Shown: piece by piece, positions 1 to 64,000 of the stretch
How the letters are laid out: every line of letters begins with the position of its first letter
How positions within the stretch are numbered: position 1 is the first letter of the stretch
Source of the DNA: Rhodococcus ruber NBRC 15591
Lineage (GTDB): Bacteria; Actinomycetota; Actinomycetes; Mycobacteriales; Mycobacteriaceae
Length of the DNA stretch: 64,000 nucleotides
Assembly: GCF_001894945.1 (NCBI RefSeq)
Contig: NZ_BCXE01000021.1
Coordinates: 248,001-312,000 of the forward strand
Direction: 5' to 3'
The notes under the pieces: model-generated
Told to the model about the DNA's origin: nothing
Database searches by the model: none
Seen by the model: the letters and a program-made list of their open reading frames with translations, nothing else
Made by a program: the position numbers and the translations under genes

Positions 1-2242
1 AGTACGGCGGCTGAGACCCCACGGCCTCGGAGGTGGGGTCGCTGGGAACGGACCAGAACGCATTGTTGGTGAAGAATTCCCGTGGGTCGTCGACGTGGTA
101 CTTCGCGAGCCGGTCCCGCTGGAGACCGAAGAGGTCCTCCGGGTAACGGAAGTGGGAGCGCAGTTCCGGGCTGATCGATTCCGGCGGTTGCACGGCGTCG
201 GGGAAGGCGCCCATCCACGCCGCGAGGACCGGGTCGTTCGTGTCCACCTGGTAGAGGGTGACGGTGCCGTCGTAGGCGTCCACCGTGGCCTTGACCGAGT
301 TCCTGATGTAGGAGACGGCCTCACCCGGCAATAGCCGGCCGGTCTCGGTGACGCCGGCGCCGGGCAGCGCGCCGGCCTGGGAGTACGGGTAGTGCGCGAG
401 GGTGGTGTAGCCGTCGACGATCCAGACGATCCGGCCTGCCACCACCGCCGGGTACGGGTTGGCGTCGGTGCGCAGCCACGGCGCGACCCGCTCCACGCGG
501 GTCTTCGGATCACGATCGAAGATGATCTTCGAATCCGCCCCGATGGCGCCGGAGAACAGGATGTTGCGCTCGCCGTAGCGCACCGCGAAGGCCAGCCGGT
601 TGATCCAGCTCCCGATCGGCACTCCCCCGCTTCCGGTGTAGGTGTACTGGGAGGTGTCCGTGTCGTACTCGCGCGGCGCCGCACCTGCGGGCCCGCCGAC
701 GATCGCGTAGTCCGGGTCCGACGCCGCGATCAGCTCACCGAAGTAGATGCGCGGTTGCTCGACCGGGATCAGTTGCCGGCCGGAGGCCTGGGAAGCGATG
801 TCGCTGACGGTGTAGATGGGGTAACCGCTGTCGCTTCCGCTGCCGGCCGCGGCCGCGTCCCGGACGGCGGCGTTGACCCGGTTCGCCGGCGCCGCCACGA
901 ATCCGTTGCCGTGGGTGTAGACGGTGTGCCGGTTGATCCACTGGGTCTGGTTGCCGCTCAGACTGTCCGGGGAGAGTTCCCGGGCGGCGACGATGTAGTC
1001 ACCGACCTTCCCGTCGATGGTGTACCGGTCGATGTCCAGCTGCGGAGTGAACCCGTAGAAGTTCTTCAGCTGCTGTTGCTGGGTGAAGGTCCTGGAGAGC
1101 ACGTTCGGGTCCAGCAGCCGGGCATTGGCGATCGTGGTGACGTCGGCCGGGATCTCCCGCGGCGGCCGGGTTCCGACCCCGGGATAGTCGAGGTACTCGA
1201 CGCGATCGGCCTCGATCTCGTACGCCTGCCTGGTCGCGGCGATGTTGCGCTCGATGTACGGGCTCTCGCGATCGGCCGCATTCGGGCGCACCGAGAACTG
1301 CTCCGTGAGCGCCGGGAAGACACCGCCGACGACGATCGACGACAGGACCAGGAGCGCGGTCGCCATCAGCGGCACCCGCAGGTCGTCCAGCAGTATCGAG
1401 GCGAAGAACGCCGCCGCGCAGAGCACGGCGATCGCCACCAGGATCAGGCGCGCCGGCAGGACCGCGTTGATGTCGGTGAACCCGGCCCCGGTGAACGTCG
1501 GTTCCTTCCGGCCGCTCCACAACAACTCGTACCGGTCGAACCAGTACGCGACCGCCTTGAGCGCGACGAAGCTCCCGGCGAGAACCGCGATCTGGATCCG
1601 GGCCGCGCGCGTCGTCGCGCCGGTGGTACCGCGTCGGGTCTCGGAGCCGGTCGTGAAGGGCACCCGGAGTCCACCGAAGAGGTAGTGGGTAGCCGCGCAG
1701 AGCACGAGTGCCAGGAACAGCGCGACGAACGCCCACGTCAGCAGGAGCCGGTAGAAGGGCAGGTCGAAGACGTAGAACCCGATATCGTGCCCGAACTCGG
1801 CGTCGGAGCTACCGAATGCTCCGCCGTGGAGGAAGAGCTGCACTCTGGCCCACTGGCTCTGTGCGCTCAGGCCGAAGAACAGTCCCAGCAGCAGCGGAAT
1901 GCCGATCGCGTACAGCTTCGGGCGCCGCAGCACCATGATCCGGTATCGCTCGATCGGATCGTCCGGACCGGTGGCGAACAGGGGGCGCGATCGGTACGCC
2001 CACACCGTCGCTCCGAAGAGCAGCCCCGTCACCACCAGCGTCACCACGGCGAACAGCACCAGCCGGGTCACGAGGACGGTGCCCCACACGTCTCGGTAGC
2101 CGACTTCCCCGAACCAGAGCCAGTCCGTGTACACCGCCACCAGCCGAGGTCCCACGACGAGCAGAGCGAAGAGGACCAGAAACGCGACGAGCGCCCGATA
2201 CGCCCGGCGGGGTAGCACACGCGCGGGTTCGGAGGGATGCAC
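1..2242 (-). CDS. UPF0182 family integral membrane protein (3' end outside window)
   Basis: Reading the minus strand leftward from a GTG at 2242 gives an open frame to the window edge, about 747 codons, so the C-terminus is missing. A GGAGGTGG ribosome site lies 5 bases upstream of the GTG. The first ~330 residues hold about seven hydrophobic segments, beginning with one rich in Leu/Val/Phe after VLPRRAYRALVAF. A large extracytoplasmic region follows, with NRHTVYTHGNGFVAAPANRV, typical of the UPF0182/COG1615 family of actinobacteria (usually ~950-1000 residues). The function of the family is unknown. The long plus-strand frame over 392-2215 is an antisense shadow. Confidence 0.9.
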   Translation of the reverse strand, partial: MHPSEPARVLPRRAYRALVAFLVLFALLVVGPRLVAVYTDWLWFGEVGYRDVWGTVLVTRLVLFAVVTLVVTGLLFGATVWAYRSRPLFATGPDDPIERYRIMVLRRPKLYAIGIPLLLGLFFGLSAQSQWARVQLFLHGGAFGSSDAEFGHDIGFYVFDLPFYRLLLTWAFVALFLALVLCAATHYLFGGLRVPFTTGSETRRGTTGATTRAARIQIAVLAGSFVALKAVAYWFDRYELLWSGRKEPTFTGAGFTDINAVLPARLILVAIAVLCAAAFFASILLDDLRVPLMATALLVLSSIVVGGVFPALTEQFSVRPNAADRESPYIERNIAATRQAYEIEADRVEYLDYPGVGTRPPREIPADVTTIANARLLDPNVLSRTFTQQQQLKNFYGFTPQLDIDRYTIDGKVGDYIVAARELSPDSLSGNQTQWINRHTVYTHGNGFVAAPANRVNAAVRDAAAAGSGSDSGYPIYTVSDIASQASGRQLIPVEQPRIYFGELIAASDPDYAIVGGPAGAAPREYDTDTSQYTYTGSGGVPIGSWINRLAFAVRYGERNILFSGAIGADSKIIFDRDPKTRVERVAPWLRTDANPYPAVVAGRIVWIVDGYTTLAHYPYSQAGALPGAGVTETGRLLPGEAVSYIRNSVKATVDAYDGTVTLYQVDTNDPVLAAWMGAFPDAVQPPESISPELRSHFRYPEDLFGLQRDRLAKYHVDDPREFFTNNAFWSVPSDPTSEAVGSQPPY

Positions 2243-2387
2243 GTCCACCTCCGATCACCCGCGTACACCGCGGTGGCCGGGGCGGCGCGGGATCGGGTGC
2301 CGCCGCGATGTCCGTCCGTCCATTCTAGGCGGGGTCGATCGCCTCGCCCAGGAATCGCCGATCCCTGTCACGCGACCCGGCGGAGCC

Positions 2388-3677
2388 TCAGCGCTGGTAG
2401 ACGTCCGGGATGCCGTCGTGATCCGCGTCGACGGTCTCGAGTTCGGCGATCCTGCGGTAGGCCCGGTTCCGGGAGCGGAGCACGACCGAGGCGGCGAGCG
2501 CCGCCGTGAGGGAGCCGACGAGGACGGCGACCTTGACGTGGTCGGCCGCGACCGTGCCGGCGCCGTACGCGAGATCCCCGATGAGCAGGGAGACGGTGAA
2601 GCCGATGCCGCCGAGCAGCGCGACTCCGAGCACGTCCAGCCAGCTCAGACCCTCGTCCAGGTGGGCGCGGGTGAACCGGGCCATCAGGTAGGTGACGCCG
2701 AAGATCCCGACGACCTTGCCGAGCACGAGGCCCGCGACGACACCGATCGAGATCGGGTCGCGGAGCGCTTCACCCAGGCCGTCGAGGCCACCGATCGTCA
2801 CGCCGGCGGCGAAGAACGCGAAGATCGGGACAGCCACCCCGGCCGACAGTGGCCGGAGGCGATGTTCGAACTGCTCGGCCATGGCTTCGGTTCCGGTGCG
2901 TGTCCGGCGGGCGACCGGCACGGTGAACCCGAGCAGGACGCCGGCCACGGTGGCGTGCACGCCGGATTCGTGGACGAGGAACCATGTGAGCGCCGCCAGC
3001 GGCACCAGCAGCCACCAGAACCGGATGCCTCGCTGCACCGCGAGCGCGAAGGCGAGCAGCGGCAGCAGCGCCAGTCCGAGGTATACGAAGTCGAGGTCGT
3101 CGGTGTAGAACACCGCGATCACGGTGACGGCGAGCAGGTCGTCGACGACGGCGAGCGTCAGCAGGAAGGTACGCAGGGCGGCCGGGAGGTGCGTCCCGAT
3201 GACGGCGAGGATGGCCACGGCGAAGGCGATGTCGGTGGCGGTGGGCACGGCCCATCCCGCCAGGGCGTCCCCTCCGCCACGCAGATTCACCGCGACGAAC
3301 ACCACGGCGGGAACCGCCATTCCCCCTACCGCGGCGGTGATCGGCACCGCGGCGCGCCGTAGATCGCGCAGGTCGCCGGCGACGAACTCGCGCTTGAGTT
3401 CCAGGCCGACGACGAAGAAGAAGATGGCGAGCAGGCCGTCGGCCGCCCACGTCCCGAGAGACAGGTCCAGATGCAGGGCGGACGGGCCCACCGTGGTGTC
3501 ACGGAGGCTGTGGTAGGCGTCGGACCACGGCGTGTTGGCCCAGATCAGGGCCGCGAGCGCGCCGATGAGCAGCAGGATGCCGCCGACCGTCTCCTTGCGG
3601 AGAATCTCGGTCACCCGCTTGGATTCCTCCCACGATCCACGTGAGAGCAACGGCAGGCGGGAGAAGGGTGTCGTCAT
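2388..3677 (-). CDS. nhaA: Na+/H+ antiporter NhaA
   Basis: This 429-residue polytopic protein matches the NhaA family: it exchanges external protons for internal sodium across the cytoplasmic membrane for pH and sodium homeostasis. Visible hallmarks are [13 protein letters not shown] near residues 86-98, [13 protein letters not shown] near 145-157, and the paired aspartates of AVVDDLLAV (about 179-180), which form the cation site in characterised NhaA. About eleven to twelve hydrophobic segments are present. A hydrophilic C-terminal tail follows the last segment. It stands alone; the gene to its left, UPF0182, is on the same strand after a 145-base gap in which I see no gene. Confidence 0.95.
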
Positions 3678-3986
3678 CGATCGTCCTCGGATTTCGCGCA
3701 GCGGTCATCGTTTGCCGACCAGACTTCCCGGCGCACCGAGTCCACCGTATCCCACCCGGCGCCCCCGATCCGAGCCGAGAGGCACCGAAGGCGACATCGC
3801 CACGCAGACGGCAATGCGGGTCCTCGGCGTCGACGATGCGGTGCACACCGGGCGTCCGCGCGAAACGCCGGACGGTCTTCCCGTCGCCCTGGCATCGCCC
3901 CCGTACCGGACCCGGCAGCTCGAGCGAGGCATTCTGCAAGCAGACGCGCGAGTGCGTGGGTCCCCGATCGCCGCGAATCAGAATGC
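3678..3986. other. Intergenic region upstream of nhaA, no gene recognised
   Basis: About 300 bases lie between the nhaA start (minus) and the degraded gene on the plus strand. Several frames are open here, but none has a ribosome site, family motif or consistent codon bias that I can defend. The stretch probably holds the nhaA promoter and perhaps more remnants of the degraded gene. Confidence 0.5.
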
Positions 3987-4481
3987 ATGCCGCACGAACG
4001 GGATACGCTCCGGAAGGTGTTCACCGTCTCCGAGGTCGAGACATATTCGAAGCCTGCCCACTTCGCCCCCCGCGCCCCTGGGGTCGTGGACGTACTGCGA
4101 TGTGACCGGTGTCGCCATCCGGTACCGCACAGATCCGCAGGCCCGACGCGTCACGTCCGGGGGGGCTTCGAGATCACCGAAGCGGTCGTCGAGATCGGAT
4201 ACGCGATGAACCGCGGCGTGGGGTCGATGGCCGGCGGCGGCTACATCCCACACATCGGCAGGCCCGGCACGGCCCTGAGCCACCCGACGCTGTACCCGAT
4301 CGATCTCACCTACACGCAGGAGGGGCAAGCGGAGGGAACGATCGACCGGCATTTGCTCACCTGGGAGGAGAACCCCACCCAGAGGCACGTCGCCGACGCT
4401 CCGGCCGGATTGCCGATCGACGACGTCACGCGCGGCCACCAGGCCCTCCAGGTCGCCTCGGCACGGAGGTTGTGGACATGA
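3987..4481 (+). pseudogene. Degraded acetoacetate-decarboxylase-like gene with two frame changes
   Basis: The frame from ATG 3987 is open to TGA 4479-4481, but it reads sensibly only in pieces. Frame three gives VFTVSEVETYSKPAHFAPRA, then about 4080-4150 makes sense only in the next frame (TYCDVTGVAIRYRTDPQA), then frame three resumes as GGFEITEAVVEIGYAMNRGV, followed by SMAGGGY. Joined, these resemble the N-terminal half of acetoacetate-decarboxylase-family proteins (RYRTDPxA, then a GF-glutamate region and xMAGGGY). A run of seven G at about 4155-4161 sits near the second switch. The C-terminal half is short or missing. The terminal TGA overlaps the ATG of the following SDR gene (ATGA), suggesting the pair was once translationally coupled. 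Family assignment is by memory of motifs and is uncertain. Confidence 0.45.
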
Positions 4482-5332
4482 GCGGGCATTTCGAAGGAGG
4501 GGTGTGCGTCGTCACGGGCGGGGCCTCGGGGATCGGCCGCGCCGTCGGCGAGGCGCTCGCGCGCGCGGGCGCGGTCGTCGTGCTCGCCGACCGCGACTCG
4601 GAGCGGCTCGCCGCGGCACGTGAGTCCCTCGTCGAGCACGCCGGCCGCGTCGAGTGCGCAACCGTGGACGTGATGCGGCAGCAGGAGGTCCAGCACCTGA
4701 TCGAGGAGGCGGCCTCCCGCCACGGCCGCCTCGACTTCCTGTTCAACAACGCGGGGGTAGGCGGCACGTTGCCGATCGGTGAGGCGACGCTCGAACAGTG
4801 GCGGCGCATCGTGGATCTGAACCTGTGGGGTGTGATCTACGGGATCCATGCCGCCCTGCCGATCATGCGGAGGCAGGGCGGCGGTCACCTCGTCAACACC
4901 GCATCGGTCGCGGGGCTGGTGCCGTTCCCATATCAATCGCTCTACTGCACAACGAAATTCGGGATCGTAGGGTTGAGCGAAGCATTGCGGTACGAACTTG
5001 CCGCCGACGGCATCCGGGTCTCGGTGGTGTGCCCCGGCAACGTTGCCACCCGGATCTTCGAGACCTCGCTCATGGGAGATCCCGTCGCGGGCCGAGCCCC
5101 CGACGACTCGATCACCGCCGACGAGGCCGCGCGGACGATCCTGGACGCCGTCGCCGCGGGGGAAGGGATCATCGCCTTCCCCGAGGGCCCGAAACACCTT
5201 TGGGACGTCTACCGCACAGCCCCCGAGCAGGTCGCCGAATACATGCTGGGCCTGGCGGATCAACGCCGGTCCGCCTACGCGACGGACGACGCCGAGGCGC
5301 TGTTCCGCCCACGCCGGCTCGGAGACGGCTGA
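4478..5332 (+). CDS. Short-chain dehydrogenase/reductase (SDR)
   Basis: ATG 4478 is preceded by GGAGGT seven bases upstream. The 284-residue product is a classical SDR, an NAD(P)-dependent oxidoreductase on alcohol/ketone substrates. The nucleotide-binding TGGASGIG motif is near residues 13-20, NNAG near 89-92, and the active-site YCTTK (Tyr and Lys, four apart) near 154-158 after a Ser in NTASVAG. The C-terminal third (KHLWDVYRTAPEQV) is helical and may give specificity. Its start overlaps the stop of the degraded decarboxylase-like gene, so the two may have formed one pathway. The substrate is unknown. Confidence 0.92.
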   Translation: MSGHFEGGVCVVTGGASGIGRAVGEALARAGAVVVLADRDSERLAAARESLVEHAGRVECATVDVMRQQEVQHLIEEAASRHGRLDFLFNNAGVGGTLPIGEATLEQWRRIVDLNLWGVIYGIHAALPIMRRQGGGHLVNTASVAGLVPFPYQSLYCTTKFGIVGLSEALRYELAADGIRVSVVCPGNVATRIFETSLMGDPVAGRAPDDSITADEAARTILDAVAAGEGIIAFPEGPKHLWDVYRTAPEQVAEYMLGLADQRRSAYATDDAEALFRPRRLGDG

Positions 5333-5341
5333 GCAGCGCCG

Positions 5342-5812
5342 CTACGGAGACGGATAGGTACTGATCGAGATCAGCGTCCCGTCACCACCCGACGAGACCG
5401 AGATGGAGGCGCCCTCCCCCGTCTTCCTGATCGTGAGACTCGTGCTGTACGGAGTGACACTTTCGGAGACCGTCTGCCACCCCTCCCGGCCCACGAAGTC
5501 GAGGTAGAAGGCGCCGACCTGTTCGATCGGGTCGGAGGTCGTCAGGACGGTCGAGCCGATCGATCGGCTGACGAGTGTCGACGGCTGATAGGCCGGGATC
5601 CCACCCGTCGCTTCGGTGACCTGCGGCTCGGTGCCCGGCTGCCCGGGTTCGGACCCGGCCGTCCCGGTCGGTGGGGTCGTCTCCGGGGCTGTCTCGGTGG
5701 TCGTCTGCGCCGACTCGCTCGGGTACGTGTCGTCGGTGCCGCAGCCGCCGACCGCGAGTGCCACCGCCAGCGCTGCCGCAGCCACGGGTACGGCCGTCCT
5801 CGATGTTCGCAT
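5342..5812 (-). CDS. Putative secreted lipoprotein
   Basis: The 156-residue product starts MRTSRTAVPVAAAALAVALA and has a lipobox ending in VGGC at about residue 24, so it should be lipidated and anchored on the outer face of the cytoplasmic membrane. A Thr/Pro/Glu-rich linker (TTTETAPETTPPTG) follows. The C-terminal ~80 residues (IGSTVLTTSDPIEQVGAFYL) look like a small folded domain seen in actinobacterial lipoproteins of unknown function. It converges on the SDR gene with only about ten bases between stops. I recognise no named family. Confidence 0.8.
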   Translation of the reverse strand: MRTSRTAVPVAAAALAVALAVGGCGTDDTYPSESAQTTTETAPETTPPTGTAGSEPGQPGTEPQVTEATGGIPAYQPSTLVSRSIGSTVLTTSDPIEQVGAFYLDFVGREGWQTVSESVTPYSTSLTIRKTGEGASISVSSGGDGTLISISTYPSP

Positions 5813-5905
5813 GTGCGTCCTCCTCCGCCGCTCCCACTGTGCCTGCCCGGAGCGGGATCGTGAGGCGGATTCGCCGCTTCGACGGTTTCGGAGGTGGGCG
5901 GAAGC

Positions 5906-6775
5906 TCAGACTCGCCGCGCGCTCCGGGGCGGCGGCTGACAGGTCGGGCAACTGAACGACGAGCGGTTCATGAACTTCTCGCGCCGGACCGGCGTACCGC
6001 ACCGTGGGCACGGCAGGTTCTCCTGGCCGTAGACGTTCAGCGACCGATCGAAGTATCCGGACTCGCCGTTGACGTTGACGTAGAGGGCATCGAACGAGGT
6101 GCCACCCTGCGCGAGTGCCTCGCCCATCACGTCGCGGGCCGCGTCGAGGAGCCGGCGCAGGGTCGGTCCCCCGAGCCGGTCGGCGGCACGGTTGCCGTGC
6201 ACGCCGGCCCGCCACAGCGATTCGTCGGCGTAGATGTTGCCGATGCCCGACACGACGGTCTGGTCGAGGAGGAGGCGCTTGATCTCGGAGTGCTTGCCGC
6301 GCAGCACCTTCACCACGGCGGCCGCGTCGAACGCGGGGTCCAGGGGGTCGCGGGCGATGTGCGCGACGGGTTCCGGCAGGACGGCACCGTCGACCTCGAC
6401 GAGCGGGGCGAGGGCCCAGCCGCCGAAGGTGCGCTGATCCACGAACCGCAGATCGGTGCCGTTGTCGAGAACGGCACGGATGCGCAGGTGTTTCTCGTCC
6501 GGCACCGCAGGCGGCTGGACCAGCATCTGTCCGCTCATCCCGAGATGCACGACCAGCGCGACGTCGGCGGGCTCGAGGACGAGCCACAGGTACTTGCCGC
6601 GACGCTGGACCGCGGCGACGGCCTGCCCGGTCAGCCGCAACGCGAGATCCCGCGGACCGGGTTCGTGCCGGCGCACCGCACGCGGATGCAGCACCTGGAC
6701 GGACTCGATGGTGGCGCCCCGGACGTGCGCGTCCAGGCCGCGGCGGACGACCTCGACCTCGGGCAGTTCGGGCAC
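5906..6775 (-). CDS. mutM: Formamidopyrimidine-DNA glycosylase (Fpg/MutM)
   Basis: Base-excision repair glycosylase/AP lyase that removes 8-oxoguanine and formamidopyrimidines. The start [14 protein letters not shown] leaves, after Met removal, the N-terminal Pro nucleophile and the catalytic Glu. The K in [11 protein letters not shown] (about 60) is the conserved DNA-contacting lysine. The C-terminus carries a zinc finger, [13 protein letters not shown] then CPTC, with a slightly long tail. Length 289 is normal. It lies directly downstream of rnc (stop at 6782), the same order as Rv2925c-Rv2924c in M. tuberculosis, so they are probably co-transcribed. Confidence 0.96.
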
Positions 6776-6781
6776 GTCGGG

Positions 6782-7543
6782 TCAGTTCTGGTCGGCGGCG
6801 GCGCCGGTGGGGGCGGCGTCGCTGTCGGACAGGCTCTGCCAGGCCGCGGCGGCGGCCTTCTGCTCGGCTTCCTTCTTCGTGCGTCCCACGCCGACGCCAC
6901 GGGCGTCGCCCGCGACGATCACGGTCGCGGTGAATTCCTTGTCGTGGTCCGGGCCGGTGGCGGTGATCTCGTACGCGGGCACGCCCACGCCGCGTTCCGC
7001 GGTCAGTTCCTGCAGGCTCGTCTTCCAGTCGAGGCCGGCGCCGAGGCGCGGGCCCCGCTCCAGGAGTTCGGCGAACAGGCGCAGCACGACGGTGCGTGCG
7101 ACGTCGATGCCGTGCTGCAGGTGGACGGCACCGAGCAGCGACTCCATGCCGTCCGCGAGGATGCTGGGCTTGTCACGGCCCCCGGTGAGTTCCTCACCCT
7201 TGCCGAGCAGCAGGTGCGGACCGAGGCCCCCCTCCCCGAGGGAGCGCGCGACCTCGGCGAGGGCGTGCATGTTCACCACCGAAGCGCGGATCTTCGCGAG
7301 TTCACCCTCGGACTTGTCCGGGTGTGACAGGTACAGCTTCTCGGTGACGGTGAGGCCCAGGACGGCGTCACCGAGGAACTCGAGACGCTCGTTGGTCGGC
7401 AGGCCGCCGTTCTCGTAGGCGTAGGAGCGGTGCGTGAGCGCAAGCGTCAGCAGCTCCGGATCCACATCGACACCGAGGGCGGCGAGAAGGGACACGTGTT
7501 CCCCTTCGCCGCCCTCGGATGCGGTGGTCGAATCGCTCGTCAC
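6782..7543 (-). CDS. rnc: Ribonuclease III
   Basis: Double-strand-specific endoribonuclease acting in rRNA and mRNA processing. The 253-residue product has the signature [12 protein letters not shown] at about residues 51-62, with metal-binding Glu/Asp. The second acidic cluster is [11 protein letters not shown] near 124-134, and a C-terminal dsRNA-binding domain is recognisable from [14 protein letters not shown] through [17 protein letters not shown]- and C-terminal low-complexity tails are present. The gene sits between rpmF and mutM on the same strand. Confidence 0.96.
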
Positions 7544-7563
7544 GATGTCTCAGAATTCGAGAA

Positions 7564-7746
7564 CTAGACGGCGGCGGTCACCTGACGGCCGTTGTAGGTG
7601 CCGCACGACGGGCACGCCACGTGGGGCAGCTTCTTCTCACCGCAGCCACGGTTCGGGCAGGTGACGAGCGTCGGCGCAGTGGTGTTCCACTGGCTCCGCC
7701 GCGACCGGGTGTTCGAACGCGACATTCTGCGCTTGGGGACGGCCAC
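7564..7746 (-). CDS. rpmF: 50S ribosomal protein L32
   Basis: A 60-residue protein beginning [20 protein letters not shown], the strongly conserved L32 N-terminus. It has a four-cysteine zinc ribbon (CPNRGCG then [10 protein letters not shown]), so this is the Cys-containing, zinc-binding L32 form rather than the zinc-free paralogue. It starts immediately after the DUF177 gene stop at 7749, the common DUF177-rpmF arrangement, so the two are almost certainly co-transcribed. Confidence 0.97.
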
Positions 7747-7748
7747 GT

Positions 7749-8363
7749 CTACTTCTCCTCGTTGTTCTTGCTGTCGGGTGCACTGCTGGGTTCTTCGGAG
7801 CCTGCGCCGAAAGCGGCTGCCAACCCAGCCCAGCGAGGATCCATTCTCTCATGCCCGTGCCCGGATTCCGCAATCGCCAGGCGAATGCCGCATTCGGGGC
7901 ACAGTCCCGCGCAGTCGTCACTACACAACGGCCGCAGCGGAAGTTCCAGTCCGACGGTGTCGACGATGACCGGCTCGAGGTCGATCGTGTCGTCCACCAG
8001 GCGGTGGACCTCGTCCTCGTCGGTGGTCTGCTCCGTGACGCTGTTCGGGTAGGCGAACAGCTCCGTCAGGTACAACTCCACCGAGTCCTCGAAGGGTTCG
8101 AGGCAGCGCGAGCACTCGCCGACTGTATCGGCACGCACGGTCCCGGTGACGAGGACCCCCTCCGAGACCGCTTCCAACCGGAGGTCGAGTTCCACATCCG
8201 TGCCTTCCGCGATCGCGATCGCGTCGAGTCCGATCCGCACCGGCGCGGGTACCACTTCGTGGACGGTGCGCATGGAGCCCGGACGGCGGCCGAGCGAGAG
8301 TACGTCCAGCACGAGACCCGAATCCCGGGCGGGATGCTGGGAGCTGTGACGGCGGGCAGACAC
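7749..8363 (-). CDS. DUF177 (YceD) family protein
   Basis: I take GTG 8363 as the start ([20 protein letters not shown]), with AGGAAG about ten bases upstream; an ATG at 8420 would add 19 poorly supported residues. The 204-residue product matches YceD/DUF177 proteins next to rpmF (Rv2926c in M. tuberculosis), which in other bacteria are linked to 23S rRNA metabolism. Two cysteine pairs, CSRC near 81-84 and CAGLCPECG in the C-terminal half, suggest metal binding. The tail is acidic and low-complexity. Confidence 0.88.
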
Positions 8364-8480
8364 GGGAATGCTTCTTCCTCTTTCCAGGTGGCGGATGCCG
8401 CGGGGCGGCTGGGCAACCACTCCACGATACGCGACGGACCCGGGCTCGGCGAAATCGCCCCCGCGCGGACGCCGGTGGCG

Positions 8481-9242
8481 TCAGCGGCGCCGCTCGGACC
8501 GGCGTTCGGCCTCCGTGTAGTCGGGCACCCCGGCGCCTGTTCGCAACTGCTGCCGGCCGCGGCCCACCGACCGCAGGGTCGTGCCGAGCACGTCCTCGAA
8601 CTCGGCGAGCTTGGAGTCGACGTACTCGTCGCATTCCGACCGCAACCGATCCGACTCGGCGTGTGCGGCGTCGATGACCCGGGCCGACTCGGCGTGCGCG
8701 GCCTGGACGACCTCCGTCTGCGACACCAGCCGGGCCTGCTCGGCCTCGCCGTCGGCGACCGACCGCTCGTACGAGGCCTTGCCTGCCTCGATCATGCGGT
8801 CGGCCTCGGCCTGCGCGCGGGCCGTCACGGACTCGTACTGGTCCTTGGCGTCGGCGATCGTGTCGTCGGCTTCGGCCTGGGCGTCGCGCAGCAGATCGTC
8901 GGCGTGGGCGCGGGCCTCCTGCACCATCCGGTCCGCCTGCGCCTTCGCGTCGGCGAGCATGCGATCCGCGTCCGCGCGGGCGTTGTCGAGAGTCTCGCGG
9001 GCCTCCGCGTCGGCATCCGCGACCGTCTTGTCGGCCTGAGTCCGCGCGTCCCCGATGAGCTTGTCGCGATGGTCCAAAACGTCCTGCGCGTCGTCCAGTT
9101 CCGCCGGCAGCGCGTCGCGGACGTCGTCGAGCAGATCCAGTACGTCGCCGCGCGGGACCACGCAGCTCGCGGTCATCGGGACACTGCGTGCTTCCTCGAC
9201 GATCGCGACCAGCTCGTCGAGTGCCTCGAATACGCGGTACAC
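8481..9242 (-). CDS. sepIVA: SepIVA-like DivIVA-domain coiled-coil protein
   Basis: The start is GTG 9242 (VYRVFEALDELVAIVEEARS), which aligns with the N-terminus of M. tuberculosis Rv2927c; the upstream extension of this frame lacks homology. The 253-residue product is mostly coiled coil, with runs of Ala/Glu/Asp heptads (DADAEARETLDNARADADRM) from about 80 to 220. It ends with a conserved segment around SVGRGRQQLRTGAG. SepIVA is a cytoplasmic septation factor in mycobacteria that also affects polar growth. The gene sits upstream of the DUF177-rpmF-rnc-fpg run, as in mycobacteria. Confidence 0.9.
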   Translation of the reverse strand: MYRVFEALDELVAIVEEARSVPMTASCVVPRGDVLDLLDDVRDALPAELDDAQDVLDHRDKLIGDARTQADKTVADADAEARETLDNARADADRMLADAKAQADRMVQEARAHADDLLRDAQAEADDTIADAKDQYESVTARAQAEADRMIEAGKASYERSVADGEAEQARLVSQTEVVQAAHAESARVIDAAHAESDRLRSECDEYVDSKLAEFEDVLGTTLRSVGRGRQQLRTGAGVPDYTEAERRSERRR

Positions 9243-9409
9243 GCCCAACCCCAATCGTCGTCCCGGCGCGGCCGGTGCGACCGGCGCCGGATGCAAGTCT
9301 GCCGCAGGTACCGTCCGAGTCGCGCATCGCGCACCCGGTGTGTCGGCAATCGAACGGGCCGCGCCGACCCGCCCGTCGGATCCGATCAGTGCTGCGCGGC
9401 TGGGTCCGA

Positions 9410-9904
9410 TCAGCGCTGCGCGGCTGTCCGCTCCGCGATCCGCGCCAGGAGCCGCTTGTGCACCGTTGCCGGAAGCATGTCGGCGACGTCGCCGCCGTAG
9501 GTGGCGACCTCCTTGACGAGAGAGCTCGACAGGTAGCTGTAGGCCGGGTTGGTCGCGACGAAGAGGGTGTCGACGCCGGTGAGCTTGTGGTTCATCTGCG
9601 CCATCTGCAGCTCGTAGTCGAAGTCGTTGGCCCCGCGCAGGCCCTTGACGATGGCGGTGATCCCGTGGGCGCGTGCGTAGTCCACCAGCAGGCCCTGCCA
9701 GGAGTCGACGCGCACGTTGCCGAGATGGGCGGTGGCTTCGGTGAGCATCTCGATGCGCTCGGGGACCGTGAACATTCCCTGCTTGTTGGGGTTGATCACG
9801 ACGGTCACCGTCACTTCGTCGAACTGCACGGCAGTCCGCGAGATGACGTCGAGGTGGCCGTTGGTCACGGGATCGAACGAACCGGGGCAGACCGCACTGC
9901 TCAT
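9410..9904 (-). CDS. coaD: Phosphopantetheine adenylyltransferase
   Basis: Catalyses the penultimate step of coenzyme A synthesis, 4'-phosphopantetheine plus ATP to dephospho-CoA. The 164-residue product starts [20 protein letters not shown], containing the nucleotidyltransferase GxFDPxTxGH motif, and has the conserved region [19 protein letters not shown]. Its ATG overlaps the stop of rsmD (ATGA, 9901-9904), so translation is probably coupled. Confidence 0.97.
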
Positions 9905-10464
9905 GAGTCCGAACCGTAGCAGGTGGCGATCTCGATCCGGGTCTCACCGTACTTGCGGACGCGTTCCGGTTCGAGGGCGTCCGGCCAGACCGTCTCCGGC
10001 GAGCGGGAAGAACGCTCGAGCACCACCACCGAGCCCTCCCCCACCCAGCCCCCGTCGACCAAAACGGTGAGCATCGCGGACACCGCCTGCTCGGTCACCG
10101 CATACGGCGGATCTGCGAGCACGAGGTCGTAGACCCGGTCCGGGGCACCGCCGAGCACCGCGGCCACCGGCGCCGCCCGCAGCACCGCAGGCAGCCCGAG
10201 TTCGCGGATGTTCCGGCGAATCACCGCGGCGGCCTGCGCGTCGGACTCGACGAGCAGGGCGTGGGCAGCGCCCCGGGACAACGCCTCGAGCCCGAGGGCG
10301 CCGGAGCCGGCGTACAGGTCCAGCACCGACGCGCCGTCGAGCTCCATCCGGGCCGTGAGCGAGCTGAACAGCGCCTCGCGGACCCGCTCGGAGGTGGGGC
10401 GGGTCCCGCGGGGCGGCACCTTCAGGCGCCGCCCCCCGGCCCGGCCGGCCACGATCCGGGTCAT
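9901..10464 (-). CDS. rsmD: 16S rRNA (guanine966-N2)-methyltransferase RsmD
   Basis: I start at ATG 10464 ([20 protein letters not shown]), the family's usual N-terminus, rather than the upstream in-frame ATG at 10533 that would run into pyc. The 187-residue SAM-dependent enzyme has [20 protein letters not shown] (motif I) and the catalytic DPPY ([10 protein letters not shown]), and methylates G966 of 16S rRNA. It lies between pyc and coaD, the order pca-Rv2966c-kdtB in M. tuberculosis. Confidence 0.95.
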
Positions 10465-10489
10465 CGCACCGTCCCGGAGAACCGTCCGA

Positions 10490-13400
10490 TCACTCCGCGC
10501 TCTCCTCGGTGGACACGACGACCAGCAGGTCACCGCCCTCCACCTGGGACACCCCGGCGAGGGCGACGCGAGTGACCACGCCGCCGCGCGGAGCGGTGAT
10601 CGCGGCCTCCATCTTCATCGCCTCGATGGTGGCGACGGTGTCGCCGGCGGCGACCCGGTCACCCTCGGCGACCAGGAGGGTCACGGCGCCGGCGAAGGGC
10701 GCGGCGACGTGCCCGGGGTTGGCGCGATCGGCCTTCTCCGCGGCCGGAACCTCGCTGGCGACGGACTTGTCGCGCACCGACACCGGGCGCAGCTGCCCGT
10801 TGAGGATGCACATCACGGTCCGGAAGCCGCGCTCGTCCGGCTCGGAGATCGCCTCGAGCCCGATCAGCAGCTCGACGCCCTTGTCCAGGCGCACCCGGTG
10901 TTCCTCCCCGCGCCGCAGCCCGTAGAAGAACTGGTTGGCCGACAGCTCCGAGGTGTCGCCGTAGCGGTCCCGGTGCTCGAGGAACGCCTGGGTCGGGCCG
11001 GGGAACAGCAGCCGGTTCAAGGTGGCGCGGCGCTCGGTGGAGGTGTCGTCGAGGGCCTTCTCCTCCTCGGACGTCAGCGGCACCTCGGCCTTGGGGGCGC
11101 CCCGGCCCTCGAGGGCCTTCGAGCGGAACGGCTCGGGCCACCCGCCGGGCGGAGTGCCGAGCTCGCCGCGGAGGAATCCGATCACCGAGTCCGGGATGTC
11201 GAAGCGGGACGGATCGGCCGCGAACTCCTCGCTGGCGACGCCGGAGCCCACCAGGTGCAGAGCCAGGTCACCGACGACCTTCGACGAGGGGGTGACCTTG
11301 ACCAGCCGGCCGAGCATCCGGTCGGCGGCGGCGTACTTTGCCTCGACCTCCTCGAACCGGTCACCCAGGCCCAGCGCGATGGCCTGCTGCCGCAGATTCG
11401 ACAGCTGCCCGCCGGGGATCTCGTGGGTGTAGACGCGGCCCGTGGGTGCGGGCAGGCCCGACTCGAACGGCGCGTACACCTTGCGCAGCGCCTCCCAGTA
11501 CGGTTCGAGGTCGCACACGGCCTGCAGGTCGAGGCCGGTGTCGTGCTCCGAGTGGGCCGCCGCGGCGACGATCGCCGACAGCGCGGGCTGACTGGTGGTG
11601 CCGGCCAGCGCGGCGGACGCCCCGTCGACGGCGTCGGCGCCGGCCTGCCACGCCGCGAGGTACGTCGCGAGCTGGCCGCCGGGGGTGTCGTGGGTGTGCA
11701 CGTGCACCGGCAGGTCGAAGTTGCTGCGCAGCGCCGAGACCAGGGTGGCGGCCGCGGGGGCGCGCAGCAGTCCGGCCATGTCCTTGATCGCCAGCACGTG
11801 GGCCCCGGCCTCGACGATCTGCTCCGCCAGGCGCAGGTAGTAGTCGAGGGTGTAGAGCGTCTCTCCGGGATTCGACAGGTCCCCGGTGTAGGACATCGCG
11901 ACCTCGGCCAGGGCGGTCCCGGTCTCGCGGACCGCGTCGATCGCCGGCCGCATCTGGTCGACGTTGTTCAGCGCGTCGAAGATGCGGAAGATGTCGATGC
12001 CGGTGTCGGTGGCCTCACGGACGAACGCGCGGGTGACCACCTCCGGGTACGGGGTGTAGCCGACCGTGTTCCGGCCGCGCAGCAGCATCTGCAGGTTGAT
12101 GTTGGGGATGGCCTCGCGCAACGCCGCAAGACGCTCCCACGGATCCTCGTGCAGGAACCGCAGCGCGACGTCGTAGGTGGCGCCGCCCCACGCCTCGATC
12201 GACAGCAGTTGCGGGGTCATCCGCGCGACGTGACCGGCGACGGTGAGCAGGTCCTTGCTGCGCACGCGGGTCGCGAGCAGCGACTGGTGCGCGTCGCGGA
12301 AGGTGGTGTCGGTGACGGCGAGGGCCTTCTGTTCGCGCAGCGCCTTCGCGAAGCCGTCCGGGCCGAGGGCGAGCAGCCGCTGCCGCGAGCCTGCCGGCGG
12401 GGCGACGTCGAGGTCGATCTTCGGCAGCTTGTCGTGCGGGTACACCGTCGTCGGGCGCTCGCCGTGCGGCTTGTTCACCGTCACGTCGGCCAGGTACTCG
12501 ACGATCTTGGTGCCGCGGTCCGCGGACGTCTTGGCGGTCAGCAACTGGGGTCGCTCGTCGATGAACGACGTGGTGACGTTGCCGGCCCGGAAGTCCGGGT
12601 CGTCGAGCACGGCCTGCAGGAAGGGGATGTTCGTCGACACGCCGCGGATGCGGAACTCGGTGACCGCGCGGCGGGCGCGGGCGACGGCGGTGGGCAGGTC
12701 GCGGCCGCGGGCCGTGAGCTTGACCAGCATCGAGTCGAAGTGGGCGGAGACCTCGGCGCCGACGGAGGTGCCGCCGTCGAGGCGGATGCCGGCGCCGCCG
12801 GGCGTGCGGTAGGCACTGATGCGGCCGGTGTCGGGCCGGAAGCCGTTGGCCGGATCCTCGGTGGTGATGCGGCACTGCAGCGCCGCGCCGCGGATGGCGA
12901 CCTTGTCCTGCGACAGGCCCAGGTCGGTCAGCGACTCGCCGGAGGCGATGCGCAGCTGCGCCTGCACCAGGTCGACGTCGGTGATCTCCTCGGTGACCGT
13001 GTGCTCGACCTGGATGCGCGGGTTCATCTCGATGAAGACGTGGTTGCCGCGGGAGTCGAGGAGGAATTCGACGGTGCCGGCGCAGCTGTAGCCGATCTGC
13101 TTCGCGAACGCGACGGCGTCCGCGCAGATCCGCTCGCGCAGCTCGGGCGCGAGGTTCGGTGCCGGGGCCAGCTCGATGACCTTCTGGTGGCGGCGCTGCA
13201 GCGAGCAGTCCCGCTCGAACAGGTGCATGACGTTGCCCTGGCCGTCGGCCAGGATCTGCACCTCGATGTGCCGGGGATCGACCACGGCCTGCTCGAGGAA
13301 CACCGTGGGATCGCCGAACGCCGCGTCCGCCTCTCGGGACGCCGCCTCGATCGCCTCGCGCAGCTGGCTGCGCTCGGCGACGCGCCGCATGCCGCGTCCG

Positions 13401-13891
13401 CCGCCGCCGGCGACGGCCTTGACGAAGATCGGGAACTCCATCGACTCGGCCGCCTCGAGCAGCTCCTCGAGGTCGGCCGACGGCTCGGACGACGCCAGCA
13501 CCGGCAGGCCCGCCGCCTTCGCCGCGGCGATCGCCCGGGCCTTGTTCCCGGTCAGCTCCAGCACGTGCGCCGACGGACCGATGAAGGTGATGCCTTCCGC
13601 CGCACACGCCGCCGCCAGATCCGGGTTCTCGGACAGGAAGCCGTAGCCGGGGTAGACCGCGTCGGCCCCGGCCTTCTTGGCGGCGGCGACGATCTCAGCC
13701 ACGGACAGGTACGCGCGGACCGGATGCCCCTGCTCCCCGATCTGGTAGGCCTCGTCGGCCTTGAGCCGGTGCAGGGAATTGCGGTCCTCGTACGGAAACA
13801 CCGCGACGGTACCGGCACCCAGTTCGTAGGCGGCACGGAACGCGCGGATCGCGATCTCGCCTCGGTTGGCGACAAGCACTTTGGAGAACAT
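10490..13891 (-). CDS. pyc: Pyruvate carboxylase
   Basis: An 1133-residue biotin enzyme converting pyruvate and bicarbonate to oxaloacetate (anaplerosis). Domains in order: biotin carboxylase (MFSKVLVANRGEIAIRAFRA; ATP-grasp glycine loop VAGGGGRGMR; EMNPRIQVEHTVTEE) to about 460; carboxyltransferase from about 525 (VTDTTFRDAHQSLLATRVRS) with the metal-binding HVHTHDTPGG near 690; and a C-terminal biotinyl domain with EAMKMEAAIT, the biotin lysine near residue 1093. This is full length for a single-chain enzyme. It lies 25 bases upstream of rsmD. A 1333-residue plus-strand frame over it is a shadow. Confidence 0.97.
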   Translation of the reverse strand: MFSKVLVANRGEIAIRAFRAAYELGAGTVAVFPYEDRNSLHRLKADEAYQIGEQGHPVRAYLSVAEIVAAAKKAGADAVYPGYGFLSENPDLAAACAAEGITFIGPSAHVLELTGNKARAIAAAKAAGLPVLASSEPSADLEELLEAAESMEFPIFVKAVAGGGGRGMRRVAERSQLREAIEAASREADAAFGDPTVFLEQAVVDPRHIEVQILADGQGNVMHLFERDCSLQRRHQKVIELAPAPNLAPELRERICADAVAFAKQIGYSCAGTVEFLLDSRGNHVFIEMNPRIQVEHTVTEEITDVDLVQAQLRIASGESLTDLGLSQDKVAIRGAALQCRITTEDPANGFRPDTGRISAYRTPGGAGIRLDGGTSVGAEVSAHFDSMLVKLTARGRDLPTAVARARRAVTEFRIRGVSTNIPFLQAVLDDPDFRAGNVTTSFIDERPQLLTAKTSADRGTKIVEYLADVTVNKPHGERPTTVYPHDKLPKIDLDVAPPAGSRQRLLALGPDGFAKALREQKALAVTDTTFRDAHQSLLATRVRSKDLLTVAGHVARMTPQLLSIEAWGGATYDVALRFLHEDPWERLAALREAIPNINLQMLLRGRNTVGYTPYPEVVTRAFVREATDTGIDIFRIFDALNNVDQMRPAIDAVRETGTALAEVAMSYTGDLSNPGETLYTLDYYLRLAEQIVEAGAHVLAIKDMAGLLRAPAAATLVSALRSNFDLPVHVHTHDTPGGQLATYLAAWQAGADAVDGASAALAGTTSQPALSAIVAAAAHSEHDTGLDLQAVCDLEPYWEALRKVYAPFESGLPAPTGRVYTHEIPGGQLSNLRQQAIALGLGDRFEEVEAKYAAADRMLGRLVKVTPSSKVVGDLALHLVGSGVASEEFAADPSRFDIPDSVIGFLRGELGTPPGGWPEPFRSKALEGRGAPKAEVPLTSEEEKALDDTSTERRATLNRLLFPGPTQAFLEHRDRYGDTSELSANQFFYGLRRGEEHRVRLDKGVELLIGLEAISEPDERGFRTVMCILNGQLRPVSVRDKSVASEVPAAEKADRANPGHVAAPFAGAVTLLVAEGDRVAAGDTVATIEAMKMEAAITAPRGGVVTRVALAGVSQVEGGDLLVVVSTEESAE

Positions 13892-14075
13892 TGGACGACG
13901 GTACCGCGACGTAACACTCCGTTCGGCGCCTGCATCCCAGATCGTGGGACGAACGGCAGTCTTCGGCCGACTGAAACGATGCAGGTCGAGAGATCTTTAA
14001 CGCGCCGGAAACACGGAGGAGGCGTCCGCCGTCACCTCACGCGGGCGCCGCACCCGACGTGCGCGAAACGTAACC

Positions 14076-16406
14076 TCACGACTTCTCGAGGTACGCGACC
14101 CGTTCGGTGTCGAGCGCGGCCGAGACCATGCGGGCCAGACCGGGGTGGTCCTCGAGCCGCGGATCACGGTCGGTCACCGCACGGGCGAAGGCCTGCGCGG
14201 CCGAGATGACCTCGACGTCGTCGACGAGCGAGAGCATCCGCAGCGTCGACGTGGTGCCCGACTGGGCGACGCCGAGCACGTCCCCCTCGCGGCGCTGCTG
14301 CAGGTCCAGCTGGGCGAGCGCGAATCCGTCGGTCGTCGCGGCGACGGCCTCGAGGCGGGCCATGGCGGGCGCGCCCGGTTTTGAATCGGTCACGAGCAGG
14401 CAGAGCCCCGCATGCCCGCCCCGGCCCACCCGGCCGCGCAGCTGATGCAGCTGGCTGACCCCGAAGCGATCGGCATCCACGATGACCATCACCGTCGCGT
14501 TGGGCACATCCACGCCCACTTCGACGACGGTGGTGCACACCAGCACGTCGATGTCGCCCGCGGCGAAGTCGCGCATCACCGCGTCCTTCTCGTCGGCGGG
14601 CAGGCGCCCGTGCAGCAGCCCGACCCGCAGATGGGCGAGCGGCCCCCCGGCGAGCTCCTCGAACTGCTGGAGAACCGACTTCGTCTCGGGAGGCGTGCCC
14701 TTTCCCCTGCGCCCGCCGGTCGTCTCCGCCTCGTCGACGTCGACGTCGACGAGGTCGGCGTCCTCGTCGCTGTCGCCGTCGCCGATGCGCGAGCACACCA
14801 CATACGCCTGCCGGCCCGCCGCGACCTCCTCGCCGATGCGTTCCCAGGCGCGCGTCACCCAGCTCGGATGCACCTTCGCCGCCACGACCCGGCTGGTGAT
14901 GGGCGACCGGCCGCGGGGCAGTTCCCGCAATGTGGACACCTCGAGGTCGCCGAGGACGGTCATCGCGATGGTGCGCGGGATCGGTGTCGCCGTCATCACC
15001 AGCACGTGCGGGCTGGCACCGTCGCGGCCGCGGTTGCGCAGCACGTCGCGCTGCTCCACCCCGAAGCGGTGTTGTTCGTCGACGACGACCAGCCCGAGGT
15101 CGTGGAACTCGACGCCCTGCTGGATCAGCGCGTGGGTGCCGATCACGAGCCCCGAGTCGCCGCTCACGATGTCGAGCAGGGCCTGCCGCTTGCGGGCGGT
15201 GCCCATCGATCCCGTCACGAGGGTGACCTTCGTGGCCAGTTCGTGGGCACCGAGTTCGCCCGCCTCGGCGAGGTCGCCGAGCATCCTCGTCAGCGACCGC
15301 GCATGCTGGGCGGCGAGAACTTCGGTCGGGGCGAGCAGCGCGCACTGGTGCCCCGCGTCGATGACCTGCAGCATGGCCCGCAGCGCCACGATCGTCTTGC
15401 CCGAACCGACCTCGCCCTGCAGCAACCGATTCATCGGATGCTCGCCGGCGAGGTCGGCCGCGATCTCGCCCGCGACGGCGAGCTGGCCGGCGGTCAGTTC
15501 GAACGGCAGCCTCCGATCGAACTCGTCGGCGATACCGCCGCTGCGGCGCGGGCACGCCGGGGCGGTGCGCACCGCGACGTCGTGTCGGCGCCGGGCGAGC
15601 ACGAGCTGCACCGCCGCGGCCTCGTCGAACCGCAGGCGCTCGCGGGCGGCGGTGACGTCGTCCCGGTCGTCGGGCAGGTGGATGCGGCGCAGCGCCTCGT
15701 CCAGCCCGATCAGGCCGTGCTCGCGACGCACCCAGTCGGGCAGCGGGTCGTCGATGGTCTCGAGCTGGTCGAGGATCTGCCGCACGCATCGCATCACGGT
15801 CCACGATTCGACGTCGCGGGTGGCGGGATACATCGGGATGAGGGCCCGGTCGAAGATCGACATGTCGATGCCGCCGTCGCCCTGGGCACTGCGGGCCATC
15901 CCGGCGAGGGCGCCGGCGCCACGTACCCGGGCGGGCCGGGGGGCCGCGCCGCCGATCTCGGGGCCGCGGGGCTCGGGCAGGATGATGTAGCTCGGGTGGG
16001 CCAGGCTCCACTTGTCACGGAAGTACTTGACGGTGCCGGAGAACATGCCGCGCACCCCGGGCTTGATGTTGTACTTGACCTTGTGCGGGTTGAAGAAGGT
16101 CACGTCGATCTTCTGCCGGTCCGATTCGAGCACGACAGCGAGACGGGTACCGGGGCGGCTCTTCATCCGCACCTCGTCGGCCTTGGCCACCCGCGCGATG
16201 ATCGTCACGTGCTGGCCCTCGGCCGGTTGCGAGTCGCCGAGCTCGGCGCCCTGGGTGGCGTACCGGTGGGGGTAGTGGCGCAGCAGGTCCTCGACGGTGG
16301 TCATGCCGAACGACTCGGCGAGTGCCTCCGCGGTCTTGCGGCCGAGAAGATGATCGAGTCGGTCCGCGAGTGTCGCCACTGCCGCCCTCTCCGCTCCGAT
16401 CGACAC
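14076..16406 (-). CDS. recG: ATP-dependent DNA helicase RecG
   Basis: A 776-residue helicase that remodels stalled replication forks and Holliday junctions. The N-terminal wedge/OB domain spans roughly 1-170. Walker A GEVGSGKT is at about 331-338 and the DEQH box (VVVDEQHRFGVEQRD) at about 443-446. The C-terminal helicase half holds VCTTVVEVGVDVPNATVMVI and QLHQLRGRVGRGG. Insertions rich in Asp/Glu (DSDEDADLVDVDVDEAETTG) and in Ala/Gly/Arg (about 150-178) are clade-typical. The 184 bases between its stop and the pyc start hold no gene that I can see. Confidence 0.96.
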   Translation of the reverse strand: MSIGAERAAVATLADRLDHLLGRKTAEALAESFGMTTVEDLLRHYPHRYATQGAELGDSQPAEGQHVTIIARVAKADEVRMKSRPGTRLAVVLESDRQKIDVTFFNPHKVKYNIKPGVRGMFSGTVKYFRDKWSLAHPSYIILPEPRGPEIGGAAPRPARVRGAGALAGMARSAQGDGGIDMSIFDRALIPMYPATRDVESWTVMRCVRQILDQLETIDDPLPDWVRREHGLIGLDEALRRIHLPDDRDDVTAARERLRFDEAAAVQLVLARRRHDVAVRTAPACPRRSGGIADEFDRRLPFELTAGQLAVAGEIAADLAGEHPMNRLLQGEVGSGKTIVALRAMLQVIDAGHQCALLAPTEVLAAQHARSLTRMLGDLAEAGELGAHELATKVTLVTGSMGTARKRQALLDIVSGDSGLVIGTHALIQQGVEFHDLGLVVVDEQHRFGVEQRDVLRNRGRDGASPHVLVMTATPIPRTIAMTVLGDLEVSTLRELPRGRSPITSRVVAAKVHPSWVTRAWERIGEEVAAGRQAYVVCSRIGDGDSDEDADLVDVDVDEAETTGGRRGKGTPPETKSVLQQFEELAGGPLAHLRVGLLHGRLPADEKDAVMRDFAAGDIDVLVCTTVVEVGVDVPNATVMVIVDADRFGVSQLHQLRGRVGRGGHAGLCLLVTDSKPGAPAMARLEAVAATTDGFALAQLDLQQRREGDVLGVAQSGTTSTLRMLSLVDDVEVISAAQAFARAVTDRDPRLEDHPGLARMVSAALDTERVAYLEKS

Positions 16407-16438
16407 CGGTACCCGGCGTCCGACTGTTCCTGTGCCGG

Positions 16439-18076
16439 CTATTCCACGCCGAGCTGCAGCAGGTCGCTGCGCTGCCCTCCGTGGTACACCAGCACCTCCA
16501 CCTCGGGGTGGCGGTCGTTGACGTGCCGGGTCAGCTGCTCGGCGAGTCCGTCGGGGGCGTCGAGACCGACGAGCATCGTCACGAGCTCTCCGCCCGCGGC
16601 GAGCACCTTGTCGAGCAGCGACGCTCCCGCCGTCACGAGATCATGCTCGATGACTACGACATCGTGACCCGACAGGCCCAGGCTGTGCCCCGGCTCGCAG
16701 GTTCCCACCCAGGTCAGGGCGCGTTCGTTCGCGATGCGCAACGAGCCCCACCGCGTCGCGGCGGCCGCCTCCGACATGGCGAAGGCGTCGTCGGCGGAAT
16801 CGCGGCTCGGGTCGTGCACCGCGAGCGACGCCAGCCCCTGCACCATCGACGAGCAGGGCAGGAACATCACCTCACGCCGGTGGTCGCGGGCCGCCGCACC
16901 CACGGCGACGAGTTCCTGGGCGGGCAGCGCACCGTTGGGCAGAACCATCACGTCGCGGCTGCCCAGCCGGCGGATCGCGTCGAGCAGATGCCGGCGGGTG
17001 ATCGGATGGTCCGCTCGCACGATCGCGGCACCCTCGGCTTCGAACAGTTCCGCCGCTCCGTCGCCGGCCACGACGGCGAGCACCGAGCGAGTTCCGGCAC
17101 CGGAACCGACCGGATCGACGCCGCTCCGCTGCCGAGCCTCCAGCGCGAAGCAGGTGACGCTGACCTGGTGCAGCCTCCCGGCCTCCAGGCCGGCCTCGAC
17201 GGCGGCTCCCGCGTCGCAGCAGTGCACGTGCACGGACCAGGTGCCGGCGCCGTCACCGACGACGGCAACCGAGTCCCCCAGCGCGTCGAGACGGGCACGC
17301 AGGACGTCCATGCGGGTGGTGTCGGAGCCTTCCACGAAGTACATGACCTCGAAGTCCTGGCCGTCGTCGCGGAGGCCGCGCCCGTCGTGCCCGACATGCC
17401 GGACGGGGGCGCCGGGCCGCGACGTCGCGATCGGCGCCCGGTCCGGACGCCGGCCGGAAACCGTCTCGACGAACGCGTCCAGCAGCAGGAGCAGACCGAG
17501 TCCACCGGCATCGACGACCCCAGCCTCGGCCAGCACGTCGAGCTGTGCCGTGGTGCGTTGCACGGCCTCGGCGGCGGCATCGGCCGCCGCGGTCGCCACC
17601 GCCACGAGCGAACCGGATCCGCCGGCCGCGTGCGCGCCGTCGGCGGCCGCGTGCAGCACACTGACGATCGTGCCCTCGGCGGGGCAGCTCAGGGCGCGGG
17701 TGACGAGGTCGGCGGCGTGACACCAGGCGCGCCCGAGTTCGGCGCCGTCGACCACGACGGCACCGTCGAGCGCATCGGCCAAGCCACGCAGCATCTGGGC
17801 GAGGATGACCCCGGAGTTGCCGCGGGCGCCGTGGAAGGCGCCGCGCGCCAGGGCGCCGACGATCGTGGCGACATCGTCGGCGTCGGCCGCGGAGGTGTCG
17901 AGTTCCGCTGCCGCGGAGCGCAGGGTGACGAGCAGGTTGGTGCCGGTATCGCCGTCGGGGACGGGGAAGACGTTGAGACTGTTGATCTCGTCGCGGCGCT
18001 CGGCGAGGACCCGCAACCCGAGATCCACCCATCTGCGCAGGGCGGTCCCGTCGACTGCTTCCCCGACCTCGAGCAC
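16439..18076 (-). CDS. DAK2-domain fatty-acid-kinase-like protein
   Basis: GTG 18076 has GAGGGGGAA six bases upstream and is preferred over the longer frame from 18250. The 545-residue product opens with a DAK2 ATP-binding domain (INSLNVFPVPDGDTGTNLLV near 29-48; GARGNSGVILAQMLRG near 93-108). A long second region follows, ending in VEVLVYHGGQRSDLLQLGVE, the C-terminal pattern of DegV-partner kinases such as FakA. In firmicutes FakA phosphorylates fatty acids bound to FakB; the actinobacterial role is not established. Its position just upstream of recG matches Rv2974c-Rv2973c. Confidence 0.88.
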   Translation of the reverse strand: MLEVGEAVDGTALRRWVDLGLRVLAERRDEINSLNVFPVPDGDTGTNLLVTLRSAAAELDTSAADADDVATIVGALARGAFHGARGNSGVILAQMLRGLADALDGAVVVDGAELGRAWCHAADLVTRALSCPAEGTIVSVLHAAADGAHAAGGSGSLVAVATAAADAAAEAVQRTTAQLDVLAEAGVVDAGGLGLLLLLDAFVETVSGRRPDRAPIATSRPGAPVRHVGHDGRGLRDDGQDFEVMYFVEGSDTTRMDVLRARLDALGDSVAVVGDGAGTWSVHVHCCDAGAAVEAGLEAGRLHQVSVTCFALEARQRSGVDPVGSGAGTRSVLAVVAGDGAAELFEAEGAAIVRADHPITRRHLLDAIRRLGSRDVMVLPNGALPAQELVAVGAAARDHRREVMFLPCSSMVQGLASLAVHDPSRDSADDAFAMSEAAAATRWGSLRIANERALTWVGTCEPGHSLGLSGHDVVVIEHDLVTAGASLLDKVLAAGGELVTMLVGLDAPDGLAEQLTRHVNDRHPEVEVLVYHGGQRSDLLQLGVE

Positions 18077-18273
18077 CTGCTTCCCCCTCTTCGCCCACCA
18101 CGCAACCGGTGACGCAAGGGTAACGGTGTGCCCGCAGGCCGGCCGGTTTGGCCATTGCCACACCCACCCGCTACGCTTGCAGGGTTGCCTCGCACGGGTG
18201 GCGGACGCCTTCCCGTGTTCGCAGGCCGACGAAGACACGAAAATATCCACTACTCACCAAGGAGTTCGCGACT

Positions 18274-18465
18274 ATGGCTGCCGTCTGCGACGTATGCGCC
18301 AAGGGCCCCGGCTTCGGTAAGTCGGTCTCGCACTCGCACCGGCGTACCAACCGTCGTTGGAACCCGAACATCCAGAGCGTTCGCGCTCAGGTTGCCCCGG
18401 GCAACACGCGCAAGGTCAACGTGTGCACCTCCTGCCTCAAGGCAGGCAAGGTCGTCCGCGGCTGA
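18274..18465 (+). CDS. rpmB: 50S ribosomal protein L28
   Basis: A 63-residue protein, [20 protein letters not shown] onward, with two CxxC pairs (CDVC, CTSC), the zinc-binding form of L28. AAGGAG lies about ten bases upstream of the ATG; the in-frame TTG at 18148 would add unrelated residues. It is divergent from the DAK2-recG operon, with the shared promoter region in about 18077-18273. A strong hairpin follows the stop. Confidence 0.96.
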
Positions 18466-18477
18466 TATCCGGTTCGA

Positions 18478-18509
18478 CGAGGCCCCGGCGTTGCGACGCC
18501 GGGGCCTCG
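18478..18509 (+). terminator. Hairpin terminator after rpmB
   Basis: Thirteen-base perfect arms (18478-18490 and 18497-18509, CGAGGCCCCGGCG and its complement) flank a six-base loop TTGCGA, 13 bases past the rpmB stop. There is no strong T-run, which is common in high-GC actinobacteria. Confidence 0.8.
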
Positions 18510-18532
18510 TCGTGTCCGGTCCCCCTCGCGAG

Positions 18533-18604
18533 GGACTCGCAGCCACCCGTCGCGACGGACTCGCAGCCACCCGCCGCGAGGGACTCGCAACCACCCGTCA
18601 CAAG
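18533..18604. repeat. Three tandem 24-bp repeats
   Basis: Three consecutive 24-base units begin GGACTCGCAGCCACCCG (18533-18556, 18557-18580, 18581-18604). The first two differ at two positions, and the third has four to five changes. A partial unit (CTCGCGAG) precedes them. They lie between rpmB and the enoyl-CoA hydratase gene. Confidence 0.85.
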
Positions 18605-18660
18605 AGGCTCGCCCGGACGGTAGCGACGGCCTCGCACCGACCGTCGGGGCACCCGGTAGG

Positions 18661-19461
18661 GTGCCCCGGGTGACCGAATCAGTACTGTCCCACGTCCGTA
18701 TCGAGGACGGCGTGCTGCGCATCGCCGTGGCGACCGCCGAGCGTGGCACCTCCCTCTCCCCCGCGGGCATGGCCCAGGGGATCGAGGCCCTGCGATCCGC
18801 CGGCGCCGGGGTCGGCGCCGTTCTGCTCGTCGGTGAAGGCGCCAACTTCTGCGCGGGCGGCGACGTCCGTGCGTTCGCCGCCGCGCCGGACCGCGGCGAG
18901 TTCGTCGGCGACGTCGCACGCCTGTTCCACGACTTCGTCCGTGCCCTCGACGCGGCTCGCATGCCCGTGGTGGCCGCGGTCCAGGGCTGGGCGGCGGGCG
19001 CGGGCATGAGCATCGTGCTGCACGCAGACATCGCGCTCGGCGGTCCCTCGACGAAGCTGCGCCCGGCGTACCCGTCGATCGGGTTCACACCCGACGGCGG
19101 GATGTCGTGGACCTTGCCGCGCGTCGTCGGGGTCGCCCGCGCGCGGGAGATCATCCTGACCGACTGTGTCCTGAACGCCGACGAGGCCGTGCGGCTCGGG
19201 GTGCTCAGCCGTCTCGTGGCCGACGACGAGGTGCAGGGCGAGGCGATGCGGGTGGCTCGCACCCTCGCGAACGGTCCCACCGCCGCCTACGCCGGCATCC
19301 GGCGACTGGTGGCCGAGTCCACGGGACGGTCGTTGTCCGAGCAGCTCGACGCGGAGGCCGAGGCGATCGCCGCGGCGGCCACCACCCCCACGGGCATCGA
19401 GGGTGTCGACGCGTTCGTAGAGAAGCGGCGCCCCGACTTCGAGTCGATCGACCGGGGCTGA
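18661..19461 (+). CDS. Enoyl-CoA hydratase/isomerase family protein
   Basis: The 266-residue crotonase-fold protein has the acyl-CoA oxyanion segment GEGANFCAGGDVRAFAAAPD near 55-74 and GWAAGAGMSIVLHADIAL near 107-124. The catalytic-loop position of hydratases (usually Glu) reads YPSIGFTPDGGMSWTLPRVV. The pattern fits beta-oxidation-type hydratases or isomerases, but the exact reaction is not defined. The start may be GTG 18661 or GTG 18670; neither has a clear ribosome site. The stop lies in the first unit of a 14-bp tandem repeat. Confidence 0.85.
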   Translation: MPRVTESVLSHVRIEDGVLRIAVATAERGTSLSPAGMAQGIEALRSAGAGVGAVLLVGEGANFCAGGDVRAFAAAPDRGEFVGDVARLFHDFVRALDAARMPVVAAVQGWAAGAGMSIVLHADIALGGPSTKLRPAYPSIGFTPDGGMSWTLPRVVGVARAREIILTDCVLNADEAVRLGVLSRLVADDEVQGEAMRVARTLANGPTAAYAGIRRLVAESTGRSLSEQLDAEAEAIAAAATTPTGIEGVDAFVEKRRPDFESIDRG

Positions 19462-19519
19462 GCGACTGCGGCTGAGCGACCGGGGCTGAACGACCGGGCC
19501 TGAACGACCGGGGCTCAGC
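19450..19519. repeat. Five tandem 14-bp repeats across a gene end
   Basis: Five contiguous 14-base units of the form GACCGGGGCTGAGC start at 19450, 19464, 19478, 19492 and 19506, with one to three changes each. The first unit contains the last codons and TGA stop of the enoyl-CoA hydratase gene, so the extra copies duplicate the stop region into the intergenic space before ung. Confidence 0.9.
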
Positions 19520-19536
19520 CGCACCCGGTTCAGGCC
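19497..19536. terminator. Inverted repeat between convergent genes
   Basis: GGCCTGAAC (19497-19505) and GTTCAGGCC (19528-19536) form perfect nine-base arms with a 22-base loop. They lie between the convergent enoyl-CoA hydratase and ung genes and overlap the ung stop, so this may serve as a two-way terminator. Confidence 0.5.
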
Positions 19537-20207
19537 AGGCGCCAGTCCACCGGGTTCCCGCCCTGATCGGCCAGCAACGCGTTCGCTCGGCTGAAGGGGC
19601 GGGAACCGAAGAACCCGCGGGAGGCCGACAGCGGCGACGGGTGCGCCGACTTCACGGTGGGCACGTCGCCGAGCATCGGCTCGAGCGTGGCCGCGTCCCG
19701 ACCCCACAGGATCGCGACGAGTGGTGCCGTGCGCGCGACGAGCGCTCGGATCGCCTGCTCGGTCACGCGCTCCCAGCCCTTGCCGCGGTGCGACGCGGGC
19801 TGGCCGGGCTGCACCGTCAGGACGCGGTTGAGCAGCAGCACCCCCTGCGCCGACCACGGCGTGAGGTCGCCGTTCGGTGGTGTCGGCAGGCCGAGGTCGT
19901 CGCTGTACTCGCGGTAGATGTTGGCCAGGCTGCGCGGCACCGGACGTACGTCCGGTGCGACCGAGAAGCTCAGCCCGACGGCATGACCCGGCGTCGGGTA
20001 CGGGTCCTGGCCGACGATGAGCACCTTCACCCGGTCGAACGGCTCGGTGAAGGCCCGCAGCACGTTCGCGCCGGCGGGCAGGTAGCCACGTCCGGCGGCG
20101 TTCTCGGCGCGCAGGAAATCACCCATCGCGGCGATGTCGTCGGCGACGGGGGCCAGTGCCCGCGCCCAGCCCTCCTCGACGATCTCCGGCAAGGGTCGTA
20201 CAGCCAT
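19530..20207 (-). CDS. ung: Uracil-DNA glycosylase (family 1)
   Basis: Removes uracil from DNA to start base-excision repair. The 225-residue product shows the water-activating motif [20 protein letters not shown] near 62-81 (catalytic Asp in GQDPYP), [17 protein letters not shown] near 124-140, and the minor-groove [18 protein letters not shown] near 188-205. It is the last gene of a thiL - gamma-carbonic-anhydrase-like - ung run on the minus strand. Confidence 0.97.
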
Positions 20208-20225
20208 CGGTGGTGCCCGGTCCTT

Positions 20226-20747
20226 CTAGTCGATCCGCCGCAGCGCGCCGCGGTAGTACTCGGCGTTCGCCGCGTACATCTTGGCGTTGGCGTCGATGTG
20301 CCCCTCCGGCACCTCGTATCCCTCCCGGACCTTCGCCGGGACACCCATCGCCATCGAGCGCGGCGGGACCTGGAAGCGGGGAGCCACGAGCGCACCGGCC
20401 GCGACGATCGCCCCGTCGCCGACGACGGAGCCGTTGAGCACGAGGGAGCCGGAACCGATCAGGCAGCCGTCGCCGATGGTGGAGCCCTCGATGTGGGCGT
20501 TGTGGCCGACGACGGTTCCGGCGCCGATGACGGTGGCGTCCACGGCGGTGCAGTGGATGATCGTCCCGTCCTGGATGTTGCTCTCGGCGCCGACGACGAT
20601 CCGGCCGTAGTCGCCGCGCAGGACCGCGGTGGGCCACACCGAGGCGCGGGCACCGAGGGTGACGTCGCCGATGACCACCGCATCGGGATGGACCCAGGCG
20701 TCGGGATGAATATCGGGCACACGGTCGCCGAGCGCATACACAGCCAT
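20226..20747 (-). CDS. Gamma carbonic anhydrase-like hexapeptide-repeat protein
   Basis: I start at ATG 20747 (MAVYALGDRVPDIHPDAWVH). The 173-residue product is a left-handed beta-helix of hexapeptide repeats (IVVGAESNIQDGTIIHCT; VIGAGTVVGHNAHIEGSTIG). The histidines in IIHCT and VGHNAHIEG fit the three-His metal site of the gamma-CA/PaaY/CaiE group. Whether it hydrates CO2 or does something else is not decidable here. It sits 10 bases downstream of the thiL stop and 18 bases upstream of ung. Confidence 0.88.
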   Translation of the reverse strand: MAVYALGDRVPDIHPDAWVHPDAVVIGDVTLGARASVWPTAVLRGDYGRIVVGAESNIQDGTIIHCTAVDATVIGAGTVVGHNAHIEGSTIGDGCLIGSGSLVLNGSVVGDGAIVAAGALVAPRFQVPPRSMAMGVPAKVREGYEVPEGHIDANAKMYAANAEYYRGALRRID

Positions 20748-20757
20748 GTCCTGAAAC

Positions 20758-21786
20758 CTATCTCGAGAAGCTCTGCCAGCCTCCGGGGCCCGGCCGGTCG
20801 TGACCGTCGACGGTGACGCCGCGGCCCTCACGCACCGTGCCGACGGGACGCCAGCCGGCGGGTAGCGACGCGTCCGGGGGAAAGCAGGCGGCCAGGGCGT
20901 GGTCCTCGCCGCCGGTGAGCACCCACTCCCACACGTCGACACCGAGTTCCGCGGCGGCGGACCGCAGCCCGGGTCCGGGCTCGAGCAGCTCGTGCGAGAC
21001 GTCGATCGCGACGCCGGACGCGGCGGCGATGTGCCCGAGGTCGGCGAGCAGGCCGTCGGAGATGTCGGTTGCGGCGTGGGCCCCGGCGGCGGCCGCGGCG
21101 GGGCCCGCGGCGTACGGGGGCGACGGCACCTTGTGGGCGGCCACCAGATCCGGGTGACCGGCGAGTCCGGCGGTGAGCACGGCCAGTCCGGCGGCGGAAC
21201 GCCCGGTCGGACCGGCCAGCGCGACGATGTCGCCGGGCCGGGCCGCGGACCGCAGGAGAGGCGGGTTCCCGCCGAGGTCGCCGAGGACGGTCACCGCCAC
21301 GACCAGTTGCGACGCCTGCACCAGGTCGCCGCCGACTACGCCGGCGCCGAGCGCCTCGGCGGCCTCCCCGATCCCGGCGGAGACGCCGTCGAGCACGCCG
21401 ACCGGGGTGTCGGGCGGGCAGCCGAGCCCGACGAGGAAGGCGGTGGGGCGAGCGCCCATCGCCGCGACGTCGGCACCGTTCTGGGCGACGGCCTTACGCC
21501 CGACCTCGTGCGGGGTGGACCAGTCGAGGCGGAAGTGCCGGCCCTCGACGAGCATGTCGGTGGAGACGGCGACCCGTCCGTCGGCGGCGGCGACGAGAGC
21601 CGCGTCGTGTCCCGGTCCGACGAGGGTGGTGGGGGGCTGGCGGCGTCCGGCGACCGCGCGGTCGATCACGGGGAACTCGCCGAGGTCGGCGACGGTGGGG
21701 CCGGGGCGGTCGGGCGCGGTGATGCGATCCTCCCGTTCGTGGGTCGATGCGGGGCGGGCGGTGGCGGACACGGTAGTTTCGACCAC
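20758..21786 (-). CDS. thiL: Thiamine-monophosphate kinase
   Basis: Phosphorylates thiamine monophosphate to the active diphosphate. I choose GTG 21786; GTG 21771 is an alternative, and the frame upstream of these would run into the divergent gene. Recognisable motifs are TVADLGEFPVIDRAV, the metal/ATP site STDMLVEGRHFRLDW, NGADVAAMGARPTAFLVGLG, GGDLVQASQLVVAVTVLGDL, and ATDISDGLLADLGHI. Gene order with ung mirrors Rv2977c-Rv2976c. Confidence 0.94.
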   Translation of the reverse strand: MVETTVSATARPASTHEREDRITAPDRPGPTVADLGEFPVIDRAVAGRRQPPTTLVGPGHDAALVAAADGRVAVSTDMLVEGRHFRLDWSTPHEVGRKAVAQNGADVAAMGARPTAFLVGLGCPPDTPVGVLDGVSAGIGEAAEALGAGVVGGDLVQASQLVVAVTVLGDLGGNPPLLRSAARPGDIVALAGPTGRSAAGLAVLTAGLAGHPDLVAAHKVPSPPYAAGPAAAAAGAHAATDISDGLLADLGHIAAASGVAIDVSHELLEPGPGLRSAAAELGVDVWEWVLTGGEDHALAACFPPDASLPAGWRPVGTVREGRGVTVDGHDRPGPGGWQSFSR

Positions 21787-21813
21787 GCTACCGTTCCCCG
21801 ACTCCGAGAGATC

Positions 21814-22410
21814 ATGACCGAGCCGACAGTCTCCCCCGACCCCGATCCCGACGGCACGTCCGGCGACGACGAGCACCGCCGCAGCCCTGCCCTCGTCGCC
21901 ACGGCCGTCGCGCTGCCGGTGGCGTTGCTGATCGGCATCGTGGTGGCGGCGGTGCTGGCGAACCGCACCCCGGAACTGGCGCCCGTGGCGCTGGGACCGG
22001 TGGTGGCGCCGCAGGCCGAGTCACCGGAGTGCGCGGCCCTGCTGGGAGCGTTGCCCGAGGAGGTCGGCGACCTGCGCCGCGCGGAGCTGACGGACCCGGC
22101 CCCCGCGGGCGCCGCGGCGTGGCAGCCCGTCGAGGGCGAGCCGGTGGTGCTGCGGTGCGGACTGGAGCGGCCCGCGGAGTTCGATCGCGCGGCGGCGCTG
22201 CAGGTGGTCGACGGCGTCCAGTGGTTCGAGGTGTCCGGCGCCGCGGAGGGCATCGACGCGAGCACGTGGTTCGTCGTGGACCGGCCGGTGTACGTGGCGC
22301 TGACGGTGCCGAACGGTTCGGGTCCGACTCCGCTGCAGACGGTGTCGGCGGCGGTCACGCAGTCGCTGCCCCAGCAGCCGATCGATCCCGCGCCGGTCGC
22401 CGGCGGCTGA
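21814..22410 (+). CDS. DUF3515 membrane-anchored protein
   Basis: The 198-residue product starts MTEPTVSPDPDPDGTSGDDE, a short acidic cytoplasmic stretch, followed by one transmembrane segment (LVATAVALPVALLIGIVVAA, about 26-45). The outer domain has two conserved cysteines (PECAALL and LRCGLE), likely a disulfide, and WFEVSGAAEGIDASTWFVVD. This is the DUF3515 pattern found next to thiL in mycobacteria (Rv2980). Function is unknown. It is divergent from thiL with under 30 bases between the start codons. Confidence 0.88.
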   Translation: MTEPTVSPDPDPDGTSGDDEHRRSPALVATAVALPVALLIGIVVAAVLANRTPELAPVALGPVVAPQAESPECAALLGALPEEVGDLRRAELTDPAPAGAAAWQPVEGEPVVLRCGLERPAEFDRAAALQVVDGVQWFEVSGAAEGIDASTWFVVDRPVYVALTVPNGSGPTPLQTVSAAVTQSLPQQPIDPAPVAGG

Positions 22411-22433
22411 CGCCGGTCGGCGACCCGCGGGAT

Positions 22434-23987
22434 TCACTGCGCCAGCATGGATCCCGTCTCCAGGAAACGCTGGTGGAAGGACAGGGACTCGCCGAGCAGG
22501 TGCGGGGTGTGTCCCGCATCCGGCACGGCCTCGGCCCGGTCGACGTAGTCGTGCAACATGTCCCGGTAGTCCGGGTGGGCGCAGTTGTCGACGACGACCC
22601 GCGCCCGGCGCCGCGGCGACAGCCCGCGCAGGTCCGCAAGTCCCTGTTCGGTGACCAGGACCTGCACGTCGTGTTCGGTGTGGTCGACGTGCGGCACCAT
22701 CGGCACGATCGACGAGATGCTCCCGCCCTTCGCGGTGGACGGACTCAGGAACATCGACAGGTAGCCGTTGCGCGCGAAGTCGCCGGATCCCCCGATCCCG
22801 TTCATGATCTTGGTGCCCATGACGTGGGTGGAGTTGACGTTGCCGTAGATGTCGGCCTCGAGCATGCCGTTCATGGCGATGATGCCGAGGCGGCGCACGA
22901 TCTCGGGATGGTTGCTGATCTCCTGCGGACGCAGCACGATGTGCTCGCGGTAGAAGTCGATGTTGGACACCAGCTCGTCGATCCCGGCCTCGCTCAACGC
23001 CAGCGACGTGGCGGACGCGAAGCGGACGGTGCCGTGCTTGATCAGGTGCAGCATCCCGTCCTGGATAACCTCGGAGTAGCAGGTCAGCCCCTTGTGGGGT
23101 CCGGCGTCGAGACCCTGGAGGACCGCGTTGGCCACGTTGCCGATGCCGGACTGGAGCGGCAGGAGCGAATCCGCGGGCAGCCGTCCGCGGGAGACCTCGT
23201 GCTCGAAGAAGTCGAGCACGTGCGCGGCGATCGCCCGGCTCACCGCGTCCGGCGGGGTCAGCGGGCTGGCGCTGTCGCGGGCATGGGTCTCGACGACCGC
23301 GACGACCTTGCCGGGGTCGACGCGGAACGTGCTCTGGCCGATGCGGTCCTCGACGTCGGTGAGCATGATCGGCTTGCGGTGCGGCGGCAGCGCGGTGCCG
23401 TAGTACACGTCGTGGATGCCCGTCATCGCGGCCGGAACCCACGAGTTGACCTCGAGGATCACCTTCTCGGCGACGTCGAGCCAGGTCTTGTTGTTGCCGA
23501 TCGACGCGGACGGGATCAGTTCCCCGGTCTCGGTCACGCCGGAGACCTCGACGACCGCGACGTCGACGTGTCCGTAGTAGCCCTCCCAGACCTGCTGGGC
23601 GACGTGGGACAGGTGGATGTCGACGTAGTCCATCCGGCCGTTGTTGATGTTGCGGCGGGCGGTGGGTTCGGCCTGGTACGGCATCCGCAGGGAGATGCCG
23701 GCCACCTCGGACAGCATCCGCTCGGTCTCGGCGGAGACCGACGCGCCGGTGAGGAGGTTGACCGTGAAGTCGGTGCCGGCCGCGCGGGCCGCCCCGATGC
23801 GTTCCGCGAGCGCGGGGGTGATCGCCTTCGGCGTGCCGGCGCTGGCGAAGCCGCTGATGGCGACGGTGTGGCCGGGCTGGATCCAGCGGACGGCTTCCTC
23901 CGCGGAGACGACCTTCTGCCGGAACGCCGGGTGGTCGATTCGGCTCGGGGAAGAGTCGGATGCGGGGCGGAGGAACTGCGTCTGCAT
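22434..23987 (-). CDS. Acetyl-CoA hydrolase/transferase family protein (succinyl-CoA:acetate CoA-transferase type)
   Basis: The 517-residue product (start ATG 23987; an in-frame ATG at 24035 would add 16) has ISGFASAGTPKAITPALAER near 44-63, LPLQSGIGNVANAVLQGLDA, TCYSEVIQDGMLHLIKHGTV with the Glu expected to form the CoA thioester, and HVMGTKIMNGIGGSGDFARN. These are hallmarks of class I CoA-transferases of the Cat1/AarC type, which move CoA between succinate and acetate or similar acids. It stands alone and divergent from the helicase gene. Confidence 0.9.
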   Translation of the reverse strand: MQTQFLRPASDSSPSRIDHPAFRQKVVSAEEAVRWIQPGHTVAISGFASAGTPKAITPALAERIGAARAAGTDFTVNLLTGASVSAETERMLSEVAGISLRMPYQAEPTARRNINNGRMDYVDIHLSHVAQQVWEGYYGHVDVAVVEVSGVTETGELIPSASIGNNKTWLDVAEKVILEVNSWVPAAMTGIHDVYYGTALPPHRKPIMLTDVEDRIGQSTFRVDPGKVVAVVETHARDSASPLTPPDAVSRAIAAHVLDFFEHEVSRGRLPADSLLPLQSGIGNVANAVLQGLDAGPHKGLTCYSEVIQDGMLHLIKHGTVRFASATSLALSEAGIDELVSNIDFYREHIVLRPQEISNHPEIVRRLGIIAMNGMLEADIYGNVNSTHVMGTKIMNGIGGSGDFARNGYLSMFLSPSTAKGGSISSIVPMVPHVDHTEHDVQVLVTEQGLADLRGLSPRRRARVVVDNCAHPDYRDMLHDYVDRAEAVPDAGHTPHLLGESLSFHQRFLETGSMLAQ

Positions 23988-24035
23988 AGCGAACAGGGTA
24001 CGAGCATGCCCGGCGGTCGACGAAGTCTCCGTCAC

Positions 24036-24391
24036 AGCGATCGGCCGGTTGGGGCGCGGACCACTCCCCCGCCGCAGGCCACCCCACCGGATCCACGCGG
24101 CCGCACGCCGCCCCCGCGACGGTGCCCGAAAGTGCCTGTGCGGCAGCCGGTCCTACCATCGCGACTGCACCGCTCCCGGCTCCGGGCGGCTGGGACGCCG
24201 ACGGTCCCGACGCGAACGGCGTCCCGCGTCCACGCGGGGACGGGACGCGGCATCCCGACCGGCCCGACGGGTCGTTCGCCGCCGGAACGACCCCGTTCGT
24301 CGCGGAACCGGGCACGTTCGTCCCCGAAGCGGACACCACCGCCGGCCTCGCCGGCGCCCCGATGTCGTCACCGTCCGGCACGATGGGTCCC
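24036..24391. other. Divergent intergenic region before the RecQ-like gene
   Basis: About 356 bases separate the CoA-transferase and helicase starts. The helicase frame is open back to an ATG at 24122, giving a Pro/Gly/Asp-rich 90-residue extension with no domain; I treat it as non-coding leader but cannot exclude translation. No clear promoter hexamers stand out. Confidence 0.4.
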
Positions 24392-26494
24392 ATGAGCACC
24401 GCCACCACGGATCTACGCGACGACGCCGAACGACTGCTCCGCGATCTCGCCGGACCCGGGGCCCGGTTGCGCGAGGACCAGTGGAACGCCATCGAGGCAC
24501 TGGTGGTGCATCGCCGGCGAGCGCTGGTCGTCCAGCGCACGGGGTGGGGCAAGTCGGCGGTCTACTTCATCTCCGCCAAGTTGCTCCGTGCCCGCGGGCA
24601 CGGGCCGACCGTGATCGTCTCCCCCCTTTTGGCCCTGATGCGCAACCAGGTGGAGGCGGCGCGGCGCGCGGGTGTCCATGCCGCCACGATCAACTCCGGC
24701 AACGTCACCGAGTGGGAAGAGATCCATCGGCAGGTCGCCGACGGCGCGGTGGACGTGCTGCTCGTCAGCCCGGAGCGACTGAACAATCCGGACTTCCGCG
24801 ACCAGGTGCTGCCGTCGCTCGCTCGCGACGCCGGGCTGGTGGTGGTCGACGAGGCGCACTGCGTCTCGGACTGGGGCCACGACTTCCGCCCGGACTACCG
24901 GCGTATCCGCACCCTCGTCGCCGACCTCGGCGAGGGCATCCCGGTGCTCGCGACCACCGCGACCGCGAACGACCGCGTCGTCGCGGACGTGGCGGCACAA
25001 CTCGGCGTCGGGGAGGGCCGGGGCGAGACCCTCGTACTGCGCGGGGGCCTCGACCGGCCGTCGCTGCACTTGTCGGTCCTGCGGATCGACGAGCCCGCCC
25101 GCCGGGCGGCGTGGCTCGCCCAGCACCTCGACGAGCTGCCCGGGTCCGGGATCGTCTACACCCTCACCGTGTCGGCCGCGCACGACCTGGCCGCGCTGCT
25201 GTCCGAGCACGGTCACACCGTCGCGGCATACACCGGGCAGTCGGACCCCACCGAGCGGGAACAGCTCGAGGCGGACCTGCTCGGCGACCGGGTCAAGGCG
25301 CTGATCGCCACCTCGGCCCTGGGCATGGGCTTCGACAAACCGGATCTCGGGTTCGTCGTGCACCTGGGAGCCCCGTCGTCGCCGATTTCCTACTACCAGC
25401 AGGTCGGGCGCGCGGGGCGCGCGACCGAGCGCGCGGAGGTGATTCTGCTTCCGGGTCCCGAGGACCGGCAGATCTGGAGCTGGTTCGCGTCGGTGGCCTT
25501 CCCGCGGGAGGAGGTGGTGCGGCGGGTGATCGAGGTGCTCGAGCCGGAGCGGCCGCAGTCCACGCAGGCCCTCGAGCCGCTGGTCGACCTCACCCGGTCC
25601 CGGCTGGAGATGGTGCTCAAGGTGCTCGACGTGGACGGTGCGGTGCGCCGGGTCAAGGGCGGCTGGATCGCCACCGGTGCGCCGTGGGAGTACGACGCCG
25701 ACCGGTACGCCAAGCTCGAGCAGGCGCGTGCGGCCGAGCAGGAGGCGATGCTCGAGTACGAGCGGACCACCGGGTGCCGGATGGTGTTCCTGCGCACCCA
25801 GCTCGACGATCCCGGCCTGACATCCGAGACCGCGGGCTGCGGTCGGTGCGACAACTGCTGCGGGGCCCGGTGGTCGGCGGACGTCGACGACACCGAACTG
25901 GGCCGGGTGCGGGCCCGGTTGGATCGGCCGGGGGTGGACCTACCGCCGCGGCGGCAGTGGCCGACCGGAATGGCCAAGCTCGGCGTGGCGCTGTCCGGAA
26001 AGATCACCGACGGACCCGAGCCGGGGCGGGTCCTCGGCCGGCTGTCGGACCTGGGATGGGGGCCGCGGCTGCGGGCGCTGCTGGACGGCCCGGACGCGCC
26101 GGTGCCCGATGCGGTCGTGCAGGCCGCCGTGGACGTGCTCCGAGCATGGGACTGGGCGCAGCGGCCGACCGCGGTGATGGCCCTGGAGTCGGCGACCCGG
26201 CCCCTGCTGGTCGGTTCCCTCGCGACGCGCCTGGCGCAGCTGGGCCGGCTCGAGGATCTCGGCGTGCTGCGTGCCCGGCCCGGCCGGCCCGCGGTGACGG
26301 CAGCGAACTCGGCGTACCGGATCGCCGGCCTCGTGGACGCGTGGGAGAGCCCCGACCTCCACGGAAACTCTGGGCCGATCCTGCTCGTCGACGCGGTCAC
26401 CGACACCGGCTGGACGCTGACGATGGCGGCCCGGACCCTGCTCCGCGCGGGTGCGTCCGCGGTGCTCCCGCTGGCTCTCGCGAGCCCGAAATAA
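24392..26494 (+). CDS. RecQ-type DNA helicase with C-terminal phosphoribosyltransferase-like domain
   Basis: From ATG 24392 (MSTATTDLRDDAERLLRDLA) the product is 700 residues. Helicase motifs: RTGWGKSAVYF (motif I), DEAHCVSDWGHDFRPDYRRI (motif II DEAH plus the RecQ aromatic loop), ATSALGMGFDKPDLGFVVHL and YYQQVGRAGRATERAE (motif VI). A Cys-rich zinc site follows (CRMVF, then CGRCDNCCG). Past about residue 510 the sequence leaves the RecQ pattern, and near the C-terminus GPILLVDAVTDTGWTLTMAA matches the PRPP-binding loop of phosphoribosyltransferases. I therefore call a helicase-PRTase fusion; the role of the second domain is unknown. Confidence 0.85.
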   Translation: MSTATTDLRDDAERLLRDLAGPGARLREDQWNAIEALVVHRRRALVVQRTGWGKSAVYFISAKLLRARGHGPTVIVSPLLALMRNQVEAARRAGVHAATINSGNVTEWEEIHRQVADGAVDVLLVSPERLNNPDFRDQVLPSLARDAGLVVVDEAHCVSDWGHDFRPDYRRIRTLVADLGEGIPVLATTATANDRVVADVAAQLGVGEGRGETLVLRGGLDRPSLHLSVLRIDEPARRAAWLAQHLDELPGSGIVYTLTVSAAHDLAALLSEHGHTVAAYTGQSDPTEREQLEADLLGDRVKALIATSALGMGFDKPDLGFVVHLGAPSSPISYYQQVGRAGRATERAEVILLPGPEDRQIWSWFASVAFPREEVVRRVIEVLEPERPQSTQALEPLVDLTRSRLEMVLKVLDVDGAVRRVKGGWIATGAPWEYDADRYAKLEQARAAEQEAMLEYERTTGCRMVFLRTQLDDPGLTSETAGCGRCDNCCGARWSADVDDTELGRVRARLDRPGVDLPPRRQWPTGMAKLGVALSGKITDGPEPGRVLGRLSDLGWGPRLRALLDGPDAPVPDAVVQAAVDVLRAWDWAQRPTAVMALESATRPLLVGSLATRLAQLGRLEDLGVLRARPGRPAVTAANSAYRIAGLVDAWESPDLHGNSGPILLVDAVTDTGWTLTMAARTLLRAGASAVLPLALASPK

Positions 26495-26590
26495 TCGCCG
26501 CGACCGGTCCGGGCGCTACATCGAGTGATCCTTCTCACACCCGCGTCTCACCTGCACGGAGGCGGGGTATCCGGTGACGGATTCCGACAA

Positions 26591-26635
26591 GGCGGGTGAA
26601 TCCCGCCCGCGAAGTTGTTAGGTTCGAGACCGCTT
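26591..26635 (+). promoter_or_regulatory. Candidate ectA promoter with upstream stem-loop
   Basis: TAGGTT at 26619-26624 fits an actinobacterial -10 (TAnnnT) and would place the transcript start only a few bases before ATG 26636. A GGCGGG-TGAAT-CCCGCC inverted repeat (26591-26607) lies just upstream of this -10. No ribosome site is visible before the ATG, so the mRNA may be nearly leaderless. Confidence 0.4.
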
Positions 26636-27175
26636 ATGACGCCTGTGACACCGAGAAGTACCCCGCCCACCGCGCCTGCCGAAACGGTGAACGCACCTGC
26701 CGAGCCGAATTTCCGCGCACCGCGCATTTCCGACGGAATTCGCATGTGGCAGATCGCGCGCGATTCGAAAGTGCTCGACGTCAATTCCAGTTACGCGTAC
26801 GTGCTGTGGTGCCGCGACTTCGCGGCGACCTCGGTGGTCGCCACCGCTGGTGACGACGAGGCGGTCGGTTTCGTCAGCGGCTACCGCCGTCCGGAGGCAC
26901 CGGACACGCTGTTCGTCTGGCAGGTGGCCGTGGACCAGGACCAACGGGGCCGCGGCGTCGCGGGCCGGATGCTCGACAGCCTGTGGGACCGACTCACCGA
27001 CGCCGGTGTGACCCGGCTCGAGACGACGGTCAGCCCGGACAACGAGGCATCGATCGCGATGTTCACCGCGCTCGCCCGGCGACGCGGACTGCGCATCACC
27101 CGGAGCGAATTGTTCACCCCTTCGGATTTTCCCGATTCACACATGGCCGAGGATCTCTACACGATCGGCGAATGA
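26636..27175 (+). CDS. ectA: L-2,4-diaminobutyrate acetyltransferase
   Basis: First committed enzyme-specific step of ectoine synthesis: acetyl-CoA plus diaminobutyrate to N-gamma-acetyl-diaminobutyrate. The 179-residue GNAT protein shows [20 protein letters not shown] near 45-64 (EctA-specific), the acetyl-CoA loop [20 protein letters not shown] near 102-121, and [20 protein letters not shown]. An N-terminal Thr/Pro-rich tail of ~25 residues precedes the domain. It is followed by ectB and ectC in the canonical order. Confidence 0.96.
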
Positions 27176-27218
27176 ATACACGACCGGCGAAAACGAATTC
27201 GCCGCAGGAGGACGAGGA

Positions 27219-28499
27219 ATGACCATCCTGGAGCACCCCGAAACCCCCGCCAAGCACAGCATTTTCGATCACCTCGAATCCGAGGTGCGCAGCTACAGCC
27301 GTGGCTGGCCGGCCGTGTTCGAAACGGCATCCGGATCGTGGATCCGCGACGAGAACGGCAAGGACTACCTCGACTTCTTCGCCGGTGCGGGAGCCCTCAA
27401 CTACGGGCACAACAACCCGATTCTGAAGACCGCGCTCGTGGACTACATCATGGGCGACGGCATCACCCACGGCCTGGACATGGCCACCCCCGCCAAGCGG
27501 GAACTGCTGGAGTCGATCGAGAGCCACATCCTGGCTCCGCGCGGCCTCGACTACAAGGTCCAGTTCCCCGGCCCCACGGGCACCAACTCGGTCGAGGCGG
27601 CCCTCAAGCTCGCCCGCAAGGTCACCGGTCGCGAGTCGATCATCAACTTCACCAACGCGTTCCACGGGATGACGCTGGGTGCGCTGTCGGTGACGGGCAA
27701 CTCGATGAAGCGGGCCGGGGCCGGCGTGCCGCTGGTGCATGCCACCCCCATGCCGTTCGACAACTACTTCGACGGCGTCACCGAGGACTTCCACTGGTTC
27801 TCCCGCGTGCTCGACGACTCCGGCAGCGGCCTGAACCGCCCGGCGGCGGTCATCGTCGAGACCGTGCAGGGCGAGGGTGGCGTGAACGTCGCCCGTCCCG
27901 AGTGGCTGCGAGCCCTCGCGGACCTGTGCGCCGAGCGCGACATCCTGCTCATCGTCGACGACGTGCAGATGGGCTGCGGCCGCACCGGCCCGTTCTTCTC
28001 GTTCGAGGTCGCCGGGATCACCCCGGACATCGTGACCCTGTCGAAGTCGATCGGCGGGTACGGCCTGCCGCTCGCGCTGACGCTGTTCAAGCGTGAACTC
28101 GACGTGTGGGGCCCGGGCGAGCACAACGGCACGTTCCGCGGCAACAACCCGGCGTTCGTCACCGCGGCGAAGGCGCTGCAGCACTACTGGGCCGACGACC
28201 GTCTCGAGCGCGACACGCTGCGCAAGGGCGAGCGGATCCGGCAGACCTTCATGAACCTGTCCGACATGTTCGACGGCGTCTCCACCCGCGGCCGCGGCAT
28301 GGTTCAGGGCCTGGTGTTCGACGAGCCGAGCGACGCGCAGAAGGTGTGTGCCCTGGCGTTCGAGCAGGGCCTGCTCGCGGAGACCTCCGGCCCCTCCGAC
28401 GAAGTCGTCAAGCTGCTCCCGCCGCTGACGATCAGCGACGACGAGCTCGAGCACGGCCTGAACATCCTGTGCGAGGCCACCTCGGTGGTCCGGGCCTGA
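27219..28499 (+). CDS. ectB: Diaminobutyrate--2-oxoglutarate aminotransferase
   Basis: PLP enzyme making L-2,4-diaminobutyrate from aspartate semialdehyde with glutamate as donor, the entry step to ectoine. The 426-residue class III aminotransferase has [55 protein letters not shown], the cofactor Asp in [15 protein letters not shown] and the PLP lysine in [35 protein letters not shown] just upstream of the ATG is a strong ribosome site. It is 43 bases downstream of ectA. Confidence 0.97.
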
Positions 28500-28554
28500 G
28501 CCCCGGCCACCGTCGAACCCCGCACGCGAAGACGAGCACCGGAAGGACCTGCGC

Positions 28555-28950
28555 ATGATCGTCCGTACCACCGAAGAAATCACCGGCACCGACCGCGACA
28601 TCACGTCGGACAACGGCAACTGGCGCAGCAAGCGCATCGTGCTCGGCGGCGACAAGGTCGGTTTCTCGTTCCACGAGACCACGATCGAGGCCGGCACCGT
28701 CAACGAGTTCCACTACGCCAACCACGTCGAGGCCGTGTGGCTCATCGAGGGCACCGGCACGCTCACCGACCTCGAGACCGGCACCGTGTACCCGCTCGCG
28801 CCCGGCACGATGTACCTGCTCGACGGCCACGAGCGGCACCGGGTCGAGCCCGACACCCGGATGCGCATGTTCTGCGTGTTCAACCCGCCGGTCACCGGCC
28901 GGGAGGTCCACGACGAGAACGGCGTGTACCCCCTCGTCGAGGTCGTCTGA
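28555..28950 (+). CDS. ectC: L-ectoine synthase
   Basis: Cyclises N-gamma-acetyl-diaminobutyrate to ectoine, a compatible solute against osmotic stress. The 131-residue cupin starts [20 protein letters not shown] and has the EctC-typical [20 protein letters not shown], with metal-site Glu/His, and [29 protein letters not shown] precedes the ATG. No ectD hydroxylase follows in this window, so the product here would be ectoine, not hydroxyectoine. Confidence 0.97.
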
Positions 28951-28999
28951 GCGCCCGCAGCGTGTGACCGGCCGGCCCTTCGCGCCTAGAGTCGGATCC

Positions 29000-29935
29000 A
29001 TGACCTACGAGCGACAGCCGCGGATCGCCGTCGGCCCCGCCCCGGACATCGTGTTCGACCGGGCGATCGGGGCCGGCGGCGGTCGCGTATGCGGGTTCGA
29101 CGACCACCCGGACGCGGTGGTCTGGACCGGCGGATCGGACGAATTCCCCGCGGCGTTGCCGACGTCGGTGCGATGGGTCCAGCTACCCGCCGCCGGCGTG
29201 GAGGACTGGCTCGACGCCGGCATCATCCGCGCTCACCCCCAGGTGACGTGGACGTCGGCTGCCGGGGCGTTCGCCGCGACGGTCGCCGAGCATGCGCTCA
29301 TGCTGCTGCTCGCCGGGGTGCGGGCGCTGCCCGACCATCTGGCCGCGACGTCGTGGACGCCGGGCGTGTTCTACCCCCAGCTGGGAACCCTGCGCGGCGC
29401 CACCGTCGGCATCATCGGCGCCGGGGGCATCGGCCGGGCCCTGATCCCCATGCTCGGCGCGCTGGGCGCGCAGGCGCTCGCGGTCACCCGCAGCGGCCGT
29501 CCGGTCCCGGGCGCCGTGGAGACCGTCCCCGTCGCACGGATCGACGAAGTATGGTCCCGCGCAGATCATTTCGTGATCGCCGCCCCGGCCACGGCTGAGA
29601 CCGAGCAGCTGGTGGGGGCCGACGAACTCGCCGCGATGAAGCCCACCGCGTGGGTGATCAACGTTGCCCGCGGCAGCCTCGTCGACACCGACGCGCTGGT
29701 GGATGCTCTCAGCCGCCGTGTCATCGCGGGCGCCGGTCTGGACGTCACGGATCCCGAACCGCTGCCGGACGGGCACCCCCTGTGGTCCCTGCGCAATGCC
29801 ATGATCACGCCACACGATTCCAATCCCCCGGCGCTGCGCATCCCCGCGTTCGCCGAGCACGTCACCGAGAACGTCACGCGCTTCGCGGCCGGCCTCGACC
29901 TCGCCGCGGTCGTCGACCCGAGCGCCGGGTACTGA
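29000..29935 (+). CDS. D-isomer-specific 2-hydroxyacid dehydrogenase
   Basis: From ATG 29000 (MTYERQPRIAVGPAPDIVFD) the 311-residue product is an NAD-dependent 2-hydroxyacid dehydrogenase, reducing a 2-oxoacid or the reverse. The Rossmann motif TVGIIGAGGIGRALIPMLGA is near 134-153, the substrate Arg in WVINVARGSLVDTDALVDAL near 218-237, Glu in GLDVTDPEPLPDGHPLW and the catalytic His in NAMITPHDSNP. Relation to ectoine is only by position, 50 bases after ectC. Substrate unknown. Confidence 0.9.
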   Translation: MTYERQPRIAVGPAPDIVFDRAIGAGGGRVCGFDDHPDAVVWTGGSDEFPAALPTSVRWVQLPAAGVEDWLDAGIIRAHPQVTWTSAAGAFAATVAEHALMLLLAGVRALPDHLAATSWTPGVFYPQLGTLRGATVGIIGAGGIGRALIPMLGALGAQALAVTRSGRPVPGAVETVPVARIDEVWSRADHFVIAAPATAETEQLVGADELAAMKPTAWVINVARGSLVDTDALVDALSRRVIAGAGLDVTDPEPLPDGHPLWSLRNAMITPHDSNPPALRIPAFAEHVTENVTRFAAGLDLAAVVDPSAGY

Positions 29936-29956
29936 CGCACCGCTATCCTGGGCGGG

Positions 29957-30790
29957 GTGATCGAACCGCTGCACCACCTGCTCGACGGCCGGCGGTTGTG
30001 CGTGCTCACCGGCGCCGGGATCTCCACCGATTCCGGCATCCCGGACTACCGCAGTCCCGGCGCGCCACCCCGCAACCCGATGACCTACCAGCAGTTCGTG
30101 GGCGATCCCGAGTTCCGGCGCCGCTACTGGGCGCGCAACCACGTCGGGTGGCGGCACATGGACTCCGCGCGGCCCAACGCCGGGCACCGTGCCCTCGCCG
30201 CGCTCGAACGGCGCGGCGTCGTCCTCGGTGTCCTCACCCAGAACGTGGACCTGCTGCACACCAAGGCCGGCAGCCGGCGGGTGATCGACCTGCACGGCTG
30301 CTACGCGCAGGTGCGCTGTCTGGCGTGCAACCACCGGCTCTCGCGGTTCACCCTCGCCGAGCAACTCGCCGCCGCGAATCCGGGCTTCCTCGACCGGGTC
30401 CGGGGGACGACAGGCCTGGAGGTGGCCCCGGACGCCGATGCGGTCGTCGACGACACCGACAGCTTCCGCCCGGTGGACTGCGAGCGGTGCGGGGGAATGC
30501 TCAAACCGGACATCGTGTACTTCGGTGAATCGGTGCCTCGCGAACGTGTCGAGCGCGCGTTCGCGCTCGTCGACGAGGCGGATGCGCTGCTCGTGGTCGG
30601 CAGCTCGCTCACCGTGATGTCCGGACTGCGCTTCGTGCGGCACGCCGCGAAACTCGGCAAGCCCGTGGGCATCGTCAACCGGGGCACCACCCGGGGCGAT
30701 GCGCTGGCCACGGTGAAGGTCGACGCCGGGTGCTCGGAGGTGCTCACGGCCCTCGCTGCCGGATCGCCGGCTGCCGCACCGGTCCGGTGA
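29957..30790 (+). CDS. Sirtuin (Sir2) NAD-dependent protein deacylase
   Basis: The 277-residue product has the sirtuin NAD site CVLTGAGISTDSGIPDYRSP near 15-34, TQNVDLLHTKAGSRRVIDLH near 94-113 with the catalytic His, four zinc cysteines (RCLAC and CERCGG), and VYFGESVP plus LLVVGSSLTVMSG. Sirtuins remove acyl groups from lysine using NAD, for example on acetyl-CoA synthetase. GTG 29957 is the start. It converges on proB with ten bases between stops. A ~40-residue insertion between the zinc pairs is longer than in the shortest bacterial enzymes. Confidence 0.95.
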   Translation: MIEPLHHLLDGRRLCVLTGAGISTDSGIPDYRSPGAPPRNPMTYQQFVGDPEFRRRYWARNHVGWRHMDSARPNAGHRALAALERRGVVLGVLTQNVDLLHTKAGSRRVIDLHGCYAQVRCLACNHRLSRFTLAEQLAAANPGFLDRVRGTTGLEVAPDADAVVDDTDSFRPVDCERCGGMLKPDIVYFGESVPRERVERAFALVDEADALLVVGSSLTVMSGLRFVRHAAKLGKPVGIVNRGTTRGDALATVKVDAGCSEVLTALAAGSPAAAPVR

Positions 30791-30800
30791 GCGCCCGCCT

Positions 30801-31901
30801 CTACAGGGTCACGAGGTCGTCGGCGTGCACCACCGGCCGCTGCAGGTCCGCCGGCAGCTGCCGGGTGGAGAACCCGATCATCCAGTCCAGTTCGGCCGCG
30901 TCGTAGGCCACTACTCCGCGCCCCACCGTCCGACCGTCGGGACCGACCAGCGCCACCACGTCCCCGCCGTGGAAGCGACCGCTCATGCCGGTGATGCCCG
31001 CCGCAAGCAGCGAACGGCGCCGTTCGACCACTGCCCGCACCGCGCCCGCGTCCAGGTGCAGGGTGCCGTGGGTGTCGGCAGCGTGCCGCACCCAGAATCG
31101 CCGCGCGGACATCCGGTCGGGCCGAGGGGCGAACGCGGTCCCCACATCCGCGGCACCGAGGGCGCGGTCGGCCTGGGACGCGGCGGTGAGCAGCACCGGC
31201 ACCCCCGAGTCGGCGGCCAGTCGCGCCGCGGACAGCTTCGAGGCCATCCCGCCCGTGCCGAGGGCGCCCCCGGACCCCGCGACGACGCCGTCGAGGTCCT
31301 CCGGGCTCGTCACCTCCGCGATGAGGTGCGCATCGCCCTTGCGGGGATCGCCGTCGTAGAGGCCGTCGACATCGGAGAGCAGGATCAGCGCGTCCGCCCC
31401 GACGAGGTGCGCGACGAGCGCGGCGAGACGGTCGTTGTCACCGAAGCGCAGTTCGGCGGTCGCGACGGTGTCGTTCTCGTTGACCACCGGCACGGCGTGC
31501 AGCGCGCGCAGCCGGTCGAGGGTGCGCTGGGCGTTGCGATGCTGGGTGCGTCGCGCGATGTCGTCGGCAGTGAGCAGCACCTGCCCGACGGTGCGGCCGT
31601 ACCGCGCGAAGGAGGTACCCCACGCGTGGGCGAGGGCGAGCTGCCCGACGCTGGCCGCGGCCTGCTTGGTGGCCAGGTCACGGGGCCGGACGGTCAGGCC
31701 GAGCGGGGCGAGTCCGGCACCGACCGCACCGGAGGACACCACCACGACGTCCGAGCCGCCGCGCATGCGCCCCTCGAGCGCGTCGACGAGACGGTCGAGT
31801 CGGTCCCGGTCCAGTCCGCCGACCAGGCTGGTGATGGCGGACGAGCCGATCTTCACCACGACGCGGCGTGCGCCGGCGACGGCCTCCCGGGTATCGCTCA
31901 C
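30801..31901 (-). CDS. proB: Glutamate 5-kinase
   Basis: First step of proline synthesis, glutamate plus ATP to glutamyl-5-phosphate. GTG 31901 has AGGAG just upstream; the long frame beyond it lies inside obg. The 366-residue product shows [64 protein letters not shown] and [22 protein letters not shown]-terminal PUA domain spans from about 275 ([20 protein letters not shown]). It follows obg closely (26 bases), as in Rv2440c-Rv2439c. Confidence 0.96.
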
Positions 31902-31927
31902 GATCTCCTGCTTCTGGTTCGAGGTGG

Positions 31928-33382
31928 TCAGAACTCGTCGTCGGTCGCGAGACCGCGTCGCACCTTCTTGGCGTGGCGACGTTCGGCCGCCCCGACGCGA
32001 TCGACCTGGTCGAGGCGGGCGTCGGTGCCGCGTCCGGTGGGCACAACGTCCACGCCGGCCTGCGTCTGCGGCTCCCACTCGAAGGAGACGTCGCCGATCG
32101 TGACGGACGCGCCCGGTTCGGCGCCCTGCTTGACGAGTTCGTCCTCGACACCGAGGCGGGCCAGCCGGTCCGCGAGGTAGCCGACGGCCTCGTCGTTGTC
32201 GAATGCGGTCTGCCGCACCCAGCGTTCGGGCCGGGTGCCGCGCACGATGAAGCCGCCCGGCGTCTCGGGATCGGCAACGACGCTGAACCCGGTCTCGTCG
32301 ACGGCGACGGGCCGGATGACGGGCCGTCGCGGCGCCGCCGGCGGATGCGCCTTCCGGTACTCCTCCACCATTCGCGCCAGCGCGAACGTCAGTGGCCGCA
32401 ACCCCTCCCGGCTGACGGCGGAGATCCTGAACACCGGCCAGCCCCGCTCCTCGAGATCCGGGGTGACGAAGTCCGCGAGTTCGGCGGCGTCGGGCACGTC
32501 GACCTTGTTCAGGATGACGATGCGGGGACGGTCGGCGAGATCACCCAGGCTGCTGTCGCCGGACAGCGCCGGCCGGTAGGCGGCCAGCTCGGCCTCGAGC
32601 GCATCGATGTCGGAGATCGGGTCGCGGCCCGGCTCGAGCGTGGCGCAGTCGACGACGTGGGCCAGCACAGCGCACCGCTCGAGGTGGCGCAGGAAGTCCA
32701 GGCCGAGCCCGCGGCCCTCGCTGGCACCGGGAATCAGGCCCGGCACGTCGGCGACGGTGAACGTGGTGTCGCCCGACTGCACGACCCCGAGGTTGGGGAC
32801 GAGGGTGGTGAACGGGTAGTCGGCGATCTTCGGCTTGGCCGCGGACAGCACCGACACCAGGGACGATTTGCCCGCCGACGGGAAACCGACCAGCCCGACG
32901 TCCGCGACGGACTTGAGTTCGAGGACGAGGTCGCGCTCCTCCCCCTCCTCGCCGAGCAGGGCGAAGCCGGGGGCCTTGCGGGCCTTCGACGCCAGGGCCG
33001 CGTTGCCGAGACCTCCGCGGCCGCCGTGCGCGGCGACGAAGCGGGTGCCGGAGCCGACCAGGTCGGCCAGGATCCGGCCGTCCTTGTCGAGCACGACGGT
33101 ACCGTCGGGCACCTTCAGCACGAGGTCGCCGCCGTTGGCGCCGTCGCGGTTGCTGCCCGCGCCCTGGGTGCCGTTCGTGGCCTTCGCGTGCTGGTGGAAG
33201 TGGAAGTCGAGGAGGGTGTGGACACCCTCGTCCACCTCGAGCACGACGTTGCCGCCGTTTCCGCCGTTACCCCCGTCGGGGCCGCCGAGCGGCTTGAACT
33301 TCTCCCGGTGGACGGAGGCGCAGCCGTTACCACCCTTGCCGGCGGTGACGTGCAGCACCACCCGGTCGATGAAGCGGGACAT
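31928..33382 (-). CDS. obg: Obg/CgtA GTPase
   Basis: Essential ribosome-associated GTPase. The 484-residue product has the glycine-rich Obg domain ([20 protein letters not shown]), G1 [15 protein letters not shown] near 165, G2 DYPFTT, G3 [21 protein letters not shown]4 NKVD and the OCT domain from about 350 with an extra basic/acidic tail. It lies in the rplU-rpmA-obg-proB order typical of bacteria, although a terminator-like hairpin separates it from rpmA. Confidence 0.97.
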
Positions 33383-33490
33383 GGGTGGACCTCCGTCGAA
33401 TGGTGGAACTGTTGTGTCGGCCGGTGCTCCCGCTGTGCCGGGATCACCGGAGTCGTGCCGGGACCACCGCGCTGCCGATGGTCCGAAAAC

Positions 33491-33533
33491 AGTAGGGGCG
33501 GACCCGGGTGTGCGACCCTGGTCCGCCCCTACT
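33491..33533 (-). terminator. Strong hairpin between rpmA and obg
   Basis: Fourteen-base perfect arms (33491-33504 and 33520-33533) with a 15-base loop that can pair further (GGGT/ACCC). On the minus strand the hairpin is followed by TGTTTTC, so it resembles a factor-independent terminator or attenuator 50 bases after the rpmA stop and 109 bases before the obg start. Confidence 0.75.
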
Positions 33534-33582
33534 GGGAGTATGTGCGAAGGAGACCTTCGCGGTGTCCGATTCGGACGGCAGA

Positions 33583-33846
33583 TCAGGCGTCTGCCGCGAC
33601 CGGAACGATGTTGACCGTCTTGCGACCACGCTTGGTGCCGAACTCGACGGCACCGGCAGCAAGCGCGAAGAGCGTGTCGTCGCCGCCACGACCGACGTTC
33701 ACGCCGGGGTGGAAGTGGGTGCCACGCTGGCGCACCAGGATCTCACCGGCGCTGACGGCCTGGCCGCCGAAGCGCTTGACGCCGAGACGCTTGGCGTTCG
33801 AATCGCGACCGTTGCGGGAGCTGGATGCACCCTTCTTGTGTGCCAT
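33583..33846 (-). CDS. rpmA: 50S ribosomal protein L27
   Basis: An 87-residue protein starting [20 protein letters not shown] with [20 protein letters not shown], the L27 signature. Its N-terminus reaches the peptidyl-transferase centre. CCAGGAGGGTT lies just before the ATG. It follows rplU by 36 bases. Confidence 0.97.
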
Positions 33847-33882
33847 GACGAACCCTCCTGGGGTTTGAAGCGGAAGCCCGAA

Positions 33883-34194
33883 TTACTTGATGCCGGTGAC
33901 CTTCAGGACCGTCAGCTTCTGACGGTGACCCTGGCGCTTGTGGTAGCCGGTCTTGTTCTTGAACTTGTGGATGCGGATCTTCGGGCCCTTGGTGTGCTCG
34001 ACGATCTCGCCGGTGACCGTGACCTGCGCCAGCTTGTCGGCGTCGGTGGTCAGCTCGGCTCCGTCGACGACGAGGACCGGAGCAAGCGAGACAGCAGTGC
34101 CGGGCTCACCCTCGATCTTCTCGACCTTGACGAGATCGCCCTCAGCGACCTTGTACTGCTTACCGCCGGTCTTGACGATCGCGTACGTTGCCAT
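33883..34194 (-). CDS. rplU: 50S ribosomal protein L21
   Basis: Start ATG 34194 ([20 protein letters not shown]); 103 residues with the C-terminal [20 protein letters not shown] characteristic of L21. It is the first gene of the rplU-rpmA pair. AAGGGGTAGCC lies upstream of the ATG. The region up to the rne stop (34397) should hold the operon promoter. Confidence 0.97.
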
Positions 34195-34396
34195 CGGACG
34201 GCTACCCCTTGCTAGTTCGAACGTGCTCGCGCCACGGTGTGCAACGCGACTGGTCTGGTGGTTGCTGACTCGGGGCCGCCACAATCCCGCATCGGGCGCA
34301 GCAGGGCCGTATCGCCGAGTAGCGACTGACCAAGATTACGGGAAGGTGACTGCCAGGGTCAAACCGGGCCCGGCCGCGGTCGGGCCCGGTTCGACC

Positions 34397-37300
34397 TCAT
34401 GCCTGCGCTTCGACCGGCGGGCCGGCAGGCCGGCCGGCGGCCCGGCGACGACGTGGCCGTCGAACGGTCACCGGTTCGGCGCTGTCACCGTCCGAAACCG
34501 CCGCGGTGGTCACCGGCTCCGGGGCCGGAGCGGTGGCCACGGGCTCCGGGGTCGGAGCGGTGGCCACGGGCTCCGGGGCCGGAGCCGGCACCACGAAGAC
34601 GGTGCCGGTGCCGTCGCCCGTCGGAGCCGAAGGAGCCCGCGAGACCCGGCGACGGCGACGGGCCGCCGGCTCGGCGGCCTGCTTACCGGCCTCCGGTGCT
34701 TCTGCCGGTTGCGCCTCGCCCGATTCGGCCGGCGCCTCGCGCGATTCGACCGGGCGCGCCTCGCGGGGTTCTGTCACCGGTGCCGACGCGGCTTCGGTGG
34801 GCGTCTGCGCGGGCGCTGCCTCCGCCGGCTCGGCACCGGACTCGGTCGGGTGCTCGTCGTGGTTGTCGTGGTGCGCGGCCATCGCCAGAGCGACCGGGTG
34901 GGCGCGCTTGACCGTCGCGTCCACCACCGGCGCCTCGGGGGCCGGCTGGGGTGCGGCCGTCTCGGTCGTCGCCGGTTCCGGCTGGGTGCCCCGATCACGG
35001 CCGCGGCGGCGACGGGAGCCGCTCTCGCTGCGCGCGGGCCGGCCACCGTCCTCGGCGGCGGCGACCTCGACGGGTTCGCTGTGCACGAGGATGCCGCGGC
35101 CGTGGCAGTGCTCGCAGGTGGTGGAGAACGCCTCCACGAGCCCCGTCCCGAGCCGCTTGCGCGTCATCTGCACGAGTCCCAGCGAGGTCACCTCGGAGAC
35201 CTGGTGACGGGTGCGATCCCGGCCGAGCGCCTCGGTCAGGCGTCGCAGCACGAGGTCCCGGTTCGACTCGAGCACCATGTCGATGAAGTCGACGACGATC
35301 ATGCCGCCGATGTCGCGCAGCCGCATCTGCCGCACGATCTCCTCGGCTGCCTCGAGGTTGTTGCGCGTGACGGTCTCTTCGAGGTTGCCTCCGGCGCCGG
35401 TGAACTTGCCGGTGTTGACGTCGACGACCGTCATCGCCTCGGTGCGATCGATGACGAGAGTGCCACCGGACGGCAGCCACACCTTGCGGTCGAGCGCCTT
35501 GGCGAGTTGCTCGTCGATGCGGTGTACGGCGAACACGTCACGCGCGCCCGACTCGGAATCGTGCCGCTCCACGCGGGGCAGCATGTCCGGGGCGACGGTC
35601 CGGATGTAGTTCTCGACAGTGTTCCAGGCGTTCTCACCCTCGATGACGAGCTTGGAGAAGTCCTCGTTGAACAGGTCGCGAATCACCTTGACCAGCAGGT
35701 CGGGCTCTTCGTAGAGGGTCTTCGGCTGTCCCGAACCGTCGGCCTCGAGCTTGGCGGCCTGCTCCTCGATCGAGGCCCACTGCGTCTGCAGGCGCTGTAC
35801 GTCGCGGGCGAGTTCGTCCTCGCTCACGCCCTCCGCCGCAGTACGGATGATCACACCGGCCTCGGCCGGGACGACCTCACGCAGGATCTCCTTGAGCCGC
35901 TTGCGCTCGGTGTCGGGCAGCTTGCGGCTGATGCCGGTGGACGAGCCGCCCGGCACGTACACCAGGAATCGGCCGGCGAGACTGATCTGCGTGGTGAGCC
36001 GGGCGCCCTTGTGCCCCACCGGGTCCTTGCTGACCTGCACGAGCACCCGGTCGCCCGGCTTGAGGGCCTGCTCGATCTTGCGCGAGTTGCCACCGAGCCC
36101 GGCGGCGTCCCAGTTGACCTCGCCGGCGTAGAGGACGCCGTTGCGACCCCTGCCGATGTCGATGAACGCCGCCTCCATCGAGGGAAGCACGTTCTGGACG
36201 CGGCCGAGGAAGATGTTGCCGACCATCGAACCGGAGCCGGCGCTGGTCACGAAATGCTCGACGAGGACGCCGTCCTCGAGGACCGCGACCTGGGTGATGT
36301 TCCCGGGGTTCGCGGTGTCACCGGTCTTCTCCCGCACCACCATGACGCGGTCGACGGACTCGCGGCGGGCGAGGAACTCCGACTCCGTGAGGATCGGGGG
36401 CCGACGGCGGCCTGCGTCCCGGCCGTCGCGGCGGCGCTGGCGCTTGGCTTCGAGCCGGGTGGAACCGGTGATGCCCTGAACCTCGTCCTTGGGGGCGCGC
36501 GTCTTGGATCGCGGCTCACGTTCGTGGACGACAGTGGGGACCGAGTCGTCCTCGACGGCGGTGTCGGCTCCGTCCGCACTGCCCTTGCGACGACGACGAC
36601 GACGGCGACGACGGGAAGACCCTTCCCCGGACTCGTCCTCGCCCGGCCCGGACTCCTTCTGCTCGGGCTCCGTCTGTCCGGACTCCTTCTGCCCGGACTC
36701 CTTCTGCTCGCCTTCGGCCTGGTCCGCGCTCGGCTCGTCGGTCGCGACCTCTTCCGTCGCCGGCTCCTCGGGCTTTGCTTCCGGGCCCTCGCCCTTCTCC
36801 GGCGCAGCGCCCTTCTCCGGAGCGGCGCCCTCCTCGGCAGCAGTCTCCGTGGGGGACGTCTCCTCGGCGGTGGTCTCCTCCGACGTCTCGGATTGCTCGC
36901 CACGTCCACGGCCCCGGCCGCGTCGACCACGACGGCGACGGCGCGGCTCCTCCTCGGCGGACTCCTCACCCGGCTCCGCCGCAGCGGTCTCCTCGGTGAC
37001 CTCCTCGGCGACTTCCTCGACGACGGTGGGCTCGGGCGCCTCGGCCGCCCGGCGGGAACGGCGGCGGCGCGGTGCCGCCTCGGCGGGGGCGGTGACTTCC
37101 GGCTGCAGGAACAGTGGCGCGCTGACGACGGGTTCGACGGCGCCCGGTTCCGGCGCGGTGAACGCCGGGGTCTCCTGTTCCATGCCGGTGAACAGGGTCG
37201 GAGCCGCAGGTGCCGCGGCGGGTTCCTGAGCGGTGGTGTCCTCGACCGCGGTCTCCGGCTCGGCGGCCGGTTCCCCGGCGGGCCCCTCGGCGCCGGCCGG

Positions 37301-37606
37301 TTCTCCGAGGGGAGCCTCGGCGGTCTCGGCGGCGGGCACCTCGGGTACCTCACCCACCGGTTCCGGTGCGGCTTCCGTCCCGGTCTCGGCGGGCGCACCG
37401 AGAGCGGCGCGGATCTGTTCGGCGAGGTCGCGCTGCAGGCTCGAGTGGGCACTGCGCAATTCGGTGCCGAGGTCGGCGGCTTTGGCCATGACCTGCTTGC
37501 TCGTGAGACCGAGCAGTTTGGCGAGTGCGTGCACGCGCATCTTCGGCGGCAGCACCACGGTGCCCTCATCGATGGAAGTGTCGTTCGGCGGCGCTTGTTC
37601 GGCCAC
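34397..37606 (-). CDS. rne: Ribonuclease E/G
   Basis: GTG 37606 has GAGGAG seven bases upstream, giving 1069 residues. A short N-terminal segment (MRVHALAKLLGLTSKQVMAK) precedes a ~300-residue acidic, Pro/Glu/Ala-rich and Arg-patch region (about 60-370). Then comes the catalytic half: S1 domain around GSGSMVGNIFLGRVQNVLPS, the DNase-like core MIVVDFIDMVLESNRDLVLR with catalytic Asp residues, and the Zn-link CEHCHGRG near 825. A second disordered tail follows (repeats of PEPVATAP). This sandwich layout is the actinobacterial RNase E type. The enzyme starts mRNA decay and processes rRNA. Confidence 0.95.
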   Translation of the reverse strand: MAEQAPPNDTSIDEGTVVLPPKMRVHALAKLLGLTSKQVMAKAADLGTELRSAHSSLQRDLAEQIRAALGAPAETGTEAAPEPVGEVPEVPAAETAEAPLGEPAGAEGPAGEPAAEPETAVEDTTAQEPAAAPAAPTLFTGMEQETPAFTAPEPGAVEPVVSAPLFLQPEVTAPAEAAPRRRRSRRAAEAPEPTVVEEVAEEVTEETAAAEPGEESAEEEPRRRRRGRRGRGRGRGEQSETSEETTAEETSPTETAAEEGAAPEKGAAPEKGEGPEAKPEEPATEEVATDEPSADQAEGEQKESGQKESGQTEPEQKESGPGEDESGEGSSRRRRRRRRRKGSADGADTAVEDDSVPTVVHEREPRSKTRAPKDEVQGITGSTRLEAKRQRRRDGRDAGRRRPPILTESEFLARRESVDRVMVVREKTGDTANPGNITQVAVLEDGVLVEHFVTSAGSGSMVGNIFLGRVQNVLPSMEAAFIDIGRGRNGVLYAGEVNWDAAGLGGNSRKIEQALKPGDRVLVQVSKDPVGHKGARLTTQISLAGRFLVYVPGGSSTGISRKLPDTERKRLKEILREVVPAEAGVIIRTAAEGVSEDELARDVQRLQTQWASIEEQAAKLEADGSGQPKTLYEEPDLLVKVIRDLFNEDFSKLVIEGENAWNTVENYIRTVAPDMLPRVERHDSESGARDVFAVHRIDEQLAKALDRKVWLPSGGTLVIDRTEAMTVVDVNTGKFTGAGGNLEETVTRNNLEAAEEIVRQMRLRDIGGMIVVDFIDMVLESNRDLVLRRLTEALGRDRTRHQVSEVTSLGLVQMTRKRLGTGLVEAFSTTCEHCHGRGILVHSEPVEVAAAEDGGRPARSESGSRRRRGRDRGTQPEPATTETAAPQPAPEAPVVDATVKRAHPVALAMAAHHDNHDEHPTESGAEPAEAAPAQTPTEAASAPVTEPREARPVESREAPAESGEAQPAEAPEAGKQAAEPAARRRRRVSRAPSAPTGDGTGTVFVVPAPAPEPVATAPTPEPVATAPAPEPVTTAAVSDGDSAEPVTVRRPRRRRAAGRPAGPPVEAQA

Positions 37607-37951
37607 GTAGGTCTCCTCGGGCCCCCGGGCGCGTCCATCCTCGATCTCGAGCGATGTGACGCGGCCACGCGGGGGCGCTGTCTGTGTGGGCTCGCACCGG
37701 GAGGCGCGAGATGTGCGGTCTCGCATCGCACGGTCGTCCGGTGCCCGTTTTCACTGCACGGCCGAGCGGTGCCTGGCTGGATCGCGGATCGAGCGCCGGT
37801 GCATCCAGCGTGCCACCGGGCGAGGTGTCTCCTGCGTCCCCGGTCACAGCGATGTCGGGCATCGATCCGTGATGTCGTTCGGTCGTTCCGCAACACTCCG
37901 AAGCGGGGCGACCTACCTCAGTATCCCACACAGAGGTCCGTGAATACGCCA
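37607..37951 (-). promoter_or_regulatory. rne upstream region
   Basis: About 345 bases between ndk and rne hold no supported gene. Plus-strand short frames here show no motif. Inverted repeats such as GCGAGA-N7-TCTCGC (about 37705-37730) would be in the rne leader; long structured leaders are known for RNase E autoregulation in enterobacteria, but I cannot show that here. Confidence 0.4.
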
Positions 37952-37973
37952 ACGGCGCCCCGAAGGGCGCCGT
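37952..37973 (-). terminator. Hairpin terminator after ndk
   Basis: ACGGCGCCC-CGAA-GGGCGCCGT forms a perfect nine-base stem with a tetraloop 23 bases past the ndk stop; no T-run follows. Confidence 0.75.
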
Positions 37974-37995
37974 GGCACGTAGGTCGACGGACGGA

Positions 37996-38415
37996 TCAGG
38001 ACCCGGCGAGGGCCGGGAACCACAGAGCGATTTCACGCTCGGCCGACTCCACCGAGTCGGAACCGTGCACCAGGTTCTCGCCGGCGTCGAGCCCGAGATC
38101 ACCGCGAATCGAGCCGGGTACGGCCTTCTCGACGGGGTCGGTGCCGCCCGCGAGCTGGCGGAATGCGGCGATGGCGCGGGGCCCTTCGAGGACCGCCGCG
38201 ACCAGCGGCCGCGAGGTGATGAACTCGATCAGGCCGGGATAGAAGGGTTTGCCCTCGTGCTCGGCATAGTGGGCGGCGGCCACCTCCTCGGTGGCGGTGC
38301 GCAGCTCGAGTGCCACGATGTCGAGTCCCTTGCGCTCGATGCGCGAGAGGATCTCGCCGACATGACGACGGGCCACGCCGTCGGGCTTGATCAGTACCAG
38401 GGTCCGCTCAGTCAC
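37996..38415 (-). CDS. ndk: Nucleoside diphosphate kinase
   Basis: Transfers the gamma phosphate between nucleoside tri- and diphosphates. I choose GTG 38415 ([20 protein letters not shown]); an ATG two codons earlier is possible. The 139-residue product has [17 protein letters not shown] and the catalytic His in [20 protein letters not shown]. Order folC-DUF4233-ndk-rne equals Rv2447c to Rv2444c. Confidence 0.97.
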
Positions 38416-38431
38416 GCGCACAGCGTAGTGG

Positions 38432-38857
38432 TCAGCCCCGCTGCCCCGGTAGCAGGCCCCGCGCCTCGCGGTCCTTCATGTCCTTGCGCAGGTACAGGAT
38501 GTAGCCCCACACCGCACTGAAGATCACGCCGACGATGCCGAGCGCGAGGTCGACGAAGAAGCCCAGCAGGGTCAGCACCTGCAGCGCGAGGTTGTACCGG
38601 AGCGCCCAGGGCCGGCCCTGCAGCCCGGCGCCCGCGATCATCGCGACGGCGAGGAACACGATGTAGCCACCCGAGAGCCACGTGAGTCCCCCGCCGACGA
38701 CCGCGACAACCGGTAGCACCAGCAGGACCACGATGGCTTCGAGGACGAGCGTGCCGGCCATGACGCCTCGCAGCCCCTTCCACGGGTCCTTCGCGGGGGG
38801 CCGGACGGCGGAGTCCCGGTCCGGCGATGCGGCGGAGTTGTCAGCTGCCTCGCTCAC
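38432..38857 (-). CDS. DUF4233 membrane protein
   Basis: The 141-residue product has an N-terminal acidic cytoplasmic stretch and about four hydrophobic segments ([67 protein letters not shown]), matching DUF4233 (Rv2446c). Function unknown. Its ATG overlaps the folC stop (38854-38857), so the two are coupled. Confidence 0.9.
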
Positions 38858-40287
38858 GCGGGGTCCTTTCCGAAGAGAGTGCGGGCGGCGCCGGCGGTCA
38901 CCACCGAGCCGGTGACCACGACACCCGCCCCCGATACTGCCTCACCCGGCTCGGCGACCTCCTCGGCGATGGCGACGGCGGTCTCGAGGGCGTCGGGCAG
39001 TGTCGGCGCGACGACCACGCGTTCGTCGCCGAACCGCGCCACGGCCAGGTCTGAGAGCTCGTCGACGTCCATCGCCCGCGGCGAGCCGTTGTGGGTCACG
39101 ACGATCTCGTCGAACACCGGCTCGAGGGCGTCGAGCAGACCGGGCACGTCCTTGTCGGCCATCACCGACACCACTCCGACCAGCTTGCGGAAGTCGAACT
39201 CGTCGGCGAGGGCCGCAGCGAGAGCCTTCGCCCCGTGGGGGTTGTGGGCGGCGTCGAGGAACACCGTCGGAGCGCTACGCACCCGTTCGAGCCGGCCCGG
39301 GTTGAGCACCGAGGCGAACGCCGCGCGCACCGCGTCGGCGTCGAGCTGCCGGTCGGCACCGGCCCCGAAGAACGCCTCCACGGCGGCGAGCGCGAGCGCG
39401 GCGTTACGGGCCTGGTGCTCGCCGTGCAGCGGCAGGAAGATGTCGGTGTACACCCCGCCGAGGCCTTGCAGCTCGAGTTGCTGCCCGCCCACGGCGATGC
39501 GCCGGGCCAGGACCTGGAACTCGGCGCCTTCGCGTGCGACGGCGGCGTCCGCTTCGACGGCCCGGCGCAGCAGCACCTCCATCACCTCGGGTTCCTGCTG
39601 GGCCAGGATTGCGACGGTGTCGCGGGGCACGAGCCCGTCGTCGGGTGCCTTCTTGATGATCCCGGCCTTCTCCCCCGCGATCGTCGCGAGATCGGGGCCG
39701 AGGTATTCGGTGTGGTCGAGCCCGATCGGGGTGACGACCGCGACCTGCGCGTCGACGACGTTGGTGGCGTCCCAGGTGCCACCGAGTCCCACCTCGACGA
39801 CGGCGACGTCGACGGGGGCCTCGGCGAACGCGGCGAATGCCATGGCCGTGGTCACCTCGAACTTGCTCATCGCCGGGCCGCCCGCGGCCTGCGACTGCGC
39901 GTCGATCATCGCGACGTACGGCTCGAGTTCGCGATAGGTGTCGACGTAGGTGCGCGGGGAGACCGGCGCCCCGTCGATGCTGATCCGCTCCGTGGCCAGC
40001 TGCAGGTGCGGGCTCGTGGTGCGGCCGGTGCGCCGGTGCAACCGGGTCAGCAGGGCGTCGATCATGCGGCTCACCGACGTCTTACCGTTCGTGCCGGCGA
40101 TCTGGATGGACGGATAGCTGCGCTGGGGGGATCCGAGCAGATCCATCAGCGCCGCGATCCGGGTCAGCGAAGGCTCGATCTTCGTTTCGGGCCAGCGCTT
40201 GTCGAGTTCGGCCTCGACCAGGGTCAGCTCGGCCAGGTCGACCGGCGACGGCGTCGCCGGGCCGGCCGCGGACCGGTCCTCGCTCAC
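38854..40287 (-). CDS. folC: Folylpolyglutamate synthase/dihydrofolate synthase
   Basis: Adds glutamate to folates and dihydropteroate. GTG 40287 is the start; its GTGA overlaps the valS stop. The 477-residue Mur-ligase-fold protein has the P-loop [16 protein letters not shown] near 62, [31 protein letters not shown] with the metal His, and [20 protein letters not shown]. Length and motifs are normal. Confidence 0.95.
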
Positions 40288-42959
40288 GCCGACCCCAGTT
40301 CCTGCAGGCGCGCGGTGATCCGGGCGATCTCCTCCTCCGCGATCTGCCTGCGGGCGGTGATCTTCTCCACGACCGCCGCGGGCGCCTTGGCGAGGAACGC
40401 CTCGTTGCCGAGCTTGGCGGACGTGCCCGCGAGCTCCTTCTCGGCGACCGCGAGGTCCTTGCCGAGACGGGCGCGCTCGGCCGCCACGTCGACGGTGCCG
40501 GAGGTGTCCAGTTCCACGGTGACGGTGGCACGGGACAGGCGCACCTCGATGGCGGCGGTGGCGGCGAACTCCTCCGCAGGCTCGGTCAGCCGCGCCAGGG
40601 ACCGTACGGCCGGCACCTGCGCAACCAGGTCGGCGGCGTCGATCTCGGTGAGGCGTGCGGCGACCTTCTGCGACGGCTTGAGGCCCTGGTCGCTGCGGAA
40701 ACGGCGGACCTCGGTCACGAGCTTCTGCAGATCCTCGACGCGACGCGCGGAGTCGGCGTCGGGCTCGGTGCCGGTGGCGTTCGGCCAGGACGCGACGACC
40801 ACGGACTCGCCGCCGGTGAGGACCTTCCAGAGGGTTTCGGTGACGAACGGGATCACCGGATGCAGCAGGCGGAGCAGCTGGTCGAGGACGTTGCCGAGGA
40901 CCGCCTTGGTGCCCTGCGCGTACTCGCTGCCGTCGGCCAGCTGCACCTTGGCGAGCTCGAGATACCAGTCGCACACCTCGTCCCATGCGAAGTGGTAGAG
41001 CGCCTCGCACGCCTTGGAGAACTCGAACCGCTCGAACGCCTCGTCGACTTCGGCGCGGACCTGCTCGAGCCGGTCGAGGATCCACCGGTCCGCGTCGGTG
41101 AGGGCGGTGCGCGCCGGGAGCTCGGTGACGACCGCGCCGTTCATCAGGGCGAACTTGGTCGCGTTGAACAGCTTGTTGGCGAAGTTGCGGGAGGACTGCG
41201 CGTGGTCCTCGCCCACGGCGAGGTCGCTACCCGGGTTGGCGCCGCGGGCCAGGGTGAAGCGCAGCGCGTCGGCGCCGTACCGCTCCACCCAGTCCAGCGG
41301 ATCGATGCCGTTGCCGCGCGACTTGGACATCTTCTTGCCGAACTGGTCGCGCACGAGGCCGTGCAGGAACAGGTCCTTGAACGGCACCTGGACGCCGGAC
41401 TTCCCGCCGGCGGTGATCGCCTCGTCGTTCGCGACGTACAGGCCGAACATCATCATCCGGGCCACCCAGAAGAACAGGATGTCGTATCCGGTGACGAGAA
41501 CGCTGGTGGGATAGAACTTCTCGAGCTCCGGCGTCCTGTCCGGCCAGCCCATCGTGGAGAACGGCCACAGACCCGAGGAGAACCAGGTGTCGAGGACGTC
41601 GGGATCCTGCTCCCAGCCCTCGGGCGCGGTCTCGTCCGGTCCGAAGCACGCGACCTCGCCGTCCGGGCCGTACCAGATCGGGATGCGGTGACCCCACCAC
41701 AGCTGCCGCGAGATGCACCAGTCGTGCATGTCGTCGACCCACGCGAACCAGCGCGGCTCCTGGCTGGCCGGGTGGATCACGGTGTCGCCGTTGCGGACCG
41801 CGTCGCCCGCGGCCTTGGCGAGCGCATCGACCTTGACCCACCACTGCATCGACAGCCGGGGCTCGATTGTCTCGCCGCTGCGCTCGGAATGACCGACGCT
41901 GTGCAGGTAGGGACGCTTCTCGGCGACGACCCGGCCCTGCTCGGCCAGCGCCTCGCGCACCCGGACCCGCGCCTCGAACCGGTCCATGCCGTCGAATCGT
42001 GTTCCGGTGTCGGCGATCCTGCCGGCCTTGTCCATGATGGTGGGCATCGGCAGGTTGTGCCGCACGCCCATCTCGAAGTCGTTGGGATCGTGGGCGGGGG
42101 TGATCTTCACGGCGCCGGTGCCGAATTCGGGGTCGACGTATTCGTCGGCGATCACGGGGATACGCCGGCCGGTGAGGGGATGCTCGAGGGTGGTGCCGAC
42201 CAGGTGCTGGTAGCGCTCGTCGTCCGGGTGCACCGCGACGGCGGTGTCACCGAGCATGGTCTCGACCCGGGTGGTGGCGACGATCACGTGCGGCTCGTCG
42301 TCGTCCAGGGAGCCGTAGCGCAACGAGACGAGTTCGCCCTCGACCTCCTCGAACTTGACCTCGATGTCGGAGATCGCGGTCTGCAGCACGGGCGACCAGT
42401 TCACCAGTCGCTCGGCGCGGTAGATCAGCCCGTCGTCGTAGAGCCGCTTGAACATCGTCTGCACGGCCCGCGAGAGACCCTCGTCCATGGTGAACCGGTC
42501 GCGGGACCAGTCGACGCCGTCCCCGATGCGGCGCATCTGCCCCTGGATGGTGCCGCCGGATTCGCGCTTCCAGTCCCAGACCTTCTCGACGAACAGTTCG
42601 CGACCGAAGTCCTCCTTGGTCTTCCCGTCCACCGCGAGTTGCTTCTCGACGACGGTCTGGGTGGCGATGCCGGCGTGGTCCATGCCGGGCAGCCACAGCA
42701 CCTCGTAGCCCTGCATGCGTCTACGGCGCGAGAGCGCGTCCATGAGGGTGTGGTCGAGTGCGTGACCCATGTGCAGGCTGCCGGTCACGTTCGGCGGTGG
42801 CAGCACGATCGAGTAACCGGGCTTGTCGCTGGACGGATCGGCGGCGAAGTAACCGGCGTCCACCCAGCCCTGGTACAGCTCGTCCTCTACGGCGCTGGGG
42901 TCCCAGCTCTTGGGGAGGGCGTCGGCGGGGTTCTGGTGGTTCTCTGGCGCACTGGTCAC
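40284..42959 (-). CDS. valS: Valyl-tRNA synthetase
   Basis: Class I synthetase charging tRNA-Val. GTG 42959 is chosen; 892 residues. The HIGH-equivalent is in [20 protein letters not shown] near 53-72, the KMSKS loop in [20 protein letters not shown]. The editing domain ([20 protein letters not shown]) lies between them, and a C-terminal coiled-coil arm ([20 protein letters not shown]) ends the protein. It is first in a valS-folC-DUF4233-ndk run. Confidence 0.97.
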
Positions 42960-43051
42960 CCCGCAATCGTAGTCAGCGGAGGCAAACCGCCTGCACACGC
43001 CCCACGTGCCCGGATCGGGCCTGCTGGACTGCGGATCACGGGTACGGCACC

Positions 43052-44011
43052 GTGGCAGACGTGAACGAGTTCCGCTTCGCCACGAACGTCTTCACCCTGG
43101 AGTCGGCCGGCGCGTTCGCCGGCCGATGCCGCCGCATCGAGGCGCTCGGGTACGACACGCTGTTCGCCGCGGACCACCTGGGGGTCGTCGCGCCGTTTCC
43201 CACGCTCGTCGCCGCGGCGCAGGCGACCGAGCGGTTGCGAGTGGGCACGCTCGTCCTCAACGCTCCGTTCTGGAACTCGGAGCTGTTGGCCCGCGACGTC
43301 GCGACCACCGACGTCCTCACCGGTGGCCGGCTCGAACTCGGCCTCGGCGCCGGGCACATGAAGTGGGAATTCGACGAGGCCGGCATCGGCTGGGATCCGA
43401 TCGGCCGCCGCGTCGATCGGCTCGAGGCCCTGATCGAGGGTCTGGGGCGCCGCTTCGCGGAGGGCGGGTACCCACAACAGGCCGAGCTGCGCGCCGGCCT
43501 GGACCTGGCACCGCTGCAGCCGGTCCAGCGGTGCGGGTTCGGCGGCACCGGTCCCCCGCTGCTGATCGGCGGTACCGGGGACCGGGTGCTGCAGCTGGCG
43601 GCCGAGCGCGCCGACATCGTGGGGGTGGCCGGTGCCGTGCAGGTGCCGGGACAGGCGCCCGGGGTGCTGCGCATCGCGACGGCCGCCGAGGCCGACGAAC
43701 GCGTGCGGTTCGCCCGCGAGCGCGCCGGCGCCCGCGCGGACCGCCTCGAGTGGCAGGTGCTGGTCCAGGCGGTCGTGGTGACCGACGACCGAGAGGCCGC
43801 GGCGCGGGCACTGCTCGAGCGCTTCGGTCCGATGACGAGCGTCGAGGAACTGCTGGACACGCCGTTCGCACTGATCGGCACGGTGGAACGGATGGCCGAT
43901 CAGGTCCTGCGCGACCGCGACCGCTACGGCTTCACCTACTACACCGTCCACGGGCCGTACCTCGAGGCGTTCGCCCCGGTGCTCGAGCGGGTGCGGACGC
44001 TGGGCGGGTGA
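43052..44011 (+). CDS. LLM-class F420-dependent oxidoreductase
   Basis: A 319-residue luciferase-like TIM-barrel protein ([79 protein letters not shown]). This fits the F420-dependent oxidoreductase subgroup of mycobacteria and rhodococci; F420 rather than FMN use is inferred from the subgroup, not shown. The start may be GTG 43052 or GTG 43061; no strong ribosome site decides. It is divergent from valS and converges on the S9 peptidase. Confidence 0.85.
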
Positions 44012-44070
44012 GCGTCGCCCCCGACGGAGATGCCGTTCGACTCCCGCGCCGCGCACCGCCGGGATCCGCG

Positions 44071-46074
44071 TCAGCCGAGCACCTCGGGCAGTTCCCGGGG
44101 ACGCGCGAGCACGTGCTCCGCGAGGAACGCCTCGACCACCTCGTACCAGATCTTCGCGTGCTGGGGGCCGAGCACCCAGTGGTTCTCGTCGGGGAAGTAG
44201 AGGAAGCGATGCACGGTGGAGCCGTCCTCGGCGGCGGGTGCCCCCGACTCGGAGAGCAGTTCGTACCACAGTCGCAGCCCCTCCCCGATCGGCACGCGAT
44301 AGTCCTTGTCGCCGTGGATCACCAGCATGGGAGTGACGATGTCGGCGACATACAGGTGCGGTGAGTTCTCCACCGCCATCTCGGGGGTCATCTCCCGCGC
44401 CCAGTACCAGGCCGAATCCGTGGTGGGTCCGAACTGGTCGAGAGCCCACAGGCTCGCGTGGGTGACGATCGCCCGGAACCGGTCGGTGTGCCCGGCCACC
44501 CAGTTGGCCATGTACCCGCCGAAGGAGCCGCCCATCGCGGCGGTGCGGTCGGCGTCGATCTCGGGGAGCTCGATCGCGGCATCGGTCAGCGCCATCAGGT
44601 CGGTGTAGGGCTCCTTGCCCCATCTGCCCCACCCGCGCCGGACGAAGTCCTGCCCGTAGCCGGAGGACAGGGCGGGGTCCGGGAGCAGCACGGCGTAGCC
44701 GCGGGCGACGAGAAGCCACGGGTTCCATCGCCACGACCAGGTGTTCCAGGAGCTGAGGGGGCCACCGTGGATCCACAGCAGCAGCGGTGCGGGGGCGTCG
44801 GGGTCGGCGGTGGCCGGCAGGGCCAGCCAGGCCCGCAGCGGGGTGCCGTCGGCGGCGGCAGTGGTCAGTTCCGTGAGGCGGCCGGGGAGGTCCGGCAGCT
44901 CGGCGGGAGCGCGCAGAACGGTGACGGCGCCGGAGCCGTCCAGCGGGATCCGCACCGGGTGCGGCGGAGCGTCGTAGGCCGCACGCAGGGCGTAGACGCA
45001 CGTTCCGTCGGGTGCGACGCGCAGGTCGGTGTAGGCGGCCGGGTCGGTGGTCAACGGGGTGGGGACGTCGGCCCACAACGCGACCTGGAAGATCGGCGCG
45101 CGGCCGTGCTCGTCGGCGGTCACGAGCAGCGCCCCGGAGTCGGGACGCCAGACGACCGACGTCGGCCACCGGTCCCATCCGGGCACCAGAACCGTCGTGT
45201 CTCCCGATCGAAGATCGAACAGCCGCAACGTGATTGTCGGCGCGGTCTCGGGGTCGGAGTGTGTCTCGTGCAGGAATGCGATCCGGGTGCCGTCCGGCGA
45301 GATCGCGGGGGCGAACACGTCGGCGGTCTCGTCGTCGACGAGGACCGTGCGCAGTCCGGTGTCCGTGTCGATGCGCACCAGGGTGGTGCGGCGGGAGGCG
45401 AGCGGCCCGGGGACCGACCAGGTGGTGACGACGAACGTGCCGTCCGGGGCGAGGTCGAGGGTGGCCTCGCGCAGCGCGCCCCCGGGTCCGGGAGTCAGGT
45501 CCGACAGGGGCGGGTGGAGGCCGTCCGCGAGGGCGAGCAGGTGCGGCTCGGCCGGGCCGAGGTCGTGATCCCAGTGCCGGATCGGGTATCCGGTGTGCAG
45601 CACGGCGGAGATCTTGTGCTTCCTGCGGGCGTCCCGGATCCGTTCGTCGTCGCCGTCGGTACGGCCGAGCACGTCCGCCGTCACCACGATCCGGTCGGCG
45701 GCCCGCGCGGCGTGCACTGCGCGTACCCCGCCCTTGCGGGACACGACGCGCTGCGCTTCGCCACCGGCCGCCGGCAGCCGCCACAGTGCGACGGGGGCAT
45801 CGTCGCCGTCCGTCCCGTCGGCCCGGGCCGCGGTGAACAGCAGGTCACCGGTGGCGGTGAAGACCGGGTTCGACTCGCCCTTCGCACCCCACGTGAGCCG
45901 CCGGGCGGGCTCCTGTCCGTGCGGGTCGACCTCCCACAAGGCCCCGACGTACCCGGTCCCCTCCTCGTCCAGGGTGGACTGGGCGATCACGACACGGGTC
46001 CCGTCCGGCGACAGCGCGAGCGCGGTGACGCGCGGGAGAGCGAGATAGTCGTCGAGGTCGTCGAATGCGGTCAT
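44071..46074 (-). CDS. S9-family prolyl oligopeptidase-like serine peptidase
   Basis: The 667-residue protein has an N-terminal beta-propeller (WD40-like TolB repeats such as SPDGTRVVIAQSTLDEEGTG, ISPDGTRIAFLHE) to about 390 and a C-terminal alpha/beta hydrolase. The nucleophile is Ser in AAMGGSFGGYMANW near 510, Asp in MLVIHGDKDYRVPIGEGLRL and His in YFPDENHWVLGPQHAKIWYE. It resembles acylaminoacyl-peptidase/dipeptidyl aminopeptidase. No signal peptide is seen, so it is probably cytoplasmic. Confidence 0.93.
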   Translation of the reverse strand: MTAFDDLDDYLALPRVTALALSPDGTRVVIAQSTLDEEGTGYVGALWEVDPHGQEPARRLTWGAKGESNPVFTATGDLLFTAARADGTDGDDAPVALWRLPAAGGEAQRVVSRKGGVRAVHAARAADRIVVTADVLGRTDGDDERIRDARRKHKISAVLHTGYPIRHWDHDLGPAEPHLLALADGLHPPLSDLTPGPGGALREATLDLAPDGTFVVTTWSVPGPLASRRTTLVRIDTDTGLRTVLVDDETADVFAPAISPDGTRIAFLHETHSDPETAPTITLRLFDLRSGDTTVLVPGWDRWPTSVVWRPDSGALLVTADEHGRAPIFQVALWADVPTPLTTDPAAYTDLRVAPDGTCVYALRAAYDAPPHPVRIPLDGSGAVTVLRAPAELPDLPGRLTELTTAAADGTPLRAWLALPATADPDAPAPLLLWIHGGPLSSWNTWSWRWNPWLLVARGYAVLLPDPALSSGYGQDFVRRGWGRWGKEPYTDLMALTDAAIELPEIDADRTAAMGGSFGGYMANWVAGHTDRFRAIVTHASLWALDQFGPTTDSAWYWAREMTPEMAVENSPHLYVADIVTPMLVIHGDKDYRVPIGEGLRLWYELLSESGAPAAEDGSTVHRFLYFPDENHWVLGPQHAKIWYEVVEAFLAEHVLARPRELPEVLG

Positions 46075-46242
46075 GGTGCCCGAGGGTAGTGCGCGCCGGG
46101 GGCGTCACCGGGGAGCCGACACGGCCGTTTCGGACGGCGAATGCCCCTGCCGACCGGCACTGTGGTCTGCGCCGTCGCCGGCGCCGCGTGGGCGCTGCCC
46201 CCACGGTCGGACTCCTGGCGCCGCGTCACATGCGCGGTTGCC

Positions 46243-46869
46243 TCATCGCATCACCGGCAGGATCCGCGCGCCCGACCGGCCCGATGCCGCTTCGATAAAG
46301 TCCCGCGCGTCCGGGACGGCGGCGAGCACGTTGCGGGTGCGTTCGAGTGCCTCCGATTCGGGCGGCGGTCCGCCGACCGTGTCGACGACGTCGAGCAGGT
46401 GGACGGTCGTTTCGAGGATGGCCAGGTCGAGGAGTGCGCCGAGCGTCACCGAGCCCAGCAGAGGGTGTGGGACGACGGTCTCACGATCGAGGCCGGTCAG
46501 GCGATCGAACGCCTGCGGCAGTTCGACGGCGAATCGCTCGACGAGCGTCTCCCGGCCGGCGTCGGTGGCGGCGTGGCGGACCATCTCGGCGATCCGTCGG
46601 TGCATCGGTTCGGCGGCGACCGGGTCGGCGTTGAAGACGCGGAGCATCTCCGCGGCGCTGGTGACCTTTGCCGTGCCCTCGGGCGCGGGGTCGGCGATCA
46701 GGGCGATCAGGGCGTCGGGTGCGACGTGGACGTACAGGTCCCGAACGGTCCAGCCCGGCAGCCGGGTCGGGGCCGTCCACTGCTCGTCGCTCAATGCCCG
46801 GGCCCGTTCGGCCCAGGAGCGCCACAGCCGGATCAGCAGGGCTCGATCCCGGTCGAAGGTCGATGTCAC
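46243..46869 (-). CDS. Maleylpyruvate isomerase/DinB-like four-helix protein
   Basis: GTG 46869 is preceded by GAGGGGGAG; 208 residues. The N-terminal pattern TAPTRLPGWTVRDLYVHVAP is the TIGR03083/MDMPI_N signature of DinB-fold metalloproteins, with helices following (LDLAILETTVHLLDVVDTVG). In characterised relatives, proteins of this fold isomerise maleylpyruvate or transfer thiols (mycothiol). The His expected for metal binding is present in YVHV and VHLL. Exact reaction unknown. Confidence 0.8.
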   Translation of the reverse strand: MTSTFDRDRALLIRLWRSWAERARALSDEQWTAPTRLPGWTVRDLYVHVAPDALIALIADPAPEGTAKVTSAAEMLRVFNADPVAAEPMHRRIAEMVRHAATDAGRETLVERFAVELPQAFDRLTGLDRETVVPHPLLGSVTLGALLDLAILETTVHLLDVVDTVGGPPPESEALERTRNVLAAVPDARDFIEAASGRSGARILPVMR

Positions 46870-46886
46870 CGCTCCCCCTCGTTCGG

Positions 46887-47303
46887 TCACCCGCGCGGCG
46901 GCCTCGGCCGGTGGGTGGTCGTCTTCCTGATGCTCCCGTCGGTGTCGTAGTAGGTCCACTCACCGGTCTTCCTGCCGTGCTCCCAGTGTCCGCTGTCGAC
47001 GAGTGTCCCCGCCGCCGTCCAGCGTTCCCAGTAGCCGTGCTTGTCACCGTGGGCGAACCCGCCGCGCTGCAGCAGACCACCGGTGGCGCGGTACCAGGTC
47101 CAGGGACCGTGCAGGACGCCGCGGTCGTAACCACCCTCGGAACGTAGCGCCCCACCGGCGGAGAAGTGCCGCCACGTTCCGTGACGCTCGCCGTCGACGT
47201 AGGTGCCCACCATCAGCCCGCCGTGCGGGTCGGGCTCCGCCCATTCGCCGGTCTTGCGGCCGTGACCGTCCACGGCGTTCGGGCGCTCGAGGGGCGCGCT
47301 CAC
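46887..47303 (-). CDS. MORN-repeat protein
   Basis: From GTG 47303 (VSAPLERPNAVDGHGRKTGE) the product is 138 residues and almost entirely MORN_2-type repeats of the form GxxxGxWxxY/F (HGRKTGEWAE, DGERHGTWRHF, RGVLHGPWTWY, HGDKHGYWERW, HGRKTGEWTYY), about five units. Such proteins are sometimes annotated YwqK-like antitoxins, but no toxin partner is visible here. It has no signal peptide. An in-frame ATG at 47336 is an alternative start. Confidence 0.78.
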   Translation of the reverse strand: MSAPLERPNAVDGHGRKTGEWAEPDPHGGLMVGTYVDGERHGTWRHFSAGGALRSEGGYDRGVLHGPWTWYRATGGLLQRGGFAHGDKHGYWERWTAAGTLVDSGHWEHGRKTGEWTYYDTDGSIRKTTTHRPRPPRG

Positions 47304-47388
47304 GTCGTGCCCCCGACCCGGGCCGGGGCTTCGCATACGCCGCTCGGTCCTGTGGCTGTCCGCGAGACATCACTCACAGATACCGACT

Positions 47389-47412
47389 ATATGCAAGCAA
47401 CTGCTTGCATAT
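47389..47412. promoter_or_regulatory. Perfect palindrome, candidate operator
   Basis: ATATGCAAGC-AACT-GCTTGCATAT: ten-base perfect arms around a four-base spacer, in an AT-rich patch 86 bases upstream of the MORN-repeat gene start and 17 bases past the GNAT gene stop (both minus strand). Size and symmetry fit a dimeric repressor site. Confidence 0.6.
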
Positions 47413-47428
47413 CAAGGGATCGGCCGAT

Positions 47429-48043
47429 TCATCGCGTCACGGGTTCGCGCCACATCTTCCACAGGGTCGGCCCTCCGTTCGGGACGGCGATCTCGCCGGT
47501 GACCCGGAACCCGAACCGCTCGTAGTAGGAGATGTTCTTCTCCTTGCTCGATTCGAGATACGCGGGCATCCCGTCGGCGTCACAGCGGTCCAGCCGCGAC
47601 CGCAGCAGGGCCTTCCCGAAACCTCCGCCACGCGCCGCGTTTCCGGTTCCGATGGCGGAGAGGTACCAGTGCGGCTCGGCCGGATGCGCCTCGTCGAGCG
47701 CGCCGTCGACCTCGGCGCCGACGCGGGCCCGGCGCCCGAGCGCGCGGATCATCCCCGCAGTGACCAGCACGGACCGCCACCCCGGGGCTTTCCAGCGACC
47801 CGGCGGCGCCCACATGGTCGCGCCTCCGGCGGAACCGTCCGGCCCCTCGGCGAGCTCGAGTCCGCCGTGCGACAGCAGATGATGCTGCGCCTCGGCGGCG
47901 AACATGCGTGGCAGACCTCGGCGCCGGCGCTCGTCGTCGGGCCACATCCACATCATCACCGGATCGTCGAAGAACGCGTCGGCGAGGGTGCGGGCGAAGA
48001 CCGGTATGTCCCGTCGGGTGGCCGGGCGGACGACAGGGGTCAT
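47429..48043 (-). CDS. GNAT-family N-acetyltransferase
   Basis: I start at ATG 48043 (MTPVVRPATRRDIPVFARTL). The 204-residue protein has a GNAT acetyl-CoA region WYLSAIGTGNAARGGGFGKA near 128-147 and PAYLESSKEKNISYYERFGF near 163-182. Substrate unknown. It diverges from the flavoprotein gene at 48193, so the operator-like region 48126-48164 lies between them. Confidence 0.88.
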   Translation of the reverse strand: MTPVVRPATRRDIPVFARTLADAFFDDPVMMWMWPDDERRRRGLPRMFAAEAQHHLLSHGGLELAEGPDGSAGGATMWAPPGRWKAPGWRSVLVTAGMIRALGRRARVGAEVDGALDEAHPAEPHWYLSAIGTGNAARGGGFGKALLRSRLDRCDADGMPAYLESSKEKNISYYERFGFRVTGEIAVPNGGPTLWKMWREPVTR

Positions 48044-48125
48044 GCGGACGAGGCTACCGGCCTCGACGGAGCATCGTTGCCGCCCAGCAGGTTTTACGTC
48101 GTTGTCACACAGCGAGAACCGCGCG

Positions 48126-48164
48126 TGTTTCGTTTTATGCAACACTGTTTCCCTGTAAGAAACA
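48126..48164 (+). promoter_or_regulatory. Operator: TGTTTC direct repeat plus TGTTTC-N7-GAAACA palindrome
   Basis: TGTTTC at 48126-48131, TGTTTC at 48146-48151 (20 bases apart) and GAAACA at 48159-48164. The last two form a 19-bp palindrome. The same three-part spacing occurs at 58025-58063 before the glnT-like gene. It lies 29 bases upstream of the flavoprotein ATG. Confidence 0.65.
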
Positions 48165-48192
48165 ACCGAAGTGCGAGCTGTGAGGAAATGCG

Positions 48193-49383
48193 ATGACCGA
48201 AACCGCGAACATCGTCATCGTCGGCGGCGGACTCGAGGGCCTGGCTGCGGCCTGGTCCCTCGCCGAGCGCGGCGAAACGGATGTCCTCGTCCTGGAACGC
48301 GGGACGATGTGTTCCGGCATGACCGGCAAGTCCAGCGGCATCGTCCGCTGCCACTACGGCGTTCCGTCGCTGGCCGCGATGGCCTGGCACGGCGTGCAGG
48401 TGTTCTCCGAAGCCGAGGAGATCTTCGGGGCCGACATCGGCTTCCGGCAGACCGGATACGTCGTCGGCGTCGGGCCCCAGAACACCGCCCCGCTCGCCGC
48501 GAACGTCGAGATGCACCGGGCCCTCGGAGTGCCCGTCGAGACGATCGACGCCGGCGAGGTCCGCCGCCTGCTACCGGGGATAGCCCTCGATCCCTTCGCG
48601 GCCTTCGCGTACGAGCCCCTCGGCGGCCACGGCGACGCCTACATGACCGGAATGGCCTACGGCACCCGCGCCCGAGCCCTCGGCGTGCGAGTGCGCCAGG
48701 GCACCCCCGTCGCCTCCCTCCTGCAGCGCGAGGGCGGCGAGGTCTACGGGGTGCGGCTCGCGGACGGCTCCGAAATCCACGCGGGCACCGTCGTGCTCGC
48801 AACCGGCGTGTGGTCACCGGCACTCGGCGCGACCGCCGGCGTGGACCTCCCGATCCGGGCCCAGCGGGAACAACTCCTGCTCGTCGACCAGGGCGAACCC
48901 ACCCCCGACATCCCCACCTTCTCCGACCTGGTGAACCTCCAGTACATCCGCCGCGAGCCCAACGGAGAGCTGCTGGTGGGCAACAGCGATCACTCCGCGC
49001 CGGAGTGGGCGGACCCGGACGACTACGCCAATCGCGCCGACGACCCGTTCGTGGAAACCGCCGTCGCGAAGCTCGACCGGTTGCTGCCGGCCATGCCCGA
49101 TCCGCGGCTCGCCTCGTCGTACGCGGGATGCTACGACACCACACCCGACTACAACCCGATCATCGGCCCGTCCCCGGCGCCGGGACTGTTCCTGCTCGTG
49201 GGCTTCAGCGGCCACGGTTACAAGATCTCCCCTGCCGTGGGCCGGCTCGCCGCCGACCTCCTGCTCGACGGCATCAGCAGCGACCCCGCCGTGGACGGCA
49301 CCGACTTCCGGTACTCGCGCTTCGCCGAAGGCAAGCCCCTCGCCAGCCTGAACCCGTACGTCGGGGCCGGGGAGATGCGCTGA
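48193..49383 (+). CDS. FAD-dependent oxidoreductase, sarcosine-oxidase-beta/DAO type
   Basis: The 396-residue product begins MTETANIVIVGGGLEGLAAA, an FAD dinucleotide fold with GxGxxG at about 11-16. It contains GKSSGIVRCHYG and ends with PIIGPSPAPGLFLLVGFSGH then GYKISPAVGRLAADLL, the C-terminal FAD motif of DAO/SoxB proteins. Members oxidise N-methyl or other secondary amino acids (sarcosine, dimethylglycine, N-methyl amino acids) with release of formaldehyde or an imine. GTGAGGAAATGCG gives a ribosome site. The shared operator with the amine operons suggests it acts on an N-alkyl amino acid made there; this is inference. Confidence 0.88.
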   Translation: MTETANIVIVGGGLEGLAAAWSLAERGETDVLVLERGTMCSGMTGKSSGIVRCHYGVPSLAAMAWHGVQVFSEAEEIFGADIGFRQTGYVVGVGPQNTAPLAANVEMHRALGVPVETIDAGEVRRLLPGIALDPFAAFAYEPLGGHGDAYMTGMAYGTRARALGVRVRQGTPVASLLQREGGEVYGVRLADGSEIHAGTVVLATGVWSPALGATAGVDLPIRAQREQLLLVDQGEPTPDIPTFSDLVNLQYIRREPNGELLVGNSDHSAPEWADPDDYANRADDPFVETAVAKLDRLLPAMPDPRLASSYAGCYDTTPDYNPIIGPSPAPGLFLLVGFSGHGYKISPAVGRLAADLLLDGISSDPAVDGTDFRYSRFAEGKPLASLNPYVGAGEMR

Positions 49384-49480
49384 CGAAACGAACCGCCGGA
49401 CACGCCGCTGTACCGAGGCCCGGGCGGGGTATAGAACAGAAGGTGAGGCTTCGGCGCGGAAACCGGAGAAGGTACACGTC

Positions 49481-51493
49481 ATGCCGGACGACGAGGATCT
49501 GTTCTCGGCCACGGGAGAGCCGGACACGGTTCTCCGCGTGTTCGAGGCGCTGCCGTTCGCACTCGGAGCGTGGCAGGGACACGACCACGTGTACGTCGCG
49601 ACCAACGCCGCCTACCGTGCGCTGCTCGGACGGGGCGATCTCCTGGGCCGGCCGGTGCGCGAGGCCGTCCCGGAACTCGAGGGTCAGCAGTTCTTCGAGC
49701 TGCTCGACCGGGTGGCGGCGACCGGCGTCGCCGAGACCGCCAAGGAATGGCGCATGCAGATCGACACCGACGGCAGCGGCGTGGTCCGCGAGCGCTACTT
49801 CGACTTCACTGTCGCCCCCTGCCGCGACCCCGGCTGCGGCGTCGCCGGACTGCTCTTCTTCGCCTCCGACGTGACCGACAGTGTCCTGGCGCGGCACGTC
49901 GCCGAGGCCCGGGCCCAGCTGATGTCGGAGAAGTACGAACAGGCCCGCGACGCGGTGACGGTGATGCAGCAGACCCTGCTGGCGCCGTCCGTTCCGGTCG
50001 TGCCGGGAGCCGAGGTGGCGGCGGCCTACCTGGTCGCCGCGGAGGACACGGCCGCCGGCGGTGACTGGTTCGACGCGTTGGCCCTCCCCGGCGGCGAGCT
50101 CGCGCTCATCACCGGAGACGTCGTCGGGCACGGCGTCGAGGCCGCCGCCGTGATGGGACAACTCCGGGCGGTTCTGCGCCAGCAGATCCTCGCGGGTGCA
50201 GACGTCGCCGGCGCCCTGTCCACGCTCGACGCCTTCTCGGCGCACGTCCCCGGCGCCCGCACCGCGACGGTGTGTGTCGCCGTCCTCGACACCGGAAGCG
50301 GCCGAGTCCGCTACTGCACGGGCGGGCATCCCCCGCCGCTGGTGGCGAGCCCGGTCGGGACGGTCCGCTACCTGCCTCCCTCGGGCGCGACGCCGATCGG
50401 AACCGGCTCGACGTTCCCCGTCGCCACCGACGCCCTCGCCACCGGCGACGTCGTGCTGCTCTACACGGACGGATTGATCGAGCGTCCCGGCCGGCCGCCC
50501 CCGGCGAGCACCGCCGAACTCGCCGAGCGGGCGGCTCTGAGCGTGGCCGGCCGCTCGTTCCCGATCCCGGACACACGCGCCCGGACGGTGGATCGGGTGT
50601 GCGGGGAGGTCCTCGAATTCCTGCTTCGGGAAACCGGATACAGCGACGACGTGACCATCGTCGCGGCTCAGCGGACGGCGATGCCGGATCCCCTGCACGT
50701 GCACCTGCACGCCGACCGGGAGGCGCCGAAGGCGGCGCGGTCGGCGCTGTGGCAGTGGCTCGTGCGTATCGGGGCCGACCATGCGGGGACCGTGGCCGTC
50801 GAACACGCGGTCTCCGAACTGGTGTCCAACGTCGTCGAGCACGCCTATCCCGGCACCGACGCCGAGCACAGCCCGGTCGAGATCGGCGGAGTTCTCGACG
50901 CCGACGGCTGCCTCCGGATCCGCGTACGGGACCGGGGCCGCTGGAAGACCCCCGCGACAACCCCGGAGTCCCACCGGTTGACGGACAGCCGCGGCCGCGG
51001 ACTGACGATGGTCCGGCTCTTCGCCGACGATCTCCGCATCGACTGCGACGACACGGGCACGACTGCGACGGTCACGTTCCGGCTCACCCGGAGCGCCCGC
51101 GTCGTCACCGAGTTCACCGACGGCGCGATCGTCGGCCGTCCCGAGTCCTCGCGCGACTTCGCCGTCGACGAGACCGCACCCGGCCGCCTCGCGGTGCGGG
51201 GCGATGTCGACATCGACACCGCCCCCATCCTCAAGGGTCACCTCGACGTGGCGTCACGCGGCGGAACACTCTCGGTGACAGTGGATCTGAGCGAGGTCAC
51301 CCATCTCGGCTCCGCCGGGGTCTCGTTGCTCTCGACGGCCCGTGAGCGTGCGGCCGGGCAGCACACCGCCGTGACCCTGGTGGCGCCGCCGGGCACCACC
51401 GCGCACCACGTGCTCACCCTGGTCGGACTCCACGGCCGGGCCGCACCCCCCGCGGGTGGCATCGCCGAACCCTCAGGCGACCCGGAGACGTGA
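49481..51493 (+). CDS. Rv1364c-like PAS / PP2C phosphatase / HATPase / STAS regulator
   Basis: A 670-residue multidomain protein. PAS-like sensor at about 15-140 (ALPFALGAWQGHDHVYVATN), short coiled coil, SpoIIE/RsbU PP2C phosphatase at about 180-390 (AGGDWFDALALPGGELALIT with metal Asp; VVLLYTDGLIERPGRPPP; YSDDVTIVAA), RsbW-like anti-sigma kinase at about 405-540 (VEHAVSELVSNVVEHAYPGT; RGRGLTMVRLFADDLRID) and a C-terminal RsbV-like STAS domain (VDIDTAPILKGHLDVAS; LSEVTHLGSAGVSLLSTA, with the phospho-acceptor Ser). The same architecture in M. tuberculosis Rv1364c regulates SigF-type factors. No sigma gene is adjacent. Confidence 0.92.
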   Translation: MPDDEDLFSATGEPDTVLRVFEALPFALGAWQGHDHVYVATNAAYRALLGRGDLLGRPVREAVPELEGQQFFELLDRVAATGVAETAKEWRMQIDTDGSGVVRERYFDFTVAPCRDPGCGVAGLLFFASDVTDSVLARHVAEARAQLMSEKYEQARDAVTVMQQTLLAPSVPVVPGAEVAAAYLVAAEDTAAGGDWFDALALPGGELALITGDVVGHGVEAAAVMGQLRAVLRQQILAGADVAGALSTLDAFSAHVPGARTATVCVAVLDTGSGRVRYCTGGHPPPLVASPVGTVRYLPPSGATPIGTGSTFPVATDALATGDVVLLYTDGLIERPGRPPPASTAELAERAALSVAGRSFPIPDTRARTVDRVCGEVLEFLLRETGYSDDVTIVAAQRTAMPDPLHVHLHADREAPKAARSALWQWLVRIGADHAGTVAVEHAVSELVSNVVEHAYPGTDAEHSPVEIGGVLDADGCLRIRVRDRGRWKTPATTPESHRLTDSRGRGLTMVRLFADDLRIDCDDTGTTATVTFRLTRSARVVTEFTDGAIVGRPESSRDFAVDETAPGRLAVRGDVDIDTAPILKGHLDVASRGGTLSVTVDLSEVTHLGSAGVSLLSTARERAAGQHTAVTLVAPPGTTAHHVLTLVGLHGRAAPPAGGIAEPSGDPET

Positions 51494-51494
51494 A

Positions 51495-51523
51495 CCCGGC
51501 ACCGACGAAATGTCGATGCCGGG
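51495..51523. terminator. Hairpin between convergent genes
   Basis: CCCGGCA (51495-51501) pairs with TGCCGGG (51517-51523), and inside it CGAC pairs with GTCG around GAAAT, with one mismatch. It lies two bases after the phosphatase stop and 12 bases before the whiB stop, so it can serve both strands. Confidence 0.7.
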
Positions 51524-51534
51524 CGAAATCCTCG

Positions 51535-51828
51535 TCAGCTCGCGATCTTCCGTCTCCGGGACTGCACGTACTTCTCCCGCTCGGCGACCGACATCCCACC
51601 CCACACCCCGTAGGGTTCGCCCATCGTGAGCGCGTGCTCGCGGCACTGCTCGATGACCGGGCACCGATGGCACATCTCCTTGGCCTTCGACTCCCGCTGG
51701 TAACGCGCTCGGCCCCGTTCACCGTCGGGCGAGAAGAACACCGAGGAGTCGACACCGCGGCACAAGCCCTGCATCTGCCAGTTCCAGACATCGACGGTCG
51801 GCCGGAGGGGGTGAGGTGACAATGGCAC
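51535..51828 (-). CDS. WhiB-family iron-sulfur transcriptional regulator
   Basis: GTG 51828 with AAGGAG six bases upstream gives 97 residues. The four [4Fe-4S] cysteines are in GLCRGVD, MCHRCPV and EQCREHA. The turn GVWGG (EPYGVWGGMSVAEREKYVQS) and a basic C-terminus (RRRKIAS) complete the family pattern. The VDVWNWQMQGLCRG start and PDGERGRA segment look closest to WhiB3, but paralogue assignment needs alignment. WhiB3 relatives are redox-responsive partners of the primary sigma factor. Confidence 0.92.
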   Translation of the reverse strand: MPLSPHPLRPTVDVWNWQMQGLCRGVDSSVFFSPDGERGRARYQRESKAKEMCHRCPVIEQCREHALTMGEPYGVWGGMSVAEREKYVQSRRRKIAS

Positions 51829-52151
51829 GGGGCTCTCCTTGACAGCAGGCTCGCACGCAGTGCGAGCGGACCGGACGAAAGTCTGCGACCTTTCGTTCAC
51901 TTCGATCCACGCGCCGCGACCCCCGCGAAGGGCCGGGTCTCGGTTCGTCGATCTCATGGACCGGGGAGTACCCCACGCCGCCGGAATTCATGCCAACAGA
52001 AAGAGAGATTTGTCGAAGATCCACGAAACTGGGGGCCGGACCGACCGCCCGCCCGGTCCCCGACCCGCATACCGCCTGTTCGCGGGGCGACGCGGCGGTA
52101 CCCTCCTCGGACCCGGACCCGCGTCCGGTCGCGCGGAGCCGCCGGGGACGG
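51829..52151 (-). promoter_or_regulatory. whiB upstream region
   Basis: About 320 bases between whiB and the lycopene cyclase stop. The minus strand has an AT-richer stretch near 51980-52015 with TCGACA and CATGAAT about 18 bases apart, a weak promoter candidate. I see no gene here; a long whiB leader is likely. Confidence 0.4.
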
Positions 52152-53318
52152 TCAGCGGCCGGCCATCGCCCGGAGCAGTGGGGCGGCGGGCAGCGACGCG
52201 AAGAGCGCCGCCTCGTCGCGCCACGACGACTCCTCGTCGAGGAACCGCAGGATCGGCTCCGCGGAGGACCGGTCGAACAGGCCCGCGAAGGCGCGCTCGA
52301 GCACGGCGGGCCGCTCGACGACGGCCCGCAACAGCCCCTGGTCGTACCGGGCGAACCGGGACGGGGCAGGGCGCACGTCGAAAGGATGCCCGTGCCGGGC
52401 GAGCGACCGCGCGAGGGCCTCACTGTCGCGCTGGATCCGCTGATAGGCATATCCGCTGCTGCCCTTGAGCATCCCGCCCGCGGCGCCGATCCGCACGATG
52501 TTGCCGCGGCGCCGCGCGGGCGGCTGTGAGGCCAACGGCATCCGCGCGGACTCGTCCGCCTCGACCACGTAGGCGTCCTCGTCGGCGCCGAGCACCGTCG
52601 CCAGGTACTCCCGGAGTGCCTCGTCGTGGACGGCGGTGCCGACGGGCCCGGCGTCGGGACGCGCGAAACACGTGTGCTCGACGAGGGCGCGACGGTCGTC
52701 GGTGGGCAGCACGTACACGAAGGACGCGGCCCGGCCCTGATCGGTGCGGAAGTCGAACAGGGTGGGGACGCCGGGATCGAACAGGGGTGCATCGGCGCGG
52801 ATCCGCCACCCCCGGAAGTCCAGCCACGCATCGGGGCCCGTCCCGTCGCGCGGGTCACCGCTGTCGGGGCCGCGGCCGTCGAAGACCCACTCGGGGTGCA
52901 GTTCCGTGCCGTCGGACAGGCCGACGCGCGGACGGGCCCCGTCGTGCACCCGCGTCACATGCCCGGTGCGGAACCCGATGTCGCCGACTGCATCCGTGAT
53001 CTCGTCGACCACCGGCACCAGATCGGCGCCGCGGACGACGCCGTACCGGTACCGGCCGAGACCGAGGGTGCGGGACCGTCCGCCGACGTGAACCCGGATC
53101 CGGGCGAACCGCGCGGAGACGGCGGCGTCGAGGAGTCCGGGCCGGCGGGACCAGAACGCCCATCCGACTTCTCGGATGTCGCGGGCGCCGTCGTCGACGA
53201 GCACCACCGGACCGGGTCGCGCCGGGGCGGTGGCGAGATGGGCCGCCAGCGACAGCCCGCTCAGGCCCGCCCCCAGGACGGCGATACCGCCGTCGACCGG
53301 TTCGTTCCAGGCTCGCAC
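52152..53318 (-). CDS. Lycopene cyclase (CrtY/CrtL type)
   Basis: GTG 53318 is chosen because GGGGAGGG lies seven bases upstream; an ATG at 53369 would add 17 residues. The 388-residue flavoprotein-fold enzyme has the dinucleotide motif IAVLGAGLSGLSLAAHLATA, GWAFWSRRPGLL, FDFRTDQGRAASFVYVLPTD, and GGMLKGSSGYAYQRIQRDSE, the cyclase signature. It would convert lycopene ends to beta-ionone rings. No other carotenoid gene is in the window. It starts 70 bases after the HODM-alpha gene stop, so read-through is possible. Confidence 0.88.
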   Translation of the reverse strand: MRAWNEPVDGGIAVLGAGLSGLSLAAHLATAPARPGPVVLVDDGARDIREVGWAFWSRRPGLLDAAVSARFARIRVHVGGRSRTLGLGRYRYGVVRGADLVPVVDEITDAVGDIGFRTGHVTRVHDGARPRVGLSDGTELHPEWVFDGRGPDSGDPRDGTGPDAWLDFRGWRIRADAPLFDPGVPTLFDFRTDQGRAASFVYVLPTDDRRALVEHTCFARPDAGPVGTAVHDEALREYLATVLGADEDAYVVEADESARMPLASQPPARRRGNIVRIGAAGGMLKGSSGYAYQRIQRDSEALARSLARHGHPFDVRPAPSRFARYDQGLLRAVVERPAVLERAFAGLFDRSSAEPILRFLDEESSWRDEAALFASLPAAPLLRAMAGR

Positions 53319-53388
53319 GCTCGACCCTCCCCTCGCCGGAGCCGTCTCCTTCGTCACCGTACCGGCCACCGGGCACGGTCGTGCGGTC

Positions 53389-54396
53389 CTACGCGGCGTA
53401 GGTCCGTGTCCGTTCCCGCAGCCAGGCCATCGCCGGCCTGCGGTAGGAGTCGATGCCCTTGTACGCGGCGATCTCGCCGGGCAGCTCCTCGACGATGTCG
53501 GCGAGCTGTTCGGCCCACACCGGGACCTGCGCGATCTCCTCGAGCGGCGCCATGTAGGTGCGGATGTTGAACACGAGCGTTCCTGTCATGGGCAGCCGGA
53601 TCAGGTGCTCGAGTTCGATGCGCAGCTGGATGCGGCCCCAGTCGCGGTCGGCGACGAGCCGTGGCATGTCGTCCATCCAGTCGGGCATCGTCTCGAGACT
53701 GGTGTCCCGCCGCCGCGAGCCGACCGCGGAGAAGGTCCAGTTCACCCGCCGGTACGGCCGCTCGGTCGTGAGCCGGCGCATGAACTGCTCGGCGCGGTCG
53801 GTCACCCCGTTCGAGGTCAGGCCGGGTACGGGACGGTGTATCTCGTGCAGGCTCATGCCGATGTCGAACTTGACGGACCAGTCGGCGGACGACGTGACCA
53901 GCGCCGCGTCGAACCACAGGTGCCCGTCGCGCTCGGTCACCAGCAGCACGTCGTCGGGCAGCTGGCATCCGATGAAGACCAGCGGGTGTTCCGGCAGGGT
54001 GGACAGATCGCCGAGCGCGAACCGCTGATCGATCCCGAGAAGGTCGTTGCGCCAGCGATACCCCTCGTTCTCGACGTCGAGATGCATGACGTCGGGGAAG
54101 GAGGCCGTCATGTCCCGCATGTAGTAGAGCATCAGATCCCAGCAGGCCGGCGTCATGTGGGGCAGCATCTGCACGCGGCCGGGGTCGGCCGCGAGGATCG
54201 CGCGACGCAACCGCATCATCTCGACGTACTCGGCGGGGCTCTTGCCGAGGTCGACGATGTGCTCGCCCCAGGCCCCGGCGGCGGTCTCGGTGCGACGCGG
54301 TGCCGGTTCGACATTGACGGCGTAGCGAAACACTCTGTCGCCCTGGGGGAAGGGCCACGGCAGGCAGGACAGGTCGCTGGCGACGGAGGCGGTCAC
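53389..54396 (-). CDS. Haem-dependent oxidative N-demethylase alpha-like protein (DUF3445), copy 1
   Basis: GTG 54396 with AAAGGAA about six bases upstream gives 335 residues. The sequence follows the DUF3445/HODM-alpha family: RVFRYAVNVEPAPRR, WGEHIVDLGKSPAEY, LPHMTPACWDLMLYYM, ADWSVKFDIGMSLHEIHRPV, YRRVNWTF, ELEHLIRLPMTGTLVFNIRT and APLEEIAQVPVWAEQLADIV. In Pseudomonas the family member binds haem and demethylates dimethylamine with NADPH-derived electrons. It is homologous along its full length to the gene at 54892 and equal in length, but clearly diverged. It is the last gene before the cyclase. Confidence 0.88.
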   Translation of the reverse strand: MTASVASDLSCLPWPFPQGDRVFRYAVNVEPAPRRTETAAGAWGEHIVDLGKSPAEYVEMMRLRRAILAADPGRVQMLPHMTPACWDLMLYYMRDMTASFPDVMHLDVENEGYRWRNDLLGIDQRFALGDLSTLPEHPLVFIGCQLPDDVLLVTERDGHLWFDAALVTSSADWSVKFDIGMSLHEIHRPVPGLTSNGVTDRAEQFMRRLTTERPYRRVNWTFSAVGSRRRDTSLETMPDWMDDMPRLVADRDWGRIQLRIELEHLIRLPMTGTLVFNIRTYMAPLEEIAQVPVWAEQLADIVEELPGEIAAYKGIDSYRRPAMAWLRERTRTYAA

Positions 54397-54418
54397 GACG
54401 GTTCCTTTCCGGTAGGTG

Positions 54419-54895
54419 TCAGGCCACAGCGCCGAGATAGGCACCGTGGTGCCCCGACAGGTGGGGGCGGATCTCGAGGTCCAGGCCGCACGAACCGCAG
54501 GCGACGACATCCCCGGGTTCGGCGTCGACGGCCCGGGTCGTGCCGCAGTGCGGGCAGAACAGCGGCACTCCGTCGACGGCGGTGACATAGGTGGTCGTCT
54601 CACACGGCAGCAGGCCGGCGGTGCGCGCCGCAGCCGTCGCTGCCATCGCTTCCCGCCGCGGTCCGGCGATCAGCACGCGGGTACCGGCGCGAGCCTCGCG
54701 CACGAGCCGCGCCACCTCCGCAGCGCTCGCGTCCGGAACCACGGTGGCGACGCGGCCGGCGGCGAGCGCCCGCGCCGCCCAGGCCGTCACCGCGGCCCGC
54801 GCGTCGGCGCAGCCACCGAGGCAGAACATGAGGTGGATGCGCCCACTCGGATCGAGCGGGGGCAGCGCACCGGTGAGGAAACCGGAGTTCTTCAC
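54419..54895 (-). CDS. DmmA-like N-demethylase subunit, copy 1
   Basis: GTG 54895 overlaps the stop of the upstream HODM-alpha copy 2 (GTGA). The 158-residue product has an N-terminal Rossmann-like part (RIHLMFCLGGCADARAAVTA; VLIAGPRREAMAATAAARTA) and a C-terminal four-cysteine metal knuckle, FCPHCG and ACGSCG, followed by HLSGHHGAYLGA. The HHGAYLG end is shared with the second copy at 56891. It matches the small DmmA-type subunit found with dimethylamine monooxygenase. Its exact role is not clear to me; electron transfer or assembly is possible. Confidence 0.82.
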   Translation of the reverse strand: MKNSGFLTGALPPLDPSGRIHLMFCLGGCADARAAVTAWAARALAAGRVATVVPDASAAEVARLVREARAGTRVLIAGPRREAMAATAAARTAGLLPCETTTYVTAVDGVPLFCPHCGTTRAVDAEPGDVVACGSCGLDLEIRPHLSGHHGAYLGAVA

Positions 54896-55899
54896 GGCCG
54901 CACACCCCCGAATTCGCGCAACCACTTCAGGCCCGGCTCGCGGGTGCGGGTGAGGCCCTTGTAGTCGGCCATGTCCTCGGGGAGTTCCTCGAGGACCCGG
55001 TAGAGCCGATCGGCCCATTCCGGCACCAGCGCGATCTCCTCGAACGGCAGCAGGTAGGTGCGGATGAGGAACATGATCGCGCCGGACGCGCCGAGCCGGA
55101 TCAGGTGCTGCACCTCGACCCGCAGGTGCAGGCGACGGCCGACGTCCTCGAGGGGCCCCTCGGCGAGCAGGCGCCGGTCGCGTCCCCACTCGGGATACGT
55201 CTCGGTGGCCGTGTCGAGCCGGCGGTCCACGGTGAGGGTCCAGTTGGTGCGCCGGTACCGCTGCCCGGGTTGCAGTCCCATGAGGAAGGACTGGGCGCGG
55301 GTGATCACTCCCTCGGCGTGGATGCGGGGCACGGGACCGTGGATCTGCAGGAAGCTCATCCCGACGTCGAAGCGCAGCGACCAGTCCGCCGCGAACGTCA
55401 CCAGGCCCGCGTCGCCCCACAGGGCACCGTCGCGCTGGTCGAGCAGCACGACGTCCTCCTGGATCTGCCGGCCGATGTACAGCAGGGGTGGCTCGGGCAG
55501 GGTGGCGGACTGCCCGTAGACGAACGCCTGCTCGAGGTCGAGGGCGAGGTTGCTCCACCGCCAGACGGTGCCGTCGCGGTCGAGCGCGAACGTCTGCGGG
55601 TACGCCTCGGCCAGCATCTTCATGAGGGTGAGCATCGCGTCCCACTGCGCGACCGCCATGTGCCCGAGCGTCTGGAAGCGGCTCGGGTCGGCGTCGAGCA
55701 CGCGCCGTCGCTCGGCGAGCTCGTCGAGGAGGAAGCCGTCCATGTCGACCGGGTGCTCGCCCCAGCCGCCGGCCGCCGTGTCCGCGCGGGTCCCGGCCGG
55801 CTCGACGTTGGTGCTGTACCGGTAGGCGTCCCGCGGGAAGGGGAACGGGAACCGCGCGACGCGTTCCGGGAGCGCCTCGAATTCGGTTGCGGCAGTCAC
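54892..55899 (-). CDS. Haem-dependent oxidative N-demethylase alpha-like protein (DUF3445), copy 2
   Basis: GTG 55899 overlaps the reductase stop by four bases (GTGA). The 335-residue product parallels copy 1: PFPRDAYRYSTNVEPAGTRA, GWGEHPVDMDGFLLDELAER, LGHMAVAQWDAMLTLMKMLA, ADWSLRFDVGMSFLQIHGPV, YRRTNWTLTV, EVQHLIRLGASGAIMFLIRT, LPFEEIALVPEWADRLYRVL. Because it directly follows the reductase it is probably the principal catalytic subunit. Both copies keep the conserved framework, so neither looks degraded. Substrate range cannot be read from sequence. Confidence 0.88.
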   Translation of the reverse strand: MTAATEFEALPERVARFPFPFPRDAYRYSTNVEPAGTRADTAAGGWGEHPVDMDGFLLDELAERRRVLDADPSRFQTLGHMAVAQWDAMLTLMKMLAEAYPQTFALDRDGTVWRWSNLALDLEQAFVYGQSATLPEPPLLYIGRQIQEDVVLLDQRDGALWGDAGLVTFAADWSLRFDVGMSFLQIHGPVPRIHAEGVITRAQSFLMGLQPGQRYRRTNWTLTVDRRLDTATETYPEWGRDRRLLAEGPLEDVGRRLHLRVEVQHLIRLGASGAIMFLIRTYLLPFEEIALVPEWADRLYRVLEELPEDMADYKGLTRTREPGLKWLREFGGVRP

Positions 55900-56891
55900 A
55901 GGTCCAGCTCCAATCGCTCGCCGCCGGCGCGGGAGACGCACGGCATCATGCAGTCGCCGGCGAGTTTCTCCGCGTCGGTCAGGTACAGGTCGCGATGCTC
56001 GATCGCGCCGCCGGTCACCGGGATCCGGCATTCGCCGCACACTCCCTGCCGGCACAGGTTCGGCACCGCGACCCCGTTCGTGTCGAGCGCGTCGAGCAGG
56101 CTCACGCCGGAGTTCACGACGATGTCGGCCCCGGTGCGGCGCAGATGTGCGGTGAACGGGGAGCCGGGGTCGAGGTCGCCGACACCGAAGTGCTCGTAGT
56201 GGATGCGGGCGTCCGGCCACCCCGCGCCACGGGCGCGGGCGGTGAGTTCGTCGATGAGACCGGTGGGCCCGCACACGTACAGGTGGGTGCCGAGCGGCTG
56301 ATCGAGCAGGGCCGGGCCGAGTGCGGCCCAGAACTGCCCGGGTGTGTGATAGGTGTGCAGGCGGTCGCCGCACAGTTCGCGCAGTTCGCCGAGGTGCGGG
56401 CCGTCGCCCTCGCGGAACGTGTAGTGGACCTCGAAGGAGCGGCCCCACTGAGCGGCGGCGCGGGCGTGCGAGAGGATGGGTGTGACGCCGATGCCGCCGG
56501 CCACGAGCAGGTGGTGACGCGCGGTGAGGACCGGCGCGAAGGCACTTCGGGGCCTGCTGACCTCCACGACGTCGCCGACCTCGAGACCGTGGACCCAGCG
56601 GGAGCCGCCCCGGCCGGTCTCGTCGAGCCGCACGGAGATCGAGTAGCTGTGCGGTTCGAGCTCCGGACCGGTCAGGGAGTAGGAGTTGCGGCGGGGCCGG
56701 CCGTCGTCGCGGGGGCCGCAGGAGAGCACGACGTGGCTGCCCGGGGTGAACGACGGCAGTGGCGCACCGGTGGGGTCGACGAACCGCACGTGCCGCACGC
56801 CGGTGGCGACGGTGGTCACCTCGGCGACGGCGAGGGTCAGGGTCGCGTCGTTGCGCCGGACGGCCGCTCCGGAGTCGGATACGAGAGTCAT
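55896..56891 (-). CDS. PDR/VanB-family oxidoreductase (flavin, NAD(P)H, [2Fe-2S])
   Basis: ATG 56891 shares one base with the stop of the upstream DmmA-like gene (TGATG); 331 residues. An N-terminal ferredoxin-reductase-like flavin domain (RPRRNSYSLTGPELEPHSYS) precedes the NAD(P) domain (HHLLVAGGIGVTPILSHARA; THLYVCGPTGLIDELTARAR) and a C-terminal plant-type [2Fe-2S] ferredoxin domain with cysteines in CRQGVCGECRIPV and a fourth in GDCMMPCVSRA. It should pass electrons from NAD(P)H to the haem subunit, the part played by the reductase of dimethylamine monooxygenase. One reductase serves two alpha copies here. Confidence 0.92.
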   Translation of the reverse strand: MTLVSDSGAAVRRNDATLTLAVAEVTTVATGVRHVRFVDPTGAPLPSFTPGSHVVLSCGPRDDGRPRRNSYSLTGPELEPHSYSISVRLDETGRGGSRWVHGLEVGDVVEVSRPRSAFAPVLTARHHLLVAGGIGVTPILSHARAAAQWGRSFEVHYTFREGDGPHLGELRELCGDRLHTYHTPGQFWAALGPALLDQPLGTHLYVCGPTGLIDELTARARGAGWPDARIHYEHFGVGDLDPGSPFTAHLRRTGADIVVNSGVSLLDALDTNGVAVPNLCRQGVCGECRIPVTGGAIEHRDLYLTDAEKLAGDCMMPCVSRAGGERLELDL

Positions 56892-57403
56892 CAGCATTCC
56901 TCCGCGTCGAGCTGGTAGCCGAGATATGCGCCGTGGTGGCGCGAAACGTGGTGGTAGACGACGAGGTTCGCTGCGCATCCCGGGCACGTGCTCGTCTGCC
57001 CGATCGCGGCGGCGGTGTCATGGGTGTGCGCGCAGTGCGCGCAGTACACCGTGCGGGTGTCCGTGGTCAGCACCTCGGGCAGGATCTCGTCGTCGAGTGC
57101 CCCCGCGGCGACGGCCACGGCCCGGGCGGCGAGGACGGCGGCCTCGTCGCCCACCAGGACGAGCCGCCAGCCGACGCGGGCCGCGGCGAGCTGGCGTTGC
57201 AGGACCTCCGCGGCCGCGTCGCCCCAGGTGGCGGGCGCCCGTAGCCAGCTCACCCGCCGGCCTTCGAAAGAGGTCACGAGGCGGCGGGCGTGGTCGCCGG
57301 CGGCGGCGCCGAACGACAGGACGGTGACGGTCCTGCCGCCGTCGGCGACGATGCGTTCCTCGTCCCAGCGCGGGACGCTGGTCGTCTCCGTACAGACGCT
57401 CAT
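56891..57403 (-). CDS. DmmA-like N-demethylase subunit, copy 2
   Basis: ATG 57403 (MSVCTETTSVPRWDEERIVA) gives 170 residues. The layout matches copy 1: an alpha/beta part (WRLVLVGDEAAVLAARAVAV), a C-terminal knuckle YCAHCAHTH and TCPGCAANL, then HHVSRHHGAYLGYQLDAEEC. It is the gene before the reductase and 10 bases after the cupin stop. Sequence outside the knuckle and HHGAYLG is strongly diverged from copy 1, which suggests each DmmA-like protein is matched to its own alpha subunit. Confidence 0.82.
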   Translation of the reverse strand: MSVCTETTSVPRWDEERIVADGGRTVTVLSFGAAAGDHARRLVTSFEGRRVSWLRAPATWGDAAAEVLQRQLAAARVGWRLVLVGDEAAVLAARAVAVAAGALDDEILPEVLTTDTRTVYCAHCAHTHDTAAAIGQTSTCPGCAANLVVYHHVSRHHGAYLGYQLDAEEC

Positions 57404-57413
57404 GTCCGGGTCC

Positions 57414-57791
57414 TCACGGCGCGAACGTGCGCTGGCCGACGTAGAACGCCAGGGCACCGTCGGGAGTGGTGAAGCGGATGCGTGAGCCCTTGGGGAAGAA
57501 GATCGCGTCCTTGGCGCGGGCGATCTCGACCTGGCCGGTGTCGAGGTTCTCGAGCCGGAACTCGCCTTCGAGGACGACCTTCATCTCGTCGTACTCGTAC
57601 AGGTAGTCCAGGGGGGCGTCGGTGTGCTCGAGCTTGAAGTAGCCGGCCGCCATCTCCGACCCCTCGGGATTGGGGTAGACGTCGTCGATGAAGCCCGCGG
57701 TGCCCGGAAATTCGTCGGTGGACATCTGGGGCAGGCTCTTCCAGAAGTCGGCGGTGACGCGGAATGCGGGGGCGGTGGTGGTCTCTGCCAT
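57414..57791 (-). CDS. EutQ-like cupin protein
   Basis: ATG 57791 with CAGGAGCCTCC upstream; 125 residues (MAETTTAPAFRVTADFWKSL). It is a single cupin barrel (YLYEYDEMKVVLEGEFRLEN; DAIFFPKGSRIRFTTPDGAL), similar to the cupin of EutQ. The metal His residues of typical cupins are replaced by Tyr/Glu in the first motif. It is first in the demethylase operon and is expressed from the divergent promoter region. Binding or sensing of an amine, or a lyase role, are both possible. Confidence 0.82.
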   Translation of the reverse strand: MAETTTAPAFRVTADFWKSLPQMSTDEFPGTAGFIDDVYPNPEGSEMAAGYFKLEHTDAPLDYLYEYDEMKVVLEGEFRLENLDTGQVEIARAKDAIFFPKGSRIRFTTPDGALAFYVGQRTFAP

Positions 57792-57853
57792 GGAGGCTCC
57801 TGGGATCGGGGCCGGTCGAGCCGGCGGGAGTGGAGAACGTCGATCGCTGACGT

Positions 57854-57879
57854 GAAACAGACAGTAATGAGGTGAAACA
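57854..57879 (-). promoter_or_regulatory. Operator repeat upstream of the cupin-demethylase operon
   Basis: On the minus strand TGTTTC occurs at 57879-57874 and 57859-57854, exactly 20 bases apart, the same spacing as upstream of the flavoprotein and glnT-like genes. Both copies extend to GTGTTTCAC/CTGTTTCAC. They lie 63-88 bases upstream of the cupin ATG. Confidence 0.65.
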
Positions 57880-58024
57880 CCCCGGGCGGTTGCCACCGCG
57901 TTAACGCGTGTAACCGAATCCTCTCAGCATCAGGAGAATTCGCGGCTCGGCGATCCGCCGGGCACGTCGAGCCGGACCGTCACCACAAACTCACGACCAC
58001 GTAACACGCCCGTCATGCATGCTA

Positions 58025-58063
58025 TGTTTCATTTCATTCGACAGCGATTCACCTTATGAAACT
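58025..58063 (+). promoter_or_regulatory. Operator upstream of the glnT-like gene
   Basis: TGTTTC at 58025-58030, CGATTC at 58045-58050 (four of six match, 20 bases on) and GAAACT at 58058-58063 (13 bases on) repeat the three-part arrangement at 48126-48164. The first half-site overlaps TATGTT (58024-58029), a possible -10, so a repressor bound here would block transcription. Confidence 0.6.
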
Positions 58064-58088
58064 TCGCAGCCGGACCCCAGGAGTACCC

Positions 58089-59450
58089 ATGACGCTCGAA
58101 GCCACCGACCTCCCCGTGATGCGTCTGCCCTCCCCGGACGCCCCCGCCGCCGAGCTCGCCGCTCTCGCCCGCGCCACCGACACCCGCTTCATCCTCGCGG
58201 TGTTCACCAATCTCGCCGGAAAGCCCTGCGCCAAGCTCGTCCCGGTCGAGGCGGTCGACGAGCTCCAGTCCGACGGGGTCGGTTTCGCGGGCTACGCGGC
58301 CGGAGCGATGGGTCAGGTCCCGAAGGATCCCGATCTCGTCGCACTCCCGGATCCCACCTCCTTCACGCCGATCCCGTTCGTGCGTCCGGGGCTCGCGCTG
58401 GTGCACTGCGATCCCCACGTCGAGGGCAAGCCCTGGCCCTACGCCCCGCGGGTGATCCTGAGGCAGGTCCTCGGCAAGGCCGCCGAGCGCGGGCTGTCCG
58501 TCAAGGTCGGCGCCGAGATCGAGTACTTCCTCGTCCAGCGGGACGAGGACGGGACGCTGCGCACCGCCGACGCGCTCGACACCTCCCGGCAGCCCTGCTA
58601 CGACGCCCGGGACGTCACCCGCATGTACGAACACCTGACCTCGATCTCCGCGGCGATGAACTCCCTCGGCTGGGGCAACTACGCCAACGACCACGAGGAC
58701 GGCAACGGACAGTTCGAGCAGAACTTCCACTACGCCGACGCGATGACCACCGCCGACCGGGTGGTCACGCTGCGCTACCTGATCTCGGTGCTCGCCGAGC
58801 AACGGGGCATGACCGCGACGTTCATGCCCAAGCCGTTCGCCGACCGCACCGGCTCGGGCATGCACATGCATCTGTCGCTGTGGCGGGAGGACGGGGCCGC
58901 CTTCCCCGATGCCGGCGATCCCCGCGGACTCGGACTGTCCGAGACCGCCTACGCGTTCATCGCCGGCATCCTCGACCATGCCTGCGCCCTGCAGGGCGTG
59001 ATCGCCCCGACCGTCAACTCCTACAAGCGGACCGGTGCCACCGCGACCAGCTCCGGCGCGACGTGGTCGCCGCGGCACGCCACCTACGGCGGCAACGACC
59101 GCACCCACTATCTGCGCGTTCCGGACGGCAACCGCGTCGAGCTGCGCGGCGGGGACGGCTCGGCCAACCCCTACCTCGCTGCCGCGGCCGCCGTCGCGGC
59201 GGGCCTCGACGGCATCGACCGCAAACTCGATCCCGGCGTACCCGGAGGCACCCCGAATCCGGAGACACTGCCGATGACCCTGCTGCACGCGATGGACGCC
59301 CTCACCGCCGACCCCGTGGTGACCGGCGCCCTCGACGCCGCCGGCCCGGGTGTCGCCGAGTACTTCGCCGCGCTCAAGCGCGAGGAGTTCTTCCACTGGC
59401 ACAACACCGTGACCGCGTGGGAGATCGACAGCTACCTGACCGCCTTCTGA
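58089..59450 (+). CDS. glnT: Type III glutamine synthetase-like enzyme (GlnT / gamma-glutamylmethylamide synthetase type)
   Basis: ATG 58089 has AGGAG five bases upstream and is preferred over ATG 58056, which lies in the operator. The 453-residue product has glutamine synthetase motifs: KVGAEIEYFLVQRDEDGTLR, DGNGQFEQNFHYADAMTTAD, GSGMHMHLSLWREDG and the NRVELRGGDGSANPYLAAAA region. GlnT proteins next to glxBCD act as gamma-glutamyl-amide synthetases (methylamine plus glutamate plus ATP) in methylamine users, or as ammonia-specific enzymes in other species. The context favours amine capture. Confidence 0.9.
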   Translation: MTLEATDLPVMRLPSPDAPAAELAALARATDTRFILAVFTNLAGKPCAKLVPVEAVDELQSDGVGFAGYAAGAMGQVPKDPDLVALPDPTSFTPIPFVRPGLALVHCDPHVEGKPWPYAPRVILRQVLGKAAERGLSVKVGAEIEYFLVQRDEDGTLRTADALDTSRQPCYDARDVTRMYEHLTSISAAMNSLGWGNYANDHEDGNGQFEQNFHYADAMTTADRVVTLRYLISVLAEQRGMTATFMPKPFADRTGSGMHMHLSLWREDGAAFPDAGDPRGLGLSETAYAFIAGILDHACALQGVIAPTVNSYKRTGATATSSGATWSPRHATYGGNDRTHYLRVPDGNRVELRGGDGSANPYLAAAAAVAAGLDGIDRKLDPGVPGGTPNPETLPMTLLHAMDALTADPVVTGALDAAGPGVAEYFAALKREEFFHWHNTVTAWEIDSYLTAF

Positions 59451-59496
59451 CCCGTGCGGGTCACCGCGAACGACGATCGAAAAGGAGAGACGACCC

Positions 59497-60384
59497 ATGT
59501 GCGGAATCGTCGGGCTTCACCTGCGTGACGCCGCCCTCGCCCCCCGGCTGGGCAGCCTGCTGACCGGCATGCTCGGCCAGATGGTCGACCGGGGACCGGA
59601 TTCGGCCGGGGTCGCCCTCTACGGCGACCCCACCTTCTCCCCCGCCGGCCACGCGTCGGTGTCCCTGCTCGGCGCCGCCCCGGACCTCGCCGCCACCGTC
59701 GGTGCCGCACTCGGGGTGAGCGTGACCGGAATCGACCTGGCGCCCACCACGGTGCTGCACGCGCCGGTCCCGGCGCAGCTGCTCGCCGACACTCTCCGCG
59801 CTGTCGATCCCGGCGCCACGCTCATCGGCTTCGGCGACGACGTGACCGTCCTCAAGGGCATGGGCGACCCGGTGGCGCTGGCCGAGCGCTTCGGGATCCC
59901 CGCCGCCTCCGGATGGCAGGGCGTCGGCCACACCCGCATGGCCACCGAATCGGCCGTCACCGCCGCGGGCTCGCACCCGTTCGCCGTCGGCCCGGACCAG
60001 TGCCTGGTGCACAACGGCTCGTTCTCCAACCACCTGTCGGTCAAGCGGGAACTCGAGGCCGAGGGGGTGGCGTTCGACAGCGCGAACGACACCGAGGTCG
60101 GGGCGCGATTCGTCGCCAAGCACCTCGCCGAGGGCGCCGACCTCGAGAAGGCCCTGCGTCTGCTCGGAGAACGCTTCGACGGGTTCTACACCCTGCTCGT
60201 GTCGACGTCCGACTCCTTCGCCGTCGTGCGCGACCCGATCGCGTGCAAACCCGCGATCGTCGCCGAGACCGACGCGTACGTCGCGATGGCCTCCGAGTTC
60301 CGGGCCCTCGCCGGCCTGCCCGGCATCGCGGACGCCCACATCTTCGAACCCGAGCCGGAGCGGGTCTACGTATGGCACCGCTGA
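59497..60384 (+). CDS. glxB: GlxB: class II glutamine amidotransferase (N-methylglutamate synthase subunit A type)
   Basis: The 295-residue product starts MCGIVGLHLRDAALAPRLGS, with Cys2 as the Ntn nucleophile, and has GHTRMATESAVTAAGSHPFA and LVHNGSFSNHLSVKRELEAE. This is the amidotransferase domain of glutamate synthase as a separate protein, the family of MgsA/GlxB. In N-methylglutamate synthase it hydrolyses gamma-glutamylmethylamide to pass methylamine to the synthase core. AAAGGAGAG lies before the ATG. It is 46 bases after glnT. Confidence 0.92.
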   Translation: MCGIVGLHLRDAALAPRLGSLLTGMLGQMVDRGPDSAGVALYGDPTFSPAGHASVSLLGAAPDLAATVGAALGVSVTGIDLAPTTVLHAPVPAQLLADTLRAVDPGATLIGFGDDVTVLKGMGDPVALAERFGIPAASGWQGVGHTRMATESAVTAAGSHPFAVGPDQCLVHNGSFSNHLSVKRELEAEGVAFDSANDTEVGARFVAKHLAEGADLEKALRLLGERFDGFYTLLVSTSDSFAVVRDPIACKPAIVAETDAYVAMASEFRALAGLPGIADAHIFEPEPERVYVWHR

Positions 60385-61172
60385 CCAGCACCGACGCTTC
60401 CCCCATCTCTTCGACGCCGGAGACGACCATGCCTGCCGAGACCCTGCCTTCCGAGACCCTGCCCACCGACACGCTTCCCGCCGACATGCTTCCCGCCGGC
60501 ACGACGTACGACCTCGACGTCACCACCACGCGCGAACTCAACGCCGCACTGCAGGCCACCGAGGCACCCGCGTCGGTGACCGTCACCAATCCCCAGGGCA
60601 AGCACGCACTCGCGTGCGGGCTCGACCGGCCGATCGACGTGCGCATCGACGGCCACGTCGGCTACTACGCCGCCGGAATGAACAAGCACGCGACCGTCAC
60701 CGTCGCGGGCAACGCCGGGGTCGGGGTCGCCGAGAACATGATGTCGGGCACCGTGCGCGTCACCGGGGACGCCTCCCAGTCCGCCGGCGCCACGGCCCAC
60801 GGCGGGCTGCTGGTGATCGAGGGCAACGCCGCCGCCCGCTGCGGCATCTCCATGAAGGGCGTCGACATCGTCGTCGGCGGCAGCATCGGCCACATGAGCG
60901 CCTTCATGGGGCAGGCCGGGCGGCTCGTCGTCCTCGGCGACGCCGGCGAGGCCCTCGGAGATTCGTTGTACGAGACGCGCATCTACGTCCGCGGCACCGT
61001 CGCCTCGCTCGGCGCGGACTGCGTCAAGAAGGAGATGCGGCCCGAGCACCTCGAGGAACTGCGCGAACTCCTCCGGGCCGCCGGCTTCGACGCCGACCCC
61101 GCCGAGTTCACCCGCTACGGCTCCGCCCGCGGGCTCTACCACTTCCACGTCGACAACGCCTCGGCGTACTGA
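60372..61172 (+). CDS. glxC: GlxC: glutamate synthase GXGXG-domain protein (MgsB type)
   Basis: ATG 60372 overlaps the glxB end; an in-frame ATG at 60429 (MPAETLPSETLPTDTLPADM) is also possible. The first ~45 residues are a low-complexity Thr/Pro/Leu repeat (ETLPSETLPTDTLPADMLPA). The rest is a right-handed beta-helix of GXGXG repeats (VAGNAGVGVAENMMSGTVRV; GVDIVVGGSIGHMSAFMGQA), the C-terminal structural domain of glutamate synthase as a separate subunit. It precedes glxD by 25 bases. Confidence 0.9.
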   Translation: MAPLTSTDASPISSTPETTMPAETLPSETLPTDTLPADMLPAGTTYDLDVTTTRELNAALQATEAPASVTVTNPQGKHALACGLDRPIDVRIDGHVGYYAAGMNKHATVTVAGNAGVGVAENMMSGTVRVTGDASQSAGATAHGGLLVIEGNAAARCGISMKGVDIVVGGSIGHMSAFMGQAGRLVVLGDAGEALGDSLYETRIYVRGTVASLGADCVKKEMRPEHLEELRELLRAAGFDADPAEFTRYGSARGLYHFHVDNASAY

Positions 61173-61197
61173 TCGCACCGCATCCCAGGAGAACCCC

Positions 61198-62523
61198 ATG
61201 ACCTTCCAGCCCGGACTTCGTGAGTCGGCCACCTTCGACCGCAACGTCATCCACGAGATCCAGCGTGCCGCCGACACCGGCATCTACGATATCCGCGGAT
61301 GGGGCGCCAAGCGCAAGCTCCCGCACTTCGACGACCTGCTGTTCCTCGGCGCGTCGATGTCGCGATACCCGCTCGAGGGTTACCGCGAGAAGTGCGAGAC
61401 CGACGTGGTCCTCGGCGACCGGCACGCGAAGTACCCGCTGCACCTCGACATCCCGGTCACCATCGCCGGCATGAGCTTCGGGGCGCTGTCCGGGCGGGCG
61501 AAGGAGGCGCTCGGGCGCGGCGCGAGCGAGGTCGGCACCTCCACCACCACCGGCGACGGCGGCATGACGCCGGAGGAACGCGGCCAGTCCAAGCACCTCG
61601 TCTACCAGTACCTGCCGTCGCGCTACGGCATGAACCCCGACGACCTGCGCAAGGCCGACGCCATCGAGGTCGTCCTCGGCCAAGGGGCCAAGCCCGGGGG
61701 CGGCGGCATGCTGCTCGGGCAGAAGATCACCGAGCGCGTCGCCGGGATGCGCACCCTGCCGGTCGGTATCGATCAGCGCAGCGCCTGCCGGCACCCCGAC
61801 TGGACCGGCCCGGACGACCTCGCGATCAAGATCATCGAGCTGCGCGAGATCACCGGCTGGGAGAAGCCGGTCTATGTGAAGGTGGGCGCAACCCGCACCT
61901 ACTACGACGTCAAGCTCGCCGTGAAGGCCGGCGCCGACGTCGTCGTCGTCGACGGCATGCAGGGCGGCACGGCGGCCACGCAGGACGTGTTCATCGAACA
62001 CGTGGGGATTCCGACGCTCGCCGCGATCCCGCAGGCCGTGCAGGCGCTGCAGGAGCTGGGGATGCACCGCACCCCGGGCGGCGTGCAGCTCGTCGTCTCC
62101 GGCGGCATCCGCTCGGGTGCCGACGTCGCCAAGGCCATGGCCCTCGGCGCAGACGCCGTCGCGATCGGTACCGCAGCGTTGATCGCGTTGGGCGACAACG
62201 ACCCCCGATACCAGGCGGAGTACGAGAAGCTCGGCTCGGCCGCCGGGTTCTACGACGACTTCCAGGACGGCAAGGATCCCGCCGGCATCACCACGCAGGA
62301 CCCGGACCTGCAGGCCCGGTTCGATCCGGTCGAGGGTGGCCGCCGCCTCGCGAACTACCTGCGGGTGCTCACCATGGAGGCCCAGACCATCGCTCGCGCC
62401 TGCGGCAAGTCCCACCTGCGCAACCTCGAGCCGCAGGACCTCGTGGCCCTGACCCTCGAGTCGGCCGCCATGGCGCGCGTACCGCTGGCCGGCACCGACT
62501 GGATCCCCGGCCGAGGCTTCTGA
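61198..62523 (+). CDS. glxD: GlxD: glutamate synthase FMN-domain protein (MgsC type)
   Basis: A 441-residue protein with the FMN/iron-sulfur barrel of glutamate synthase: IAGMSFGALSGRAKEALGRG, TTTGDGGMTPEERGQSKHLV, GQGAKPGGGGMLLGQKITER, VVVDGMQGGTAATQDVFIEH, SGGIRSGADVAKAMALGADA. In N-methylglutamate synthase this subunit condenses methylamine with 2-oxoglutarate and reduces the imine. CCAGGAGAACCCC precedes the ATG. A long palindrome follows the stop. Confidence 0.93.
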   Translation: MTFQPGLRESATFDRNVIHEIQRAADTGIYDIRGWGAKRKLPHFDDLLFLGASMSRYPLEGYREKCETDVVLGDRHAKYPLHLDIPVTIAGMSFGALSGRAKEALGRGASEVGTSTTTGDGGMTPEERGQSKHLVYQYLPSRYGMNPDDLRKADAIEVVLGQGAKPGGGGMLLGQKITERVAGMRTLPVGIDQRSACRHPDWTGPDDLAIKIIELREITGWEKPVYVKVGATRTYYDVKLAVKAGADVVVVDGMQGGTAATQDVFIEHVGIPTLAAIPQAVQALQELGMHRTPGGVQLVVSGGIRSGADVAKAMALGADAVAIGTAALIALGDNDPRYQAEYEKLGSAAGFYDDFQDGKDPAGITTQDPDLQARFDPVEGGRRLANYLRVLTMEAQTIARACGKSHLRNLEPQDLVALTLESAAMARVPLAGTDWIPGRGF

Positions 62524-62536
62524 ACCGCTCGGGCCC

Positions 62537-62589
62537 CGAGCGAATGTGCCTTGCCGTCGGACTGTCCGACGGCAAGGCACATTCGCTCG
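62537..62589 (+). terminator. 25-bp-arm palindrome ending the glnT-glx operon
   Basis: Perfect 25-base arms (62537-62561 and 62565-62589) flank a three-base loop CTG; the arms begin CGAGCGAATGTGCC. The hairpin is followed by CTTTC. It lies 14 bases after the glxD stop. The arms are unusually long for a terminator and lower in GC than nearby hairpins. Confidence 0.8.
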
Positions 62590-62652
62590 CTTTCGCATGT
62601 CCACCCCCCGCACGACCGTCCACTGTCGGGAAACAGCACGTACAGTGAGGAC

Positions 62653-63300
62653 ATGAGCAGCCCCGAGCGCCCCGTACTGCACGACGTGCCGGGCCGGGAG
62701 GTCCCACGGGACACCCCGACCGGGGTGGACCTGGAACGTGCCATCGCCCGGGAGGTCCGCAAGCTGCGGATCGCCAGCGGGCTCTCCGTGGGCGACATGG
62801 CCGCGAAGGTGGGCATCTCCAAGGCGATGCTGTCGAAGATCGAGAATGCCCAGACCTCGTGCAGCCTGTCGACCCTCGCTCGCCTTGCGGCGGGTCTCGA
62901 CGTCCCGGTGACGTCGCTGTTCCGGGGCGCCGACGCGCAGCGCGAGGCGGTGTTCGTCAAGGCCGGACAGGGCGCGGAGATCGTCGGCCGCGGCACCCGC
63001 GTCGGACACCACTACGAACTGCTCGGCACGCTGCGGGGTCAGCACAAGCGGCTCGAGCCGGTCCTGGTGACGCTCACCGACGCGAGCGAGGTCTTCCCCC
63101 TGTTCCAGCACCCGGGAACCGAGCTGCTCTACATGCTCGAGGGCGAGATGGTCTACGGGCACGGCGAATCCGAGTACCGGCTCCAACCGGGCGACGCCCT
63201 GCTGCTCGACGGCGAGGGCATCCACGGGCCGAACGAACTCGTCACCCTGCCGATCCGGTTCCTCGCCGTCACCGCGTATCCGGACAAGCACCAGGACTGA
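62653..63300 (+). CDS. XRE-family transcriptional regulator with cupin domain
   Basis: From ATG 62653 (MSSPERPVLHDVPGREVPRD) the product is 215 residues. A helix-turn-helix (VRKLRIASGLSVGDMAAKVG; ISKAMLSKIENAQTSCSLST) spans about 35-90. A C-terminal cupin (PLFQHPGTELLYMLEGEMVY; GESEYRLQPGDALLLDGEGI) probably binds the effector. PuuR-type proteins of this build repress amine catabolism and are relieved by the amine. A single GAAACA half-site (62630-62635) lies 17 bases before the ATG. It is the natural candidate to bind the TGTTTC operators. Confidence 0.9.
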   Translation: MSSPERPVLHDVPGREVPRDTPTGVDLERAIAREVRKLRIASGLSVGDMAAKVGISKAMLSKIENAQTSCSLSTLARLAAGLDVPVTSLFRGADAQREAVFVKAGQGAEIVGRGTRVGHHYELLGTLRGQHKRLEPVLVTLTDASEVFPLFQHPGTELLYMLEGEMVYGHGESEYRLQPGDALLLDGEGIHGPNELVTLPIRFLAVTAYPDKHQD

Positions 63301-63418
63301 CCCGCCTCCCCCACGAGCGGGGAGTTTCCGCGCCGAGAGGGACACCGCCGCGGTGAATCGCGGGTGCGGGCAGCGGTGACCGCCCCTCGTCGCGAGAGTC
63401 TCCCGCTCGACGACGAAC

Positions 63419-63444
63419 GAGGCCCCCGCCGTAGCGGGGGCCTC
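63419..63444. terminator. Two-way hairpin terminator
   Basis: GAGGCCCCCGC (63419-63429), loop CGTA, GCGGGGGCCTC (63434-63444): a perfect 11-base stem between the convergent XRE-cupin and amt genes, 20 bases before the amt stop. Confidence 0.85.
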
Positions 63445-63463
63445 ACCCGTTGTCGGTCCTCGG

Positions 63464-64000
63464 TCAGAGCTTCTCGGCGGCGGCCTTCGACGTGAGCACC
63501 GTCGCGGCCTCGGCCACCGACGCCGCCTCCGGGCGGGACGTGCCGGAGAATCCCACCGCGTCGAGCACGTACGCGGTTTCGCCGTGCACGACGACGTCGA
63601 GGCCTTCGTATTCGGTCTCCGGGTCGACGCGCAGGCCCATGACCAGGTCCAGACCCTTGGCGATGATCCAGGTGACCGCGAAGGAATAGGCCAGCACCGC
63701 GAGCACGGCGACGGTCTGGGTGCCCAGCAGACCGAATCCGCCGCCGTAGAAGAGCCCGGTGGCACCGCTCGGCGCCGCCGGCACGGCCAGGAATCCGATG
63801 AGAATCGTGCCCAGGACACCGCCGACGAGGTGGATGCCCACGACGTCGAGCGCGTCGTCGTAGCCCAGGCGGAACTTCAACGAGATCGCGAAGCAGCACA
63901 ACGCGCCGGCCAGGGCGCCGACGACGAGCGCGCCGATCGGCGAGACGGCACCGCAGGCCGGGGTGATCGCGACGAGGGCGGCGATGAGGCCGGACGCCGC
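63464..64000 (-). CDS. amt: Ammonium transporter Amt (5' part outside window)
   Basis: The last 178 codons of a minus-strand gene that enters from the right edge. They encode hydrophobic segments and the Amt signature end: GLIAALVAITPACGAVSPIG, FRLGYDDALDVVGIHLVGGV (with the conserved D-A-D-x-x-G-x-H-xGG pattern), GTQTVAVLAVLAYSFAVTWI, then a cytoplasmic tail with GLRVDPETEYEGLDVVVHGE. Amt channels conduct ammonium and often methylammonium. Its position beside the amine regulator fits uptake or recapture of released ammonium. Confidence 0.93.
   Translation of the reverse strand, partial: AASGLIAALVAITPACGAVSPIGALVVGALAGALCCFAISLKFRLGYDDALDVVGIHLVGGVLGTILIGFLAVPAAPSGATGLFYGGGFGLLGTQTVAVLAVLAYSFAVTWIIAKGLDLVMGLRVDPETEYEGLDVVVHGETAYVLDAVGFSGTSRPEAASVAEAATVLTSKAAAEKL

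Follow-up and report, generated by a model that had tools for sequence, protein, structure and literature searches.

Why should one gene cluster encode two catalytic subunits and two DmmA-like subunits of the same demethylase family, yet a single reductase? The locus of Rhodococcus ruber NBRC 15591 that raises this question lies in a window (the whole stretch of DNA analysed) of 64,000 nucleotides and comprises five genes on the minus strand, from 57403 to 53389, in the order dmmA1-reductase-alpha1-dmmA2-alpha2. They encode a DmmA-family subunit, the partner of alpha1 (dmmA1, 170 aa; 56891..57403), a reductase (331 aa; 55896..56891), a haem-PAS catalytic subunit (alpha1, 335 aa, GTG start; 54892..55899), the DmmA-family partner of alpha2 (dmmA2, 158 aa, GTG start; 54419..54895), and a second haem-PAS catalytic subunit (alpha2, 335 aa, GTG start; 53389..54396). 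Successive genes overlap by 1, 4, and 4 bases, followed by a 22-base gap upstream of alpha2 (54397..54418, minus strand), which contains the ribosome-binding-like sequence GGAAAGGA. An in-frame ATG at 56897 is an alternative start for the reductase, which would extend its overlap with dmmA1 to 7 bases. These coordinates bear out an earlier note on this DNA, which had described the gene order, the overlaps of 1–4 bases, the gap before the last gene, two alphas of equal length (335 residues), and a single reductase; the clear divergence it saw between the alphas corresponds to 47% identity. A lycopene cyclase gene on the same strand (52152-53369 of the window) begins 19 bases past alpha2, a neighborhood which, among the loci compared, is common only to R. 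aetherivorans. The alpha2 of that species (L054) is 93% identical to the one in the window.

Both alphas matched PF11927 (207 and 198 bits; cut-off 25), and a genome-wide search with this profile found only these two genes. Alpha1 was 53% and alpha2 40% identical to the solved alpha subunit of Pseudomonas HODM, 5LTE (phmmer E 2e-104 and 4e-70, respectively). Both DmmA-like proteins matched NF041259 (118.5 and 90.9 bits, cut-off 60; E 1e-34 for dmmA1) and PF22289. The reductase matched PF00111 (Fer2) and PF22290 above cut-off and general NAD-binding models just below theirs, and its flavin part matched flavin reductase models, all below cut-off; judged by its sequence, it would be of the NAD(P), 2Fe–2S type with a flavin part. 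In the alignment, H187 (H194 of 5LTE), located at the end of helix 183–187, was the sole conserved histidine common to 5LTE and both alpha sets (12 of 101 rows, i.e., 11 divergent alphas and 5LTE, were left out of the comparison between the two sets). H187 is the putative haem ligand; the earlier note had named an alpha copy lacking such ligands as a finding that would refute its models, and at the level of sequence neither is missing the conserved histidine.

That the DUF3445 subunits are known as single copies, as the earlier note had it, fails for actinobacteria: an alpha1 gene was present in the same stretch at 49 of the 56 named alpha2 loci (gene order was read from stretches of up to 20 kb and from these 56 loci). 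For the remaining seven, alpha1 was located elsewhere in five genomes; none was found in R. wratislaviensis, where alpha2 was the only alpha found, or in one MAG (taken as G636, 74% complete). PF11927 was present in 40 of 394 genomes of the class, own genome included (three others had two full-length alphas close together), in 13 of 18 genomes of the genus (two alphas in six), and in 90 of 401 genomes of a draw from the family. Alpha2 was almost always accompanied by alpha1 in the same genome; alpha1 often occurred without alpha2. In the family draw, no intact alpha2-type gene was present in 44 of the 90 genomes with PF11927, a count that includes genomes with divergent or fragmentary alphas (G514, G593, G666, G663, and G552) and one in which alpha2 is broken (G487), and only two carried alpha2 alone, one of them the incomplete MAG.

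The clusters of relatives showed four arrangements. In the first, two complete dmmA-reductase-alpha triplets are present, usually side by side (Gordonia, Nocardioides, Millisia, Prauserella, Cryobacterium, Corynebacterium, and others); alpha1 and alpha2 each have their own dmmA and reductase also in Blastococcus, and Cryobacterium has its two triplets in divergent orientation. The second, with a shared reductase as in the window, was found in six genomes of the genus and in two of the genus code to which R. globerulus belongs. The third is a single alpha1 triplet. The fourth, reductase-dmmA2-alpha2 without an intact alpha1, was seen at six loci, all from the R. opacus/jostii/wratislaviensis group; an alpha1 remnant persists at one of them. 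Single loci showed further variants. On the plasmid of Candidatus Mycobacterium methanotrophicum (L167), the reductase at the alpha2 locus is in two pieces, and the same contig carries alpha1 at a distance of ∼25 kb. At L072:8891-9703, a broken alpha2 remnant immediately follows an intact alpha1, and no dmmA2 was found there. Besides its twin cluster, genome G414 has a fourth alpha (L081) and, at L080, an alpha2-like unit that branches deeply and is ordered reductase-dmmA-alpha.

The origin of the single reductase was addressed with trees. Careful trees were built from chosen subsets (89 alphas and 59 reductases, the long branch L096_red1 being omitted from the latter), and quick trees omitted near-duplicate Gordonia loci. 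In the alpha tree, alpha2 formed a single clade (44 rows, 100/99), within which the 14 Rhodococcus alpha2 without a reductase of their own were again one clade (99/93); beside it stood the alpha2 of Blastococcus/Modestobacter, which retains its reductase (16 rows, 99/96). The dmmA tree paralleled the alpha tree (dmmA2, 27 rows, SH-aLRT 97). Of the two clades that always co-occur, which the earlier note had proposed to look for, the separate grouping was recovered, but not the constant company, alpha1 often occurring without alpha2. Reductases adjacent to alpha2 formed one clade whatever their position (19 rows; support of 94/93, just under the strict mark). Outside this clade were the shared Rhodococcus reductases, that of the window among them, and the solo-locus reductases, the latter clustering with reductases of single alpha1 triplets (99/97). 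Placing the shared and the solo-locus reductases inside the alpha2-reductase clade was rejected by the AU test (p 0.0001 and 0.0004), with groups that were defined only after inspection of the tree.

Because the reductase-less alpha2 of Rhodococcus form one clade beside Blastococcus/Modestobacter, which keep the reductase, the simplest reading of the sequences is that the alpha2-specific reductase was lost once, in the Rhodococcus stem. The 22-base gap before alpha2, where the second reductase is located in relatives, would then most simply be its former site. The present single reductase is probably the outcome of a loss, which the earlier note had not foreseen. As the shared and the solo-locus reductases fall outside the alpha2-reductase clade, the alpha2 of Rhodococcus now appears to be paired with a reductase of the non-alpha2 type.

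The solo loci also bear on the proposal that the two alphas and their respective DmmA partners make up a single obligate heteromeric enzyme served by one reductase. Despite the single operon, the equal lengths, the one reductase, and the fact that alpha2 is seldom found without alpha1 in the genome, this is very improbable, since the alpha2-dmmA2 pair of the R. opacus/jostii/wratislaviensis group adjoins a reductase of the non-alpha2 type at a locus that has kept no intact alpha1; R. opacus and R. jostii have the pair at a separate locus, and R. wratislaviensis yielded no alpha other than alpha2. Furthermore, almost half of the PF11927 genomes of the family draw do without an intact alpha2, the Cryobacterium triplets are divergent, and elsewhere each alpha has its own reductase. 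The earlier note had left the choice between two substrates and a heteromer; the former is favored, and the latter is disfavored by the frequency of genomes with only alpha1 and by R. wratislaviensis with only alpha2.

Alternatively, alpha2 and dmmA2 might have been decaying since the second reductase disappeared and be functionless here. The loss itself and the broken remnant in G487 speak for decay, which is nevertheless improbable considering dN/dS values of 0.11–0.26 for alpha2 versus four relatives, frames that are open in 14 Rhodococcus loci, and the 4-base dmmA2/alpha1 overlap retained in the window. Alpha1 and alpha2 are both under purifying selection and keep the conserved histidine; alpha2 has survived the loss of its reductase. 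Since dmmA2 was observed only together with alpha2, and since it is predicted to fold into a reductase-like NAD domain and a four-cysteine ribbon, it is probably an alpha-specific adaptor.

HODM is reportedly the first PAS-fold enzyme and is said to have been described with a folate cofactor. The alpha fold and conserved residues of the Pseudomonas mendocina enzyme (5LTE/5LTH/5LTI) are common to both alphas of the window; in contrast to that system, the window has two alphas for one reductase and no folate-type gene in the cluster. The absence of a GcvT-like folate-binding gene from the cluster, already remarked upon from the sequence, was confirmed with PF01571, whose only two matches in the whole genome, GcvT and a YgfZ-like protein, both lie on other contigs. 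With these two as phmmer queries, a credible match near the cluster was obtained in L043 only, among 166 loci.

Upstream of dmmA1 lies operon gene 1, encoding a EutQ-like cupin (125 aa; 57414..57791, minus strand; PF06249 E 1.5e-13), the sole PF06249 match in the genome. Such a gene adjoins dmmA, at the head of the cluster, in most twin clusters read; it was not found in eight single-triplet loci of group g2 (L035-L041 and L133). At L220, such a cupin gene is found next to genes for TMA monooxygenase and a TMAO demethylase-type fusion. Next door and divergent to the operon, on the plus strand, are candidates for gmaS (58056..59450; glutamine synthetase type III-like, TIGR03105 and PF00120; often adjoining the cluster in relatives), mgsA (59497..60384; glutamine amidotransferase domain, PF13522, and synteny), mgsB (60486..61172, delimited by the ORF end, start uncertain; profile match in L051), and mgsC (61198..62523; glutamate synthase domain, PF01645 E 1e-87), all typed by domain and synteny rather than by equivalog models bearing these names. 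The cluster is thus adjoined by a gmaS-mgsABC neighborhood, i.e., that of the N-methylglutamate pathway; neither these candidates nor the cupin figured in the earlier reading. A sarcosine-oxidase-beta-like FAD enzyme encoded at 48193..49383 (plus strand; TIGR01373 139.5 bits, below cut-off), whose counterpart directly follows mgsC in many twin clusters, is a candidate N-methylglutamate dehydrogenase. In four of four twin clusters tested, an ammonium transporter gene (PF00909; L161:10987-12381, L144:13661-15106, L143:3244-4587, and L184:10915-12567) adjoins gmaS and may possibly serve methylammonium uptake.

DmmABC(D) of Ruegeria pomeroyi and Methylocella converts DMA to methylamine, with gmaS/mgs in the same pathway; the Ruegeria DmmABC is active in E. 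coli without DmmD, whereas growth of Ruegeria on TMA, TMAO, or DMA as nitrogen source requires dmmD (PMC5520151). In that account there is one gene for each subunit, unlike the twin dmmA-alpha pairs and common reductase of the window, which has the EutQ-like cupin and no dmmD. The window resembles methylotrophy clusters of Arthrobacter and Mycobacterium, where a EutQ-like cupin, Gma, and MgsABC are encoded near methylated amine genes and EutQ proteins were proposed to act in methylated amine oxidation (PMC5023230). As far as the accessible text of that source goes, no DMA monooxygenase was recognised in those clusters, DMA oxidation was ascribed to Tmo, and the proposed Tmd is a ferredoxin/flavodoxin NAD(P) protein. 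Its candidate gene is numbered two genes from the EutQ gene in four of five strains (Table 2 of PMC5023230); since this spacing fits cupin-dmmA-reductase, the Tmd candidate of 2015 for Gram-positive methylotrophs may be a HODM reductase. For another actinobacterial genus, Nesterenkonia, dmmABC has been reported, and the parts of PMC8875376 at hand mention neither twin alphas nor a shared reductase.

What, then, would the second alpha act on? It could share the substrate of alpha1 and differ in affinity or regulation (dosage, or high- and low-affinity isoenzymes), as the likeness in fold and conserved residues and the common operon would allow; this is unlikely, however, as the two groups are old, separately conserved, and set apart by nearly fixed differences, including Q155E and Q264E (alpha1 numbering). 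That alpha2 acts on some substrate other than the main one of alpha1 is quite probable. Trimethylamine is the leading guess, and as a specific assignment it is tentative. The frequency of alpha1-only (44/90) and the rarity of alpha2-only genomes (2/90) are expected if the product of alpha2 feeds alpha1; R. wratislaviensis, with alpha2 but no alpha1, is contrary to a strict series. In the own genome, neither TMA monooxygenase (best FMO 119 bits, cut-off 675; no hit in the family-wide scan either) nor the TMAO demethylase fusion was found. When the best four candidates per genome were scored in the 401 family genomes (taken to be the same as those of the PF11927 draw) and partial or broken genes (G402 and G624) were counted as present, TMA monooxygenase occurred in 1 of 46 genomes with alpha2 versus 14 of 44 with only alpha1 (p 1e-4, lineage not controlled). 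Within the genus, the figures were 1/6 with and 9/12 without alpha2 (p 0.04), and within Gordonia 0/31 and 11/28 (p 8e-5; 29 of the 31 two-alpha genomes were typed from sequence, G773 and G776 by match pattern only), lineage again not being controlled. PF11927 as a whole showed no association with TMA monooxygenase (p 0.74). Both alpha2 and TMA monooxygenase were present in G398, and three alpha1-only genomes of the genus likewise lack the monooxygenase. As a TMAO demethylase stood beside TMA monooxygenase in only one of seven inspected loci (L220, group g2, probably Mycobacterium), the gene may serve something else in the other six.

Taken as a whole, a twin HODM/DmmABC-type operon for different substrates with one common reductase is a moderately probable model. 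The ancestor would have had two complete enzymes side by side, each consisting of DmmA, reductase, and haem-PAS alpha, and the Rhodococcus lineage, on the simplest reading of gene order and trees, would have lost the second reductase. The sequences suggest that both alphas probably draw on the remaining one, which would hand electrons from NAD(P)H to either, each DmmA being the specific partner through which its own alpha is supplied by the common reductase. Alpha1 would convert dimethylamine to methylamine, and alpha2, most likely, trimethylamine to dimethylamine, in series with alpha1; methylamine would enter the adjacent GmaS/MgsABC/N-methylglutamate pathway. The full version, in which alpha2 and DmmA2 are a haem-PAS trimethylamine N-demethylase and a TMAO-free route leads from TMA via DMA to methylamine through private adaptors and a shared reductase, is put forward with considerable reserve. 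A literature search at the level of titles and abstracts, with subscription papers mostly outside its scope, returned nothing on twin alphas, a shared reductase, or a second branch.

Actinobacteria carry a second branch of the HODM family, which is old and has been conserved separately. This alpha2 branch is a candidate for the trimethylamine step in organisms that yielded neither TMA monooxygenase nor TMAO demethylase. If the model is true, the operon would be a natural case of one reductase serving two enzymes, and the role of DmmA would become testable.
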